Source: Verrucomicrobiales bacterium
Lineage (GTDB): Bacteria > Verrucomicrobiota > Verrucomicrobiia > Limisphaerales > UBA9464
Assembly (NCBI GenBank): GCA_027488845.1
Contig: JAIYBC010000052.1
Span: 1-64,000 of the forward strand
Direction: 5' to 3'
DNA: 64,000 bases
Part shown: in pieces, positions 1-64,000 of the stretch
Position numbering within the stretch: the first letter of the stretch is position 1
Layout of the letters: each line of letters begins with the position of its first letter
Notes under the pieces: generated by a model
Seen by the model: the letters and a program-made list of their open reading frames with translations, nothing else
Databases searched by the model: none
What the model was told of the DNA's origin: nothing
Made by a program: the position numbers and the translations under genes

Positions 1-137
1 CGGAGGTGCGCCTGCGGTGGCCGCTTTGCCGGCCGATACCGCCGCCAAGCGCCGATGACGACCGCTACCAACCGCCGACGACAGTGCTGCCGGCGATCAG
101 CAGGCCTGTAAGGCACATGAGCTAACCACGCCCACCC

Positions 138-193
138 GCCTACCCAGCCTGACCTTCCCGATTCGGTAGCCTACGGACGTGTCCCCAAGGTCG
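138..193. repeat. Direct repeat A, copy 1
   Basis: This 56-base unit recurs at 322-377 with two mismatches. It ends in the core GGACGTGTCCCCAAGGTCG, in which GGAC and GTCC flank a GT and can pair. It lies just before a transposase remnant, as does copy 2. Bases 1-137 before it hold nothing I recognise. Confidence 0.9.
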
Positions 194-293
194 AAACGGG
201 CCATCCGGTCCGGCACAGCCTCAGCTTCTGCAGCTGGCGGGAACGCAAATCGGTCGTCGCCAAACTGCGCGGCATCTATCGCGCGGCCATCGC
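194..293 (+). pseudogene. Possible IS256-type transposase remnant
   Basis: An open frame reads WRERKSVVAKLRGIYRA from about 235 to 285. From memory this resembles the segment of mutator/IS256 transposases that precedes their C-terminal catalytic part, where W-R-x-R-K-A and K-x-I-Y-x-A are common. Only about 30 codons remain. There is no start, no DDE residue can be identified, and both ends stop at repeats A and B. The sequence is a fossil rather than a gene. Assignment to IS256 is tentative; a fragment this short could belong to another family. Confidence 0.35.
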
Positions 294-325
294 TGGCAAC
301 CTAGGGACGTGTCCCCAAGCAGCCT
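294..325. repeat. Direct repeat B, copy 1
   Basis: This 32-base unit starts TGGCAAC and contains CTAGGGACGTGTCCCCAAGC. It recurs at 549-580 with one mismatch. The inner GGGAC-GT-GTCCC is an inverted repeat. It immediately follows the first transposase remnant and overlaps the start of repeat A copy 2 by four bases. Confidence 0.9.
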
Positions 326-377
326 ACCCAGCCAGACCTTCCCGATTCGGTAACCTACGGACGTGTCCCCAAGGTCG
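322..377. repeat. Direct repeat A, copy 2
   Basis: Second copy of the 56-base unit at 138-193. It again lies directly before a transposase remnant, which gives the order A-remnant-B-A-remnant-B. Confidence 0.9.
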
Positions 378-559
378 CGCATGGACACTGGACAACCACC
401 ACCATGATCTCCTCGGTCCGGCTCGACGGCACGAGCGCCTGCATGACCTGCCCCGGGGCCACCGACACCGAGGTCTTCCAAGCCTACGTCCGCGAGGTGC
501 TCGTGCCCACCCTGCGCCCTGGCGACATCGTCGTGTTGGACAACCTCGTGGCAATCTAG
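378..559 (+). pseudogene. IS630-family transposase remnant
   Basis: The frame reads a tract ending H-W-T-T-T-M-I-S-S-V-R-L-D-G, then DTEVFQAYVREVLVPTLRPG and DIVVLDNL. This matches the core of IS630/Tc1-like transposases, where the Asp of V-x-D-N-L is the second catalytic acidic residue. The upstream catalytic Asp, the N-terminal helix-turn-helix and the C-terminal Glu are missing. Reading stops at a TAG (557-559) created inside repeat B. About 55 of the usual roughly 340 codons remain, so the gene is dead. I count it as debris of an insertion sequence trapped between repeats, not as a small gene. Confidence 0.75.
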
Positions 560-599
560 GGACGTGTCCCCAAGCAGCCTTGTGTCCCCAAGCAGCCTT
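549..599. repeat. Direct repeat B copy 2, with an 18-base tandem duplication
   Basis: Bases 549-580 repeat 294-325. The last 18 bases, GTGTCCCCAAGCAGCCTT at 564-581, are duplicated in tandem at 582-599. Bases 600-801 after it hold no gene I can support. Confidence 0.9.
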
Positions 600-801
600 G
601 GCGGACGCGTCGTCGCCGTCGGACATGCAATCCACCTTATTGCCTGAATGACACCGGGGTAAGCGTGTGTCACGGGGTGGGACGGCGGGGATGCTGCGCC
701 TCAAGTCGGCTGCATTCTTGCCGATGCCTTGAGGAACGGGTTTCATAGCCCGAGCGACGGTTCCGGAATTTCGGAATCCAGATCACATCACCTCCGAGAA
801 A

Positions 802-1206
802 ATGGCCCGTATCCTCCTCGTTGACGACGACGACTTCGTACGCCGCCCGGTGCAGATGAACCTGCAGCGGGCTGGGCATGAGGTGGACGAGGCTTCGAAC
901 GGCAAGGATGCCGTGGCCGCATACCGGGAACGTCCTTACGATGTTGTCGTCACAGACCTGATCATGCCGGAGCAGGAGGGATTGGAGACCATCATGCAGT
1001 TGAGGCGGTTCGACTCCCATGTGCGGGTGATCGCCATATCCGGAGGCGGCCGTGTCAACGCGACCAACTACCTCGCATTGGCGAAATCCCTGGGAGCCCA
1101 GCGCACGCTGGCCAAGCCCTTCACGACCGACGAGCTGCTTGAGGCGATTCGCCAGGTGTTTCCGGGAGAGGCTTCCGCTTCGAAGCCGGCTGGCGCCCCG
1201 GGCTGA
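802..1206 (+). CDS. Stand-alone response regulator (receiver domain only)
   Basis: A 134-residue CheY-like protein made of one receiver domain and a short Ala/Pro tail. The acidic pocket D8-D11, phosphoacceptor D52 (in VVTDLIMP), switch Ser80 and Lys105 (in LAKPF) are all present, so it should be phosphorylatable. It has no DNA-binding or enzymatic output domain and probably acts by protein-protein interaction or as a phosphorelay intermediate. No kinase is adjacent; the nearest are the hybrid kinases starting at 3.5 kb. Its partner and output are unknown. The ATG at 802 begins exactly at the first beta strand (ARILLVDDDD), which supports the start. Confidence 0.9.
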   Translation: MARILLVDDDDFVRRPVQMNLQRAGHEVDEASNGKDAVAAYRERPYDVVVTDLIMPEQEGLETIMQLRRFDSHVRVIAISGGGRVNATNYLALAKSLGAQRTLAKPFTTDELLEAIRQVFPGEASASKPAGAPG

Positions 1207-1519
1207 GCGAACGATGCAAGAGGGATTGGCACCCCAAGCCGTAAAGCCGCTGGATTCCCGCGGAGGAACCGTACCCCGAGTGGTGAATACCGTTTCGAAC
1301 TGGAATCCCGTGCCTTGTTGGCGCCGTTGGGTCTCTGCGTGAAGTCGGTTTCCGATCCGATTGAGTCGTTTCGGCCGGAAATACGTCGCGCCAAATTCCG
1401 GCGAATCGCCGCCAAATCCGGGTCGGTGATTCCGCCAATCTGGATTGGATTTCAGGTGCTTCTCTGCCAGTTTGTCCGGGTTGTGGCCGGACGTCTTTCC
1501 GGCCCGGTTTCATCACGCA
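1207..1519. other. Intergenic region, no gene seen
   Basis: 313 bases between the receiver gene and the desaturase. An in-frame upstream ATG at 1445 could extend the desaturase by 25 residues, but the added sequence does not look like a signal peptide or membrane segment. I see no RNA or convincing promoter here. Confidence 0.5.
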
Positions 1520-2497
1520 ATGTCTGACATCTCCGCCATCAGCCGCCTCCGTTCCGCGGTCATCTCCCTCGTCCAATGGTTTGACGCCGACTACGGCGCC
1601 GAGGACATCTCGAAGCTCAAGGACCGGCCCGACCGCGTCGAATGGGTCCGAACGATCCCGTTCGTCATCCTCCACCTCGGATGCCTTGGGGTTTTGTGGG
1701 TTGGATGGAGCTGGACCGCGGTCTTGACGGCCGTGGCGCTCTATTTCATCCGGATGTTTGCGGTGACCGGTTTCTTCCACCGGTATTTCTCCCATCGGAC
1801 CTTCAGCACTTCCCGCTTCATGCAGTTCGTCTTCGCTGTGTGGGGTGGCTGCTGCGTCCAACGCGGAGCCCTTTGGTGGGCGGCGACCCATCGCCATCAC
1901 CACCAGCATTCCGACGAGGAGGATGACAAGCACTCGCCTCGGCAGCATGGGTTCATCTGGTCCCACATCGGATGGATCACCAGTTCCAAGAACTTCCCGA
2001 CCGACTACCGACGGATCAAGGACTTGGCCCGTTTCCCGGAGTTGGTCTTCCTGAACCGCTTCGACGTGCTGGTGCCGGTGCTTTTCGCGACCTCACTGTT
2101 CCTTGTGGGCATCCTGCTGGAGTCCAAGGTGCCGTCGCTGGGGGTGACCGGTGGCCAGATGCTGTTCTGGGGATTCTTCGTCAGCACCACCTTCCTGTTC
2201 CACGGGACGGCCTGCATCAACTCGATGGCCCATGTCTTCGGCCGCAAGCGTTACGACACCGGAGACGACAGCCGGAACAGCTTCCTCCTCTCGCTCATCA
2301 CGCTGGGCGAGGGCTGGCACAACAACCACCACAAGTACATGGGCTGCGTGCGGCAGGGCTTCTACTGGTGGGAACTGGACATCACCTACTACTTGCTGAA
2401 GGCGCTCTCCTTCACCGGGTTGATCTGGGATCTCCGCCCGGTCCCCTCGGCCGCCTATGACGACGTGGGGCGACTTCCTTCGACGCGGGCCCACTGA
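1520..2497 (+). CDS. Acyl-CoA / fatty acid desaturase, membrane di-iron type
   Basis: A 325-residue integral membrane desaturase of the stearoyl-CoA delta-9 type, which puts a cis double bond into acyl chains to set membrane fluidity. The three histidine boxes that bind the di-iron centre are visible: HRYFSHR, HRHHHQH and HNNHH. Four hydrophobic segments surround them, two before the first box region and two between the second and third. Typical bacterial members are 300-400 residues. I chose the ATG at 1520 (MSDISAISRL) over the one at 1445. Electron donor genes (ferredoxin, cytochrome b5) are not adjacent. The regiospecificity cannot be read from sequence. Confidence 0.92.
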   Translation: MSDISAISRLRSAVISLVQWFDADYGAEDISKLKDRPDRVEWVRTIPFVILHLGCLGVLWVGWSWTAVLTAVALYFIRMFAVTGFFHRYFSHRTFSTSRFMQFVFAVWGGCCVQRGALWWAATHRHHHQHSDEEDDKHSPRQHGFIWSHIGWITSSKNFPTDYRRIKDLARFPELVFLNRFDVLVPVLFATSLFLVGILLESKVPSLGVTGGQMLFWGFFVSTTFLFHGTACINSMAHVFGRKRYDTGDDSRNSFLLSLITLGEGWHNNHHKYMGCVRQGFYWWELDITYYLLKALSFTGLIWDLRPVPSAAYDDVGRLPSTRAH

Positions 2498-2592
2498 GTT
2501 TGGCAAGTGGATCGGATTTCAGGGGCCCGGCTTCGGGTCCCATCGGTGAGCCGGTTGGGAACAGGTTGAGTGAAGCGGCCTGGGGGCCGGTT

Positions 2593-3045
2593 TCAACGGC
2601 GCCGCAGTTCCGACGTGACCTTGCGGATCTCGCGGTCGGCCTCGCGTTTGCGGAGGTCTTGCCGCTTGTCGTACTCGGCTTTGCCGGCTCCGACCGCCAA
2701 GAGGACTTTGACCCGGCTGCCCTTCCAATAGAGGGAGAGCGGCACGAGGGTCTGGCCCTTGACGGCGCCGGCGGCCTCCAGCTTCCGGATCTCAGGACGG
2801 TTCAGCAGGAGCTTCCGCGGGGCCTTTGGCGCATGGTTTTCATGCGTGCCGAACCCGTACTCGTCGATGTGCGTGTTATAGAGCCACGCCTGTCCCTTTT
2901 CGATCCGGGCGAAGGAGTCGGCGATCTGGACCTTGCCCGCACGGATCGACTTCACCTCGGTGCCGCGCAGCACCAGTCCAGCCTCGAAGGTTTCCAGGAT
3001 GTGGTAGTCCCGGCGGGCCTTGGAGTTGGTGACGATGTCGGACAT
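2593..3045 (-). CDS. smpB: SsrA-binding protein SmpB
   Basis: A 150-residue protein of the usual length for SmpB. It binds the tRNA-like part of tmRNA and delivers it to stalled ribosomes in trans-translation. The start NSKARRDYHILETFEAGLVL, the motif GTEVKSIR, the segment FARIEKGQAWLYNTHI and the basic, probably unstructured C-terminus with a DKRQDLRKREADREI tract are all typical. It lies 66 bases downstream of rpoZ on the same strand, with a hairpin between them. Its RNA partner ssrA is in this window at 49591-49944. Confidence 0.97.
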   Translation of the reverse strand: MSDIVTNSKARRDYHILETFEAGLVLRGTEVKSIRAGKVQIADSFARIEKGQAWLYNTHIDEYGFGTHENHAPKAPRKLLLNRPEIRKLEAAGAVKGQTLVPLSLYWKGSRVKVLLAVGAGKAEYDKRQDLRKREADREIRKVTSELRRR

Positions 3046-3058
3046 CGGAAAAGAAGAC

Positions 3059-3080
3059 GCCGGAGAGGTGGCTCTCCGGC
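3059..3080 (-). terminator. Hairpin between rpoZ and smpB
   Basis: GCCGGAGAG (3059-3067) and CTCTCCGGC (3072-3080) form a perfect 9-bp stem with a 4-base loop. On the minus strand it is followed by GTCTTCTTTTCC. It may be a partial terminator that lowers smpB expression relative to rpoZ, or an mRNA-stability element. Confidence 0.55.
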
Positions 3081-3111
3081 GCCGGTGGAAAAGGCGATTC
3101 GCCGGGGCCGA

Positions 3112-3390
3112 TCAGGCCGCGGTCTTCTTGCGGCGGCGGGTCGGTTTGACCGTCTCGGGGGCCACCAACGGGACACCGTCCTCGTCGACCATCTCGTAGG
3201 TGATCTTGCCCTCGATGATCTCGAGGAGGGCGATGTCGGCGAGCCCGGCACCCACCGGCGGTTCGACCAGCGGGCGGGACATGGCGCCGCCGCCCGCGTT
3301 CAACTGGCGCACCCGGCGGGAAACCAGGTTGACCAGCAGATTCGGGTTCACGATCAGCTCCAGCGCTTTCTTAGTCAGTTCGGCGTTCAT
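3112..3390 (-). CDS. rpoZ: DNA-directed RNA polymerase omega subunit
   Basis: A 92-residue protein matching the omega subunit, which helps fold and retain beta-prime in RNA polymerase. The start MNAELTKKALELIVNPNLLVNLVSRR fits the family pattern of N-P-x-x-L followed by a helix with VSRRVRQL. The segment LADIALLEIIEGKITYE corresponds to the conserved helix ending the fold. The C-terminal TRRRKKTAA is a basic tail. Length is normal (80-100 residues). It is the first gene of a two-gene minus-strand unit with smpB and is divergent from the hybrid kinase at 3562. Bases 3391-3561 must hold both promoters, but I could not assign boxes. Confidence 0.9.
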   Translation of the reverse strand: MNAELTKKALELIVNPNLLVNLVSRRVRQLNAGGGAMSRPLVEPPVGAGLADIALLEIIEGKITYEMVDEDGVPLVAPETVKPTRRRKKTAA

Positions 3391-3561
3391 TCAACTCAAA
3401 AGTGAAGCGGGAGAATAGGTCAGTCCGTCCGGGCAGCAATGGGATTCTGGACGGATTGATTCACTGGTGAAGGATGCACCGAACCGCCCCTAAACTCCCG
3501 GTTGGCCCTGCCGATGTGAACCGGGGGAGGTGTCCTGCGGAAGGACGCTGCCCCAGCCCCG

Positions 3562-6045
3562 ATGACTCCAAGCCCGAAGACGAACGTTTTGATGGCCTTG
3601 CCGGAGCCGATGGAATCCGCGGTGACGCGGTTCCTCATCGAGCGCGGCGGATTTCGGGTGCTGCCGGCGTCAACGGCTCCCGGCCCGGTCTCCCCGGGCC
3701 AGGAACCCGAGGTGATCCTACTTGCCGGGGATGTCGATCCGGGGCTTCTCCAGGGCTGGGAGACCCGCTCGCCCGGGTTGCGGTTCCTGTTCGTAAGCAC
3801 GGACCCTGAAGCCGTCCAGACCCTGGCGGAAATGGCCGGCCTCGATGAACGGAGCTGGAACGTGCTGCGGCCGGACGCGGATCCGGTCGAGTTCCGGCAG
3901 GCGGTACGGGCAGCGGCCGGTTCGCATCAGGCATCGAGGGAAGCGGCCGAAGCGAGAAAGGCCGTCGACACGGCCGGCAAGGACCGGATCGCGGACCTGG
4001 AACAGGCCAACCGGGAGCTCTCCAAGGCGCGCGATGCCGCGGAGACCGCCAGCCGCATCAAGAGCGAGTTCCTGGCAAACATGAGCCATGAAATCCGGAC
4101 ACCGATGTACGGGGTGCTGGGGATGACCGACCTGCTCCTGGAGACCGGCCTCAGCGAGGTCCAACGCGACTACGTCACCAGCGTCCGGAAATCCGGATCG
4201 ATGCTGCTCAACATCCTCAACGACATCCTCGACTTCTCCAAGATCGAGGCCGGGAAGATGGAGTTGGACCCGGTGCCCTTCGAGCTACGCGAGACGGTCG
4301 GCGACCTGCTCCGCATGCTGGGTCTCCGCGCCGACGAAAGGGGCGTTGAACTGCTTTCCTCCGTCGATCCGGGCGTTCCTGATTCGCTGGTTGGCGACTC
4401 GCTCCGCCTTCGGCAGGTCCTGACCAACCTGGTGACCAATGGCGTGAAGTTCACCGAGGAGGGCGAGGTGGAGTTGACGGTCGTATCCGAGCCGACGCCG
4501 TCCGGCAGCGACGCCGCCTGGATCCGTTTCTCGGTCCGCGACACCGGCATCGGCATCCCGGAGGAGAAGAAACCGTCCATCTTCGGCGCCTTCAACCAGG
4601 CCGACGCCTCGACGACGCGCCGATACGGCGGGACGGGCTTGGGACTCACGATTTCCCGCAGCCTCGTCGAGATGATGGGCGGCCGGATCTGGTTCGAAAG
4701 CGAGGCGGGCAAGGGGAGCACCTTCCATTTCAAGCTTCCGTTCCTGCGTCACGGGAGCGTGGCCGCCGTGCCGGCCGACGTCTCGGCGCTCTCCGGGATG
4801 GAGGTGCTGGTGATCGACGACAACGCGACCAACCGTCGCATCCTCGGGGACATGGTCCGGCAATGGAGCATGGTGCCGACCCTGGCCGAGAGCGGTCCTG
4901 ATGGACTTGCGGCGCTTCGGCTTTCTTCGGAGGCCTCCCGTTCCTTCGACGTGATCCTGCTCGACTGCAGCATGCCCGAGATGGACGGCTTCGCCGTGGC
5001 GGCCGCCATCCGAAACGATCCCGCGATGGCGGGATCGACGATCATGATGCTGACCTCGTCCGACCGCACCGCGGACGCCCGACGGAGTCGGGAGCTGGGG
5101 CTAGCCGCCTACCTGATCAAGCCCATCAGCCAGCCCGAGCTGCTGCGCGAGATCCGGCGCATCGTGGGAACCCGGCGACGCGACCCGGTTGGCGTTGCCA
5201 ACGCCCAGTCAGCCAGCGGTTCCGCCACGGGACACAGCCTCCGGGTGCTGGTCGTGGACGACGTCGCCGTCAACCGGCGGATCGCCCAGGCCAAGATCGA
5301 GAAGCTCGGCCACACGGTCACCCAGGCGGATGGAGGGCGGCGCTCCGTTGAGATCTACGCTTCCCAGGCGTTCGACATCGTCTTCATGGACATCCAGATG
5401 CCGGACGTGGATGGATTCGAGGCCACGGCGATGATCCGCGAGGTTCAGGCACGCACGGGAGTTCGCATCCCCGTGGTCGCCATGACTGCGATGGCCATGA
5501 AGGGCGACCGTGAGAAGTGCCTGGCGGCGGGTCTCGACGACTACATCAGCAAGCCGATCGAGGCGGGTGCCTTGGAAAGGATCCTGGGTTCCGTCCCGCC
5601 GTCGCCAGGCGCTTCGCCCGAACCCCGCGATCCTTCCCGACCCGTTCCAGCCCCGTCTCCAGAATCCAACCCCATACGCTTTGTGAATCACTCCTCGCGT
5701 GGCGCCTTCGATCCACAGACCGCCTTGCCCCGTTGCATGGGTGAAGAAGCGTTGTTGCACGAGCTGCTGTCCGTGTATCTGGCCGACAGCGCCTCCTATC
5801 TCTCCAATCTCCGTGAAGCCTGGAAGACTTCGGACCAGACGCGTTTTGTCCGGGCCGCGCACAAGCTCAAGGGGGCGATCTCCTATTTCTGTTCCGACGA
5901 GTTGGCCGCCGAGGCCCGTTGGTTGGAGGAGACCGCGGCCCGGCAGGGCATGGCGGCATGTGCGGCCCGCCTCCCGCGGTTCGAGGCGGATGTCGAGCGG
6001 ATGAACCACGAAGCCTCCGACTTCGTCCGACGCAAGGCGGCCTGA
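3562..6045 (+). CDS. Hybrid sensor histidine kinase with two receivers and an HPt domain
   Basis: An 827-residue soluble hybrid kinase of BarA/RcsC-like order. Residues 1-120 look like a degenerate receiver or sensing domain, and a coiled coil spans about 125-168. HisKA follows with His176 in MSHEIRTP, then HATPase with the N box around N289/N293, DTGIGIP (about 327-333) and GGTGLGL. Receiver 1 is at about 412-540 (Asp468), receiver 2 at about 560-680 (Asp610), and the HPt domain carries His767 in RAAHKLKG. All phosphotransfer residues are present, so an internal four-step relay is possible. There is no transmembrane segment, so the signal is probably cytoplasmic. A Pro-rich linker (680-705) separates receiver 2 from the HPt domain. 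No DNA-binding partner is adjacent. Confidence 0.93.
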
Positions 6046-6163
6046 CACCCATTCGTTCAGAGTCGGAACGAGTCCGCCTTCCGCTCCCATGGAATCCGGC
6101 CCTCGAGGTGGCAAGATGCCGGAGTGACGATCCCGGATCCGGCGTCCGCCGTGGGAGGGCGAT

Positions 6164-7429
6164 TCAGCGGTGTGGACGGGCGCTGACCCGGAACGAGGCG
6201 GTCACGCCGCAGTCGGGCGCACCGTCGATCTCCAGGCCGCCGCCGCCCGCCTGGGCCCAACGTCGGGCCAGCGGCAGACCGATTCCGATTCCCGAGTGTC
6301 GCCGGGTGCGGCTTCCGTCCGCTTGGGCAAACGGGATCCGGATCCATTCCAGCTGCTCTGCGGAGAGCCCGATTCCCGTGTCGCGTACGAGGAAGCGCAG
6401 TCCGCCCTCCGTGGATTCCGCTTCGAGCCGGATGCGACCTTGCGGCGTGAACTTCACCGCGTTGTCGGTCAGCAGATCCAAGGCGTTGCGGATGGCCTCT
6501 ACCGGGCCGATCCAGTCCGCCGGAAGCCGTTCGGCGGCGTGCACCTCGACCGCGATCCCCTTGGCGGCGGCGGCGGAGCGGTGACGATGGAGGCATTCGC
6601 CCAGCAACTCCAAGGGCCGGAATGGTTGGTCGGGACACTCGAGGCGTTCCGATTCCGCCTGGTTGAAGGCGAGGATGCGCCGGACCAACCCGTGGAGATC
6701 CTCGGCACAGCGTGTCGCGTCCCGGGCGAAACGCACCCGCTCCGCCTGTGGCACAGGATCGGTCCCGGAGAGCATCTCGAGGGTTCCCAGGATGCCGTTC
6801 AGGGGTGTCAGCAGCTCGTGGCTCGCGCTCATCAGGAACTCCCGGACGACCTTCTGTTCCCGCACGAGGTCCGCGGTGCGGATCCCGACCAGCCGTTCCA
6901 TGGCTTCCCGCTTCGTCGTCGCGAACCGGGCCAGGTTCCACTTCTCGGTCAGGGCGTTCGCCATCTGGAGCACCTCGATCACGTCGAAGGGCTTCTTCAG
7001 CACCAGCCATCGGTCCCGTGCCCTGAGCGCCGCGACGATCTCCTCCCAGGTCCGGTCGGAGTAGGCGGTGCAGATCACCGTCTGGATCTCCGGGTCAGCG
7101 GCCCACAGCTCCATGATGGTCCGGAGTCCGTCCCAGCCGGGTGGCATGCGCATGTCCACGAAGGCCATCGCGAAGGGCCGGCCGGCCGCCCGGGCCGCGG
7201 CGACGGCCGTGAGGGCCTCCTGTCCTTGGCTGGCGAAGGAGACGTCGAAAGGCTGGGCCTTCTCGATGCTCGGTGCCGCCCCGAACAGGAGCGCCGCATC
7301 CGCGTCCACGTCGTGGATGGTTCCCTCCTCCGGCTGCAGGATCTTGGCGAAGTCGCGGTGGATGGCCTCGTTGTCGTCGACGACGAGGATCCTCCGGTTG
7401 CCGTCGGGAATTCCCCGGGATGCGTTCAT
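6164..7429 (-). CDS. Receiver-histidine kinase fusion protein
   Basis: A 421-residue protein with an N-terminal receiver (acidic residues about D18-D19, phosphoacceptor D92 in FVDMRMPP, Lys146). HisKA follows with His204 in SASHELLTPLNG, then HATPase with the DTGIGLS and GIGIGLPLARR motifs. A receiver placed before a kinase suggests that it is controlled by phosphorylation, presumably from the kinase encoded just upstream. Its start codon overlaps the stop of that gene by four bases (ATGA type), which implies translational coupling and equal expression. It has no transmembrane segment. The final target is not encoded nearby. Confidence 0.92.
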   Translation of the reverse strand: MNASRGIPDGNRRILVVDDNEAIHRDFAKILQPEEGTIHDVDADAALLFGAAPSIEKAQPFDVSFASQGQEALTAVAAARAAGRPFAMAFVDMRMPPGWDGLRTIMELWAADPEIQTVICTAYSDRTWEEIVAALRARDRWLVLKKPFDVIEVLQMANALTEKWNLARFATTKREAMERLVGIRTADLVREQKVVREFLMSASHELLTPLNGILGTLEMLSGTDPVPQAERVRFARDATRCAEDLHGLVRRILAFNQAESERLECPDQPFRPLELLGECLHRHRSAAAAKGIAVEVHAAERLPADWIGPVEAIRNALDLLTDNAVKFTPQGRIRLEAESTEGGLRFLVRDTGIGLSAEQLEWIRIPFAQADGSRTRRHSGIGIGLPLARRWAQAGGGGLEIDGAPDCGVTASFRVSARPHR

Positions 7430-9810
7430 GCGGTCGTGCCTGCCGGAAGCTCGAGGGTGAAGGTGGCACCGAGACCGGGTCCGTCGCTGTGCACTCGGAT
7501 GTCCCCATCCATCTCCCGCGCAGCGAGGATGCTGGCGTGGAGGCCGAATCCGTGCCCGTCGTGCTTGGTGGTGAATCCGTGCCGGAAAAGCCGATCCAGG
7601 TTCTCCGGAGGGATGCCCACCCCGTTGTCCGACACGGCGATCGCGACCTTGCCGTCGGAGATGTCCGCAAGCCGGACGCGGATCCGCCGTTCCGGGGTCC
7701 GGAACTCGGTGACCGCCTGCTTCGCGTTGCGCAGGAGGTTCACCAGGATCTGGAGCACCTTGTGGCGGTCGGCGTTGACGTGCCTGTTCGCCAGATACTC
7801 GCGCTCCACCAGGATCCCGTGGCGTTCGAGGCTGTCACCCGCCAGTTGCAGGGCGTCCTCGACCAGGCCCTGCGGCCGCAGGATCTCCATGACGCCATGC
7901 AGCCGCGCATGGCTCTGCTGCGTCGACACCACCTGCTTGAGGTGCTCGGCGTGGCGCATGAGCTGGTCCATCTCGCCCAGCAACGCCCCGCGTTCGTCCT
8001 CGAGGTGGGTCGCCAGCTTCTGGAGGAACGACGGCAGGGCGCGTCCCCGCGGATCCTCTGCCATGAAGGCCGGCAGGTTGCCGCGGTGGGCCTCGATGAG
8101 GTCGACGGCGCTCCTCAGGTGTCCGAGACGCGAGCGGGTCAGCCGGTCCCGGACCTCCGTGGCGGACACGTTCATGCTGTTCAGCACGTTCCCGACGTTG
8201 TGGAGGACCCCGGTGGCGATCTCGGCCATGCCGGCGATGCGGGACTTCTCCATGAGCTCGCGATGCAGCCGCTCGACCTCGGCCTCGTGGGCCTTCCGGT
8301 CGGTGATGTCCTCCACGGCCCCTTCATACCAGAGGACCCCACCGTCCGCGTCCCGTACCAACCGTGCCCGTTCGACGATCCAGATGGTCGACCCGTCCCG
8401 ACGCCGGATCTCCGATTCGAACCCCTGGATCCTTCCCGTCTTGGCGATCTCGCTGCAGAACTCCTCGCGGCGTCCCGGCTGGACGTAGAGAGAGCTGCGG
8501 ATGTCGGCGATCGAATCCTGCATCTCCTGTACCGAGTCGTAGCCGTACATCCGTGCCAGTGCCGGATTGGCGGCCAGGTAGCGGCCGTCGGGCGTGGATT
8601 GGAAGATCCCCTCCCCGGCGTTCTCGAAGATGCTGCGGTACCGTTCCTCCGCCGTGCGCAGCGCCTCCTCGACCCGCCGGCGTTCCGCCACTTCCGCGAG
8701 CAGCGCCTCGTTGGACTCCCGGAGCTGGTTCGCCTGTCGGGTGAGGGGACCGCTGATGCTGTGGGTGATGAACCACACGAAGGAGACCGCTGCGGTCAGG
8801 GCCAGGGCGGTCAGGATCAGACTGCGGGCGCGCCGGGTCTTGAAGTGGCCGATCCGACGGTCGAGCAGGCGGTCCATCTCCTCCGCCGCCACGGCCCACA
8901 TTTCGAAGCTGGTCGACCTGAGGCGGTCGCCCGTCCGTTGCACGGTCTTGGAGGCGTCCGTCGCGCCTTCCGTCCCTCCCACGCCGCGGAGGGCTTCCAG
9001 ATACGCGTTTCCCTCCGCCTCGAGTCGGTCGATCAGGGGTCGGAGCCGCGGTTCGAGCGTCGGGCTGGACCCGTAGAAGTTCGGATCCTCGGTCAACGCC
9101 GTCCGTGCGCTGCCGAGGATCCGGTCGAGATCGGCCTCGCGGAGCAGCGCGGCGTGGACAGCAATCTGACGGCGCTCGTCGGCCGTCGGGCCGGTCCGCG
9201 GTATCCGCGAAAGGTAGGTGTCCATCGTCCACAGCCGTTCCTGCATCTGGGGCAGCGCCAACAGCGTGACGTCCATCAGGTAGTAGCTGTCCAGGTCGGG
9301 GTCGAGGATCAGGTTCGAGTTGTCACCCACATGGGTGATCATGGTCCGGATGTCGGCAACCAGGTGGCGATGGGACCGATCGAGTTCGGCGCGTGCGGAC
9401 GGGGTGTTGGTCCTCAGGGCTTCCCACTCCGCACGCAGCACCTCCACGCGGCAGTGCCCGCGGTTCCGCTTGGCCAGGCCTTCCGTGGTGAACTGGAGCG
9501 ACTCGCCGATCTCCCGGTCCACCGATTCCAGCTGCCGGAGCGCCTCCGAGATCCGCGAGGCGGCGCGTTCGGCTTCCGTGCGGTCGACGTCGGCGCGGTC
9601 GAGCGCCCGGTGGTGTCGCGGGATCTCCTCGAGGAGGATCTCCAGGGGCCGCTGGTAGCGATTGCCGCGCTTCTCCCATTCCGCGAACCGGATGAAGGAG
9701 TTGATGCTGATCAGGAAGAGGCAGAGCAGCACCGTGTCCGGGATCAGGAACAGGACGCTGATGAGTCCCAGCTTCTGCGATACCTTCAGGCGATGGAAGA
9801 AGCGGAACAT
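7426..9810 (-). CDS. Membrane PAS sensor histidine kinase
   Basis: A 794-residue kinase. A first transmembrane helix lies at about 13-40, then a long helical periplasmic sensor of roughly 280 residues, and a second helix at about 325-345 (SLILTALALTAAVSFVWF). A PAS/PAC domain (about 380-500, with RYLAANPALARMYGY) is followed by a coiled coil. The dimerization domain carries His537 in ATGVLHNVGN, an H-N variant of the usual H-E box. The HATPase domain includes LVNLLRNAKQAV and FRHGFTTKHDGHGFGLH. The gene is first in a two-gene operon with the receiver-kinase fusion. Its ligand is unknown. The H-N variant occurs in a recognised subgroup of PAS kinases, so activity is likely. Confidence 0.92.
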   Translation of the reverse strand: MFRFFHRLKVSQKLGLISVLFLIPDTVLLCLFLISINSFIRFAEWEKRGNRYQRPLEILLEEIPRHHRALDRADVDRTEAERAASRISEALRQLESVDREIGESLQFTTEGLAKRNRGHCRVEVLRAEWEALRTNTPSARAELDRSHRHLVADIRTMITHVGDNSNLILDPDLDSYYLMDVTLLALPQMQERLWTMDTYLSRIPRTGPTADERRQIAVHAALLREADLDRILGSARTALTEDPNFYGSSPTLEPRLRPLIDRLEAEGNAYLEALRGVGGTEGATDASKTVQRTGDRLRSTSFEMWAVAAEEMDRLLDRRIGHFKTRRARSLILTALALTAAVSFVWFITHSISGPLTRQANQLRESNEALLAEVAERRRVEEALRTAEERYRSIFENAGEGIFQSTPDGRYLAANPALARMYGYDSVQEMQDSIADIRSSLYVQPGRREEFCSEIAKTGRIQGFESEIRRRDGSTIWIVERARLVRDADGGVLWYEGAVEDITDRKAHEAEVERLHRELMEKSRIAGMAEIATGVLHNVGNVLNSMNVSATEVRDRLTRSRLGHLRSAVDLIEAHRGNLPAFMAEDPRGRALPSFLQKLATHLEDERGALLGEMDQLMRHAEHLKQVVSTQQSHARLHGVMEILRPQGLVEDALQLAGDSLERHGILVEREYLANRHVNADRHKVLQILVNLLRNAKQAVTEFRTPERRIRVRLADISDGKVAIAVSDNGVGIPPENLDRLFRHGFTTKHDGHGFGLHASILAAREMDGDIRVHSDGPGLGATFTLELPAGTTA

Positions 9811-9986
9811 GGCTGGCGCTGGGTCGTGCGACCGGCGAGCGGCGATGCCGTGGCCCCGGGCCCCTGGGAAAGTCGGCTGGATGGGCCGGATCCGGGAACC
9901 GGGACGGACGACGCGGTTCGGATCGCGCCATCGGGGACATCGGCCGTCTGCGCCGCTCCTTGAGCGCAGCGGGGCCGAAAAGGAAA

Positions 9987-10012
9987 ACGGCGGCCCCTTT
10001 CGGGACCGCCGT
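9987..10012 (-). terminator. Terminator of icd
   Basis: ACGGCGG and CCGCCGT flank a CCC/GGG inner stem with a TTTC loop and one mismatch. On the minus strand it is followed by TTTTCCTTTTCGG. It lies 39 bases after the icd stop codon. Confidence 0.75.
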
Positions 10013-10050
10013 CGAAGTGGAACGTCCCGGGTGATCCCCGGTGACGTGGG

Positions 10051-11367
<1,317 letters not shown>

Positions 11368-11372
11368 GAGAG

Positions 11373-11400
11373 ATTCTGGATTCTCGATTCTGGATTCTCG
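11373..11400. repeat. Tandem 14-base repeat upstream of icd
   Basis: ATTCTGGATTCTCG occurs twice in direct succession (11373-11386 and 11387-11400), directly before the icd start. Its GGATTC and GATTC subunits recur internally. It may affect icd translation or be neutral simple sequence. Confidence 0.85.
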
Positions 11401-11578
11401 ATTTGCGAAAGGAACGCGGCATTTAAGCGGGCGTGCCGTTGGGGCCGCAAGCGGATTGCCATCCGCGGAGGCGGTGTCCGAAGCCTTCAGGGCCGGGTTT
11501 TCTGGTTGGGTTGGGTTTGCGGGGCGTTCCCGATTGCTTCGTGGGGGCGAGGCGCGACAAGGTCGGCGCCATACCATC

Positions 11579-14500
11579 ATGCTCCCTGCGATTCGTCCCG
11601 GCCGTCTGCTTTCCTCGGTAGCGCTGCTCGCCATCCTCGGTCTCCGGGGCAGGGCGGCCGAACCCGCGGCTTCCCTCCAGCCGACACCGGCGGAACTGGC
11701 CACGATGCCGGTCGTCACCGCCGCGCAGTCCGCCGCGCTCCTGAAGGATGTCCGGGTGCCGGATGGCTTCGAGGCGAGGATCTTCGCCGCGCCGCCGGCG
11801 GTGAACTACCCGGTTTTCGTTGCCGCGGCCACCGACGGCACGCTCTTCGTCTCCAGCGACGGCAACGGCTCGCTCGACCGCAAGCCGCACCTGGGCCGCG
11901 TCCTGCGGGTGCGTGACACCGACGGGGACGGCCAGGGCGACGAGGTCAAGGCGTTCATCCCGGACATCGATTCGCCCCGCGGACTGGTCTGGGACCACGA
12001 CCGGCTCTACCTGCTGCATCCGCCGGACGTGAGCGTGTTCGTGGACCGCGACGGAGACGGTGTCGCGGACGAGAGGAAGACCCTGGTCTCGGGCATCGGT
12101 TGGACCTTCAAGGACCGTCCCGCGGACCATGCCTCGAACGGGCTTTCGATCGGCGTCGACGGCTGGCTGTACGCGGCGATCGGCGACTTCGGATTCCTGG
12201 AAGCGACCGGGACCGACGGGCGTAAGCTGCAGATGCGTGGAGGCGGCGTGGTCCGGTTCCGGCCCGATGGCACCGGATTGGAAGCTTGGGCCGAAGGCAC
12301 GCGCAACATCCTCGAGGTGGCGGTGGGGCCCGAGCTGGATGGCTTCGCCCGTGACAACACCAACGACGGCGGTGGCTGGGACGTGCGGTTGCACCACTTC
12401 AGCGGCCGCACCCAGCATGGCTATCCGCGGCTGTTCAAGAACTTCCCCGACGAGATCGTGAAGCCCTTGGCCGACTATGGTGGCGGCTCGGGTTGCGGTG
12501 CCTGCTGGATCGATGAGCCGGGCTTCCCTGCTTCATGGAACAACGCCCCGTTCACCGCGGACTGGGGGCGCGAATGGGTCTACCACCATGGGTTGACCGC
12601 GGACGGGGCCACCTTCAAGGCGGGACAGAAGGAGTTCGTCCGCGCTCCCCGGGTGACCGACCTGGACGTGGACGGCAACAGCGCGGTCTATGTCGCGAGC
12701 TGGAAAGGAGCCTCGTTCACGTGGGTGGGACGCGACGTCGGGTTCGTGGCCAAGGTCACTCCGAAGGGATTCCAGCCGGATCCGATGCCCTCCTTTGAGA
12801 AGCTCGCCATGTCCGAGTTGGTCCGACAGATGGATTCACCGAGCCACCGCCGTCGTCTCGAGGCGCAACGGGCCCTGCTGAGGCGGGTCCGTTCCGGGGA
12901 TGTCGACGTCAACGCGGTGATGGCCGGCCTGAGGGACCTCGCGGTCTCGTCGTCGAGCCGTCCGCAGGCCCGCGCCGTGGCGATCGGAGCCTTGGGGCAG
13001 ATCGGCGCGCCGGCGTTTCCGCGGCTGGTGCGGATGAGTGGGGAACCCGAACTGACCGCCCTGGTCCTGAGGGTGCTTGGCGGCGAACCGTCCGCCCGTG
13101 GAATGGTGTCTCCGGACCTTTTCCGCCGCTACCTGGCATCCGGAGACGCCCGAATCCGCCGGGAGGCGGCGAACACGGCGGCGAGCCTCGGCGAAACCGC
13201 GGTCGCGGACGCCCTGGTGCCACTCGTTGCGGATGGGGATCCGGTCGTGGCCCATGCGGCGGTGCACGCCCTAGTGGGACTGAAGGCGGTCCGGCCGTGT
13301 CTTGTGGCCCTCGACGATGTGCGGACTTCGGCGGCGGTCCGTTCCGGGGTCCTGCAGGCGCTGCAGCGTCAGCCCACGGCCGAGGTGGTCACGGCGCTGC
13401 TGGCACGTCTCGGAGCCGAGCGTGACTCCAACCGGCGCGCGGGGCTGATCACGGCTCTCTGTCGGCTGTATTTCGTGGAGGGACCGTGGAAGGGCGACTC
13501 CTGGGGAACCCGTCCAGACACCCGGGGCCCCTTCTACCAGCCGGAAGCGTGGTCCGAAACGGCCCGAATCGGGGCGGCGTTGAAGAAGGCGTTGGATGCG
13601 GCTGACGCGAAGGAGGCCGCCTGGATCGGGAAGGAGATGGGACGTCACCGGATCCCGGCCGGAGCCGCTCTGGAATCCCTGGTGGCGCGCGCGAAGACGG
13701 AGCCGGCGCTGCTGCCGGCGATCGCGGCCCAGTTGGCCGAGTCGGAGGACGTGCCGGCCGGTGCGGTTCCCCTGCTGGCGCGGTTGGCGGTGGCGGTCGA
13801 CACCGGCGATGCGGCCCGGGCGCAGGCGGTGATCGCACTTTCCAAGACGTCGGACGCCACGGCATGGCAGGCGGCCCTAGAGGCGCTGCCGAAGGTCCAG
13901 AAGACGACCTCCGAGAACAACCTCGCCGAGAAGGCCACGTCGGCCGTGCGCAACTCGCCGAAACTCGACCAGGTGCACCAGGTCTTCGAGGAGGTGGCGG
14001 CCCGCGTGGAAGGGTCGGCATCGTTGTTGTCCGAGGGCATCCTGCTGCGGTTGGCCTCGCGCAAGGTGGGGGCCCCGGAGGCGCGGGAGGCGGCTTCGGC
14101 GTCGTTGGATGCCGGTTGGAAGGAGGCGCGTCGTCGGGTGCAGATCCTGAAGGCGGCCGGCGAGGTCCGCGACTCCTCGCGTGCAGCCGCGTTCGTGGCG
14201 GCGTTGGACGACGCCGACCCGGAGGTGGCCAAGGCCGCGAAGGAGACGGTTTCCAGGCTCAAGATCGACCCCGAGAAGTTCCGCCGCGAGGCGACTGGGA
14301 AGAAGGTCGGTGAGTTGTCCGTGGAAGACGCGTTGGTCCAGGTCGCGTCGGCCAAGGGCGAGGCCTCGCGCGGCGAGCAGCTCTTCGCGCAGGTCGGCTG
14401 CAACGGTTGCCATACCGTGCGGGCGGACGAGCCGCTGAAGGGTCCGTATCTCGGAACCATCGCGACCATCTACAAGCGCCGCGAGTTGGCCGAGGCGATC

Positions 14501-14776
14501 CTGATGCCGAACAAGACGCTGGCGCAGGGGTTCGTCGCGAACCACTTCGAGCTGAAGGACGGCACGGAGGTCGACGGTTTCGTCGTCCGGGAGGCGGCGG
14601 ACCAGGTGACCGTCCGGACCATCGCCGCCGCGGAGATGACGGTGCCGGTCGGGCAGATCGTGAAGCGGGAGCGCCAGGACCGTTCGCTCATGCCGGAAGG
14701 ACTCGCGGCCGGCCTGACCGTCGGCGAGTTCGCATCGCTCCTCGACTACCTCGAACAGCTGTCGAAGTCGAAGTAG
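11579..14776 (+). CDS. PVC-type heme-binding protein (propeller, HEAT repeats, CxxCH cytochrome)
   Basis: A 1065-residue secreted protein. A signal peptide (about residues 1-25, [19 protein letters not shown]) precedes a membrane-bound-dehydrogenase-type beta propeller (about 50-410, [15 protein letters not shown] and calcium-like [10 protein letters not shown]). HEAT-like helical repeats follow (about 410-900). A C-terminal cytochrome c module has C-N-G-C-H as heme site and a distal region PNKTLAQGF. This matches the TIGR02604/TIGR02603 architecture that is multiplied in Verrucomicrobia and Planctomycetes. The likely role is periplasmic sugar or alcohol oxidation with electron transfer through heme c. 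The substrate cannot be read. The ATG at 11579 is chosen because it starts the signal peptide. It is divergent from icd and no partner gene adjoins it. Confidence 0.9.
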
Positions 14777-14942
14777 GCCCGGCTGCGCGCCGCCCGGGGA
14801 TGGGAGCCCGGCGGCGGCTTCCCGGATCGGATGCGTCCAAAGGCGTATCGTCCGGTTGAACGTCGTCGGACCCCGGCGGTCCACGTCCGCATCCCGGCAT
14901 TGGATTGCCGGCTCCCTGTCCGTAGCATCATCATCAAACCCC

Positions 14943-15914
14943 ATGAACGTCTTCGTCACCGGCGGCGCCGGATACATCGGATCGGTCTGCGTGGAGGAAC
15001 TGCTCGAGGCCGGCCATACGGTCACCGTCTTCGACAACCTCTGCGAGGGCCACAGGTCGGCGGTCGATCCGCGGGCCGGCTTCGTCCAAGGCGACTTCAA
15101 CGACCGGCAGGCCATCGCCGACGCCATCGCGGCGGCACGGCCCGAGGCGGTGATCCACTTCGCCGCGCACGCGTTGGTCGGCGAGTCGATGACCAACCCC
15201 TCGAAGTACTTCCGGAACAACGTCGCCGGCGGCGTGAACCTCCTCGACGCCTGCGTGGCCTCCGGTGTGCGCAAGTTCGTCTTCAGCTCGACCTGCGCGA
15301 CCTACGGGATCCCGGAGAAGATGCCCATGGACGAGTCGCTACCGCAGAAGCCGGTGAATCCCTACGGCGAGTCGAAGCTGATGTTCGAGAAGGTCCTGTC
15401 CTGGTACCGGGAGATCCACCGGATCGAGTTCGTCGCCTTCCGCTACTTCAACGCCGCCGGCGCCAGCGCCCGGTTCGGCGAGCACCACCGCATCGAGACC
15501 CACCTCATCCCGAACATCCTGAAGGTGGCCCTTGGTCAGAAGGAGCAGGTGGACATCTTCGGCACGGACTACCCGACGCCGGACGGCACCTGCATCCGCG
15601 ACTACATCCACATCGCCGACCTCGCCCAGGCCCACATCCTGGCACTGGAGCCGGGCAAGACCGGCTTCTACAACCTCGGCAACGGCGAGGGATTCTCGGT
15701 GCGGCAGGTCATCGAGTCCTGCCAGAGGATCAGCGGACGTCCCATCCGGGCCGTGGAGAAGGACCGTCGTCCCGGCGATCCCCCGCGCCTGGTCGCCGCG
15801 GCCCAGAAGGCCTACACGGAGCTGGGCTGGAAGCCGCGTTTCCCGAAGCTGGACCAGATCGTCCAGACGGCCTGGGACTGGCATGTGAAGCATCCGTCCG
15901 GCTACGCGGACTGA
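14943..15914 (+). CDS. galE: UDP-glucose 4-epimerase-like (NAD-dependent epimerase)
   Basis: A 323-residue extended SDR protein. The nucleotide-binding motif GGAGYIGS is at residues 7-14. The catalytic set is Ser116 (FSSTCATYG), Tyr141 and Lys145 (YGESK). The segments NNVAGGVNLL, FRYFNAAGA and GDGTCIRDYIHIADLAQAH-type region are diagnostic of GalE and place it apart from dTDP-glucose dehydratases. It interconverts UDP-glucose and UDP-galactose for envelope polysaccharide or Leloir metabolism. The ATG at 14943 gives the normal N-terminus; an in-frame ATG 29 codons upstream does not. No other gal gene is adjacent. Confidence 0.92.
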   Translation: MNVFVTGGAGYIGSVCVEELLEAGHTVTVFDNLCEGHRSAVDPRAGFVQGDFNDRQAIADAIAAARPEAVIHFAAHALVGESMTNPSKYFRNNVAGGVNLLDACVASGVRKFVFSSTCATYGIPEKMPMDESLPQKPVNPYGESKLMFEKVLSWYREIHRIEFVAFRYFNAAGASARFGEHHRIETHLIPNILKVALGQKEQVDIFGTDYPTPDGTCIRDYIHIADLAQAHILALEPGKTGFYNLGNGEGFSVRQVIESCQRISGRPIRAVEKDRRPGDPPRLVAAAQKAYTELGWKPRFPKLDQIVQTAWDWHVKHPSGYAD

Positions 15915-15969
15915 TCCTTCCGCGCTTTCGGGCTTCCTCGGCGGCCGGGAGTCCGGTCATCCTTTGCCC

Positions 15970-16947
15970 ATGATTCCCCGCTGGTTGGCCTGTGCGTGCC
16001 TTGTCGTCTCCACATTGGGTGTCCTGGGCAAGGACCTGACCGTGGCCGTGATCCCCAAGGGGACCACCCACGAGTTCTGGAAGTCGGTCCACGCCGGCGC
16101 GGTGAAGGCGGAGCGTGAACTGACGGCCGCGGGCACGCCGGTGAAGCTGTTCTGGAAGGGGCCGTTGCGTGAGGACGACCGCGACCAGCAGATCCAGGTG
16201 GTGGAGAACTTCACGGCGCGCGGCGTGAGCGGGATCCTCCTGGCGCCCCTCGACTCCCAGGCCTTGGTGAATCCCGTCCGGAGCGCGGTGAAGGCCGGCG
16301 TGCCGGTCGTGGTCTTCGACTCGGACCTGAAGTCCGACCAACAGGTCAGCTTCGTGGCCACCGACAACTTCCAGGGCGGCCGCATCGCGGGCCAGCACGT
16401 GGCCGCGCTGCTGAAGGGGAAGGGGAAGGTGATCCTGCTGCGCTACCAGGTCGGCAGCGCGAGCACCGAGGCCCGCGAGGCCGGTTTCCTGGACGCGCTG
16501 AAGGAACACCGCGACATCCGCCTCGTCTCCTCCGACCAGTATGCGGGACCGACCCGCGAGACGGCCTACCAGGCCTCGCAGAACCTCCTGAACCGGCATG
16601 GACAGGACGTGGACGCGGTGTTCTGCCCGAACGAGACCTCGACCATCGCCATGACCAAGGCCCTGCGTGAGATCGGCCGCGGGGGCGGGAAGGTGAAGAT
16701 GGTGGGATTCGACTCGGGATCGCAGTCCGTGGCGGACATGCGCAACGGGGACGTCCAGGCGTTGGTGGTCCAGGATCCGATGAAGATGGGCTACCTCGGC
16801 GTGAAGACCCTGGTGGCGCACATCCAGGGCCGGCCCGTGGAGAAGCGGATCGACACGAGCGTGGTCCTGGTGACGGGCGAGAACATGAACCGTCCCGAGG
16901 TGGCGGCCCTGCTGAACCCGCCGTTCAAGGAGATCCTCGGGGAGTAG
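15970..16947 (+). CDS. Periplasmic sugar-binding protein (ribose/inositol type)
   Basis: A 325-residue substrate-binding protein of the RbsB/LacI fold. A signal peptide (RWLACACLVVSTLGVLG) precedes TVAVIPKGTTHEFWKSVHAG. Both lobes are visible: ILLAPLDSQALVNPV and ATDNFQGGRIAGQHVA in lobe one, and VFCPNETSTIAMTKALRE and VGFDSG in lobe two. No permease or ATPase is adjacent, so it is an orphan receptor or works with a transporter encoded elsewhere. It precedes myo-inositol oxygenase by 267 bases on the same strand, so myo-inositol or a related cyclitol is a reasonable guess for the ligand but is not shown by the sequence. The ATG at 15970 is preferred over a TTG at 15964. Confidence 0.88.
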   Translation: MIPRWLACACLVVSTLGVLGKDLTVAVIPKGTTHEFWKSVHAGAVKAERELTAAGTPVKLFWKGPLREDDRDQQIQVVENFTARGVSGILLAPLDSQALVNPVRSAVKAGVPVVVFDSDLKSDQQVSFVATDNFQGGRIAGQHVAALLKGKGKVILLRYQVGSASTEAREAGFLDALKEHRDIRLVSSDQYAGPTRETAYQASQNLLNRHGQDVDAVFCPNETSTIAMTKALREIGRGGGKVKMVGFDSGSQSVADMRNGDVQALVVQDPMKMGYLGVKTLVAHIQGRPVEKRIDTSVVLVTGENMNRPEVAALLNPPFKEILGE

Positions 16948-17134
16948 CAGACGCGTCGGGGGACGCGGATCTGCACGGATTCCTGTGGATTCGGAGTCGG
17001 ATCCCTTCTGAAGGGACCCGCGTGGAATCCGGCGACACGGCCGTCCACCCGCCGGAGGTGGCCTATCCGACTCCGGTTTCCCATCGGCGCCTTGGTGGGT
17101 TTGCGCGAGGCCCGTATCGGTTTCCATGCATTGG

Positions 17135-17146
17135 TTCCGGCCGGAA
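17135..17146. promoter_or_regulatory. Palindromic candidate operator upstream of the MIOX gene
   Basis: TTCCGGCCGGAA is a perfect 12-base palindrome 69 bases before the MIOX start. It lies between a possible -35 (TTGGTT, 17131-17136) and a possible -10 (AATAAA, starting at about 17153), so a bound protein would block polymerase. It may be chance in GC-rich DNA. Confidence 0.35.
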
Positions 17147-17214
17147 AACGGCAATAAACTGCTTGTCTGGCCGGACCGTTTGTCGGAACAAGCGGCCTCC
17201 ACGATCCAACCTTC

Positions 17215-18126
17215 ATGAATCCGACCCAGTCTGACGCAGTGAACAAGCCCTTGAAGAGCCTCGACGAGTGGGAGGACTTCGTGGTGCAGCATTATCCGGA
17301 GCCCTCGGCGGAGTCCGCGGCGAAGAAACCGGCGGTCGGTGTCGCCCCCGACAAGAAGCAGGAGGAGTTCCGCAACTACGAGGCCGAAGCCCGGCCGACG
17401 GTGCGCGAGTTCTACCGGCTGAACCACACCCACCAGACCCATGACTTCGTGAAGGCGAAGCACCGGGAATTCCTCGGGCTGAACCGCATGACGATGGGGG
17501 TCTGGGAAGCCGCCGAGTACCTCAACCAGCTCGTCGACGACTCGGATCCGGACACGGACCTGTCCCAGTTGCAGCACCTGCTGCAGACGGCCGAGCACCT
17601 GCGCCGCGATGGACAGCCCCGTTGGATGGTGATGACCGGCTTCGTGCATGACCTGGGGAAGATCCTCTGCCTCTGGGGCGAACCCCAGTGGGCCGTGGTG
17701 GGCGACACCTTCGTCACCGGCTGCGCCTATTCGCCGAAGATCGTCTTCCCGAAGTTCTTCGAGGCCAATCCCGACAGCACGAATCCGGTCTACCAGACCC
17801 GGAACGGCGTCTATGAGGAGGGGTGCGGACTCGACAACGTGCTGCTCTCCTGGGGGCACGACGAGTACATCTACAACGTCTGCAAGGACTACCTCCCCAA
17901 GGAGGGTCTCGCGATGCTCCGCTACCACAGCTTCTATCCGTGGCACCGGGAGTCGGAGTACGGGCACCTGCTGAACGACAAGGACCGGGCACTGTTGCCT
18001 TGGGTGCAGAAGTTCAACCCCTACGACCTCTACACGAAGAGCCACACCAAGCCGGATGCCGTGGCCCTGCGTCCCTACTACGAAGACCTGATCCGCGAGT
18101 TCTTCCCGGAAAAGATCCGGTGGTGA
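17215..18126 (+). CDS. myo-Inositol oxygenase (MIOX)
   Basis: A 303-residue di-iron oxygenase that cleaves myo-inositol with O2 to D-glucuronate. It aligns along its length with animal MIOX. The segment [15 protein letters not shown], the HD pair His145-Asp146 (FVHDLGK), [12 protein letters not shown], His215 (SWGHDEY), His238 (RYHSFYPWH) and Asp271 (NPYDLYTKS) are all present, as is an upstream His121. These are the six iron ligands known in the mouse enzyme. The family is common in eukaryotes and patchy in bacteria. It lies downstream of an orphan sugar-binding protein. Uronate isomerase and other glucuronate genes are not adjacent. A strong terminator follows. Confidence 0.95.
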
Positions 18127-18161
18127 CCCGGTTCCTTGCCTTGGGGGCAAGGGAATCGAAG

Positions 18162-18196
18162 GAACGCCGGCCCGGAACCGCTCCGGGCCGGCGTTC
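18162..18196. terminator. Bidirectional terminator between MIOX and the CotH-type gene
   Basis: GAACGCCGGCCCGGA (18162-18176) and its exact complement (18182-18196) form a 15-bp stem with a 5-base loop, followed by TCTTT on the plus strand. A second stem, TTCCTTGCC with GGCAAGGGAA, lies at about 18132-18156. They serve the two convergent genes. Confidence 0.85.
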
Positions 18197-18218
18197 TCTT
18201 TGAAGGGGTGCGTCTGCT

Positions 18219-21200
18219 TCAGTCGGCGATTCGGACCCGGAAGATTCCCACTGCGTCGCCTCCGATCGGGTGTCGCACCCGACGGGGCAGGTCTCCCTTT
18301 CGAAACTCCGTGTCGTCCAGCCAGGTCCCGTTCCAGGGTAGAAGCCGTTGAAGCAGGTACCGTTGACGCGGTGCGGCATGGAATTCGACCAGCGGTTCGG
18401 CTCCGTCGACGAGCACCTCGAGGTGGAAATCGCTCGAGGCGTCCAGAGGATCGGTTCCGAGCCGGAACTCCTCGATGTTGGTGAGGCCATCGGTGTCCGG
18501 ATCCGCACCGGGTGCTCCTGAGGCACCCAGCCCAAGAAGCCCATGAGCCGATTCCCAGGCATCGGCCATTCCGTCCCGGTCAAGATCCGGGACCGGATTG
18601 GAGGCTCCCGGCGAACCGACGCCCAAAGGCTGGAGATCGCCCGTGCCGTCCGGAATACGCCCCATGGCGGTGCCGGATGGCTGGGGTCCGAAAAGCACGT
18701 GGTCGATTCGGCGTCCGGCGCCGTCGAACAGGCCCAACGCGGAGCCTCCGCTGGAGAGGCGGAACGTGGCCCGGTTCCCTGTCGGATTCGCCGTACCGTC
18801 CGCGACGACGCGGAGGAATCCGTTGGGCGCGATGTAGGAGAGCGGTGGGAAGGGGGATTTGGCGGGAACCCCGAGGTCGTCGGTCAAGCTCAGCCCGGTG
18901 AGCTCCACCACGGAAGAGGAGGCATTGTGGAGCTCGATCCAGTCGGCTGCGGTTCCGGAGGATCCGGCTAGCCATTCGTTTATCCGGACGCCGCGGTTCG
19001 GACCGAGTTCCACCTCCAAGTTGGCCGAACCCGGTGACGGGGCACCTGGACGCCATCCCGTTCCGACCCGTCCGACGCTGGTGTCGGCGACCTGAGGACC
19101 GAAGACGACGAGGTCCGCCAGCTCCAGGCCATTTGTACCGGGCCGGAACAGCGCGAGCGTCTCGCCGTCGTTGTCGAGGGCGAACCCCGAATGGAGGCCC
19201 GGGGATCCGGTCCGGCGGTCACACCAGACCACGACGCGACCGCCGGCGCCGGGGATCGGATTGGAGGCGAAGACGAACTTCGCCGGATTGGCGAGGTCGT
19301 CGGTGAGCGTCCAGCCGGAAAGGTCCGTGGGGAGGCCGTCCGGGGCCAGTTCCACGAAGTCCGGGAGATCCTGCCCGTTCCGGACGGATCCGCGGTTTTC
19401 GGCGAGGAACTCCGAGATCCGCCAGGCGCTCGAGGCCGGCGGTCCGTAGCGGAAGAACTGGTTGGTCGACCAGACGGAAGGGCGTCCCGCCGGGTCGAGG
19501 AAGCGGACCCGCCATTGGTAGGAGGTCCCGATGACGAGGCGGTCGAAGGGAATCGGAAAGGAGGTGGCCGGACCGGCGTTGGTGACGGAGACCAGCGGCT
19601 CGAACCAGTTGCCGTTGGTGGCCCGGATCTGCCAATGGGAGGCGGCGAGGGGGCCTGCGCCGGCGTTGGTGTTGGCGTAGGGGCCTGCCCGGAGAAGTGT
19701 CCCGGGTCCGACGCCGGCGAGTCCCCCCGGCGCCAGGGCGACGGGGCGCTGTGGCCTGGGATAGTTCCCAAGGCCGAGCTGGCGGTTCACGGAAGACTGA
19801 CGACCCGCCGCCCAGCGGGTGATGTTGGCGGAGACTCCGAGTTGCGCGAGGTTCTCCGGGTCGAGGAGCGTGTTGTTCACCTCCCAGGCCTTGGCGGCGT
19901 AGTCGGCCCGGACCGAGGACATGAGGCCCTGCCGGAAGTAGTTCACCCCGCCGAACGGGGCTCCGTCGAAGATCGAGTCCCCGGTGCCGCGGGCGTCGAA
20001 CATGTCGTCGAAATCCCAAGGCAACCAGGCCCAGCGGCCGTCCCGTTGCCGCCACAGGAAGTAGTTGTGGACCGTGTCGTCCCAGACCCCGCCCCAGTTG
20101 ACCATCGCCTGGTGGGTGAAGGTCTTCGGCAGGTCCCAGCGTTCCCGGAAGAAGGCGGCCAAGCGGTTGGTGCTGACGCCCCGCGGGATCGTCGTGACGT
20201 TGCTTCGCGCCAGCCACATGGCGTCGAGCATCTGCATGAACGGCGTCTGCCCGACCCAGGAACGGTTCTGGAGCGAATAGATGATCCCGTATCGGGACCG
20301 GGCCGGCCAATAGACGCGTCCGGTGCGGACGAGGTCGGTGAGGCGGGAACCGTCACCTCGGCCGAAGGGGCCTTCCTGGTCGAAGACGCCTTGGATCTTG
20401 AGCAGTTCACCGGGCAGTTCCTTGGGGGTGCCAGCCGGGGCCGCGGCGTCATGTTCGGCGTGGTATCTCCGGAGGAGGTCGCTGTCGTATTCCTCCTGCG
20501 CCAACCGCTGCAGCCGGGTGTTGTTGTTGAGGTACAAGTCCACCCACCACGTCCGCGACGTGGGCAGGTCGGCCGCCCGCCAGATCGCGTGCCCGCCGGC
20601 CGTCCGGTAGTCCTTGTCCGTGACGAAGAGGCTCTCTCGTCCGTCGAGGCGGTCATAGGCGGGGAACTGGACCTTGTAGGAACGCCGGTTGACGTCGCGC
20701 CGGAACTGGCTGCCGTGGTGACGGAACATCACGTCGTACACATGACCGTCGAAGACGAAGACCGCCGGCTGGGAGGCGTTCCATGAGGGGCGCAGCGCTG
20801 CCGGCGGATTGAGGCCCATCCAGCGGCGGGGAGTCGACGCGATGTTGGTGGTGAGGATGGTGAGGCTCCGGGTGGAGATCAGGACGTCGTAGATGCCGTT
20901 GGTGGTCGCCGCCCGGGAAGGGGTGACGAAGTAGGCATGCCAACCGAAGGGATCGTCGGGACGCGGCGACACCACCTGGTTCGAGGTCGACGTCTCCAAG
21001 GCGATCCGCCAGCGGACGAGGGAGCGGTTGGTCTGGCCCGGCAGTTCCGCCGTGAAGCGGTTTTCCGCAGCCGATCCGATCCGCTGCATCGGCCGGCGCA
21101 TCACCGACTCGTTGGTCACGTTCAGGTCGTCCTTGAACGCCTGGACCACGGGCACCGCGCCCTCCGGCAGTCGCGAGAGCACCACTTCGATCGCCACCGG

Positions 21201-21920
21201 GTTCTGGGCCCGGATCAGACGGTGGCCGTCCGTGGCCTGGGAGACCGAGGACACCAAGACGACGGGCAGGGGAGTCTGCCCCACCCGGTTCGGGCGGCCG
21301 GGCGAGGGCCCCGCGGACAGCGGCGAGGCGATCCAATTGCCCGGATCCGAGGACGGGAGTTCGGGGCGGACCCGTTCGAGGGAACGTCCCCGGTATTGGT
21401 GGGGGCCTGGGGCGATGCCGCTCCAGTCCGAATCGACCCCGAGGGCGTCCGCGGTGATGGGCCAAGGGGAAATGGGGGCGTAGCCGACCGAATCCCGGAC
21501 CTGGCCCGAGGGATCGCGGAGTCGGACGGTGTCCCCGGAGTTCCCGAGTTTCCCGGTCCAGGGGCCGTGGAGGTCGGCGCGCCGCAGTCCATAGGCGGCC
21601 ACGTCGGCGAGCCGGTCCGGATTCCCGGCCACCACGAGGTATCCCCCCGGCGGAATCGAAGTGCCGATCGGGAACACGAAATCCACGGCGCCGGAAAGCG
21701 TCCAGCCGCCGAGGTCTTGGGCGAGCGGATCGGGGTTGTGGAACTCGACGAACTCATGGACGTCCTCGGACAGGTCCATCACCGGGTTGCCGTCGGCGTC
21801 GAAGGCGGCGAGTTCCACCGGGTGGTAGTGGATCTCGTTCACGACAACGGCGGAAAGGGCCGGGAGAATCCCGGCCAGGAAGGCGAGGAGGGTGCCGATT
21901 CGGCGGAATGGGTGCGGCAT
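18219..21920 (-). CDS. Large secreted lamin-tail / CotH-kinase-like protein
   Basis: A 1233-residue exported protein with a signal peptide (IGTLLAFLAGILPALSA). A lamin-tail domain follows (about 24-200, VVVNEIHYHPVEL, FVEFHNPDP, LGGWTLSGAVDFVFP). A CotH-like atypical kinase region lies at about 330-740 (FRHHGSQFRRDVNRRSYKVQ, LFVTDKDY, WLPWDFDDMFDARG). Two more lamin-tail domains follow (about 880-1000, ISEFLAENRGSVRNG; about 1005-1110, RINEWLAGSSGT). Near the end is a calcium-type repeat, DLDRDGMADAWE and DPDTDGLTNIEEFRLGTDP, and then a short C-terminal module ending GIFRVRIAD. Such proteins are frequent in Verrucomicrobia; a surface or spore-coat-like phosphorylation role is known only for CotH itself. 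Substrate unknown. No PEP-CTERM motif is present. Confidence 0.85.
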   Translation of the reverse strand: MPHPFRRIGTLLAFLAGILPALSAVVVNEIHYHPVELAAFDADGNPVMDLSEDVHEFVEFHNPDPLAQDLGGWTLSGAVDFVFPIGTSIPPGGYLVVAGNPDRLADVAAYGLRRADLHGPWTGKLGNSGDTVRLRDPSGQVRDSVGYAPISPWPITADALGVDSDWSGIAPGPHQYRGRSLERVRPELPSSDPGNWIASPLSAGPSPGRPNRVGQTPLPVVLVSSVSQATDGHRLIRAQNPVAIEVVLSRLPEGAVPVVQAFKDDLNVTNESVMRRPMQRIGSAAENRFTAELPGQTNRSLVRWRIALETSTSNQVVSPRPDDPFGWHAYFVTPSRAATTNGIYDVLISTRSLTILTTNIASTPRRWMGLNPPAALRPSWNASQPAVFVFDGHVYDVMFRHHGSQFRRDVNRRSYKVQFPAYDRLDGRESLFVTDKDYRTAGGHAIWRAADLPTSRTWWVDLYLNNNTRLQRLAQEEYDSDLLRRYHAEHDAAAPAGTPKELPGELLKIQGVFDQEGPFGRGDGSRLTDLVRTGRVYWPARSRYGIIYSLQNRSWVGQTPFMQMLDAMWLARSNVTTIPRGVSTNRLAAFFRERWDLPKTFTHQAMVNWGGVWDDTVHNYFLWRQRDGRWAWLPWDFDDMFDARGTGDSIFDGAPFGGVNYFRQGLMSSVRADYAAKAWEVNNTLLDPENLAQLGVSANITRWAAGRQSSVNRQLGLGNYPRPQRPVALAPGGLAGVGPGTLLRAGPYANTNAGAGPLAASHWQIRATNGNWFEPLVSVTNAGPATSFPIPFDRLVIGTSYQWRVRFLDPAGRPSVWSTNQFFRYGPPASSAWRISEFLAENRGSVRNGQDLPDFVELAPDGLPTDLSGWTLTDDLANPAKFVFASNPIPGAGGRVVVWCDRRTGSPGLHSGFALDNDGETLALFRPGTNGLELADLVVFGPQVADTSVGRVGTGWRPGAPSPGSANLEVELGPNRGVRINEWLAGSSGTAADWIELHNASSSVVELTGLSLTDDLGVPAKSPFPPLSYIAPNGFLRVVADGTANPTGNRATFRLSSGGSALGLFDGAGRRIDHVLFGPQPSGTAMGRIPDGTGDLQPLGVGSPGASNPVPDLDRDGMADAWESAHGLLGLGASGAPGADPDTDGLTNIEEFRLGTDPLDASSDFHLEVLVDGAEPLVEFHAAPRQRYLLQRLLPWNGTWLDDTEFRKGDLPRRVRHPIGGDAVGIFRVRIAD

Positions 21921-21981
21921 CGGGGCGGTCTTTCGAGGGGAGGTGACGATCCTGTTACGCCAGGGCCGGGCTGGAAACAGA

Positions 21982-22012
21982 AAAGGCCGCCGGCGGGATG
22001 CCGGCGGCCTTT
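21982..22012 (-). terminator. Terminator of the xylose-isomerase-like gene
   Basis: AAAGGCCGCCGGC (21982-21994) and its exact complement (22000-22012) form a 13-bp stem with a 5-base loop, 24 bases after the stop at 22036. The minus-strand continuation is CTTTT-like. Confidence 0.85.
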
Positions 22013-22035
22013 GGGGGACTCGAGCCAGGTCCGGG

Positions 22036-23079
22036 TCAGCGGACGCCCATGAGGTGCTCGAGCACCAGCTGGTCGAGGTCCTGGTAGTTGCGGGCCGCGA
22101 TCAGCGCGGCGGCCTCCTTCTCGGGATAGCTCCGTGCCTTGGCGAGCAGGTGCTCGAAGGTCCGGCGGGAATTGGCGAGATGCGACAGCCAGCGCTCCTC
22201 GGCGGTGGTCCTGAACGGATGCACGTCGAAGCAGATGAACTCGCCCTTGCGGCCGTAGCCGTTCCGCTCGAGGGCGCGGACCTGGTTGAAGGCGACGCGG
22301 AGGTTGGCCGAGCCGAACGGCTTGTCCTGGTCGAACTTCAGGCCGTTCTGGTCGTTGAGGTGCAGGGACCAGAGCTTCCCGAACTTCATCGCGAAGTCGA
22401 TTTCGTCGGCCGGATCGAGGCCCGCCAGGATGGCATGGGCCGACTCGATCAGGCATCCGACGCGCTTCGGGTCGCGGGTCAGCTGGGCGATGGCGAGCGC
22501 GTGGCCGATCGTCGGGATGTACGCGTGGTCCATCGGCTCGTTGGGCTTCGGCTCGATGGAGAGGCGGCACTTCGGATCGTGCTTCAGCATGGCGTCGAGG
22601 GCCTCGACGAGCAGTTCGACCGAGCGGGCGCCGGACTTGGCCTCGCGGAGGTAGGTCCCCTCGCGGGCGAGCCACAACACGATCAGGTCGGTCCCGAGTT
22701 CGTTGGCGATGTCGATGGTCCGGCGGGAACGGTCGATCGCATAGCGGCGGTGCTTCGGGTCGTTGCTGGTGTAGCCGCCGTCGATGGTCTGCGGGGCGAA
22801 CCAGAGGCGCGGCGCGACCATCTCGGCCGCGATGCCCTCGCCCTTCAGGCGCTTCCGGAGCTCCTTGGCCTCCTTGAGGATCTGCGCGGAGGACTTGGAG
22901 TCGATGTCGGGCACGGCGTCGTCGTCGTGGAACATCATCCCGTCGAAGCCGAGCGTCTTCAGCTGCGCGAGCTTCCAGTCGAAGGTCTCGTCACGCCGGG
23001 TCGGCGGACCATAGGGGTCCTGTCCGGTGCTGAAGTTCCAGGGGCCGACGCAAAAGCGGTACTGCGGAGTCTTTGCCAT
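22036..23079 (-). CDS. Xylose-isomerase-like TIM-barrel protein with altered metal site
   Basis: A 347-residue TIM-barrel protein. It resembles the actinobacterial (class I) xylose isomerase over most of its length: FHDDD (catalytic His/Asp), GGYTSND, RRYAIDRS, AREG, EPKPNEP (metal Glu plus catalytic Lys), a His in ESAH, and LNDQNGLKFDQD. Two differences matter. The metal-1 Asp, in the HIDLNGQ motif of XylA, aligns with His here (SLHLNDQ), and the usual ETGH is ESAH. It is also shorter than XylA (about 387). It may isomerise xylose, another aldose or a sugar derivative. I leave the symbol blank for this reason. It starts at the ATG at 23079 and is divergent from the TauE/SafE gene. Confidence 0.8.
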   Translation of the reverse strand: MAKTPQYRFCVGPWNFSTGQDPYGPPTRRDETFDWKLAQLKTLGFDGMMFHDDDAVPDIDSKSSAQILKEAKELRKRLKGEGIAAEMVAPRLWFAPQTIDGGYTSNDPKHRRYAIDRSRRTIDIANELGTDLIVLWLAREGTYLREAKSGARSVELLVEALDAMLKHDPKCRLSIEPKPNEPMDHAYIPTIGHALAIAQLTRDPKRVGCLIESAHAILAGLDPADEIDFAMKFGKLWSLHLNDQNGLKFDQDKPFGSANLRVAFNQVRALERNGYGRKGEFICFDVHPFRTTAEERWLSHLANSRRTFEHLLAKARSYPEKEAAALIAARNYQDLDQLVLEHLMGVR

Positions 23080-23199
23080 GGTTTGGAAGCCCCAAGCCTT
23101 GCCGCGGGCCGTCGGGAGGGCAACGGGAATGAGCGTGGAAGGGACGGAATCCGGGCCACGCCCTTGCCTCGCGGGTGGCCGCCGGATCACCGTCGCCCC

Positions 23200-23964
23200 G
23201 TGACGGTGCCTCCGCTTGTCCTTGCCGCCCTGTTCGTCGTCGCCGCGCTGGCCGGGTTCGTCGATGCGATCGCGGGCGGCGGCGGCCTGATCACCGTCCC
23301 CGCACTGCTCTTCGCCGGCCTTCCGCCGCAGCTCGCCTTCGGCACCAACAAGCTCCAGTCCAGCTGCGGGACGGCGCTCGCCACCTGGACCTACTTCCGC
23401 GCGGGCCTGCTCCGGGGCCCCGGTCTCGCCCAAGGCGTGGCCGCGACGCTCATCGGGGCCGTCGTCGGCGCCTGGGTTCTCGGCCGCGTGCGGCCGGACC
23501 TCCTGCGGTCGGTGATCCCGTTCCTCCTCGGAGCGGTGGCGGTGTTCACCTGGTTGAAGCCCGACCTGGGACGTGAACAACGGCCCGCGCTCCTGGGCCC
23601 CGGGATCTTCGCGCTGGCCTTCGGTCTCGTGCTGGGGTTCTACGACGGCTTCTTCGGACCCGGCACCGGCGCGTTCTGGATGATCGCCTGCGTGCTCGTG
23701 CGCGGACTCGACCTGCGTGAGGCCACGGGCCACACGAAGGCGATGAACCTCACCAGCAACCTCGCCTCGCTCGCCGTGTTCCTGGCGGCAGGGCAGGTCG
23801 CTTGGACGGCGGGTCTGGTGATGGCGGCGGGCCAGTTGCTGGGCGCCCGTGCCGGCAGCGTGCTCGTCGTGCGTCGCGGGGCCGGTGTCGTGCGTCCGGT
23901 GTTCCTCACCGTGGTCGGCCTGCTCACCGCGAAGCTCGCCTGGGACGCCTGGCAGGCCCGATGA
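23200..23964 (+). CDS. TauE/SafE-family membrane permease
   Basis: A 254-residue protein with about seven to eight hydrophobic helices. The family hallmark is AGFVDAIAGGGGLITVPALL near the N-terminus, followed by FGTNKLQSSCGTA. The duplicated second half contains GFYDGFFGPGTGAFW. The family exports or imports sulfite, sulfoacetate or other organic anions. I chose the GTG at 23200 because it begins directly before the first helix; no ATG is available nearby. The neighbours (a xylose-isomerase-like gene and a DapA-like gene) do not reveal the substrate. Confidence 0.9.
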   Translation: MTVPPLVLAALFVVAALAGFVDAIAGGGGLITVPALLFAGLPPQLAFGTNKLQSSCGTALATWTYFRAGLLRGPGLAQGVAATLIGAVVGAWVLGRVRPDLLRSVIPFLLGAVAVFTWLKPDLGREQRPALLGPGIFALAFGLVLGFYDGFFGPGTGAFWMIACVLVRGLDLREATGHTKAMNLTSNLASLAVFLAAGQVAWTAGLVMAAGQLLGARAGSVLVVRRGAGVVRPVFLTVVGLLTAKLAWDAWQAR

Positions 23965-23976
23965 CGTCGTTCCGCG

Positions 23977-24918
23977 TCAGCCTCGGGCGAGACGGTCCAG
24001 CGAGGCGGCGATCGGGCGCAGGAGTTCCAGGTCGGAGTCCGGACGTCGGGCGGCCCGCGGATGGGGCGCGTCGCAGGGGATGATCCCACGCAGGGCCAGG
24101 AACTGGGCGCAGGTGTGCTTGTAGGCGGGCACGGGGGAGCGGAAGGCCAGCATGCCCAGGTACTGCAACCCGTCGTTGAGCTCGAAGAAGCGTCCATCAC
24201 CCGCGGTCCAGGCGCGGTCCCTGGCGGCGAAGGCCTCGACATGGAACGCGGACAATCCCAGCAGGTAGTCGCTGCCCCATTGGACCATGTCGATCGCCAG
24301 GTCGTTGCCGGTGTACACGCGGAAGTCGGGGCGTTCCGCATCCCGCACGGCCAGCCGCCGCCATTCGAGGTCGCGGCTCAGCGAGCTGTGCTTCGCGCCC
24401 TTCAGCTGGGGCACCGCCATGAGCGCCCGGAACGTGTCCAGGTCCCAGATGCGGCCGAAGGGGACGAACATCGTCCCCAGCTCGAAGCCGAGGAACTCCG
24501 GGACCGCGGTTCCGACCTCTCGGAACAGACGCACCAGGGCGTCCCGACCGAAGTCCGCCGTGGACGAGCTGGGAAAGAGGATCGGCGTGCCGCCCGCGGC
24601 GTGGATGGCTGCGGCCTCACGCGGATAGAGGACGGCGGGATCCCCGGCTTCGCCCTCGATGTAGGCGCCCGCCACGAAGCGGCGTCCCCGCGACATCCGT
24701 CCGGCTTCCGCCAGGATGTCCACCCGTTCGGCCCGCGACAGCAGGTTGGCGTAGCCGGTGTCCATGTTGATCGCCGGCGTCAGGCCGGCCTGCCAGGTCC
24801 GCTCCACCAATGAGGCCCAGGTGGCGAGATCGGCCGTGCCGTCGGCATGGAACGGCAGCAGGACGGCCGAGATGCCGTCGATGGCGCGGCCGGGCCGCAG
24901 CGGCGGGACAGGAATCAT
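23977..24918 (-). CDS. DapA-like (dihydrodipicolinate synthase family) aldolase
   Basis: A 313-residue TIM-barrel protein of the NAL/DapA superfamily, whose members form a Schiff base with pyruvate through a Lys. Lys176 in LKGAKHSSLSRDLEW is at the expected place. The usual GTTGE is replaced by DTGYANLLSRAER, and the Tyr of the usual YN-x-P motif is absent (FLGFELGTMF instead). True DapA activity is therefore unlikely. Members of this kind are often sugar-acid aldolases or dehydratases, which would fit a MIOX and polysaccharide setting, but this is inference. It is convergent with the TauE/SafE gene, 12 bases away. Confidence 0.8.
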   Translation of the reverse strand: MIPVPPLRPGRAIDGISAVLLPFHADGTADLATWASLVERTWQAGLTPAINMDTGYANLLSRAERVDILAEAGRMSRGRRFVAGAYIEGEAGDPAVLYPREAAAIHAAGGTPILFPSSSTADFGRDALVRLFREVGTAVPEFLGFELGTMFVPFGRIWDLDTFRALMAVPQLKGAKHSSLSRDLEWRRLAVRDAERPDFRVYTGNDLAIDMVQWGSDYLLGLSAFHVEAFAARDRAWTAGDGRFFELNDGLQYLGMLAFRSPVPAYKHTCAQFLALRGIIPCDAPHPRAARRPDSDLELLRPIAASLDRLARG

Positions 24919-24981
24919 CCGGCCGATGGGAACCGAGCCGGTTGCGGCGGTTCAACAGGCAATTGAACCGCGGCCGCCGGT

Positions 24982-27585
24982 TCAGTGGCGTCGGAGAACC
25001 AGCCGATGGTCCACGCGCCGGGTCTGGTTGTATTCGAGCGGCGGAAGGTCGGTCTCGGTCGGGGACTGCACCTCGTGGAGGATGGATCGCGCCAACGCCT
25101 GGAGTCCGGTCCAACGGTCCCAATCCAGCTTCGGCGCATGGGCGATCTGACGCAGCTGGCTGCGCCACTCGATGATGATGCGGTCGATGTCGCCGTCCCC
25201 GAGGAACTGGGTGGCGAAGCGGGCCTTGCTGTGCGGGTCCTTGTGCACGCTGCGGACCACGGTCTCGGCTCCGCTGCCGTATTTGGGCGGCACGCCGCAT
25301 TCCATGTAGCCCTCGAAGCTCTGGGGGCCGTAGAGACGTCGGCAGCTGAACGCGAGTCGGCCGCCCCAACGATCCTCGACGCCACAGAACCGGAAGCCGG
25401 CGTCGAGGTTGGCGAGGTCGTAGACCAGGTCGTCCAGGGCGTAGCCGGCATCCTCGAGACCCGCGGCCACGGCGAGTCCGTCGCCACCGGAGAAGAAGCT
25501 GACCACGCGTCCGCGACGCGTCGGGTTGCCACGGACGTCGACCAGTCCGAGCTTCCGCCAGGTCAGCGCGGTTCCCGGGGCGGCGGAGAGCTGTCGGCAG
25601 GACTCCAGCTGGGGGCATCCGGTGCACTCCGGGGTCAGGACGTTCCGTTCCTTCGGATGCCACAGCGGGACGCCGTGGCGATCGACCGGCACCTTGAGAG
25701 TCTGGAGATCCATGGAGACGAGGGCGGTGACCACCCGTTCGTGTTCCACGAAGCGGACGACCGGCATGCGGTTGCCCCGCATCTTGGGCTCGAGCAGACG
25801 TTGGACCTCCTCGCGGAAGACCGCCTCGGAGGTCTCACGACCGTTCCAGTTCAGCAGGCGCCGAACCCACTTCGCGAGGACCAGGCGGCCGTCGGCGAGC
25901 CGGTCGGCGACGATCATGGATCGGCCGTACACCGTCCCCTCGGGGCCTTCGGAGAGGACCGCGATGCCGCCTTGGCCGACCTTTTCCAGGACCGCCTGGA
26001 CGTTCACGGCGGGCTGGAGGGACACCGACCACGTCCCGTCCGAGGCGTTGGCGCCGGGGAGGTTCGGGGAATCGGAGTCCTGTGGATCGACAGGTTCCGG
26101 CGGGGTTTCCGGGGCCGGGGAAGATCCCGGCTGTCGGCGGTAGGTCGGAACGCGGATCTCCCGGAGCGGACGTTCCTCCCACTCGGGGTAGGGCTGCCAT
26201 TCGCCGGCGGAATTGAGCAGCTGCCGGTTCTTGCGTCGGACGAACCGGGCGCGTTCGGCGTCGGTGAGCAGGCCGCACGCTGTGTCGGGGTTCTTGAGCG
26301 ATTCCTCGACGCCGAGGATGATCGGCTTGGTGGTGAAGAGGCGCTTCTGGACGCGCACCGCCTCGACGTAGGGCTGCTTGCCCTGGTCCGAGGCACCGGC
26401 CATCAGGCTCAGCAACGCGGACCAATCCACCATGCCGGAACGGGCCAGTTGGCACGGGTGTCCGTCGCGGATGCGGAGTTCGTTGGCGCTGACGAGGACG
26501 TAACCGGTCTCGTCGAGGCCGCGGCGGCCGGCGCGGCCGAACATCTGGAGGATCTCGTCGGGCCGGATCGGGATCTCGCGGCCGTCCCGGCGGTAGGTGG
26601 CCTCGGTGACGGCGACGGAGCGCAGGCTGAAGTTGATGCCGGCCGCGAGCCCCATGGTGGCGACCACGACGCGGAGCTGGCCGGCCTTGGCCAGCGGCTC
26701 GATCACGCCGGCGCGGACGGCGTAGCTGAGTCCGCTGTGGTGGTAGGCCACCCGCGACCGGAGCATCTTGGCGACATGCTCGCCGACGAGCCGGCGTTGG
26801 GCGTCGCTGAGGACCAGCGGATTCGGGTTCGGGAGCTGTCGGGCGAGTTCGGCGGCCAGCTCCTCCGCGTTGGCGCGGCGCGGTGCGAAGAGCAGGACCG
26901 GACCGAGGTTCTCGGCGAGCGCCTTCGCGCAGAGCCTGGGCCAATAGCCCTTGATCTCGCTTGGAAGACGCCAGCTCAGCTCGTTGGCGAAGATCTCGTC
27001 GAGCGGCACCGGGCGGATGGTGTGGCGGACGACCTGCGCCTCGCGCCCCAGCCGGCGGAGCCAGGTGGCGACCTGGTCGGGGTTGGCGACCGATCCGCTG
27101 AGGAGGAGGAGTTGGGTCGTGGGCGGCGCCAGCGCGAGGGCCAGCTCGTAGTTCAGCCCGCGGTCCTCGTCGCCCAGCATCTGGTACTCGTCCACCACCA
27201 GCAGCGCCGGTCCGTCACCGCGGATGAGGCGGTTCTTCTGGGTCTCCAGGGTGGCCACGAGGATCGGGGCGTCCAGGTTCTCGGCCAGGTCGCCGGTGGC
27301 GATGCCGACGTCCCAGCCCCGTGACCGCCATTCGGCGAGCTTGTCGTTGGCCAGGGCGCGGGTGGGGACGGTGTAGATGGCCTGGCCGCGGTTCTTGCCC
27401 GCCTTCGACCAAAGCTCGAAGACGAGCGTCTTGCCGGCGCCGGTGGGGGCGTGGACGACGACGTCGCGGCCGGCCCGGAGCGCTCCGACGGCCTCCTGCT
27501 GCCAAAGGTCCGGGACGACCATGGTCTGGAGTCCACCCGGGGTTCCGGACTCGGCGGACTCCAGCTTCTCGGCGAAGGTCGACAC
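24982..27585 (-). CDS. Ski2-like DEAD/DEAH-box helicase
   Basis: An 867-residue superfamily 2 helicase. Motif I is HAPTGAGKT (45-53), motif II DEYQ (132-135, a variant of DExH), motif III SGSV (163-166), and motif VI QMFGRAGRRGLDETG. The segment AYHHSGLSYAVRAGVIEPLAKAG and TMGLAAGINF before motif VI are typical of Ski2/Hel308 proteins. The C-terminal half (about 480-867) matches no domain I know; it holds a C-x2-C-x5-C cluster (CTGCPQLESC) that may bind zinc or iron-sulfur. Its role is probably RNA or DNA unwinding in processing or repair. It is a single gene; neighbours give no clue. Confidence 0.88.
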   Translation of the reverse strand: MSTFAEKLESAESGTPGGLQTMVVPDLWQQEAVGALRAGRDVVVHAPTGAGKTLVFELWSKAGKNRGQAIYTVPTRALANDKLAEWRSRGWDVGIATGDLAENLDAPILVATLETQKNRLIRGDGPALLVVDEYQMLGDEDRGLNYELALALAPPTTQLLLLSGSVANPDQVATWLRRLGREAQVVRHTIRPVPLDEIFANELSWRLPSEIKGYWPRLCAKALAENLGPVLLFAPRRANAEELAAELARQLPNPNPLVLSDAQRRLVGEHVAKMLRSRVAYHHSGLSYAVRAGVIEPLAKAGQLRVVVATMGLAAGINFSLRSVAVTEATYRRDGREIPIRPDEILQMFGRAGRRGLDETGYVLVSANELRIRDGHPCQLARSGMVDWSALLSLMAGASDQGKQPYVEAVRVQKRLFTTKPIILGVEESLKNPDTACGLLTDAERARFVRRKNRQLLNSAGEWQPYPEWEERPLREIRVPTYRRQPGSSPAPETPPEPVDPQDSDSPNLPGANASDGTWSVSLQPAVNVQAVLEKVGQGGIAVLSEGPEGTVYGRSMIVADRLADGRLVLAKWVRRLLNWNGRETSEAVFREEVQRLLEPKMRGNRMPVVRFVEHERVVTALVSMDLQTLKVPVDRHGVPLWHPKERNVLTPECTGCPQLESCRQLSAAPGTALTWRKLGLVDVRGNPTRRGRVVSFFSGGDGLAVAAGLEDAGYALDDLVYDLANLDAGFRFCGVEDRWGGRLAFSCRRLYGPQSFEGYMECGVPPKYGSGAETVVRSVHKDPHSKARFATQFLGDGDIDRIIIEWRSQLRQIAHAPKLDWDRWTGLQALARSILHEVQSPTETDLPPLEYNQTRRVDHRLVLRRH

Positions 27586-27676
27586 GGGTCGACGCTACGA
27601 TGAAGCGCGGAAATGGCGAGCGGGGAAGGGAAGATGTCCTGTGGGCGAACCGGCTTCCGATCCTGCGGCTTGCCCG

Positions 27677-28783
27677 TCAGTGCGAGGCGCCCGTGGCTGG
27701 ATCGTGGTAGCCGCGCCACAGCCAGACCAGGGTGTCGGCGAGGGTCTGCTCGAAGACCCGTCGGTCGCAGTGTCCAGTGGCCTTGGTGAAGACGAATCGG
27801 TGGTCGTAGCCCTTCCGCTGCAGGGCCTCCTCGGTGCGGAATCCGGCCATGACCCAGTTGTGCTGGGTGCCTTCGGGATCCTTGGCCCGGAGGTCGTTCT
27901 CGGAGACGTGCGTGAAGATGCGGAGCGGCTTCCTTGGGCCGTTGGCGATCAGCTTCATGCTGGAGTGGTATTCCCATGCTCCATACGGGTACTGCGCCTC
28001 CTCCGGGGCGTCGTCGTCCTGCTGGTCCACGAAGGTGCCCGAGTAGGCGACCACCCTGCGGAAGAGATCGGGACGGAACCAGGCCATCGAGAGCGCGGCG
28101 GCGCCGCCCGAGCTGCAGCCCATGGTGGCGCGGCCCCAGGGATTGGAGGTGATGGAGAACCTCGGGTAGGCGGCCCGGAGATCCGGGTGGGCTTGGACGG
28201 CGGCGAAGACCTCGTCGTTGATGAACCGGGCGAAGCGGTCGGACATCGTGTCGTACTCGAGTCCGCGCTCGCTGTTCTTGCCGTCGTTGCCGCCGTTTTC
28301 GACGGCGATGACGACGAACGCCGGAAGACGACGGGCCGGATCCGGGGAGACGGTCAGGTTGTCGAGGGCGTTCCGGACCAGCTCGAGTTGGCTTGGGCCA
28401 TCGTGGGTGACCAGGACCGGGGCCGGTATGCCGTCCCGATAGGCGGCGGGGACATAGACGAAGATCCTCCGTTCCGTGCGCACCGCCTTCTTCGCCGGTT
28501 CCAGCGTCGGATCGTCGCCGCGGAAGATCCGGCTCTCAGCGAGGGCCATGCGGAACTCGAAGCTGCGTCCCTTGGGATTGCCGCGGTCCTTGAGGTCGGG
28601 GTCGACGGAGTAGGGCGGAGCGATGGTGACCGAGCCGTTGCCGTTGGTTCCGGGATTCTCCGAGTAGGCCGAACCAACGGTGCCGCCTGGGTGGCAACCC
28701 ACGGAGAGCAGGGTGCCCACAAGGGCGGTCAGGAATGCGGGTACGAAGCGGGTTGGTACCGGAAATCGAAGCGGCGAGGGCAT
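27677..28783 (-). CDS. Exported esterase-family lipoprotein
   Basis: A 368-residue protein with a lipoprotein signal ([14 protein letters not shown], lipobox SVGC at about 27-30). The alpha/beta hydrolase fold of the esterase D / enterochelin esterase group follows. The nucleophile elbow is [39 protein letters not shown] is the typical oxyanion-side segment. The terminal His is probably in [12 protein letters not shown]. Such enzymes include feruloyl or acetyl xylan esterases and siderophore esterases; the substrate is not clear. It probably sits in the outer membrane facing the periplasm or surface. Confidence 0.85.
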
Positions 28784-28853
28784 GGCTCAGGAAAACCCGA
28801 ACCGAGCCGTCCGACAAGCGGCAGGGAGCCGGGAGGGAGGAATCCGATCCCGG

Positions 28854-28884
28854 AAAAAATGAAACCGGCCTTGGGGGCCGGTTT
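28854..28884 (-). terminator. Terminator of the tRNA-Asp gene
   Basis: AAACCGGCC and GGCCGGTTT form a 9-bp stem (28862-28884) with a 5-base loop. On the minus strand it is followed by CATTTTTTCC. It lies 13 bases after the CCA end. Confidence 0.9.
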
Positions 28885-28897
28885 GTCCGCGGGAAAG

Positions 28898-28974
28898 TGG
28901 CGGGAGTGGCGGGGCTCGAACCCGTAACCTCTGCCGTGACAGGGCAGCGCTCTAACCAGTTGAGCTACACCCCC
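28898..28974 (-). tRNA. tRNA-Asp (anticodon GTC)
   Basis: A 77-nt cloverleaf on the minus strand. The acceptor GGGGGTG pairs with CACTCCC (one G-U). The D arm is GCTC-AACTGGTTA-GAGC. The anticodon stem is CTGCC/GGCAG with loop CTGTCAC, giving GTC for Asp. The T loop is TTCGAGC on a stem with one A-C mismatch at its base. CCA is encoded. A promoter and a terminator flank it, so it is a single-gene unit. Confidence 0.97.
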
Positions 28975-28987
28975 GCGGGGGAGCGCT

Positions 28988-29015
28988 GTTCTAAGGCGAA
29001 GATTCGAAAGGTCAA
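28988..29015 (-). promoter_or_regulatory. Sigma-70 promoter of tRNA-Asp
   Basis: On the minus strand, TTGACC (29015-29010) and TAGAAC (28993-28988) are separated by 16 bases. Transcription would start about 7 bases before the mature 5' end. Confidence 0.65.
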
Positions 29016-29256
29016 CGGTTTTGTCAGAATTTGTTCCAAAAACTTTCATCGAAGGCTTCACCGGAAAACCGGGATTGTCTGTGTCCAGACCCTACGTATC
29101 CTGCGTGGAACCGCGGGAACCGGCTGTTTTTGCAGCCAAATCCGCATCGTTCCAACATGTCCAACCCCAACGCCTTCGCGTCCGGTCCTTCGGGAACGGC
29201 TTCCGCTCCGGGTTTTCCCGGTTTCCGCCACGACTGCACCTCTTCTGCCGCCTGAC

Positions 29257-30291
29257 ATGCCCACCTTCACCGCGGCAGCCATCGCCGAAAAAGTGGCCGG
29301 ACGTGTCGTCGGGGACCCCCAGACCCTGATCCAGGGTTTCGCGCCCGCCGACGGAGCGCGGCCGGGTGACCTGACGTTTGCCGAGAACGAAAGCTATTTT
29401 GGACGGGCGGACCAGAGCGCCGCCACCGCGGTCCTCGTTGCCGGCGACTTCACCTCGGCGTCGGGCAAGGTCCTGATCCGGGTCGACAACGCCCGGGTGG
29501 CCTTCGCCCTGGTCCTTCCGCTGTTCTTCCCGGAACCCCAGTACGCCCCCGGCGTGCACCCGTCGGCCGTCGTCGCCGAAAGCGCCAAGGTCGATCCTTC
29601 CGCCCACATCGGTCCCCACTGTGTCGTCGGCGAACGGGCCAGGATCGGCCCGGATGTGGTCCTGATCGGCCGGGTGTCGGTCGGTGACGATTCGGTGCTC
29701 GGGGAGGGCTGCCGTCTGTTCCCAAACGTGACCCTGTATCCGAGGACTTCGCTGGGACGCCGTGTGCGGATCCATTCGGGATCGGTCATCGGCGCGGACG
29801 GGTTCGGATACGTGTTCGACCGCGGTGAGCACCGCAAGGTTCCCCAGGTCGGGCAGGTGGTGATCCACGACGACGTGGAGATCGGCGCGAACGTGACCAT
29901 CGACCGTGCGGCCTTGGGGGCGACGGTCATCGGGCGGGGTACCAAGATCGACAACCTGGTGCAGATCGCCCACAACGTGACCATCGGCGAGCACTGCATC
30001 CTGGTGGCCCAGGTCGGCATCGCCGGGAGCACCAAGATCGGGAACTACGTCACCATCGCCGGACAGGTGGGACTCGCGGGACATCTCCGGATCGGGGACC
30101 GTGCCACGATCGCGGCCCAATCGGGAGTGATGCACAACGTGCCGGAAGGGCAGAAGTGGATGGGTTCCCCGGCTGCGCCCGACCGCTTGATCAAGCGTCA
30201 GTACCTGGCGATGGAACGGTTGCCGGAGCTGCTGCGCCGGGTCAGCGAGCTGGAGCGGCGGGCCGGCAACGGTTCGACGACGACGGATTGA
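29257..30291 (+). CDS. lpxD: UDP-3-O-acylglucosamine N-acyltransferase LpxD
   Basis: A 344-residue enzyme of lipid A synthesis that transfers the N-linked hydroxyacyl chain from ACP to UDP-3-O-acylglucosamine. The N-terminal uridine-binding domain (about 1-100) carries [16 protein letters not shown] long left-handed beta helix of hexapeptide repeats follows ([45 protein letters not shown]). The catalytic His is in [11 protein letters not shown]. The C-terminal helix ends in an Arg-rich segment. Length is usual (about 340). It shows that the organism makes lipopolysaccharide. I chose the ATG at 29257, which starts the folded domain. It is followed by the tat genes rather than the usual fabZ/lpxA cluster. 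Confidence 0.96.
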
Positions 30292-30414
30292 AGGGGAATG
30301 GTGGGGGTTCCGTCGACAGACGTACGTTCCGCCGGAGTCCACAGGGCTTTTGCACCTTGTGTGGTGGGCCCGCGGCTCCTACGCTTTTCCCGTCCTTTTT
30401 GGAGAAACTGAATT

Positions 30415-30666
30415 ATGACGAGTCTTAGTCTGGCATTCATCGGTGGCACCGAAATCATGTGGATCGCGATCGTGGTCCTCGTCCTTTTCGGCGCGAAGAA
30501 GGTGCCGGAGCTGATGAAGGGTGTCGGCACGGGCATCAAGGAGTTCAAGAAGGCTTCCCGCGACGTTCAGGACGAGGTCCAGCGCGCCATGGATGAGCCG
30601 GCCCACACCCCTCCGCCGGCGGTCCGTCCCACCCAGGACGGTGTTTCGCACGGACCGAAGGCCTGA
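30415..30666 (+). CDS. tatA: Twin-arginine translocase subunit TatA/TatE
   Basis: An 83-residue protein with one N-terminal transmembrane helix ([19 protein letters not shown]). The hinge [23 protein letters not shown] and a Pro-rich charged tail follow. TatA multimers form the pore for folded proteins with twin-arginine signals. The F-G-x-x-K-x-P-E motif is complete. The gene lies 76 bases before tatC with a hairpin in between. No tatB is seen in this window, so TatA may serve both functions. Likely cargo from this window is the DUF1552 protein at 38415. Confidence 0.95.
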
Positions 30667-30692
30667 GCTTCCTGGAATTCCGGGATCCCGCG

Positions 30693-30713
30693 ACGGCGGT
30701 CGTTGACCGCCGT
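30693..30713 (+). terminator. Hairpin between tatA and tatC
   Basis: ACGGCGGTC (30693-30701) and GACCGCCGT (30705-30713) form a 9-bp stem with a 3-base loop, followed by TTCCATTTCC. It is a weak terminator or a stability element that would make TatA more abundant than TatC, as required by the complex. Confidence 0.6.
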
Positions 30714-30742
30714 TTCCATTTCCACGGACGCGCACCGACCGC

Positions 30743-31792
30743 ATGGCCGACGAATACGAGAACCAAGACGCCTCATCCCGCCCGTCCTGGGATCAGGAAG
30801 AGGACGCCGGCGGGCCGGTGAAGACCTTCCTGGAGCATCTCGAGGACCTGCGCTGGACGCTGATCAAGTGCGCCATCGTCATCTTCCTCGGATTCGGCGT
30901 CTGTCTCAGCGGCAGCAACTACGTCATCCGCTTCCTCACCTGGCCGCTGGAGAGGGCGGAGGGCGTCCGGACCACTTCCGAAGCCCGCGTCTTCTTCCTG
31001 CTGGGGACCAATGTCGTTTCCAAGATGCGCCCGGCGGAGTCGGGCATTCCGGACGTTTCCACCAACAAGGATTCGGTTTTCCGGATGGAACCCACGCTGG
31101 TGGGATCGAACCTGGTGATGACCCTCCGTCCGGAGACCAACTTCCCGGCCGGTCTGACGCGGGAATTCACCGTTCAGCTGAAGACGTTGGGGCCGGTGAC
31201 CGCGTTCTCCATCGTGATGCAGATCGCGATGTTCGGAGGGATCACGGTGTCGATCCCGTTCGTCCTGTTCTTCCTGGCCCAGTTCATCCTCCCGGCGTTG
31301 CACAGCCATGAGAAGGCGTTCCTGTATCGGGTCGCGGGCTGGGCGACGTTCCTGTTCCTCCTCGGAGTCGCCTTCTGCTACTTCGTCATCCTGATCATCT
31401 GCCTCAGCACCACGGTCAGCTTCTCGAACTGGCTCGGATTCGCCGCCGACGAATGGAAGGCGGACGAGTACATCAGCTTCGTCTGCTGGTTCATGTTGGG
31501 CATGGGCGCGGCGTTCCAGTTGCCGTTGATCCTGCTGACGCTGGTGAAGATCGGCATCCTCGACCACATCAAGCTTCGCAAGATGCGCGCCTACGTGGTG
31601 GTCGGTGTGCTGGTGGTCGCCGCATTCATCACGCCCGACGGCAGTCCCGTGAACATGATGCTGCTCGCGGTGCCACTGCACCTGCTCTACGAGATCAGCA
31701 CCGTCATCGCCTGGTGGTGGGCCCGAAAGGACCCGAAGCCGATCGATGTGGCGGTCGAGACGTCGAAAAACGACTCCGGAGACACGGAATAA
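30743..31792 (+). CDS. tatC: Twin-arginine translocase subunit TatC
   Basis: A 349-residue polytopic protein that recognises twin-arginine signals. The cytoplasmic start has the conserved FLEHLEDLRWTLIK (29-42), then six helices; SIPFVLFFLAQFILPALHSHEKA and FCYFVILIICL are typical, and GMGAAFQLPLILLTLVKIGI matches helix five with its loop. Members are normally about 240-270 residues. Here the first periplasmic loop carries an extra stretch of about 75 residues (about 75-148), and there is a longer acidic tail. Residues known to contact the signal (Glu/Arg in H-L-E-D-L-R) are kept, so function is expected. Confidence 0.95.
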   Translation: MADEYENQDASSRPSWDQEEDAGGPVKTFLEHLEDLRWTLIKCAIVIFLGFGVCLSGSNYVIRFLTWPLERAEGVRTTSEARVFFLLGTNVVSKMRPAESGIPDVSTNKDSVFRMEPTLVGSNLVMTLRPETNFPAGLTREFTVQLKTLGPVTAFSIVMQIAMFGGITVSIPFVLFFLAQFILPALHSHEKAFLYRVAGWATFLFLLGVAFCYFVILIICLSTTVSFSNWLGFAADEWKADEYISFVCWFMLGMGAAFQLPLILLTLVKIGILDHIKLRKMRAYVVVGVLVVAAFITPDGSPVNMMLLAVPLHLLYEISTVIAWWWARKDPKPIDVAVETSKNDSGDTE

Positions 31793-31875
31793 CGTGTGAA
31801 TAAGTCCCGCTTTGAAGTCCGGGCTTGCACCATCCGGGTCTCCCTCTAGGCTTTCTCCGTTCACACAAGAAATTT

Positions 31876-32301
31876 ATGCGCTCACACCTCAAGCCCCTTT
31901 GTCTCCTTGTGACCGCGGCCGCGGCGTTCGTCGGCTGCACCAGCGCCGAGCAGAAGCTCGGGCGTGGCATCAGCAACCTTTCCGAGCCGTTCCGCATGGG
32001 CGAGGTCCAGCGCAGCTATGAGCAGGGTGTCCTGTTCGGCGGCGTCAATGGCGGCGCTGTCGGCGCGATCAAGGGCGTGAACCGCACCATCGGTCGCACC
32101 GTGGTCGGTGCGGTCGAGGTCCTCAGCTTCCCTATCCCAAGCGAGCCCTACTTCAAGCCCAACGGCAAGGTGTACCCGGACAGCTACAAGCCCGGACCGC
32201 TGGGCAAGGGCACCATCCTCGCCACCGACAATGCGCTCGGCTTCCAGTCCTCGGACGTCGCCCCGATCGTCCCCGGCAGCCGTTTCCGGGTGATCGACTG
32301 A
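31876..32301 (+). CDS. Exosortase-system-associated lipoprotein (TIGR04073-like)
   Basis: A 141-residue exported protein with a lipoprotein-like signal (LCLLVTAAAAFVGC). The core KLGRGISNLSEPFRMGEV, GGVNGGAVGAIKGVNRTIGRTVVGAVEVLSFPIP fits the pattern I associate with TIGR04073 (R-G-x-x-N, G-x-x-x-G, R-x-x-V-G-x-x-E-x-x-T/S-F-P). That family is found in genomes with exosortase/PEP-CTERM sorting. Its molecular role is not known. A PEP-CTERM protein is present at 50280, which agrees with an exosortase system, though no exosortase gene lies in the window. A strong terminator follows directly, so it is monocistronic. Confidence 0.75.
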   Translation: MRSHLKPLCLLVTAAAAFVGCTSAEQKLGRGISNLSEPFRMGEVQRSYEQGVLFGGVNGGAVGAIKGVNRTIGRTVVGAVEVLSFPIPSEPYFKPNGKVYPDSYKPGPLGKGTILATDNALGFQSSDVAPIVPGSRFRVID

Positions 32302-32325
32302 CCGCAGTTCCGTTCCCTTTCATCG

Positions 32326-32358
32326 CCGCGCCCGCACCCGTGCTGGCGCGGCTTTTTT
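32326..32358 (+). terminator. Terminator after the TIGR04073-like gene
   Basis: CCGCGCC (32326-32332) pairs with GGCGCGG (32345-32351), followed by C and six T residues. It lies just before the ispE start. Confidence 0.9.
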
Positions 32359-32363
32359 CTGCC

Positions 32364-33242
32364 ATGCCCCTGCGCCGTCTCTCCCCCTGCAAGGTCAACC
32401 TGCTCCTGAACATCCTCGGGAAGCGGGCAGACGGTTTCCACGAGCTGGAAACCCTCTTTCATCACGTGCCCCTGCATGACGAACTGGAGTTCGCCTTGTC
32501 CACGGCCCCGGGGGTCCAGTTCACCTGCGATCAGCCCGAATTGCCGGTCGACTCCTCCAACCTCGTCGTCCGCGCCGCCCACCGTTTCCTGGAGGCCGCT
32601 TCCCTTCCCGGACAGGGCGTCCGCATCCACCTCGCCAAGCGCATTCCCTTGGCCGCGGGCCTCGGTGGCGGCAGTTCCAACGCCGCCCACACTCTCCTCG
32701 GACTGAACGAGCTCTTCGGCTTCCCACTGGATGCCGAGAAGATCGGCCAACTCGCCGCCGTCCTGGGGTCGGACGTCAACTTCTTCCTCCAGGACCGCCC
32801 GGCACTCGCCACCGGCCGCGGCGAGAAGGTCGTCGGTCTGGAACCCTTCCAGGCGCTGAAGGGCTGCGCCATGCTGCTGTTCCATCCCGGATTCGGAATC
32901 TCCACCGCCTGGGCCTACGGGGAACTCGCCCGGCATCCCGCCGCGCTCAACGGAACCCCCGGTCGCGCCGCCGACCTGGCGTCCAGATTCCAATCCGGCG
33001 ATCTCACCGCGGCCGGTTCCGCGATGTACAACTCCCTCGAGGCTCCGGCGCTGCACAAGTATCCCATCCTCCGGCTCTACCAGGATTTCCTCCGCGAACA
33101 CGGGGCCTGGGCGGCCCTGATGTCCGGAAGCGGTTCCACGACCTTCGCCCTCTTCCATTCCCGCGCGACGGCCGCCGCCGCCATCGATCCCTTCCAGAAG
33201 CGCTTCGGATCGACCGGTTGGCTCCAGGCCGTCACCTTCTGA
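32364..33242 (+). CDS. ispE: 4-diphosphocytidyl-2-C-methyl-D-erythritol kinase
   Basis: A 292-residue GHMP kinase of the MEP isoprenoid pathway; it phosphorylates CDP-ME at the 2-hydroxyl. The N-terminus SPCKVNLLLNILGKRADGFHELETLF is diagnostic. The ATP-binding glycine loop is PLAAGLGGGSSNAA. The third motif is MSGSGSTTFALF near the C-terminus. VDSSNLVVRAA and GSDVNFFL are also typical. Length is normal. I chose the ATG at 32364 over a GTG at 32340 because the latter lies inside the terminator hairpin. It is followed by an SDR 19 bases later, possibly cotranscribed. Confidence 0.95.
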   Translation: MPLRRLSPCKVNLLLNILGKRADGFHELETLFHHVPLHDELEFALSTAPGVQFTCDQPELPVDSSNLVVRAAHRFLEAASLPGQGVRIHLAKRIPLAAGLGGGSSNAAHTLLGLNELFGFPLDAEKIGQLAAVLGSDVNFFLQDRPALATGRGEKVVGLEPFQALKGCAMLLFHPGFGISTAWAYGELARHPAALNGTPGRAADLASRFQSGDLTAAGSAMYNSLEAPALHKYPILRLYQDFLREHGAWAALMSGSGSTTFALFHSRATAAAAIDPFQKRFGSTGWLQAVTF

Positions 33243-33261
33243 ACCCAAGGAATTCCCGACC

Positions 33262-34029
33262 ATGAAGACACTCGAAGGACGGATCGCGTTGGTCACCGGT
33301 GCCGGATCCGGCATCGGCCAGGCCATCGCCGAGGCCATGGCCGCCGCCGGCGCCGAGGTCGTGGTGGCTGAAATCCGCGAGGAGGCCGCCGCCGCCACCG
33401 TCGCAGGAATACGGTCGGCCGGCGGAAACGCCCGCGCGGTGCGCCTGGACGTCACCTCCGAAACCGACCTGGCCGAGGCGCTCCTGTCGGTGCCCGCGGT
33501 CGACATCCTCGTCTGCAACGCCGGCATCGGCCATGTCGGAACGGTGCTCACCACGACCGGTGCGGACTTCGACCGCATGATGTCGGTGAATGTCCGCGGG
33601 GTGTTCAACTGCATGAAGACCTGGGTTCCCGGGATGGTGACCCGCGGCCGTGGATCCGTGGTCAACCTCGCCTCCACCGCGGGTCTCGGCGGCCTCGTCG
33701 ACCGATTCGCCTACAGCGTCAGCAAGCATGCCGTGGTCGGCGTGACACGCTCGGCCGCGTTGGACCTGGCGAAGACCGGCGTCCGGGTGAACTGCCTTTG
33801 TCCGGGCCGTGTCGAGACGCCGTTCGTCCGGAGCCGCATCGCCGAGTACCCGGACCCGGCCGCCGCGGCCCGCGAGATGGCCTCGACCCAGGCCATGGGC
33901 CGGATGGCCCAGCCTTCCGAGGTGGCGGCCGCCGCCGTGTTCCTCGCCTCCGACGCCGCGTCGTTCATCACCGGCGCCGCGTTGCCGGTGGATGGCGGCT
34001 GGACCGCCGGGATGTTCCCCAAGGCGTGA
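33262..34029 (+). CDS. SDR-family oxidoreductase
   Basis: A 255-residue classical short-chain dehydrogenase. The cofactor motif TGAGSGIGQA is at about 12-21, NAG is in LVCNAGIGH, the catalytic Ser is in VVNLASTAG, Tyr and Lys are in YSVSKHA, and the C-terminal VDGGWTAGMF is typical. An acidic residue after strand two (VVVAEIRE) suggests NAD(H) rather than NADP(H). The substrate is unknown; sequences of this kind include 3-ketoacyl-ACP reductases and sugar dehydrogenases. It lies between ispE and an ABC transporter, with short gaps on both sides. Confidence 0.9.
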   Translation: MKTLEGRIALVTGAGSGIGQAIAEAMAAAGAEVVVAEIREEAAAATVAGIRSAGGNARAVRLDVTSETDLAEALLSVPAVDILVCNAGIGHVGTVLTTTGADFDRMMSVNVRGVFNCMKTWVPGMVTRGRGSVVNLASTAGLGGLVDRFAYSVSKHAVVGVTRSAALDLAKTGVRVNCLCPGRVETPFVRSRIAEYPDPAAAAREMASTQAMGRMAQPSEVAAAAVFLASDAASFITGAALPVDGGWTAGMFPKA

Positions 34030-34089
34030 CCGGATCCCGCCGCCGAAAGGCTTCCGATCACCGCGTGTCCGACATACGGTTCCCACGCG

Positions 34090-34776
34090 ATGCCCGTCCT
34101 TGAGATCGAAGAGTTGAAGAAGGCGTTCGTCCCGCCGGGCGGGACGGCTCCGGTACCGGTCGTGGACATCGGATCCTTCAGCCTGGAAGCCGGCGAACAG
34201 GTCGCGTTGAGCGGTTCCAGCGGCTCGGGGAAGACCACGCTGCTGCATCTCGTCGCCGGCATCCTCGCCGCCGATTCCGGACGCGTCCGCGTCGCCGGTT
34301 CCGACATGACCTCCCTAGGCGAGGCCGGACGTGACCGGCTCCGCGCGGAGTCCATCGGGTACATCTTCCAGACCTTCAACCTGCTCCAGGGCTACTCCTG
34401 CCTCGAGAACGTCCTGCTCGGCATGTCGTTCGGTCCCGGCGCGGACGTGGCGCATGCGCGGTCGCTGCTGGGCAGGGTGGGGTTGGCGGACCGGTTGGAC
34501 TACCTGCCGCGTCAACTCTCCACAGGCCAGCAACAGCGCGTCGCGGTGGCCCGGGCGGTGGCCAACCGGCCGCGCCTCGTGCTGGCGGACGAGCCGACCG
34601 GGAACCTCGATCCCTCGAACGCCCGTCAGGCCCTGGAGTTGATCCGCGGGATCTGCACCGAGAACAACGCGGCGCTGCTGCTGGTCTCCCACGACCCCGC
34701 CGTCCTGGCTTCGTTCCAGCGGGTGGTCTCCCTTTCGGAACTGAACCGTGCGGCGCGGAAGGAGGTGGCCCCGTGA
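34090..34776 (+). CDS. ABC transporter ATPase, LolD/MacB type
   Basis: A 228-residue nucleotide-binding subunit. Walker A is [10 protein letters not shown] (41-50), the Q loop is in [18 protein letters not shown], the signature is [14 protein letters not shown], Walker B is [12 protein letters not shown], and the switch His is in LLVSHD. The F-Q-x-F-N-L-L and D-E-P-T-G-N-L-D forms are those of the LolD/MacB/FtsE group, which drive extrusion or mechanotransmission rather than import. Its stop overlaps the permease start by four bases, so the two subunits are translated together. Confidence 0.94.
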
Positions 34777-35978
34777 CCTTGGCCCTGCTCGTCCGCCGCA
34801 GCCTTCGCCAGCACCTGCTGTCGACGGTGGTCACCGCCCTTTCCCTGGCCATGGCGGGGGGCCTGCTGATGTCGGTCTGGGTCGTCCGCAAGCAGGCCCG
34901 GGAGACCTTCACCGGGCAGACCGGCGCCTGGGATGCCGTGCTCGGCGCGCGTGGGGCCAAGCTGCAGCTGGTGCTGAACGCCCTGTTCCACCTCGAGGCT
35001 TCCGCGGGCAACGTGGAGTTCTCCGACTTCGAGGCCATTGCCACCAACCGCGCCGTGGCCCTCGCGGTCCCGATCGCCGTCGGCGACAACTACCTCGGCT
35101 ACCGCATCGTCGGCACCCGGACCAACCTGTTCACCGAGGCCGAAGCCTCCCCGGGCCGCCGCTTCGTGGTGGGGAAGGGCGGACGCCTCTTCGAAGATGG
35201 CTACCGTGAGGCCGTGGTCGGTTCCTTCGTCGCCGCCCGGATCGGCCTGAAGGTCGGAGACACCTTCAAGCCGTACCACGGCCTGAGTTTCAACCCCAAG
35301 GAACAGCACGAGGACGAATACCTGGTGACCGGCATCCTGGAGCCGTCCAACACCCCCGCCGACCGTGTGATCTGGATCCCGCTCGAGGGTCTGCAGAACA
35401 TGACGGGTCACGCCGCCGCGACGGCCACGGACGTCAGCGCCGTGCTGGTGAAGCTGCGGAGCCCGATCGCCGGCCAGCAGCTGGACCTGTTGTACAACAA
35501 GCAGGGCAACCGCCTCACCTTCGCCTGGCCGTTGGGAGCGGTGCTGTCGCAGCTCTTCGACAAGATGGGCTGGTTCGACAAGGTGCTGGAGCTGGTCGCC
35601 TACCTGGTCGTGTTGGTCGCGGCCGGTTCTGTGCTGGCCAGCATCTACAACTCCATGAGCGCCCGTCGTCGCGACATCGCGATCCTGCGCGCACTGGGCG
35701 CCCGACGTTCCACGGTCTTCTCCGCCATCGTCCTCGAGGCCGCGGCCATCGCCGGATTCGGGATGGTCGGCGCGTTGGGATTCCACATCGCGTTCCTGTC
35801 CGTCGCGGCCGGGGTCATCCGGTCGCAGACCGGCGTGGTCCTGTCGGTCTGGTCCTGGGACCCGATCCTGGTGGCGGCCCCATTGGGACTGGTGCTGCTG
35901 GGAGCGCTGGCCGGCGTCGTCCCCGCGTTGAAGGCCTATCGCAGCCCGGTTGCCGAGAACCTGGTCCCGGAATCCTGA
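34773..35978 (+). CDS. ABC transporter permease, FtsX/MacB type
   Basis: A 401-residue permease starting at GTG. One helix at the N-terminus (about 10-35, LLSTVVTALSLAMAGGLLMSVWV) is followed by a large periplasmic domain of about 230 residues, and then three helices (about 275-300, 320-345 and 370-390). The motif SIYNSMSARRRDIAILRALGARRSTVF before the third helix is the coupling helix of the MacB/LolC family. With the ATPase it probably forms a type VII ABC system that moves lipoproteins, peptides or toxic compounds out of the inner membrane. No periplasmic adaptor (MacA) is adjacent. Confidence 0.92.
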   Translation: MTLALLVRRSLRQHLLSTVVTALSLAMAGGLLMSVWVVRKQARETFTGQTGAWDAVLGARGAKLQLVLNALFHLEASAGNVEFSDFEAIATNRAVALAVPIAVGDNYLGYRIVGTRTNLFTEAEASPGRRFVVGKGGRLFEDGYREAVVGSFVAARIGLKVGDTFKPYHGLSFNPKEQHEDEYLVTGILEPSNTPADRVIWIPLEGLQNMTGHAAATATDVSAVLVKLRSPIAGQQLDLLYNKQGNRLTFAWPLGAVLSQLFDKMGWFDKVLELVAYLVVLVAAGSVLASIYNSMSARRRDIAILRALGARRSTVFSAIVLEAAAIAGFGMVGALGFHIAFLSVAAGVIRSQTGVVLSVWSWDPILVAAPLGLVLLGALAGVVPALKAYRSPVAENLVPES

Positions 35979-36072
35979 ACCCGCCCGGTGTCGTCGGTGG
36001 GCATCGACAAACGTCGACCAAACGTCCCGCGGGTGTTGAGTTTCGATCGGAGCGGGTCAACGCTCCCGCACC

Positions 36073-38418
36073 GTGAAATCCATCGCCATCCTCGCAGCGG
36101 GAGTGGCCCTCGGGCTCGCCGTCGTTTCCTGCTCCAGCCGGAAGGGTGGAGGCGTGCAGACCGCGTCCCTCGACGGCGAACGGATCTACCGCGAGCAGTG
36201 CGTGCGGTGCCACGGCGCAAACGGGGAAGGGGTGGCCGGCAAGCACGACGAGACGCTGTACGGCGAGAAGTCGGTCGAGTCGCTGAGCCGGCTGATCGCC
36301 CGCACCATGCCCGAGGACCGCGAGCAGAAGACGCGTCCGGACGAGGCGCGCGCGGTCGCCGAGTACCTCCACGGGGCGTTCTACTCGCCGGAGGCCCGGG
36401 CCCGGAACCATCCCGCCAAGGTCGAGTTCTCCCGCCTCACCCATCGGCAGTACCGCGAGTCGATCGCGGACCTCGTCGGCGGATTCCGCACGGTCCGCCA
36501 GGCGACGAAGTCCGGCGGCTTGGCGGCGGAGTACTTCTCCTCCGAGGGCATGAACAAGAAGAAGGCGAAGGCCCTGGAGCGGACCGATCGCACGGTCGCC
36601 TTCGATTTCGGGGAGGGCGCGCCGGAGAAGGGGATCGCCGCGGACCAGTTCTCCGTGGCGTGGAACGGTTCGCTCCTCGCCCCGCGGACCGGCGCCTACT
36701 CATTCCGGGTCACCACGCCCAACGGCGCCCGGCTCTACTTCAACACCGACCTGGCCGCGGGCGACAACAACACCCGCGACGACAGCGACGCACGGCGTCA
36801 GGCGTCGTTGATCGACCTCTGGGTCAGCAGCGAGGGAACGGTCCGCGTCGGCGAGGCCGAGGTCTTCCTGTTGGGCGGCCGCTCCTACCCGCTGCGGTTG
36901 GACTTCTTCAAGTTCAAGGAGAAGACGGCCTCGGTGAAGTTCGAGTGGAAGCCGCCGCATGGCGTGTGGCAGGTCGTGCCGGCGGAGGCGTTGTCGCCGG
37001 AGCGGTCCTCCATGACAACGATCGTGGGAACGCCGTTCCCGCCGGACGACTCGAGCCTGGGCTACGAGCGTGGCACCTCGATCTCCAAGGCCTGGCACGA
37101 GGCCACCACCAAGGCCGCCGTCGAGGTCGCCGGTGGCGTGGTGTCGCGTCTCGACCTGCTCACCCGCACCGACCGCCGGTCCACCAATCGCGTCGAGGCG
37201 CTCCGGAGCTTCTGCGCGGACTTCGCCGAGCGGGCCTTCCGTAGACCGCTCGATCCCGGCCTGCGGGCCGCGGTCGTGGACCGGCATTTCGCCGACGGAG
37301 CGGCCCCGGAGACCGCGGTGAAGCGGTCGCTGCTGCTGGTCCTGACCTCGCCGCGGTTCCTCTATCCGGGCACGCCCGCCGCCGCGGACGACCATGCCGT
37401 CGCCTCGCGGCTCGCGTTGGCGATGTGGGATTCGCTTCCCGACGCGGAGTTGCGGCGGGCCGCGAACCAAGGGGAACTCCAGACGCCGGAGCAGGTGCGG
37501 AAGCAGGCCGCCCGGATGGTCGACGACCCCAGGACACGGGCCAAGGTCGGCGAGTTCTTCCGCCAATGGCTGCCGGTCGAGGAAGGCGACGACCTGAGCA
37601 AGGACCGCAAGGCCTATCCCGACTTCGACGAGTTGGTCCTGTCCGACCTGCGGACCTCGTTGGAACGGTTCGTCGACCACGTGGTCTGGAGCGAGGGCTC
37701 CGACTACCGCCAATTGCTGCAGGCCGACTACCTCTTCCTCAACGGCCGCCTGGCGCGCTTCTACGGCGTGGATGGGCCGAAGGGCGACGACTTCGTGCCG
37801 GTGCGGTTCGATCCGGCCCAGCGCGCGGGGATCTTCACCCATCCGTTCATCCTGTCGGCCCTGTCCTACCACAAGTCCACCTCGCCCATCCACCGGGGCG
37901 TCTTCCTGACCCGGAACGTCTTCGGCCGCTTCCTGAAGCCGCCGCCGATGGCCATCGAGTTCATGGACGACCGCTTCGATCCATCGCTGACGATGCGGGA
38001 GAAGGTGACCGAGCTGACCTCGAAGCCGAACTGCATGGGTTGTCATGTGACGATCAATCCGCTCGGGTTCAGCCTCGAGGCCTACGACGCCGTGGGACGG
38101 TTCCGAACGACCGACAACAACAAGCCGGTCGACACGGTGTCCGAGTACACCACCGCCGACGGGACGACCCTGAAGCTCCGCGGTCCGCGGGACCTGGCCG
38201 ACCACGCCGTGGCCAGCGCCGATGCGCGGCGCGGATTCGTCCGGCAATTGTTCCAGCAGACGGTCAAGCAGGCGCCCGCGGCCTATGGTGCGACCACGCT
38301 GGATCGGCTCGACCAGGCATTCGTCCAATCCGGCCAGAACGTCCGGGGCCTCGTGCTTGAGGTTGCCGTCACCGCCGCCCTTACGTCGCAACCGGTCAAA
38401 GTCGCTTCGAACCCATGA
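36073..38418 (+). CDS. DUF1592 cytochrome-c-type lipoprotein
   Basis: A 781-residue protein that starts at GTG with a lipoprotein signal ([10 protein letters not shown], Cys20). A cytochrome c module has C-V-R-C-H at 43-47. A DUF1587-like segment follows ([18 protein letters not shown]). A PA14-like domain occupies about 155-320 ([34 protein letters not shown]). The rest is DUF1592/DUF1588/DUF1585 ([58 protein letters not shown]). This architecture is characteristic of Planctomycetes and Verrucomicrobia. It presumably transfers electrons in the periplasm; the substrate is unknown. Its stop overlaps the start of the DUF1552 gene (ATGA), so the two are coupled. Confidence 0.9.
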
Positions 38419-39728
38419 ACGCCACCCACCGCCGGGAATTCCTCCGCCGGCTCGGAGTCTCCGCCGCCGTCCTGCCGCTCATCGCCGGATTGCCGGGCCT
38501 CAACGCCGCGTCCACCACCCGGAAGCGCCAACGGATCGTCTTCATGTTCAGTCCGAACGGGACGCTTCCGAACCACTTCTGGCCGGACGCCGCCGGGGCC
38601 GACTTCAGGTTCAAGCGCATCCTGGAACCCCTGGAGCCGTACCGCGACCGCACGCTCGTCATCAAGGGCCTGTGCAACAAGGTTCGCGGCGACGGCGACG
38701 GCCACATGCGTGGGATGAGCTGCCTGCTCACCGGAATCGAGCTGTTCCCGGGCAACATCCAGGGCGGTTCGGACACCCCCGCCGGCTGGGCCAGCGGTCC
38801 TTCGATCGACCAGGAGTTGAAGCAGTTCCTCCAGGGCCGCAACGAGACCCGGACCCGGTTCGGCTCGCTGGAGTTGGGCGTGGCGGTGCCGAATCGCGCC
38901 GATCCATGGACGCGCTGGACCTACGCCGGACCCAACCAGCCGGTGGCGCCGATCTCGGATCCCTACCAGGTCTTCGAGAAGCTCTACGGCCAGATGCAGG
39001 ACCGGGAGAACGTCGGGAGCATTCTCGACGACGTCCGTGCGGACCTGAAGACCGTCTCCGCGAAACTGGGCAAGGAGGACAAGGCGTTGCTGGACAAGCA
39101 CGCCACGTTCGTCCGCGAGATGGAGCGGGAACTCCGTGAGTCCTCACGTCGGAAGCTGGCGCGTCCGGCCCCCGTGCTTCCTCCGGGTGTGGGCGCCGAG
39201 AACGACGACATGCCGCGGGCGACCGGCCTGCAGACCGACCTCCTGGTGAACGCCTTCGCCAACGACATGGCCCGCGTGGCGTCGCTGCAGTTCACGAACT
39301 CGGTCGGCAACGCCCGGATGAAGTGGCTCGGCGTCGAGGAAGGGCACCATGGTCTCTCCCATGATCCCGACCTGAACGAGCCGTCGCAGGAGAAGCTCCT
39401 GAAGATCAACGTGTGGTACGCGGAGCAGTTGGCGATGTTCGCGAAGAAGCTGGCGGACACCCCCGAGCCTGGTGGATCGGGCTCGATGCTGGACCACACG
39501 ACGATCCTGTGGACCAACGAGCTGGGGAAGGGGAACAGCCATACCTTGGACAACATCCCGTTCGTCCTGGTCGGCGGCGGCCTGGGATTCAAGACGGGGC
39601 GTTCCATCCAGGAGAAGCCGACGCCACACAACCGGCTTTGGCTCGCGATCGCCCACGCCTTCGGGCACGGGTTGAAGACTTTCGGAAAGCCCGCGCTCTG
39701 CGAGGCCGGTCCGCTCTCGCTGGCCTGA
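38415..39728 (+). CDS. DUF1552 protein with Tat signal
   Basis: A 437-residue protein of the DUF1552 family, which is almost always found beside DUF1592 proteins in this group of bacteria. The N-terminus [20 protein letters not shown] is a twin-arginine signal, which implies export in folded form, probably with a cofactor or metal. The segments [33 protein letters not shown] and [10 protein letters not shown] are typical. The fold is alkaline-phosphatase/sulfatase-like (as in DUF1501), which suggests a hydrolase or metal-binding partner, but no activity is known. It is translationally coupled to the upstream cytochrome. The Tat genes are at 30.4-31.8 kb. Confidence 0.9.
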
Positions 39729-39886
39729 TCTGCGCAAACGCGGACAAGGGGGCGTTCCTTTGCAGGATTCCCAGATGATGCCCCTGGGAAAGGCCCTCGG
39801 CGACGCTGCCCGTGAGCCGGCCCCTTCTGGCAACAGCATCCTTCCGGGCCCGTCCATCGGTGCGGGTGCTCCTTTGCCATGGCTTG

Positions 39887-39915
39887 TTGACATCAAAATG
39901 ATGGCTCCTTAAAAA
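39887..39915 (+). promoter_or_regulatory. Promoter of the toxin-antitoxin pair, apparently leaderless
   Basis: A perfect -35 TTGACA (39887-39892) is followed after 17 bases by TAAAAA (39910-39915). Transcription would start at about 39921-39923, and the antitoxin ATG is at 39923, so the mRNA should have no leader. The spacer holds CATC-AAAAT-GATG, a small inverted repeat that an RHH antitoxin could bind for autoregulation. Confidence 0.75.
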
Positions 39916-39922
39916 CTCCGTC

Positions 39923-40180
39923 ATGACCAAGACGCAGATCCAGGTGCCCGAGGAGCTCTTCCGGGAGATCCGCGCCTTTGCGAAGAGGCGGGAATGGTCC
40001 CTTGCGGAGACCTTTCGCCGTGGAGCCGAGCTTCTGTTGCAGGTCTATCCCGAGCAGACCGTGGGCAAGGCTGAAGTTCACTGGCGCCCCCCCACTTCCG
40101 GAAGCGTGGGTTGGAAGGGCTTGAGTGCAGCGGACCTGCGCGAAGCCGCTTTTGCGGACGGCGACCCGCGGCTTTCCTGA
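39923..40180 (+). CDS. Antitoxin, ribbon-helix-helix type
   Basis: An 85-residue protein. The N-terminal strand KTQIQVPEELF and helices REIRAFAKRREWSLAETFRRGAEL form a ribbon-helix-helix DNA-binding domain like that of CopG/MetJ antitoxins. The C-terminal half (VHWRPPTSGSVGW, DLREAAFADGD) should wrap around the toxin. It is followed after 11 bases by a PIN-domain gene, the usual antitoxin-toxin order. The GC-poor promoter just before it differs from the surrounding DNA, which fits acquisition by transfer. Confidence 0.85.
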   Translation: MTKTQIQVPEELFREIRAFAKRREWSLAETFRRGAELLLQVYPEQTVGKAEVHWRPPTSGSVGWKGLSAADLREAAFADGDPRLS

Positions 40181-40191
40181 CTTCCGATCCC

Positions 40192-40635
40192 GTGCTCTCG
40201 CTCGACGCCAATCTGCTGGTCTACTCCTACTGTGAGTCCGCATCGCAGCACGCTGCGGCACTTGGATTCATCCTTTCGTTGAGCGATCGCGAGGATGTGG
40301 CTCTCAGCGAGTTCGTGCTCACCGAGTTCTACCTTCTTCTTCGCAACCCCGCCGTCGTGTCGAAGCCTTTGACCGCTCCGCAGGCCGCTGCCGTGATCCA
40401 AGGCTACCGCAGGCATCCACGCTGGAAGGTGCTTGGGTTTCCGCCTGACAGCCGTGCGATCCATGCGCGTCTGTGGGAATTCGCGTCCCAACCCGGCATT
40501 GCCCGTCGCCGTCTCTACGATGCCCGAACGGCACTGTGTCTCCGTGCTTTCGGGATTTCCGAATTCGCCACGGCGAACGTGAGGGATTTCGAGGGCTTCG
40601 GATTTTCAAGGGTGTGGGATCCGGTTGCGACGTGA
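40192..40635 (+). CDS. PIN-domain toxin (VapC-like ribonuclease)
   Basis: A 147-residue PIN domain, probably a Mg-dependent RNase that blocks translation when free of its antitoxin. Acidic residues are in place: Asp in LSLDANLLVYS (residue 5), Glu in ALSEFVLTEFY, Asp in RRLYDARTALCLRAFG and Asp in TANVRDFEGFG. The start is probably the GTG at 40192, since the fold begins there and it leaves 11 bases after the antitoxin stop. The family often cleaves tRNA or the sarcin-ricin loop; the target cannot be read here. Confidence 0.87.
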   Translation: MLSLDANLLVYSYCESASQHAAALGFILSLSDREDVALSEFVLTEFYLLLRNPAVVSKPLTAPQAAAVIQGYRRHPRWKVLGFPPDSRAIHARLWEFASQPGIARRRLYDARTALCLRAFGISEFATANVRDFEGFGFSRVWDPVAT

Positions 40636-40938
40636 AGCCGTCGCTGTGTTCGATCCCTCTGTTTCGGAGGAACCATGTGTGTCCTCCAGTGGTATCGGGG
40701 ATTCTGGAACCGCCCGGAATCGGGTCCGGTCCATCGATCGACAATCCGCTCATCTGCGAAGATCTGTCCCTTCTGCGGATGACTCCACAGGTCGAATCTG
40801 AGGAATGGCCGGGCAGCGGTTCCATCCTCGGATGTCGCAGATGGATGCAGATCGTTCGGAATCTCCATGGAAAAGGCCGCCCCGGTTGCCCGGGGCGGCC
40901 TTTGGATTCAGGGGGTCGGCCGAGGGGCCGGCGTCACC
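40636..40938. other. Intergenic region with only the ppdK terminator
   Basis: 303 bases between the PIN gene and ppdK, which converge. The perfect hairpin at 40872-40903 is described separately. I see no further gene or RNA. Confidence 0.6.
40872..40903 (-). terminator. Terminator of ppdK
   Basis: AAAGGCCGCCCCGG (40872-40885) and its exact complement (40890-40903) form a 14-bp stem with a 4-base loop, followed on the minus strand by a short T run (GGCCTTTTCC). It is 36 bases past the stop codon. Confidence 0.9.
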
Positions 40939-43701
<2,763 letters not shown>

Positions 43702-43860
43702 ATGTCGCAATGTGTGTCTTGTGTGGTGATACGCGGATTTCGCGTGGAAAACGGAAGCCCGAGACTATCGGTGGACCGGGAGGCGTCAACGGGGGAAACG
43801 GCGCCATCCGCCCGCAGATTCCCTTTGACATCCGGGCGCCATTTCCGGCTTTCTCATCCC

Positions 43861-43878
43861 GTTCCGAGCGATCGGAAC
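43861..43878 (+). promoter_or_regulatory. Hairpin directly before the SAM riboswitch
   Basis: GTTCCGA (43861-43867) and TCGGAAC (43872-43878) form a perfect 7-bp stem with loop GCGA, a GNRA-type tetraloop. It ends one base before the riboswitch P1 helix. A perfect -35 hexamer TTGACA lies at 43825-43830, but the matching -10 is weak. It may be the capping 5' hairpin of the leader or a DNA operator. Confidence 0.5.
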
Positions 43879-43879
43879 A

Positions 43880-43995
43880 CTCATCCAGAGTGGCAGAGGG
43901 AACGGCCCGATGAAGCCACGGCAACCGGTGGAGCCACCAACTCCGCGTCCAGGTGCCAAATCCGGTCGGATCCGCAAGGGTCCGGCGAAGATGAG
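43880..43995 (+). ncRNA. SAM-I (S-box) riboswitch aptamer
   Basis: The S-box consensus is nearly complete: AGAGTGGCAGAGGGA, then CGGCCCGATGAAGCCACGGC, AACCG, and GGTGCCAAATCC. Helix P1 is CTCATC (43880-43885) with GATGAG (43990-43995). These elements include the pseudoknot and the ligand-pocket segments of the SAM-I class. The 3' strand of P1 can instead join the downstream antiterminator, so high SAM should turn the operon off. It lies 120 bases before the threonine-synthase-like gene and faces the same way. Confidence 0.96.
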
Positions 43996-44047
43996 AAGCA
44001 AGGTGCCTCAGGCGGACCCCTTCTCATCCTCGTGGAAGGGGTCTTTT
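43990..44047 (+). terminator. SAM-controlled terminator / antiterminator
   Basis: The terminator stem is GACCCCTT (44015-44022) with AAGGGGTC (44036-44043), followed by TTTT (44044-44047). The antiterminator pairs GATGAGAAG (43990-43998, including P1's 3' strand) with CTTCTCATC (44020-44028, overlapping the terminator's 5' strand). All stems are perfect. With SAM bound, P1 holds its 3' strand and the terminator forms. Confidence 0.92.
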
Positions 44048-44115
44048 CGTGACCGCTTCCTCCGTCTCCACCCGGATGGGCCGTCGGCGCGTGGTGCGCC
44101 GACTCACAGATTCCT

Positions 44116-45378
44116 ATGAGCCAGAGCAACGGTTACATGAAGGCGCTGAAGTGCCGGGAGTGCGGACGGGAATACCCCCTCGCCGCCACCCACGTCTGCG
44201 AGTTCGACTTCGGTCCCCTCGAGGTCGCCTACGACTACGACCGCATCCGCAAGCAGCTTGACCGCGCCCGGATCACCTCGCGGCCGCAGAACATGTGGCG
44301 CTACCGCGAGCTGCTGCCGATCGCCGGCGAGCCCTCCGTCGGCGCCAAGGTCGGCTATACACCGCTGGTCAAGGCCGACCGCCTCGCGAAACGCCTCGGC
44401 ATCCGCGAACTCTGGGTGAAGAACGACGCCGTCAACTACCCCACGCTCTCCTTCAAGGACCGCGTGGTCAGCGTCGCCCTCAGCCGCTCCGTCGAGCTCG
44501 GCTTCAAGACCGTCGCCTGCGCGTCCACCGGCAACCTCGCCAATTCCGTCGCCGCCAACGCCGCCGCCGCCGGACTCGACTGCTACGTCTTCATCCCGTC
44601 CGACCTCGAGCAGGGCAAGGTGGTCAACTCGCTGATCTACGGGGCCAACGTCGTCGGCATCCGCGGACATTACGACGAGGTCAACCGCCTCTGCGCCGAG
44701 ATCGCCGGCAAGTACGGATGGGCCTTCGTCAACGTCAACATGCGCCCGTATTACGCCGAGGGTTCGAAGTCCATGGGCTTCGAGATCCAGGAACAGCTGG
44801 GCTGGCGCATCCCCGAACACACCGTCGTGTGCATGGCCTCCGGATCCCTGCTCACGAAGATCCACAAGAGCTACCAGGAGTTCTCCAAGATCGGCGTGGT
44901 CGAGGAGACCCCCTGGAAGATCCACGGCGCCCAGGCCACCGGCTGCTCGCCCATCACCACCGCCCAGAAGGCCGGCCTCGACTTCTTCAAGCCGGTCAAG
45001 CCGAACACCATCGCCAAGTCGCTCGCCATCGGCACCCCGGCCGACGGCTTCTACGCGCTGAAGGTGATGAAGGAGACCGGCGGCCACGGCGAGGACGTGA
45101 CCGACGACGAGATCCGCGAGGGCATCCGCCTGCTGGCCGAGACCGAGGGCATCTTCGCCGAAACCGCCGGCGGCGTGACCGTGGGCGTCGCCAAGAAGCT
45201 CATCGCCCAGGGCAAGATCCCCGCCGACTCCAGCGCCGTGCTGTGCATCACCGGCAACGGACTCAAGACCATCGAGGCGATGCTCGGCCATTGTGGCGAG
45301 TCCCGCCTGATCAAGCCGAGCCTGCGCGAGTTCGAATCGCTCCTGGCCACCGACAAGCCGGAGCTCGTCCGAGGCTGA
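44116..45378 (+). CDS. thrC: Threonine-synthase-like PLP enzyme under SAM riboswitch control
   Basis: A 420-residue fold-type II PLP enzyme. The N-terminus has a zinc-ribbon-like C13-x2-C16 and C28, but the fourth Cys of many relatives (C-x2-C) is Asp here (CEFDFG). PLP binds Lys114 in YPTLSFKDR. The phosphate/PLP loops are CASTGNLANSVAANA and an Asn/Gly-rich CITGNG near the end. Overall it fits the archaeal/actinobacterial class of threonine synthase, which turns O-phosphohomoserine into threonine. The SAM riboswitch upstream and a ThiS/MoaD-like gene 27 bases downstream are unexpected for threonine synthesis. They raise the possibility that it makes homocysteine from O-phosphohomoserine with a protein thiocarboxylate. 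The sequence alone cannot separate the two. Confidence 0.85.
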   Translation: MSQSNGYMKALKCRECGREYPLAATHVCEFDFGPLEVAYDYDRIRKQLDRARITSRPQNMWRYRELLPIAGEPSVGAKVGYTPLVKADRLAKRLGIRELWVKNDAVNYPTLSFKDRVVSVALSRSVELGFKTVACASTGNLANSVAANAAAAGLDCYVFIPSDLEQGKVVNSLIYGANVVGIRGHYDEVNRLCAEIAGKYGWAFVNVNMRPYYAEGSKSMGFEIQEQLGWRIPEHTVVCMASGSLLTKIHKSYQEFSKIGVVEETPWKIHGAQATGCSPITTAQKAGLDFFKPVKPNTIAKSLAIGTPADGFYALKVMKETGGHGEDVTDDEIREGIRLLAETEGIFAETAGGVTVGVAKKLIAQGKIPADSSAVLCITGNGLKTIEAMLGHCGESRLIKPSLREFESLLATDKPELVRG

Positions 45379-45405
45379 GTTTCCCAATCCGAGAAACGTC
45401 ATCCC

Positions 45406-45681
45406 ATGTACGCACGCGTCTCGATCCCGCCCACGCTCCGCCGCCTTTGCGGCGGGGACGAATCGGTCCAGGTCCAACCGGGTCCGTTGTCGGAGGTCAT
45501 CGACCAGTTGCACCAGCGCTTCAACGGTGTCCGCGACCGGCTCTGTGACGCCGATGGCCGGGTCCGTGGTTCCGTCCTGGTGTTCGTCAACGAGCAGGAT
45601 GTCCGCTTCCTCGCCGAGGAACGCACCCCCGTGCGGGGCGGCGACGAGGTGACCATCATCCCGGCCTTCGCCGGCGGCTGA
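45406..45681 (+). CDS. ThiS/MoaD-like sulfur carrier protein
   Basis: A 91-residue ubiquitin-fold protein. It starts MYARVSIPPTLRRLCGG, has a central hydrophobic strand SVLVFVNEQDVRFL, and ends EVTIIPAFAGG. The exposed C-terminal Gly-Gly is the site that is adenylated and turned into a thiocarboxylate in ThiS, MoaD, CysO and HcyS. It is too long for ThiS (about 66) and close to MoaD/CysO (80-93). No activating E1-like enzyme (MoeB/ThiF) or Mec+ hydrolase is in the window. It is cotranscribed with the riboswitch-controlled threonine-synthase-like gene, so a role as sulfur donor for that enzyme is the most direct inference. Confidence 0.88.
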   Translation: MYARVSIPPTLRRLCGGDESVQVQPGPLSEVIDQLHQRFNGVRDRLCDADGRVRGSVLVFVNEQDVRFLAEERTPVRGGDEVTIIPAFAGG

Positions 45682-45786
45682 CCTCGACATCCTCGGTCCA
45701 CGGAATCCGGTTGCCTCGGATTCCTGCGGCTCGCAGCCTCGGGCCACGGCGTCCAACCCGCGCCGTGGCCCGTGTCGCTTTCAGCC

Positions 45787-47529
45787 ATGAAGCCCGCCTC
45801 CGAAGCTCCCCGTCCGCGTTCGAAATCCGCACCCACCGTCCCCGCCGCGCCAACGCTTCCACGGGTCGCCCGGTGGCGTGCCCGCTTCGGTCCCGAGCCG
45901 ACTCCCCAACCCGCCACCGGAGCCCGCCTGAGACGTCTCGAGGCGCGCAGGAAGGGGCGGTCCAGCGCCCTCACGCGCAGGGCGAAGCCCGGTCCCGCAA
46001 CACAGCCGCCCCTCGTCTTCCGTCGCGTCCTCCAACCCCGGGTCGCCGTCTCCGTCGCCACGATCCTTCCTGCCGAGGAGTCGACGAAGGTCCTCCCGGT
46101 GGCCAAGGCTGCGGCAACCCGGACGCGTGCCGCGCGTCGGTCCGCCATGGTCCAGGTGACCGTTTCCGAATCAGACCCGGTCGTTTCCGCGTCGGGTGGC
46201 GTGACCGTCACGCCTCTGCCGCCTGTCTTCGAATTGGTTGGAGCCAAGCCTTCGCGCCCGCGGGTCGCATTGCCGCCGCTGCCGCCGATCCTGCTCGAAG
46301 GCGATCTTCCGGCACCGCGCTCCCTTTCCGCTCCGGCACCCGTCGAGGCAGGCTCGGATTCCGCACCGGTCGACGTGATGACACCGTCGAGCTCTCCGGT
46401 CCGCGTGGACGGACCGATCCCTTCCGGCGTGTCGTCGGCGGTTCCGCTTTCGGTTCCGCCGTCGCCGGTGGCCGCTTCCTCCCGTCCCGGATCGGGAACT
46501 TCCACGATCCGAGATCAGGAGCACGATCCGAAGCCGTTCCCGGCATTGGCCCGACGTCCGGAGGGTTCGGTCTGGCTCACGCCGCGGGATCCCCGGACGT
46601 TCCTCGCGTGTTGGACCTTCCCGGGTTCCGTCCTCGATTCCTTCCGCGCCAACGCCGGTTCCGGCAGTTGGTCTTGGCGGCTGAGGCGCCTATCTTGGGA
46701 CGGCCCCGTGGTCGCCTCCGGCCCGCTGCCCGCCAATGAGGGGTTCGTCTTCATCGGGGTCGCGTTGCCCGGCGTCCGGCACGTCCTTGAGCTGGGTCTC
46801 GACCATGGCGGCGGAGGTTGGACGTCCCTCGCGCTTTCCAGCCCGGAGAACACACCCGCGGTTCCGTCCCAGACATCCCGTACGCCGACTCCTCCCGGAG
46901 CGTTCCCCGCTCCGTCGCCCGCGGCATTCCTCCCGGAGTCAATGGCGGTGCCTCCCAGCGGTTTCGAGACTCCAAGCGAGCGCGGAAGCACCGTTCCCGG
47001 TTGGGCCTTTTCCGAGGAAGTGCTGGAGGAAGTGCTCCACGGGTTTCGGTCCGCCGCTCCGGCCGCCGGGAGTTCGGAACTCGGTCCCGACACACTCGAA
47101 TCCACCACCCGGCGCCTCCGCACCGGCGCCTCCGCGGAGGGAGCGGGCCCGCTTCAACCCGGGGCGCCGATGCCGGTCGGGATCAACGCCGAGTCCAGCG
47201 ACGCAGTCCCCACGCCGGCGTCGCCGTCTCCGGATGGATTCTGGATGCGGGTCAATGCCGAGGTCGTCCTCCACGGCAGCACCGAGCCCGACGCCCAGGT
47301 CAGCATCGCAGGTCGTCCGGTTCGGCTGCGGCCCGACGGCTCGTTCACCTTCCGGTTCGCCCTGCCGGACGGCGATTTCACCCTGCCGGTCGTCGCGGTC
47401 TCCGGCACCGGCACCGACGCCCGGGCCGCCGAGGTGCGGTTCGTGCGGCAGACCCGGCTTTCCGGAGCGGTCGGCGTGCACCCGATCGATCCCGCCTTGC
47501 GGCCGCCGCGCGCGGAGTCGCTTACCTGA
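45787..47529 (+). CDS. DUF4912-domain protein
   Basis: A 580-residue protein. The first 240 residues are low-complexity and rich in Pro, Ala, Ser and Arg, probably disordered. A DUF4912-like domain follows (about 245-360, VWLTPRDPRTFLACWTFPG, EGFVFIGVALPGVRHVLELG). After a second disordered linker, a C-terminal segment (about 485-560) has FWMRVNAEVVLHGSTEPDAQ, VSIAGRPVRLRPDGSFTFRF and ALPDGDFTLPVVAVS, the conserved end of this family. DUF4912 genes are commonly beside a GH57 branching enzyme, as here (193 bases downstream). A role in glycogen or alpha-glucan handling, perhaps as a scaffold, is inferred. No signal peptide is seen. I prefer the ATG at 45787 over a GTG 15 bases upstream. Confidence 0.8.
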   Translation: MKPASEAPRPRSKSAPTVPAAPTLPRVARWRARFGPEPTPQPATGARLRRLEARRKGRSSALTRRAKPGPATQPPLVFRRVLQPRVAVSVATILPAEESTKVLPVAKAAATRTRAARRSAMVQVTVSESDPVVSASGGVTVTPLPPVFELVGAKPSRPRVALPPLPPILLEGDLPAPRSLSAPAPVEAGSDSAPVDVMTPSSSPVRVDGPIPSGVSSAVPLSVPPSPVAASSRPGSGTSTIRDQEHDPKPFPALARRPEGSVWLTPRDPRTFLACWTFPGSVLDSFRANAGSGSWSWRLRRLSWDGPVVASGPLPANEGFVFIGVALPGVRHVLELGLDHGGGGWTSLALSSPENTPAVPSQTSRTPTPPGAFPAPSPAAFLPESMAVPPSGFETPSERGSTVPGWAFSEEVLEEVLHGFRSAAPAAGSSELGPDTLESTTRRLRTGASAEGAGPLQPGAPMPVGINAESSDAVPTPASPSPDGFWMRVNAEVVLHGSTEPDAQVSIAGRPVRLRPDGSFTFRFALPDGDFTLPVVAVSGTGTDARAAEVRFVRQTRLSGAVGVHPIDPALRPPRAESLT

Positions 47530-47722
47530 GCCATGCAGGGGAGGCCCTCACGCAAGGATGCCATGCTGCGATTGGGCATGAAGGGATCTGCCGCGTTTTC
47601 CAGTGGTCGTTGCGATGACCGTCCGTCGGTCAACGTCTCGGTTCCGTATCCAACTTCCCGTTCGCGGTTTCGCGTCTTGGCGTGATTCCCATCTCCGCCT
47701 CATTTGAACGGTTCCGGTTGCG

Positions 47723-49333
47723 ATGAATCCACCGATCCGCGGCCAACTGGCCCTCGTGCTGCATGCGCACCTACCCTATGTGCGGCATCCCGAGCACGAA
47801 CGCTTCCTCGAGGAGGCGTGGCTGCATGAGGCGGTGGCCGAGTCCTATCTCCCGCTGCTTTCCAGGATGCTCGGCTGGGAGGCGGATGGCGTGGATTGGC
47901 GTCTCACGCTCGGCGTGACGCCCACGTTGGGCTCGATGCTGGACGACGTCCTGTTGCGGTTGCGGACGCGCCGCTACCTCGTGGAACGTCGGAGGCTCGC
48001 CGCCTCGGAGTGCGACCGAAGTGTTTTGGAACCGACGCGCCGACGCGTCGCGGAGTTCCATCTGGAATTCTATTCGCAGTCGCTGCGCCTGTGGGAAGCG
48101 ATCGGAGGAGACCTCTGTGGCGCCTGGCGACGACTCGCCGGTTCCGGTCGCCTGGAGCTTCTCGGAGGAACCGCCACGCACGCCGTCCTGCCTCTGTTGC
48201 GGGGCGATCCGGTAGGCCTGACGCGACAACTGGACATCGGACGCGATGAACATCGGCGACGCTTCGGATCCGATCCGCAGGGGATCTGGCTTCCGGAATG
48301 CGCCTGGAGTCCCTGGCTCGACGAGGTCCTGCACCGTTCCGGAGTCCGCCATCTCGTGCTCGAGACCCATGCCGTCACCGGGGCCGCGCCACGTCCACCG
48401 GCGGCCGTCTTCACGCCGGTGCGAACGCCTTCGGGAATCGCGGTCTTCGGACGCGATCCGGCCACGGCCCGGCAGGTCTGGAGCCGTCATGGCGGCTATC
48501 CCGGGGATCCGCGATACCGGGAGTTCCACCGCGACCTCGCCCATGACGCCGAATGGGACTACGTCCGCCCGTTCCTCCCCGACACGGGCGTACGGACCTT
48601 CAGCGGATTGAAGTTCCACCGGGTCACCGGCCCGACGTCGGAGAAGGAACTCTACGAGCGCGAGGACGCCTTGGACGCGGTGCGGGGACATGCCCGTCAT
48701 TTCCTGGAGTCCTGCCGCAGCCGAGTGGAACGGCTCGGAAGCCTCCAAGGACGTCCGCCGTTGCTGACCGCTCCCTACGACGCCGAACTGTTCGGGCACT
48801 GGTGGTTCGAGGGCCCCGACTTCCTGGATGCCGTGATGCGCGGCGCGGCGGGCGAGGGGATCCGGACCATCACCCTTTCCGAAGGACGGGACGGCTGGCC
48901 GGACGCGCCATCGGCCATGCCCGCGGAGTCGACGTGGGGCGAAGGCGGCCACCTTGGAGTTTGGCTCGACACCTCGAACGCCCTTTTGCAGCCGCAGCTG
49001 AGACAGGCTGCCCGACGCTTGGAACAGGCCATTGCCGCAGGTGCGCCAGCCGGGTTGGACCCGGAGTTCCATCGTCGTGCGGTGACGCAGGCCACGCGGG
49101 AATTGCTGCTGGCGCAGTCCAGCGACTGGCCGTTCCTGATCCGGATGGGAACGGCCCGCGAGTACGCGATGAGCCGGTTCGACGGACACCTTGTGGCGTT
49201 CCACCGGTTGTTGGACGGGGCGCTTGGGGAAGCGTCACTGGACCACCCACTGCTGCTGGAGCGGGAAGCCGCCCATCCGCTGTTTGCCGAAACCACATCG
49301 GGTCAGCCTGCGGGAACGATCCGGGATCGCTGA
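47723..49333 (+). CDS. GH57 1,4-alpha-glucan branching enzyme
   Basis: A 536-residue glycoside hydrolase family 57 protein. The N-terminal motif is LVLHAHLPYVRHPE. Motif 2 is ELLGGTATHAVLPLL. The nucleophile Glu192 is in GIWLPECAWSP. The acid/base Asp353 is in APYDAELFGHWWFEGPDF. These and the length (500-570) agree with the branching-enzyme subgroup (DUF1957 C-terminal domain, NALLQPQLRQAARRLEQ and SSDWPFLIRMGTAREYA). It would introduce alpha-1,6 branches into glycogen in the cytoplasm. It follows the DUF4912 gene on the same strand, probably in the same transcript. Confidence 0.93.
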   Translation: MNPPIRGQLALVLHAHLPYVRHPEHERFLEEAWLHEAVAESYLPLLSRMLGWEADGVDWRLTLGVTPTLGSMLDDVLLRLRTRRYLVERRRLAASECDRSVLEPTRRRVAEFHLEFYSQSLRLWEAIGGDLCGAWRRLAGSGRLELLGGTATHAVLPLLRGDPVGLTRQLDIGRDEHRRRFGSDPQGIWLPECAWSPWLDEVLHRSGVRHLVLETHAVTGAAPRPPAAVFTPVRTPSGIAVFGRDPATARQVWSRHGGYPGDPRYREFHRDLAHDAEWDYVRPFLPDTGVRTFSGLKFHRVTGPTSEKELYEREDALDAVRGHARHFLESCRSRVERLGSLQGRPPLLTAPYDAELFGHWWFEGPDFLDAVMRGAAGEGIRTITLSEGRDGWPDAPSAMPAESTWGEGGHLGVWLDTSNALLQPQLRQAARRLEQAIAAGAPAGLDPEFHRRAVTQATRELLLAQSSDWPFLIRMGTAREYAMSRFDGHLVAFHRLLDGALGEASLDHPLLLEREAAHPLFAETTSGQPAGTIRDR

Positions 49334-49590
49334 CGGCTGGCTGATGGAGTTGATGGATGGACCCTGCGCGAAAGGAGAATGGAAGGTACCGGAAGAGGGC
49401 GGAGTTGAAGGACAGAGACCCGAGACCTGGTCTCCAACGACGTGCAGTTGTAGGAGATGACGTCAGGAGTTTCAGCCCTTCCGAAGAGCGACGTGGGCTG
49501 GGGATCGCACTCGGAGGAATGGAAGAACCATGGCGGGGGTTCTTGCGTGGGGATCGGGTGGCTGCCAGTGTGACGGAGTCGGTTCCCGAT

Positions 49591-49944
49591 GGGGGCGCAC
49601 CGGTTTCGACTGGGTCAGCCTGCGCGGGACGGCATGCCGAGGATGGTACGTTGGCCTCGTAAAACATCGGACCAAAACATAGAAGCTAACGAAGAGTTGG
49701 CCCTCGCAGCCTAATCGGCTCGACGTTCCGCCCTGAACACCTGCTACGGGGACGGAACGCAATCAGCAGGCATGGTCGCCGGCGGAGTTCGCGCGTCGGC
49801 GGCCGAGAAACTTCATGCGAGCTGGGAGACACCGGTCCAAGTCGGCCGGTCACGGTGTTTCCGAGAACAAAGCGCCGACTAAGCATGTAGTCGTTCCGGG
49901 TTGAATGGCCTAGGACGCGGGTTCAATTCCCGCCGCCTCCACCA
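49591..49944 (+). ncRNA. ssrA: tmRNA (transfer-messenger RNA)
   Basis: A 354-nt RNA. The acceptor stem pairs GGGGGCG (49591-49597) with CGCCTCC (49934-49940), with one G-U. Discriminator A and an encoded CCA end it. The 5' part continues with CGGTTTCGACTGGG, the usual D-like region. The T arm is GCGGG-TTCAATT-CCCGC (49917-49933). The tag frame ends N-I-E-A-N-E-E-L-A-L-A-A with TAA at 49712-49714. The resume codon lies a few codons upstream and is not certain. LALAA matches the C-terminal degradation signal read by ClpXP-type proteases. The partner gene smpB is at 2593-3045. A terminator follows. Confidence 0.96.
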
Positions 49945-49948
49945 CTTT

Positions 49949-49985
49949 CCCGCGTCGGTCCGGAAACGGATCGGTGCGGGTTTTT
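49949..49985 (+). terminator. Terminator of tmRNA
   Basis: CCCGC (from 49949) pairs with GCGGG (ending 49980), extended by an imperfect inner stem around a GAAA loop. TTTTT follows at 49981-49985. Confidence 0.9.
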
Positions 49986-49993
49986 GCTTTTTG

Positions 49994-50052
49994 CCACGGA
50001 GTCACTGAGGACACGGAGGGTTCGTCCGTGGCGGGCTGCTCGTCGTTCGTCC
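49994..50052. repeat. Dispersed palindromic repeat, copy 1
   Basis: CCACGGAG starts and TCCGTGG closes an imperfect hairpin (49994-50031), followed by a GCTCGTCGTTCGTCC-like tail. A diverged copy lies at 59818-59876. The rest of 49945-50279 holds the tmRNA terminator, the hairpin at 50222 and nothing else I can name. Confidence 0.75.
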
Positions 50053-50221
50053 AGGGACGGGCGGCACTTCGGATCTAGGCCCCCGGTTCTTTGAAGCTTC
50101 TGCTTCGGAGGGCGGATTTTGTGGCGCGCTTCGAGGTCGGGCGCTTATGCGGCTTGGCTGGCCCGTGGCGGTCCGCATTCTTTGGACAGCCTGGGGGGCG
50201 GTGAACCGTGCTGAAAGCAAG

Positions 50222-50257
50222 GGCCGGAACACCCCTTCCTTTTTGGGTGCTCCGGCC
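50222..50257 (-). terminator. Terminator of the PEP-CTERM gene
   Basis: GGCCGGAACACCC and GGGTGCTCCGGCC form a 13-bp stem with one mismatch and a T-rich loop, 22 bases past the stop at 50280 on the minus strand. The trailing minus-strand sequence CTTGCTTTC is only moderately T-rich. Confidence 0.75.
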
Positions 50258-50279
50258 ATTCTTCTGATTTCCAAAGGGC

Positions 50280-50969
50280 TCAGCGGCGCTGACGGCGCCA
50301 CAGCGCGAAGCCGCCCACGAGCACACCGGCGACCGCGGCGTATTCGCCGGGTTCCGGCACGGCTTCAAATCCGGTGAAGGTGAGCGACCAGCTTTGGAGC
50401 GACATCGTCCCCGTGGGATTGAGGTCCGCCAAGGTCAGGTGCCACGCGGTGTCGGCCGACAAGCCGTTGAAGCCGGCCAGCAACGCCGACCGTGTGGGCG
50501 AAGCCGGATCCTGACGGCCGTCGGGTTCCCACTCGCCGGTCAGGATCGTGGCTGGCCCGGCTGGTTGACCGAGATGGATGTCCCCGTTCGGCGCGTTGTC
50601 GCGGAAGGTGACGTTCCAACCGTCAAAGCCGAAACCCGCCGGGTTGCTTCCGGTCACGCCGACCTGGTTCAGCAGCACGCTGGTGGCGACGCCGGCGCGG
50701 TTGAGCGACACGTACAGGTCGCCGGCCCAGCCCGACCCGGGGGTGGTGCCGCGGAGGTTCAAGGCGACGCGCACCTCGGTCAGGGTCGTGATTCCGGACC
50801 CGGCAATCGTTTGGCTGAGGGTGAGCGGAATGCCGGAGTCGGAAACGGCACCGGCGGAACCGCCGACCGGGAAGGTGAAGGTCTGCGAGACGACCGCCGC
50901 GCAGGCGGTGGTCCAGCTGGCCAGGAGCGCGGCGATGGCGAGCCGCAGTGGATGGGAACAGGAGTTCAT
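50280..50969 (-). CDS. PEP-CTERM sorted protein with P-domain-like fold
   Basis: A 229-residue exported protein. A signal peptide (LAIAALLASWTTACA) precedes an all-beta domain. WHLTLADLNPTGTMSLQSWSLTFTG resembles the end of proprotein-convertase P domains, and LRGTTPGSGWAGDLYVSL their middle. The C-terminus has the sorting signal V-P-E-P-G, then a hydrophobic helix (YAAVAGVLVGGFALW) and basic RRQRR. Exosortase would cleave there and fix the protein to the surface or exopolysaccharide. No exosortase gene is in the window, but a TIGR04073-like protein is. It lies next to a 1600-residue secreted protein on the same strand. Confidence 0.88.
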   Translation of the reverse strand: MNSCSHPLRLAIAALLASWTTACAAVVSQTFTFPVGGSAGAVSDSGIPLTLSQTIAGSGITTLTEVRVALNLRGTTPGSGWAGDLYVSLNRAGVATSVLLNQVGVTGSNPAGFGFDGWNVTFRDNAPNGDIHLGQPAGPATILTGEWEPDGRQDPASPTRSALLAGFNGLSADTAWHLTLADLNPTGTMSLQSWSLTFTGFEAVPEPGEYAAVAGVLVGGFALWRRQRR

Positions 50970-51006
50970 GGCTGGTCTTTCGAGGGAGGTTTCGGGTTTC
51001 GTCCGG

Positions 51007-54000
51007 TCACGGGTTGGGGATCGCGCGGTAGAACCGTGTGCCGCCGCCGGGCGCGAGGTCGGTGTGGCTGAAGACGCCGCCGGCCGGTGCCGTGACGACG
51101 GCGGCCGGGCTGAACTCCTGCCACGTGTAGGGGGAGCCCAGGCTGGACGTGTACTGCACCCGATACCCGCGGCCGGGCACCCCGATGAAGGTGACGACGA
51201 CGTCCGAACCCTCCACGGCCGCGCTGATCGCCCCAGGGGGTGAATCGCCGGCGTTCGGTGCGGTGGCTTCCGTCACGGTGACCGTGCCGGTGACGTCATG
51301 GCCGGCACCGTCGTGCACGGTGTAGGTGAAGCTGCCGTTGCCCGAATTGGCCGCCGGTGCGGTGTAGACCACGAAGTTGCCGACGAGCTGCACCGTCGCG
51401 CCCTCGGGCAACGGATCGGCCACGGCGGTGATCGCCAGCGGATCGTTGTCGGCGTCGGTGTCGTTGGCGAGCAGCACGGACTGGAGCACCTTGGCGGTGC
51501 GGGTGGTGTCGAGGCGCAGGAGGGTGTCCGACCCGGCGACCGGCGCGACGTTGGGCGCGGTGTAGAGTTCCAGCTCATCAATGCAGATCTCCGGTCCGGC
51601 GCTTTGGGTTCGGATCCGGACGCCGGTGGCGGCCACGGTCGGAAAGGCGTAGAGATGACGTAGTGCCGGGCTGGGGATCGACCCGGGATAGGTGATCGAG
51701 CCGAGGCTGGTCCAGTCGGCCTCCGGGGTGGAGGCGTCGGGGTTCGGTACGGTGGTGAACTGCACCGTATAGGTTCCCGACGACCGATCGCCGGAGATGC
51801 CCAGGTTGTCGCGGCCGAAGGCGATCCGGTTCACCGCGACCGGCGAGACTCCGAGGCTGAGGCCGACGAAGCTGTCGGCACCGCCGGCGATCCAACTGTT
51901 GGCGTTGCCATAGATCCCATCATTGACCGTGGCGATGGCGTGGGGGGCGGCGGCGATCACATCCTTGGCGAACGCGGTTCCACCGGCGGCCAGGTTGTTT
52001 GCGTCAAAGGTTCCGCCGGTTTCCACCAACACCGGCGGCGGCCGGGTGACGGCGACGGTGAAGGTCGCGGTGGCGGCGTTGCCGTTCGCATCGGTCGCGG
52101 TGATGGTGACGAGGGTGTTCCCCAGCGGGAACAGGCTCCCGCTGGCGTGCGAGTAGGTGATGATCGGCACAGCCGTGGAATTGTCCGTCGCGGTGGCCGG
52201 TGCATAGGTCACGACGGCTCCGGCGACGCTGGTCCGGACGGCGCTGACCTGGGCGTGGGCCGCGATGGCCGGGGCCATGGTGTCGGCGGTGTTGCCGACG
52301 AGGGTGACGTCGAAGTTCGGCGAGTCGGAGTCGTTGCTGCCCACCCCCAACGTGGTGGTTCGGGGCCCGAGGGTCGTGGGCATGAAGGAGACGGAAATGG
52401 TGGCGCTGCTGTTCGGCGGCAGGCTTGCGGGCAGTCCGGCGGTGTCCACGGTGAATTCCGCGGCGTTGCCGCCGGTGGTGCCGATGCCACCGAGGTGGAG
52501 AGCCACCTGACCGGCATTCCTCAGCGTGAAGGTCTTGGTGATCGAGCCGCCGACGCCTTGTGGGCCGAAGTCCACGACGGGAGCCATCCGCACCACGGCG
52601 GCGGCGTGACGGTCGCCGGCGGAAATGGCGACCACGTTTTGCCAAGGAGCAGCACCGCTGACCCGTCCGAACTCGTCGTGGCCAGAGGCCAGGATGGTGC
52701 CGTTGCTGTTCAGCGCCAAGGAGTAGCCCTGTCCAGCAGCGACGGCATGGATGCCGCCCACCCCGGCCAGGCCGGAGATTTGCCCACCAATGTCGTCTCC
52801 CCAACCGATGACGGTGCCATCGTCCTTGAGGGCCAGGGTGTGTCCGTCGCCTGCGATCAGGCTTTTCACGCCGAAAAGTCCGGTTGGTGTCGGGACGCTG
52901 CCCGGAAAGGTCTGGCCCCATTCGACCACGGTCCCATCGTCCTTGAGGGCGATCGACCGGCCTTTCTCGGCAGCGATGGCTACGACTCCGAACAGCCCAA
53001 CCGGCACGCTGCTTTGGCCATACTCGTCGTCGCCCCAGGCAACGACAGTGCGGTCGTCCGTCAGGGCGAGGCTATGGAAGGTGCCTGCCGCAATGGCCAC
53101 CACATGGGCTAAACCAGCAGGAACCGCGAGTTGGTCGTAAGAGCCGTCGCCCCATACGGCTACGGTGCCGTCGTTCTTCAAGGCCACGCCGTGTTGCAGG
53201 CCCGTCTGGATGGAGACGACTCCGGACAAACCAGCGGCTCCGCCGATCTGGCCAAGACCGTTGTCGCCCCAACCGGTCACTGTCCCGTCGCTCCTCAGCG
53301 CGAGGGTGTGCGAAAAGGCGCCAACGGCGACCGAGGTGATGCCCGTGAGATCGGCCGGCACCGTGGTCGCCCCTGAGTTGTTCTGGCCCCACGCCACCGG
53401 GACTCCGGTGCCGAGCAGGGCCGTGCCGGCAGGCTCTTCCACTGCCAGTCGCGGTTGGAGCACCACGGTCACGGTGAAGCTGGACGTTGCGCTGTTCCCG
53501 GCCGAGTCGGTGGCGGTGATGGCCACCGCCGTCGCGCCCGTTGGGAAAAGGCTCCCGCTGGCCGGCGCGTAGGTCACGGTCGGGGTTGCGCCGGAGTCGT
53601 CGGAGATCCGGGCGGGTCCGTAGTGGACCACGGCGCCCGCCGCGCTGGTGGCCACCGCGGTACGGTCCAAATGGCGACGGATTGTCGGCGGGGCGGTGTC
53701 CAGGCCGGTGCCCATCACCGTGATGTCGTAGTCCGTCCGGTCGGGGTCGTTGGAGGAGATCCGTAGAGTGCTGGCCCGGGACCCCGGGGCGGTCGGGCTG
53801 AACGTGACGGCGACGGTGGTGGACGATCCGGACGCCACGCTGGTGGCCATGCCCGCGGTGTCCACGGTGAAGTCCCCGGCGTGTCCGCCAACCATGGCGA
53901 CGCCGCCGATGGCCAGCGCGCCGGGGCCGGTGTTCCTCAACGTGAAGACCTTCGTCGCAGAGGCACCCGGGTTGAGCGGGCCGAAGTCCACGTTCGGCGG

Positions 54001-55809
54001 CGAACCGGCGAGCACGGTTTCGGCGGGCTGACGGACCTCGAGATGGGACGGTTCGACGACCGTCACGGTGAAGGCGGCGACGGTCTGGTTGCCGGTGCCA
54101 TCGGTGGCCGTCACGGTCACGCTGGTGGTGCCGGGGTTGAACAGGCTGCCGCTGGCGGGGACGACGTTCACGGTCGGCGCGTTCCCGGAGTTGTCGGAGG
54201 CGGTCGGGGCGTAGTGGACGACGGTGCCGATCGGGCCGGCCTTGAAGACCGTGAGGTTGCCCGGCATGACCACGACCGGCGGCAGCGTGTCGATGCCGGT
54301 GCCGTTCAGTTGGAGGTCGAAGCTCGGAGTGACTCGATCGTTGCTGGTCACGCGCAGCGTGGTGCCCCGGGTGCCCAGCGCGGTGGGCCTGAACGCGACG
54401 GTGAAGGTGGTGCTGCCGCCGGGTTCCACGCTGGTGGCCATGCCGGCCGTGTTGACGACAAAGTCGCCGGCCGCGCCTCCGACCGTGGTCACACCGGTGA
54501 CCGCCAATGGGGCGGTTCCGGTGCTTCGGAGCGTGAAGGTCTTGGCGGACCCCGACGTGTTCAGGTTCTCACTGCCGAACGGAAGGGTCGTGGTGACCGC
54601 CAAGAGCGAGGTGCCCACGGGCTGCTCCACCGCCACGCTGGGCACCGGATCGTAGTCGTAGAGCTCCAGCTCATCGATGCCGATGGGGGAGCCCGCTGTC
54701 TGTACCCTGAGCCGGAATCCGGTGGCCTGCACGGGCGTGAACCTGTAGCTGTGGCGAAGGGCCGGGGTCGGGATGGTGCCTGGGTAGACGATGCTTCCGA
54801 GGGAGATCCAGCTCGCATCCGGCGTGGCGCCGCTGGGGTTGGGTGTGGTGGTGAACTGGAGGGTGTAGGTGCCGGGCACGCGGTCGGTTTGGATCCCCAT
54901 ATTGTCGCGACCGAAGGCGACGCACTGGATCGTCACGGCCGTCGCCCCGAGGTTGATTCCCACGAAGCTGTCCGTGGTGCCGGCGATCCAGCTGTTGGCG
55001 TTGCCATACAGCCCGTCGTTCACGTCGGGGATGGCATGCGGTCCGGCGCCCACCTCGTCCTTGGCGAACGCGGTCCCGCCCGCGGCGAGGTTGTTCGCGG
55101 AGAAGCCACCGCCCGTCTCCACCAGAACCGGCGGGCCGGGATAGACCTCCAATTCGTCCACGGCGATGTAGTCCGCTCCGTTCAGGGTCTTCAGACGGAG
55201 ACCCGTGGCCTGCACCGGCGTGAAGGTGTAGCGGTGCCGCCGATGCGGTGAGGCGAAGTTCGCGCCGCCCCCCGACTGGTAGTCCAGCGTGCCGATCGTG
55301 GTCCAACTCGCATCGGGTGTGGAGGCGTCGGGATTGGCCACGGTGGTGTACTGCAGCGTGTAGAAGCCCAGCGACCTGTCTGTGTTGCCGCCCACGTTGT
55401 CCCGGCCGAAAGCGACGCCGCCGATCCATTGTGTCGTGGCGCCGAGCTGGATTCCGACGAAGCTTTCGGGCGATCCCGCCAGCCAGCTGCTCGCCTGGCC
55501 ATAGGTGCCGTCATTCACGCTGGCGAGCGCGTGCGGAGGGAGGGGGAACGTGTCCTTGGCAAACGGCGCCTTGCCCAGCGCCTGGTTGAGCGCATCGGCG
55601 GAACCGCCTTCGGACACCAAGGTCAGGCCGCCGCCGCTGAGGACGACACCGGCCCACGCCGGTCTGGTGGCGCCGAAGAGCAGGACCGCGAAGGCCAGCA
55701 GAAGCCCGGACCGCAAACCCGTGGGCGCACGACCCGGTAGCCACTGGCCCGGACCGGGGCGGACGGCATCGCTGCGCGGACAAGTCGGAGAACCCGTGAT
55801 CTGATGCAT
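51007..55809 (-). CDS. 1600-residue secreted mosaic protein with RCC1-like insert
   Basis: A signal-like segment (GLRSGLLLAFAVLLFGATRPAWAG, about 31-54) follows an unusual 30-residue leader. Modules in order are two discoidin-like modules (about 55-390, SSWLAG, SFVGIQLG). Then come three pairs of choice-of-anchor-D (F-T-L-R-x-T-G, V-x-T-A-G-M-A-T-S-V) with HYR-like domains (TVTVTATDGTGNQTVAAF). The third anchor-D is split by a block of about seven RCC1-like repeats (DGTVTGWGDNGLGQI, about 800-1070). A third discoidin-like module, a cadherin-like domain (LLANDTDADNDPLAITAVAD) and a C-terminal module ending TRFYRAIPNP complete it. It probably binds glycans or other surface proteins. No PEP-CTERM signal is present. 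The two-component pair upstream could regulate it. Confidence 0.85.
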   Translation of the reverse strand: MHQITGSPTCPRSDAVRPGPGQWLPGRAPTGLRSGLLLAFAVLLFGATRPAWAGVVLSGGGLTLVSEGGSADALNQALGKAPFAKDTFPLPPHALASVNDGTYGQASSWLAGSPESFVGIQLGATTQWIGGVAFGRDNVGGNTDRSLGFYTLQYTTVANPDASTPDASWTTIGTLDYQSGGGANFASPHRRHRYTFTPVQATGLRLKTLNGADYIAVDELEVYPGPPVLVETGGGFSANNLAAGGTAFAKDEVGAGPHAIPDVNDGLYGNANSWIAGTTDSFVGINLGATAVTIQCVAFGRDNMGIQTDRVPGTYTLQFTTTPNPSGATPDASWISLGSIVYPGTIPTPALRHSYRFTPVQATGFRLRVQTAGSPIGIDELELYDYDPVPSVAVEQPVGTSLLAVTTTLPFGSENLNTSGSAKTFTLRSTGTAPLAVTGVTTVGGAAGDFVVNTAGMATSVEPGGSTTFTVAFRPTALGTRGTTLRVTSNDRVTPSFDLQLNGTGIDTLPPVVVMPGNLTVFKAGPIGTVVHYAPTASDNSGNAPTVNVVPASGSLFNPGTTSVTVTATDGTGNQTVAAFTVTVVEPSHLEVRQPAETVLAGSPPNVDFGPLNPGASATKVFTLRNTGPGALAIGGVAMVGGHAGDFTVDTAGMATSVASGSSTTVAVTFSPTAPGSRASTLRISSNDPDRTDYDITVMGTGLDTAPPTIRRHLDRTAVATSAAGAVVHYGPARISDDSGATPTVTYAPASGSLFPTGATAVAITATDSAGNSATSSFTVTVVLQPRLAVEEPAGTALLGTGVPVAWGQNNSGATTVPADLTGITSVAVGAFSHTLALRSDGTVTGWGDNGLGQIGGAAGLSGVVSIQTGLQHGVALKNDGTVAVWGDGSYDQLAVPAGLAHVVAIAAGTFHSLALTDDRTVVAWGDDEYGQSSVPVGLFGVVAIAAEKGRSIALKDDGTVVEWGQTFPGSVPTPTGLFGVKSLIAGDGHTLALKDDGTVIGWGDDIGGQISGLAGVGGIHAVAAGQGYSLALNSNGTILASGHDEFGRVSGAAPWQNVVAISAGDRHAAAVVRMAPVVDFGPQGVGGSITKTFTLRNAGQVALHLGGIGTTGGNAAEFTVDTAGLPASLPPNSSATISVSFMPTTLGPRTTTLGVGSNDSDSPNFDVTLVGNTADTMAPAIAAHAQVSAVRTSVAGAVVTYAPATATDNSTAVPIITYSHASGSLFPLGNTLVTITATDANGNAATATFTVAVTRPPPVLVETGGTFDANNLAAGGTAFAKDVIAAAPHAIATVNDGIYGNANSWIAGGADSFVGLSLGVSPVAVNRIAFGRDNLGISGDRSSGTYTVQFTTVPNPDASTPEADWTSLGSITYPGSIPSPALRHLYAFPTVAATGVRIRTQSAGPEICIDELELYTAPNVAPVAGSDTLLRLDTTRTAKVLQSVLLANDTDADNDPLAITAVADPLPEGATVQLVGNFVVYTAPAANSGNGSFTYTVHDGAGHDVTGTVTVTEATAPNAGDSPPGAISAAVEGSDVVVTFIGVPGRGYRVQYTSSLGSPYTWQEFSPAAVVTAPAGGVFSHTDLAPGGGTRFYRAIPNP

Positions 55810-55890
55810 CGGGCCGACCCTACCGATGCCGACGGGTGCTCCACCATCGGATGAAGATTGGACATGCCAACGCTGGCCACGTCGCCGCCT

Positions 55891-56541
55891 TCAACGGCCG
55901 AGGAACTTCACCACAGCTTCCGTGCGGTTGCCGACACGCAGCTTCTCGTAGATGTGCTGGAGGTGTGTGCGGACGGTGGAGATGCCGATGCCCAGGCGGT
56001 CGGCGATCTCCTTGTACTGGCACCCGAGGGCGAGGGCTTCGACGATTTCCCGCTCGCGCGGGGTCAGTCCTGCGACATCGGGCGCGGCGGGCCTGGCCTT
56101 GGGCGCGAACGACTCCACGACCTTGCGCGCGATGAGGCTCGTCATGGGCGCGCCGCCGGCGTGCAGGTCGCGGATGGCTCCGAGCAGTTCCTCCGGCACG
56201 GAACGTTTGAGCAGGTAGCCGGTGGCGCCGGCCTGGAGGGAACGGAAGATCAGGTCCACGTCCTCATACACCGTGAGCATGAGGAACTGCGTGGTCGGAT
56301 GGCGGGCCTTGAGTTCGCGGACGCAGTCGATTCCGGACTTGCCGGGCAGGTTGATGTCCATGAGCACCACGTCGGGTGCGGAGTCGGCGAGTTGGGCGAG
56401 CGCCTGTTCGGCATTGGCGAAGGCCGCGACGCAATGGATGCCCGATGCCCGTTCAAGGCGGCTGATGAAGCCGGCGCGGAGCCGGTCGTCGTCTTCGACC
56501 ACGGCGACGCGGATCCCGGCTTGATGGTCGGAGTTGGACAT
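55891..56541 (-). CDS. NarL/LuxR-type response regulator
   Basis: A 216-residue regulator. The receiver domain (about 8-125) has acidic residues 17-19, phosphoacceptor D62 in VLMDINLPG, and a Thr in MLTVYED. The switch Lys is in YLLKRSVP. The C-terminal LuxR helix-turn-helix (about 150-212) has LTPREREIVEALALG, YKEIADRLGIGISTVRTHLQHIYEKL. It lies 68 bases downstream of a propeller-type HisKA_3 kinase on the same strand and is certainly its partner. The target may include the large secreted protein 81 bases downstream. Confidence 0.95.
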   Translation of the reverse strand: MSNSDHQAGIRVAVVEDDDRLRAGFISRLERASGIHCVAAFANAEQALAQLADSAPDVVLMDINLPGKSGIDCVRELKARHPTTQFLMLTVYEDVDLIFRSLQAGATGYLLKRSVPEELLGAIRDLHAGGAPMTSLIARKVVESFAPKARPAAPDVAGLTPREREIVEALALGCQYKEIADRLGIGISTVRTHLQHIYEKLRVGNRTEAVVKFLGR

Positions 56542-56609
56542 GGCAATGGGTGAGTGTGACGGACCCGGGCGGTTGCCGGCATCGGATGAAAGGTGGACCC
56601 GGGTGCCGA

Positions 56610-59600
56610 TCAGGTTTCCGCCAGCGGCAGGCTGAATTCCACGCGGGTTCCGCCCGCTTCCGGCCGGGTGATGAGGGCCTCACCGCCGATGCGGGTGAGG
56701 CGTTGGCGCATGTTGGACAGGCCGTCGCTCGTCGTGCTGACGCCGGCCGGGTCGAAGCCGCGGCCGTTGTCCTCCACGACCACCTGAAGCGGGCCTCCGT
56801 CGGCGCGGATGCGCAGGTGGACCTCGGTGGCCGCCGCATGTTTCACCACGTTGGCGAGTGCTTCCTTGAAGGCGAGGAACAGTTGGTGCCGTCGGTCGGA
56901 GGCGATGGGCTGCGCGGGGATGCCGGGTGCGATGTCGAAGCGCAGGCGGATCCCGGCCGGGCGCAGGGCGGCGTCGGCGTGTTGGCAGAGGTAGTCCACC
57001 AGCCCGGTGGTGGTGTCGTGCCGCGGGTTCACGGCCCACACGAGCTCGTCGAGTTTGGCGACGATCTCGCGGGAAAGTCCGGTCACCTGGCTGAGCCGGG
57101 CCTCCGTCTGTGCCGGGCCCTCGGGTTCGTCCAACGGCGGCGAGCCGAGCAGGGTGAGCTGGGTCAGGGCCGAACCCACGTCATCGTGCATGTCCCGGGC
57201 GATGCGGACGCGTTCGCGTTCCACCGCCGCCTGCTGTGCGGCCAGGGCGAGCTGTCGCCGCATGCCCCGTTGCGAGAACCAGCGCACCACCAGGACCAGC
57301 AACAGGACGAGGAGGGCGACCACAGGCACCTGGAACGAGGCCCGCTGCCAGAAGAACGGCAGCACGGTGAAGGCGAGCGAGGCGTTCCGTGCTCCCCATT
57401 CCCCGCCGGGATGGCGGGCACCGACCTCGAAGCGATAGCTGCCGGGGCGGAGCGTGTCGAACATCACGTCCCTCCGCGTGCCGATCTCGGTCCATCCTTC
57501 GCGGAGGCCGGCGAGCCGATAGCGGAAGTGCACCTTGTCCGCTGCGGAGAGGCTCGGAGCGGTGAAGGAGAGGGCGATGCGGGAACTGCCCGCCGGCGCT
57601 TTGCCGCCGGGCGGCAGGCCCACGCCTCCCACCGTGAAGCCGTTGATGAAGGTGCGGGGCGGCACGGCCTTCGTCTCGATCCGTTCCGGCGCGATGCTCG
57701 CCAGCCCGTCCAACGTCGGAAACCACAGCCTGCCGTCCTCGCCCATCATGCCGGCGGGCTGCATGCCGCCACGGCATTGTTCGGCCCGCAATCCGTCCTC
57801 ACGTCCGTAGATGATGCAGGGCAGCCGTCCGCTGCCGCTCGCCACCCGCTCGCGGAGATCCCTTCGATGCACCCGGAAGAGGCCGTGGAGTGTGCTGCCC
57901 CAGACATGGCCGGTGCGGTCTTCGACCAGGTGGCAGACGGTGTCGTCGGGGAGTCCGTCCGCCGAGGTGATGACGGTCCCTTTGCCGTCCTTCCAGTAAG
58001 CGAGCCCGCGGTTGGGCGTCCCGATCCATAGCCCTCCGTCCTCGTCCGGCAGGAGCGACCAGATGGATGTACCGGGCAGCCCATTGGTCTGGCCGTAACG
58101 GTCCAGTTTTCCCCCGCGCCAGCGGAACAACCCGCTTCCATGGCTGCCGATCCATACCGATCCATCGCGGGTTTCGGCGAACGCGCGGATATCGAGGGCG
58201 GTGGTGACCAGGGCGGGGCGGGGCGCTTGCGGTTCCAGAACCGAACAACCTTCGTCGCTGCCGATCCACACGCGTTGCCGGGAATCCTCCCAGAGCGCCT
58301 TGACGGAAGTCTCGTTGGGCAGGCCCCGGAAAGGGCGGGTGGCCCGGCCGTCCTGCAGGCAGATCAGACCTCCGCCGCCGCGCGTTCCCACCCAGGTCCG
58401 CTGGCGGGAATCGGTCAGCACGGCGTAGACGAACATGTTGGTCGGGAAGCCCGGGACGGGATGACGCCGCCAAGTGCCGTTCTCGCGGTGGTAGAGCCCG
58501 CCGCCGTAGGTGCCTGCCCACATCCCGCCGTTCCGGTCCGGGCAAACCGTGGTCATCATGCGTTCCGTCATCACCTCGGCCCCTTCCGACATCCCGATGA
58601 CCCGCCGGCTCACGCGGGCCAGTCCGCCCTCGATGCCGGCCCAGATGTTTCCCGCCGAGTCGCGGACCACGGCCAGCACCTGATTGCCCGGCAGACCTTC
58701 GTCCTTGGTGAAACGGAGGTATTCCCCGGTGGGGCTGACCCGCCACAGGCCGGTGCCGAACGTGCCGCACCACAAGTTGCCCTGGTTGTCCTCCACGGCG
58801 CCCCATACCTGCGTCCCCGCGGGCCAGGCGATGGTCGTGGACAGGCCGTTCGTGTGCCATCGGCGCAGACCGCCGTCGGCCCAGATCCACAGTCCGCCAT
58901 CCTGCGACGGGAACAGGTTGGAGACATTTGCGGCGACCAGCTTCTGGAAGCGGCCGTGGCGGAAGACGGCGGCTTCCCGTTCCGTGCCCGCGCAGATCTC
59001 CCCATCCGCGTTGCGGCACAAGGTCTGAACCACCCGTCCTTCCAGGCCGGAATCCGCGGGCAGCGGTTCGGGCCGCCCACCGCGAAGACGGGCCACCTTG
59101 CCGTCCTTGGTGATGAACCAAGGCACGCCGGAACCGTCGAGAGCGTGCGTGGACGTGCGGACCGCCCGCAGCATGTCCGCCCAACCGGAGACGACCGGCG
59201 ACCCGCCCGGCGGCAGGGTCAACAGGGCTCCTGAATTGAGGACGAAACCCGGTGTCCCGTCGATCCGGCCCCAGAGGAAACGGGCGTGTTCCTCGTCCTT
59301 TCCGGGTTGCCACCAGGACTTGAACCTGCCGCCGCTCTGCTCGAGGACGTGCCCGTTGTTGCTCACCACCCAAAGCGTTTCGCCGTCGGCGGCCATGCGC
59401 CGCGCGTAGCCGAACGTGGACGCCGGGGTGTCGTCCGGGAAATGGGTGACGAAATGCAGGCCGTCGAAACGGGCGATGCCATTGCGTGTTCCGATCCAAA
59501 GGAATCCGTCACCGGTCTGCTCCAACGCGTTGACGCTGTTCTCCGGGAGTCCGTCCTCCGTGCGCCATGTGGTCAGCATGTAGTCTCCGACGCCAACGGA

Positions 59601-59702
59601 CGCCGGCACCGAGAACAGGGGCCCCGCCAGCAGGAACAGCAGCGAAAGCGCCGCCTGGAGGATCGGGCGCAGCCCGGACAATGGACGGGGTACAAACCAC
59701 AT
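56610..59702 (-). CDS. Two-component-propeller histidine kinase (Reg_prop, Y_Y_Y, HisKA_3)
   Basis: A 1030-residue membrane kinase. A signal or anchor (LQAALSLLFLLAGPLFSVPA) is followed by periplasmic two-component-propeller repeats (about 40-680, TEDGLPENSVNALEQTGDGF, LWIGTRNGIARF, DSRQRTWVGTRGGG). A Y_Y_Y domain lies at about 690-785 (FRYRLAGLREGWTEIGTRRD). One helix at about 793-811 leads to HisKA_3 with His839 in RIARDMHDDVGSALTQL, and to HATPase with VVVEDNGRGFD and GLSNMRQR. This layout is that of hybrid sensors of Bacteroides that read oligosaccharides, without the AraC output. The ligand is probably a carbohydrate; a GH10 xylanase is 1.7 kb away. It forms an operon with the NarL-type regulator. 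Confidence 0.94.
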   Translation of the reverse strand: MWFVPRPLSGLRPILQAALSLLFLLAGPLFSVPASVGVGDYMLTTWRTEDGLPENSVNALEQTGDGFLWIGTRNGIARFDGLHFVTHFPDDTPASTFGYARRMAADGETLWVVSNNGHVLEQSGGRFKSWWQPGKDEEHARFLWGRIDGTPGFVLNSGALLTLPPGGSPVVSGWADMLRAVRTSTHALDGSGVPWFITKDGKVARLRGGRPEPLPADSGLEGRVVQTLCRNADGEICAGTEREAAVFRHGRFQKLVAANVSNLFPSQDGGLWIWADGGLRRWHTNGLSTTIAWPAGTQVWGAVEDNQGNLWCGTFGTGLWRVSPTGEYLRFTKDEGLPGNQVLAVVRDSAGNIWAGIEGGLARVSRRVIGMSEGAEVMTERMMTTVCPDRNGGMWAGTYGGGLYHRENGTWRRHPVPGFPTNMFVYAVLTDSRQRTWVGTRGGGGLICLQDGRATRPFRGLPNETSVKALWEDSRQRVWIGSDEGCSVLEPQAPRPALVTTALDIRAFAETRDGSVWIGSHGSGLFRWRGGKLDRYGQTNGLPGTSIWSLLPDEDGGLWIGTPNRGLAYWKDGKGTVITSADGLPDDTVCHLVEDRTGHVWGSTLHGLFRVHRRDLRERVASGSGRLPCIIYGREDGLRAEQCRGGMQPAGMMGEDGRLWFPTLDGLASIAPERIETKAVPPRTFINGFTVGGVGLPPGGKAPAGSSRIALSFTAPSLSAADKVHFRYRLAGLREGWTEIGTRRDVMFDTLRPGSYRFEVGARHPGGEWGARNASLAFTVLPFFWQRASFQVPVVALLVLLLVLVVRWFSQRGMRRQLALAAQQAAVERERVRIARDMHDDVGSALTQLTLLGSPPLDEPEGPAQTEARLSQVTGLSREIVAKLDELVWAVNPRHDTTTGLVDYLCQHADAALRPAGIRLRFDIAPGIPAQPIASDRRHQLFLAFKEALANVVKHAAATEVHLRIRADGGPLQVVVEDNGRGFDPAGVSTTSDGLSNMRQRLTRIGGEALITRPEAGGTRVEFSLPLAET

Positions 59703-59817
59703 GCGGCGCTAGGCGAAGCGACATTTCCCGGGCATGCCGGTCGACGCTACGGACCGGAGGACGGCAGGCAAGGTTTTCAGCCGACGGGCGCTCCGCAATG
59801 AATTCCCTCTGGGACGG

Positions 59818-59876
59818 CCACGGAGACTCGGAGGACACGAAGGAGTCGTCCGTGGGGTGTTGTTCGTCGTCCGTTG
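59818..59876. repeat. Dispersed palindromic repeat, copy 2
   Basis: CCACGGAG opens and TCCGTGG (59849-59855) closes the hairpin; GTTCGTCGTCCGTTG follows. By eye roughly three quarters of positions match copy 1 at 49994-50052. Confidence 0.75.
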
Positions 59877-59954
59877 TGTGTGTTCGCCTGCGGCTTGGCC
59901 ATTTCGCGACCGATGGCCATCCGTGCTGAAAACTGAAAACTTGAAACTCCTCAC

Positions 59955-59980
59955 TGCCGGCCACGTAGGAGTGGCCGGCA
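59955..59980 (-). terminator. Strong hairpin after the methyltransferase gene
   Basis: TGCCGGCCAC (59955-59964) and GTGGCCGGCA (59971-59980) form a perfect 10-bp stem with a 6-base loop, 24 bases past the stop at 60004. On the minus strand it is followed by GTGAGGAGTTTCAAGTTTTC. It could be a terminator or a mobile repeat unit. Confidence 0.6.
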
Positions 59981-60003
59981 CCCCAAGCGCCTCGGGCCGC
60001 GCC

Positions 60004-61107
60004 TCAACCGTGGCGTTCGAACAGGAAGACGCCTTCCTGTCCGCTTGGATCCACCTGCTGGAAATGCAGCGTCAGGCCGGCGTCCTGGGCCAGGGTTTCC
60101 ACCGCGGACGGTGTCAGGCGCAGGCTCTGGAAGGCGGTGATCGGTCGGCCGGCTTCCCATTCGACCGGCGCCTTTCCGGGTAGCCGGACGGTTCGGTCCT
60201 CGGTCGGGGTCCACTGGAATCGGATCCGGGAGAGTGTCGATCCCGGCACCGGCACCGCCTCCACGGCGCACGCCAGTTCCTCGGCGACTCCGAAGATCCC
60301 ATGGAGATCGAAGAACGCCCCGACCCATTCCCGCGTTTCCCGGTTGTCGTATTGCGGGAGGATCCCCGGCAGCCCGTTCCTCAGCTCGGTTTCGGAAGCG
60401 AGGTTCGCGCTCACCAGCACCAGGTCGCCCGGTTCCGTCCACGAGCGGATCAGCGACCACGCGGTGGTCACGGGCATGTTGGGAAGCATTCCCAGGAAGA
60501 AGAGCACCCTCCGCGGCCGCGTTGACTCGGAGCCGGCTTCGTCCGCGGCGAGCAGTCGTCGGCACCACGAAGGGGACATCGGCGTGGCCTCGAGGTCGAT
60601 GACTCCGGCGTGGGCCGCGCAGGTCGGGGAGACGCGGTCGCGGCTGACCATCGCCAGCGAAGGGCTGATGTCGATCAGGAGCGCCGACTCCGGTTGGCGG
60701 CGGAACAGCCCGAGGCACTGTTCCTCCTTCTGGCCGCCCCCGCAGCCGAGGGAGACGAGGTTCCAACGCTGATCGCCGATGGCCCGCTGGAGCTCCTCGA
60801 AGGCGGCTTCGTAAAGGGAACCGACCTGGGAGCTTTGCCGCGCGGGCGACCAGGCTTCATGAAGGGCCAGCCATTTCATCGACTGGTGTGGCGAAACGTA
60901 GAGCGCGCCGGCAGGCACGACGCCGGCCTGCAGCGAACGGTGCAGCCGGGAGAGCTGCGGCATCATCCGGGCCGACGGATCCATCCAGATCGCCAGGGCC
61001 TCATCCTCCGGGCTTCCGACTGCGGGGGAAAGGGCGTGGGAGATCACGAATGGGTGGAGGCGGCGCAGGAAGGGCGGAACGGCATCGGTCTCGCACCTAA
61101 GCGGCAC
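60004..61107 (-). CDS. EgtD-like SAM-dependent methyltransferase
   Basis: A 367-residue class I methyltransferase. The SAM motif is NLVSLGCGGGQKEEQCL (about 116-132), followed by an acidic strand end ALLIDISPSLA (about 143). The segments VLFFLGMLPNMP and LVLVSANLA, and an insert with YDNRETREWVGAFFDLHG, resemble the L-histidine N-alpha-methyltransferase (EgtD) family more than others. I cannot see the full EgtD substrate pocket. The substrate is unknown, and no egtB is in the window. It is divergent from the xylanase gene. Possible alternatives are small-molecule or peptide methyltransferases of the same superfamily. Confidence 0.7.
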   Translation of the reverse strand: MPLRCETDAVPPFLRRLHPFVISHALSPAVGSPEDEALAIWMDPSARMMPQLSRLHRSLQAGVVPAGALYVSPHQSMKWLALHEAWSPARQSSQVGSLYEAAFEELQRAIGDQRWNLVSLGCGGGQKEEQCLGLFRRQPESALLIDISPSLAMVSRDRVSPTCAAHAGVIDLEATPMSPSWCRRLLAADEAGSESTRPRRVLFFLGMLPNMPVTTAWSLIRSWTEPGDLVLVSANLASETELRNGLPGILPQYDNRETREWVGAFFDLHGIFGVAEELACAVEAVPVPGSTLSRIRFQWTPTEDRTVRLPGKAPVEWEAGRPITAFQSLRLTPSAVETLAQDAGLTLHFQQVDPSGQEGVFLFERHG

Positions 61108-61399
61108 GGGGGCATCGGGGCAAGGGTTGGATTCCCACCGGATGGAAACGTCACCGGTCCGATGCGCGGGTGTGACCTTCCGCGGAGGTCGGGAAACGAG
61201 GACCCCGCGACGGCCATGCGGGCAGGACCGGAACCGGAACTGGAACCGCCTGCGGAGGATCGGCAGTCAACCGGAGGTCGTGCGATCGCCTTCCGGTTCC
61301 TGCGGTATTGGCATCCGCATCCGCCGGCCTCTTCCAAGGGTCACATTCGGGGCGAGGCGCGGGCGTTGTCGAAGCGGTGGCCTGGCAGTAGCCTTGAGC

Positions 61400-63454
61400 A
61401 TGCTTCCCGTTGGCCGAGTTCTCCTGAAGACGCGGCGTGACCCATGGCGATTCCTTCTGTGCCTCGTCCCCGCCGGCGTTGCGGTGTTCCTTGCGGCGAT
61501 CTCCCTTGCGGCCCAGACGGTCGTCGTTTCCCCGGGCCAGCTGACCGCGTTCACCCTGCAGCGGCCGGACACGGCGTCGGCGACGCGCACGTTGGTGACG
61601 GTCTCCGGGATGCCGTTTTCCCAGGCGGTTCGGGTGCAGACCGTGCGGACGCCCGGCAACCGTTGGGAAATCCAGCTCAACCGCCCGCTTTCCCCGGTAT
61701 TCGCGGCGAACGACGTGCTCGCGGGCGAGATCTGGCTGCGGCGTCTCGACGGCACCAACGCCTCCGCCCTCGTCGAAGGCGTCTTCGAACGGTCGGGAAC
61801 CCCCTACACGCAGTCGCTCACCCGCCTTTGGCTGGCCTCGGGCACGAACTGGACGCGGTTCCGGTTCGCGTTCCGCTGTGTGGAAGCCTACGCCGGCACC
61901 ACGACGGACCGTGCCCAATTCAACCTGCGTCTCGGCTTCCCTCCGCAGACCGTCGAGATCGGTGGCCTTGCGTTGACCAACTTCGGCTCCACGCGTCCGC
62001 TGGCGGACTTCCCCAACGACGTGAACTACTCCGGCCGTGAACCGGAGGCCCCTTGGCGCGCGGCGGCGGCCGATCGCATCGAACGTCTGCGGAAGGCCGA
62101 CCACGCGGTGGAGGTGCTCGACGCGGATGGCTTCCCGGTGCCCGGCGCCGAGGTCCGCGTGCGGTTGCAGCGCCATGCGTTCCACTGGGGCAGCGCGGTC
62201 GATGGCGGCCGTCTTCTGGGATCCTTCGGCACGGTTTCCGACCGCGGGCGGTATCAGGCGGTGATCACGAACTGGTTCAACAAGGTGGTCCTCGAAAACG
62301 ACCTGAAGTGGCCTTCGTGGGAATCGACCACGCCCAACGGACGCACCGCGTTGGCGGCTTTGGATTGGCTCCAGGCCCGAGGGATCCCCTGTCGCGGTCA
62401 CAACCTCATCTGGCCCGGGACCAACTACCTTCCTTCGCGCGTCCGAAGCTCGTTGGCGTCCCGCAACGCGGCGCTCGTCCGCCAGCAGATCGACCAGCAC
62501 TTCACCAACGTGCTCGGGGCGGTGCGCGGGCGGTTGGTGGACTGGGATGTGATGAACGAGATCACCCACGAGCGGGCGGTCCAGGACCTGTTGGGCGACG
62601 ACGAGATGGTCCGCTGGATGCAGTTGGCGAGGAACCTCGACCCGGCGGCGAAGCTGTTCGTGAACGAGTACGAGAACCTCGAGGTGGCCGGCACCGGCAG
62701 CGCCGCGCCGGGCCGGTTCCTGGACGCGTTGCGGTTCCTGAAGTCGCGTGGGGCACCCATGGACGGGATCGGATTGCAGGGACATTTCGGCGGCTTCCTG
62801 CCGGCACCCGAGGACGTGTATGCGCAGTTGGACGCCTTCGCGGAGTTCGGGTTGCCGATCCAGGTGACCGAGTTCGACGTCGCCGTGGGAGACGAGGCGG
62901 CCCAGGCGGACTACGTCCGGGATCTGACCACCGTCGCCTTCAGCCATCCGGCGGTGACGGATTTCCTGATGTGGGGCTTCTGGGCCGGGCAACATTGGAA
63001 GCCCGAGGCGGCGTTGTTCCGGTCGGACTGGAGCCTGCGTCCCGCGGGCGTCGTGTGGAGCAACCTGGTGTTCCGCGAATGGACCACGGACCTCGCCGTG
63101 CGGACCGATCGTGCCGGAAGGGCGGCGTTCCGCGGATTCCGCGGACGTTACTCGATCGAGGTGCGTGTCGGGAACGACGTGGTGGGGACGGCGCTGGCCG
63201 AGCCTGTCGAGGGCGTGCTGAGGGTGCCTCGGGTCACCTTGGAACGACCGAGGTTGGAAGCGGTCCGCGCGGCTTCCGGTGGATTGGAATTCACCTGGCC
63301 GGAAGCGCCGTCGGGCTACCGGATCGAAAGCAGCGTGGACTTGGCCGGAGGGCGCTGGGACCCCATCGCGAAGTCGCCGTTCCTGGAAGGCGGCCTCTGG
63401 CGTTTGGAGATTCCTCCGGAGTCGGGCACACGCTTCTACCGTCTGGTGCGGTGA
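61400..63454 (+). CDS. GH10 endo-1,4-beta-xylanase
   Basis: A 684-residue secreted xylanase. A signal or anchor helix (FLLCLVPAGVAVFLAAISLAAQ) is followed by a beta-rich N-terminal carbohydrate-binding-like domain (about 40-210). The GH10 barrel (about 225-560) has the acid/base Glu387 in DWDVMNEITHERA and the nucleophile Glu491 in QVTEFDVAVGDEA. Substrate residues ENDLKWPSWE and CRGHNLIWPG are typical. A domain of about 60 residues follows, and then a C-terminal module (about 625-684, YRIESSVDLAGGRWDPI to TRFYRLVR) that recurs in two other secreted proteins here. The ATG at 61400 is chosen because it precedes the signal. It is convergent with an alpha/beta hydrolase, possibly an esterase of the same pathway. 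Confidence 0.92.
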   Translation: MLPVGRVLLKTRRDPWRFLLCLVPAGVAVFLAAISLAAQTVVVSPGQLTAFTLQRPDTASATRTLVTVSGMPFSQAVRVQTVRTPGNRWEIQLNRPLSPVFAANDVLAGEIWLRRLDGTNASALVEGVFERSGTPYTQSLTRLWLASGTNWTRFRFAFRCVEAYAGTTTDRAQFNLRLGFPPQTVEIGGLALTNFGSTRPLADFPNDVNYSGREPEAPWRAAAADRIERLRKADHAVEVLDADGFPVPGAEVRVRLQRHAFHWGSAVDGGRLLGSFGTVSDRGRYQAVITNWFNKVVLENDLKWPSWESTTPNGRTALAALDWLQARGIPCRGHNLIWPGTNYLPSRVRSSLASRNAALVRQQIDQHFTNVLGAVRGRLVDWDVMNEITHERAVQDLLGDDEMVRWMQLARNLDPAAKLFVNEYENLEVAGTGSAAPGRFLDALRFLKSRGAPMDGIGLQGHFGGFLPAPEDVYAQLDAFAEFGLPIQVTEFDVAVGDEAAQADYVRDLTTVAFSHPAVTDFLMWGFWAGQHWKPEAALFRSDWSLRPAGVVWSNLVFREWTTDLAVRTDRAGRAAFRGFRGRYSIEVRVGNDVVGTALAEPVEGVLRVPRVTLERPRLEAVRAASGGLEFTWPEAPSGYRIESSVDLAGGRWDPIAKSPFLEGGLWRLEIPPESGTRFYRLVR

Positions 63455-63470
63455 CGGCGCGCCGGCCTGG

Positions 63471-64000
63471 TCACCGGCGCAGTTGCTCGTCGTACCAGTC
63501 GGCGAACTGCGCGAGGTCCTTCTCCATGCCGGGCCATCCGTGGTCCTTGCCCGGCAGGCGGACCAGCTTGTAGGTGGCGCCGACCTCGGCGCACTTCTTC
63601 TGGAAGATCTCGGCCTGGTAGATCGGCACCAGACCGTCGGCCTCGCCGTGGATCACGAGCGTCGGCGCCATCTCCCGGGTGACGTAATGGATCGGGGAGA
63701 TCTCGCGGCCGTACGGGATCCGGGTCTCCAGGACATCGGAGCGGGATCCGAAGGCGCCATGGAACTGGCGTCCGACCTTGCCCACGCCGACCTGGGTGTC
63801 CCCCGGCGCGGACCAGTTGGCGAAATCGGTCGGCGGGAAGAAGCAGGCGACGGCCTGGACGCGGCTGCTCTCGCGGTCGACGGGATCCTTGGCGGCGGGG
63901 TCGCCGTCGCGTCCCTGGGTGCCGAGGGTCAGCGAGAGGTGGCCGCCGGCGCTCGAGCCGGTGATGCCGATGCGGTCGGGGCGGATGCCGTAGTCCGCAG
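63471..64000 (-). CDS. Alpha/beta hydrolase (esterase/lipase type), 5' end outside the window
   Basis: At least 176 residues of the C-terminal part of an alpha/beta hydrolase. The nucleophile elbow ITGSSAGGHLSL is near the window edge. FFPPTDFANW follows, then the Asp region TLVIHGEADGLVPIYQAE, and the His in GKDHGWPGMEKDLAQF. These match the BD-FAE/hormone-sensitive-lipase-like group, which includes feruloyl and acetyl xylan esterases. The frame is open up to base 64000, so the start is missing. It converges with the xylanase gene; a role in removing side groups from xylan is inferred. Confidence 0.88.
   Translation of the reverse strand, partial: ADYGIRPDRIGITGSSAGGHLSLTLGTQGRDGDPAAKDPVDRESSRVQAVACFFPPTDFANWSAPGDTQVGVGKVGRQFHGAFGSRSDVLETRIPYGREISPIHYVTREMAPTLVIHGEADGLVPIYQAEIFQKKCAEVGATYKLVRLPGKDHGWPGMEKDLAQFADWYDEQLRR

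Follow-up and report, generated by a model that had tools for sequence, protein, structure and literature searches.

Terminal repeats of a probable multicopy RAYT-type element frame two transposase gene fragments in a Verrucomicrobiales genome

Near the start of the window (the whole stretch of DNA analysed, 64,000 nucleotides, positions 1 to 64,000 of contig JAIYBC010000052.1 of a Verrucomicrobiales bacterium), fragments of two unrelated transposase genes lie one after the other, each preceded by a copy of repeat A and followed by a copy of repeat B. This arrangement raises the question of what the two repeats are and how remnants of different IS families came to stand between them. The earlier note, made from the letters of the window, attributed the pattern to a cassette-like or REP/RAYT-type process that captures short DNA. 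The features of the mosaic, as interpreted in this study, are as follows.

1–189 (+): A1, the putative right-end tail (3' non-coding end) of a RAYT/TIRYT element, by blastn to the tail on contig C65 (1–44 and 38–188 matched)
175–189 (+): end motif GGACGTGTCCCCAAG of A1, by motif search
190–293 (+): insert X1, with a candidate internal chip of an IS256-family transposase at about 202–289
294–325 (+): B1, a solitary end-repeat unit, TGGCAACCTAGGGACGTGTCCCCAAGCAGCCT, similar to single units at other loci of the genome
322–377 (+): A2, a truncated right-end tail (about 52 bp) with the end motif
378–552 (+): insert X2, a piece from inside an IS630-family transposase gene, without IS630 termini
549–580 (+): B2, a second solitary end-repeat unit
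564–599 (+): an 18-bp tandem duplication, GTGTCCCCAAGCAGCCTT twice, its start lying within the motif (GGAC^GTGTCCCC)
623–655 (+): a remnant of 33 nt, probably from the end of another IS; a repeat at the 5' ends of C4 and C48 shares 88% identity with it

Both repeats lie where the earlier note had placed them, and both carry GGACGTGTCCCCAAG, which occurs in the window at positions 175, 305, 359 and 560. The copies of repeat A (138–193 and 322–377) are 92% identical over 63 nt, and those of repeat B (294–325 and 549–580) 97% identical. At up to two mismatches, the four motif sites compare with 0.35 expected in 64 kb, and none of 100 shuffles reached four. A chance origin of the repeats was rejected. 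The tandem duplication described for the end of B is likewise real and exactly 18 bp long (564–581 and 582–599). The inner inverted repeat that had been claimed is present as GGGA-CGTG-TCCC, but it is short, with a stem of only 3–4 bp. The left side of the A1 tail is cut by the contig end, and, compared with other copies, the tail lacks an internal stretch near position 44. Beside the mosaic, translations judged by eye indicated a response regulator (802–1206), a fatty acid desaturase (1445–2497) and SmpB (2593–3045) (− strand).

The genome under study (G000) comprises 69 contigs and 5.39 Mb, of which 2.2 Mb, mainly contig ends, were read directly. It holds 43 copies of GGACGTGTCCCYA, against none of the reversed control, and 28 sites of the 15-mer GGACGTGTCCCCAAG at up to one mismatch, again with none for the reversed control; the possibility that the repeats occur only at this locus therefore fails. 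The majority of full copies of repeat A lie at contig ends, and 24 of the 136 contig ends examined terminate in the left or right end of the element. Twelve of these start in the same tail as A1. At both ends of C65, this tail follows directly on the C-terminus of a protein that ends in RRLWFLESGEYYTLKDIRRTPMEMELARAPQPTPA; at one of the two, the first residues of this stretch are lost. The other 12 lie in a second repeat, in which the motif is inverted and which, where it is long enough, includes the beginning of a gene of this same kind. We infer that the left-end and right-end contigs come from the same element copies. Judging from these ends, the assembly appears to have broken in many copies of one element, which would explain its fragmentation at many places; one such break placed the start of the window inside the right tail of a copy. 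Many other contig ends of this genome terminate in simple tandem repeats (GACCACT or the TTCAACGC/GAAGCGTT type) or in IS-like ends of another kind.

The element consists of a left array of reverse-oriented end motifs, a transposase gene of about 350 codons, a 3' tail of about 270 nt and the end motif GGACGTGTCCCCAA, which is often trailed by further end units. Solitary units resembling B were found at C24:996, C69:892, C69:2030 and C50:16568, and B itself is one more end unit of the usual sort and does not form a repeat family of its own. Repeat A represents the right end (3' tail) of the multicopy element. Short inverted doublets of about 55 bp (C24:1059/1096, and also in L232, L238 and L248) have the appearance of non-autonomous derivatives. 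On this sequence evidence, repeats A and B are very probably the terminal repeats of a multicopy element with a RAYT-type Y1/HUH transposase, of the TIRtron/TIRYT kind, and the RAYT-type process proposed earlier is to that extent supported.

The earlier note had also suggested a search for a Y1 (RAYT) gene. Such a gene is intact in two congeners (G005 and G012), but the G000 assembly contains only the two gene ends (35 codons at the 3' end, a few at the 5' end), and the body is missing. The transposase has 348 aa and matches Pfam PF01797 (Y1_Tnp) above the cut-off (E 5.6e-9), while its match to NCBIfam REP_Tyr_transpos (E 1.5e-14) scores 54 bits, below the cut-off of 80 for that model. The NHFH and YIDLNPVRAG motifs are invariant, with H62-F63-H64 and Y172-I-D-L-N176-P177 unchanged in the five sequences compared. 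HuH together with a catalytic Tyr in Y---NP is the context of class 2 TnpA-REP proteins (PMC6006769), and N176 P177 V178 R179 A180 G181 fits the RAYT motif NP(L/V)(R/K)xG (PMC2817692). About 165 residues follow the core, and no Pfam domain was detected in them. The AlphaFold model of the transposase has a mean pLDDT of 48 and no confident fold. A PDB sequence search gave no match, nor did the NCBIfam IS200 model NF033573 at E ≤ 1. The intact gene of G012 is flanked by the motif in (−) orientation at three upstream sites and in (+) orientation at two downstream sites, and that of G005 by downstream copies. The one complete Y1 gene that Pfam detected in G000, on C12, was set aside; the surrounding 3.3 kb contains no motif copy. 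The C12 gene (L030), with YVHLNP, is a diverged RAYT gene, as is one at C24:5756–6457, which shares 41% identity with the transposase of the element.

Among 19 genomes of the genus, most of the compared genomes being fragmentary, the motif was found in four (43, 18, 17 and 5 sites), and the C-terminus of the transposase subfamily in the same four; the remaining 15 had neither. The probability of this coincidence would be 1/3876 if the genomes were independent, which related genomes are not. Outside the genus, two further genomes of the family had a single motif site each. More distant RAYT genes occur in all genomes of the genus, and in the family and order their number reaches dozens in a genome; a large expansion was seen in G019, G020, G035 and G037, with 27–44 RAYT-like matches per genome. 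Several other RAYT genes of the genus stand between inverted copies of another motif, AGGGACAGGCT, which in one subfamily (L258, L259, L260 and L261) lies about 50 nt upstream and 250–370 nt downstream of the gene.

With the repeats interpreted in this way, the framed fragments themselves have to be accounted for. Both transposase families had been named correctly. X2 (378–552) matches Pfam DDE_3 (E 3e-8) and the NCBIfam IS630 model (E 2e-7), and its DNA is 91% and 98% identical to IS630 copies of two congeners, G012 and G013. The copy in G013 runs on past both X2 junctions, and that in G012 extends beyond the left junction before its contig ends. By sequence, X2 can be firmly assigned as an interior piece of an IS630 transposase gene; it is the sole IS630 (DDE_3) match in the G000 assembly. 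X1 gave weak matches to IS256 HMMs (E 0.12–0.21) and shared 57% amino-acid identity over 30 residues, the matching stretch, with an IS256 transposase of a congener, which hints at an internal chip of an IS256 transposase gene. The flanks of both chips are lost from the window, and a donor copy of either was not found elsewhere in the G000 assembly. No IS630 sequence lies downstream of B2; the third IS scrap (623–655) is there instead.

The simplest reading of the mosaic is that insertions were nested, and that deletion and templated duplication then took place at the end motifs. Most likely, copies or tails of the element would have inserted into old IS256 and IS630 genes, after which activity at the end motif would have deleted the remainder of these genes and duplicated short stretches from the motif, yielding A–chip–B twice. 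The transposase would act on single-stranded ends with GGACGTGTCCCC, presumably by single-strand cleavage. A short tandem duplication was present at 24 of 77 motif sites; among random sites the figure was 19 of 3000, and among sites near contig ends 85 of 2938. On C47 and C44, GGAC^GTGTCCCC marks the start of the duplicated unit to within one base. The enrichment suggests a motif-linked process, although a repeat beside its own kin is itself a slippage substrate. We propose this insertion–deletion history tentatively, at nearly even chances; its deletion and duplication steps come from the reading of a single locus. The order of events is one that we infer, as would be the fate of the chips in either case, left behind or captured.

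A purely passive origin is somewhat doubtful but deserves serious consideration. End units and IS copies might have inserted independently into a neutral region, where recombination or slippage between short direct repeats reshaped them and the role of the transposase was limited to the original insertions. The third IS scrap at 623–655 and the nature of the inserts as dead internal fragments agree with such decay, and direct repeats of 15–60 bp favour slippage, which could have made part of the mosaic. However, decay of this kind does not sit well with tandem duplications being so strongly enriched at the motif across the genome (24 of 77, versus less than 3% in the controls).

The capture of short DNA in cassette fashion, as originally proposed, seems unlikely. 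Under this explanation, the transposase would excise single-stranded pieces between two end motifs, cutting at GGAC^GTGTCCCC, and reinsert them at another motif, so that foreign chips would travel as X plus one end unit and build A–X–B arrays. The A1/B1 and A2/B2 stretches between the presumed cut points do have common ends (GTGTCCCCAAGGTCG ... TGGCAAYCTAGGGAC) around unrelated middles, and the C47 and C44 duplications begin at that same point of the motif. These common ends could nevertheless be microhomology, with some of GGTCG possibly being chip sequence. No second A–X–B locus with captured chips was found, the assembly holds no donor of either chip, and the inventory of what lies between motifs elsewhere, which the earlier note had called for, gave no support to capture, since the segments in the 2.2 Mb examined mostly lack a second copy. 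B proved to be an ordinary end unit, and nested insertion and deletion explain the locus equally well. More improbable still is the fuller version in which a TIRYT-type transposase cutting GGAC^GTGTCCC shuttles unrelated short DNA between end motifs, producing cassette-like arrays with no need of an integron integrase. One known IS or composite transposon spanning the whole of 138–599, which the earlier note had named as a refutation, can practically be dismissed, as no evidence for one was found, the tail, the IS256 chip and the IS630 chip find their matches in distinct elements from distinct genomes, and plasmid records cover at most 34% of the segment, matching only the IS630 chip.

The motif, together with short duplications that extend from one point of it, provides a specific candidate cleavage site. 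Cleavage assays have been reported for REP-type relatives, and none for a TIRYT in the literature consulted.

Among known systems, IS200/IS605 elements share with the present element a Y1 HUH transposase and presumed single-strand transposition, but differ in protein size (about 150 aa, versus 348 here); the inverted terminal motif and the unmatched NCBIfam IS200 model also set the present element apart. REPtrons, whose RAYT genes come with GTAG-headed REPs (Nunvar et al. 2010, PMC2817692), resemble it in the HuH and Y---NP context, NP(L/V)(R/K)xG, inverted flanking repeats, dispersed non-autonomous repeats and the pairing of motif and transposase. In contrast to their repeats, which number tens to hundreds around few genes, many gene copies are present here. 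The REPtron head, GT(A/G)G directly followed by a GC-rich palindrome of at least 5 bp, was not found: the palindrome has a stem of 3–4 bp in most ends read, GTAG adjoins the motif in some left ends only, and CCTACG lies between them in right ends. Folding of the ends as single strands gave no consistent strong hairpin.

The closest likeness is to TIRtrons, RAYT-like genes with flanking inverted repeats, many of them carrying GGGGWSAS, that are also dispersed as dimers and clusters (Di Nocera et al. 2013, PMC3733652). TIRYT is subclass 2.1 of the TnpA-REP superfamily, with a C-terminal helix-turn-helix extension (PMC6006769). The present element likewise combines a RAYT-like Y1 gene and a long C-terminal extension with flanking inverted repeats dispersed singly, in dimers and in clusters. 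Its end TTGGGGACACGTCC fits the GGGGWSAS consensus of TIRtron/TIRYT ends; the reverse complement of the right-end motif is GGGGACAC in G000 and G005, and the ends in G012 are mostly AGGGACAC, one base off. It differs in that the whole element is present in many copies together, one genome having at least 12 right ends, in its long 3' tail of about 270 nt, and in end arrays mixed with other IS chips. By its gene and end motif, the element can reasonably be filed as a TIRtron member, any helix-turn-helix in its extension being hypothetical. Although the local mosaic is unusual, the element adds to a known kind, bringing to Verrucomicrobiota a multicopy, IS-like TIRYT with a defined end motif.
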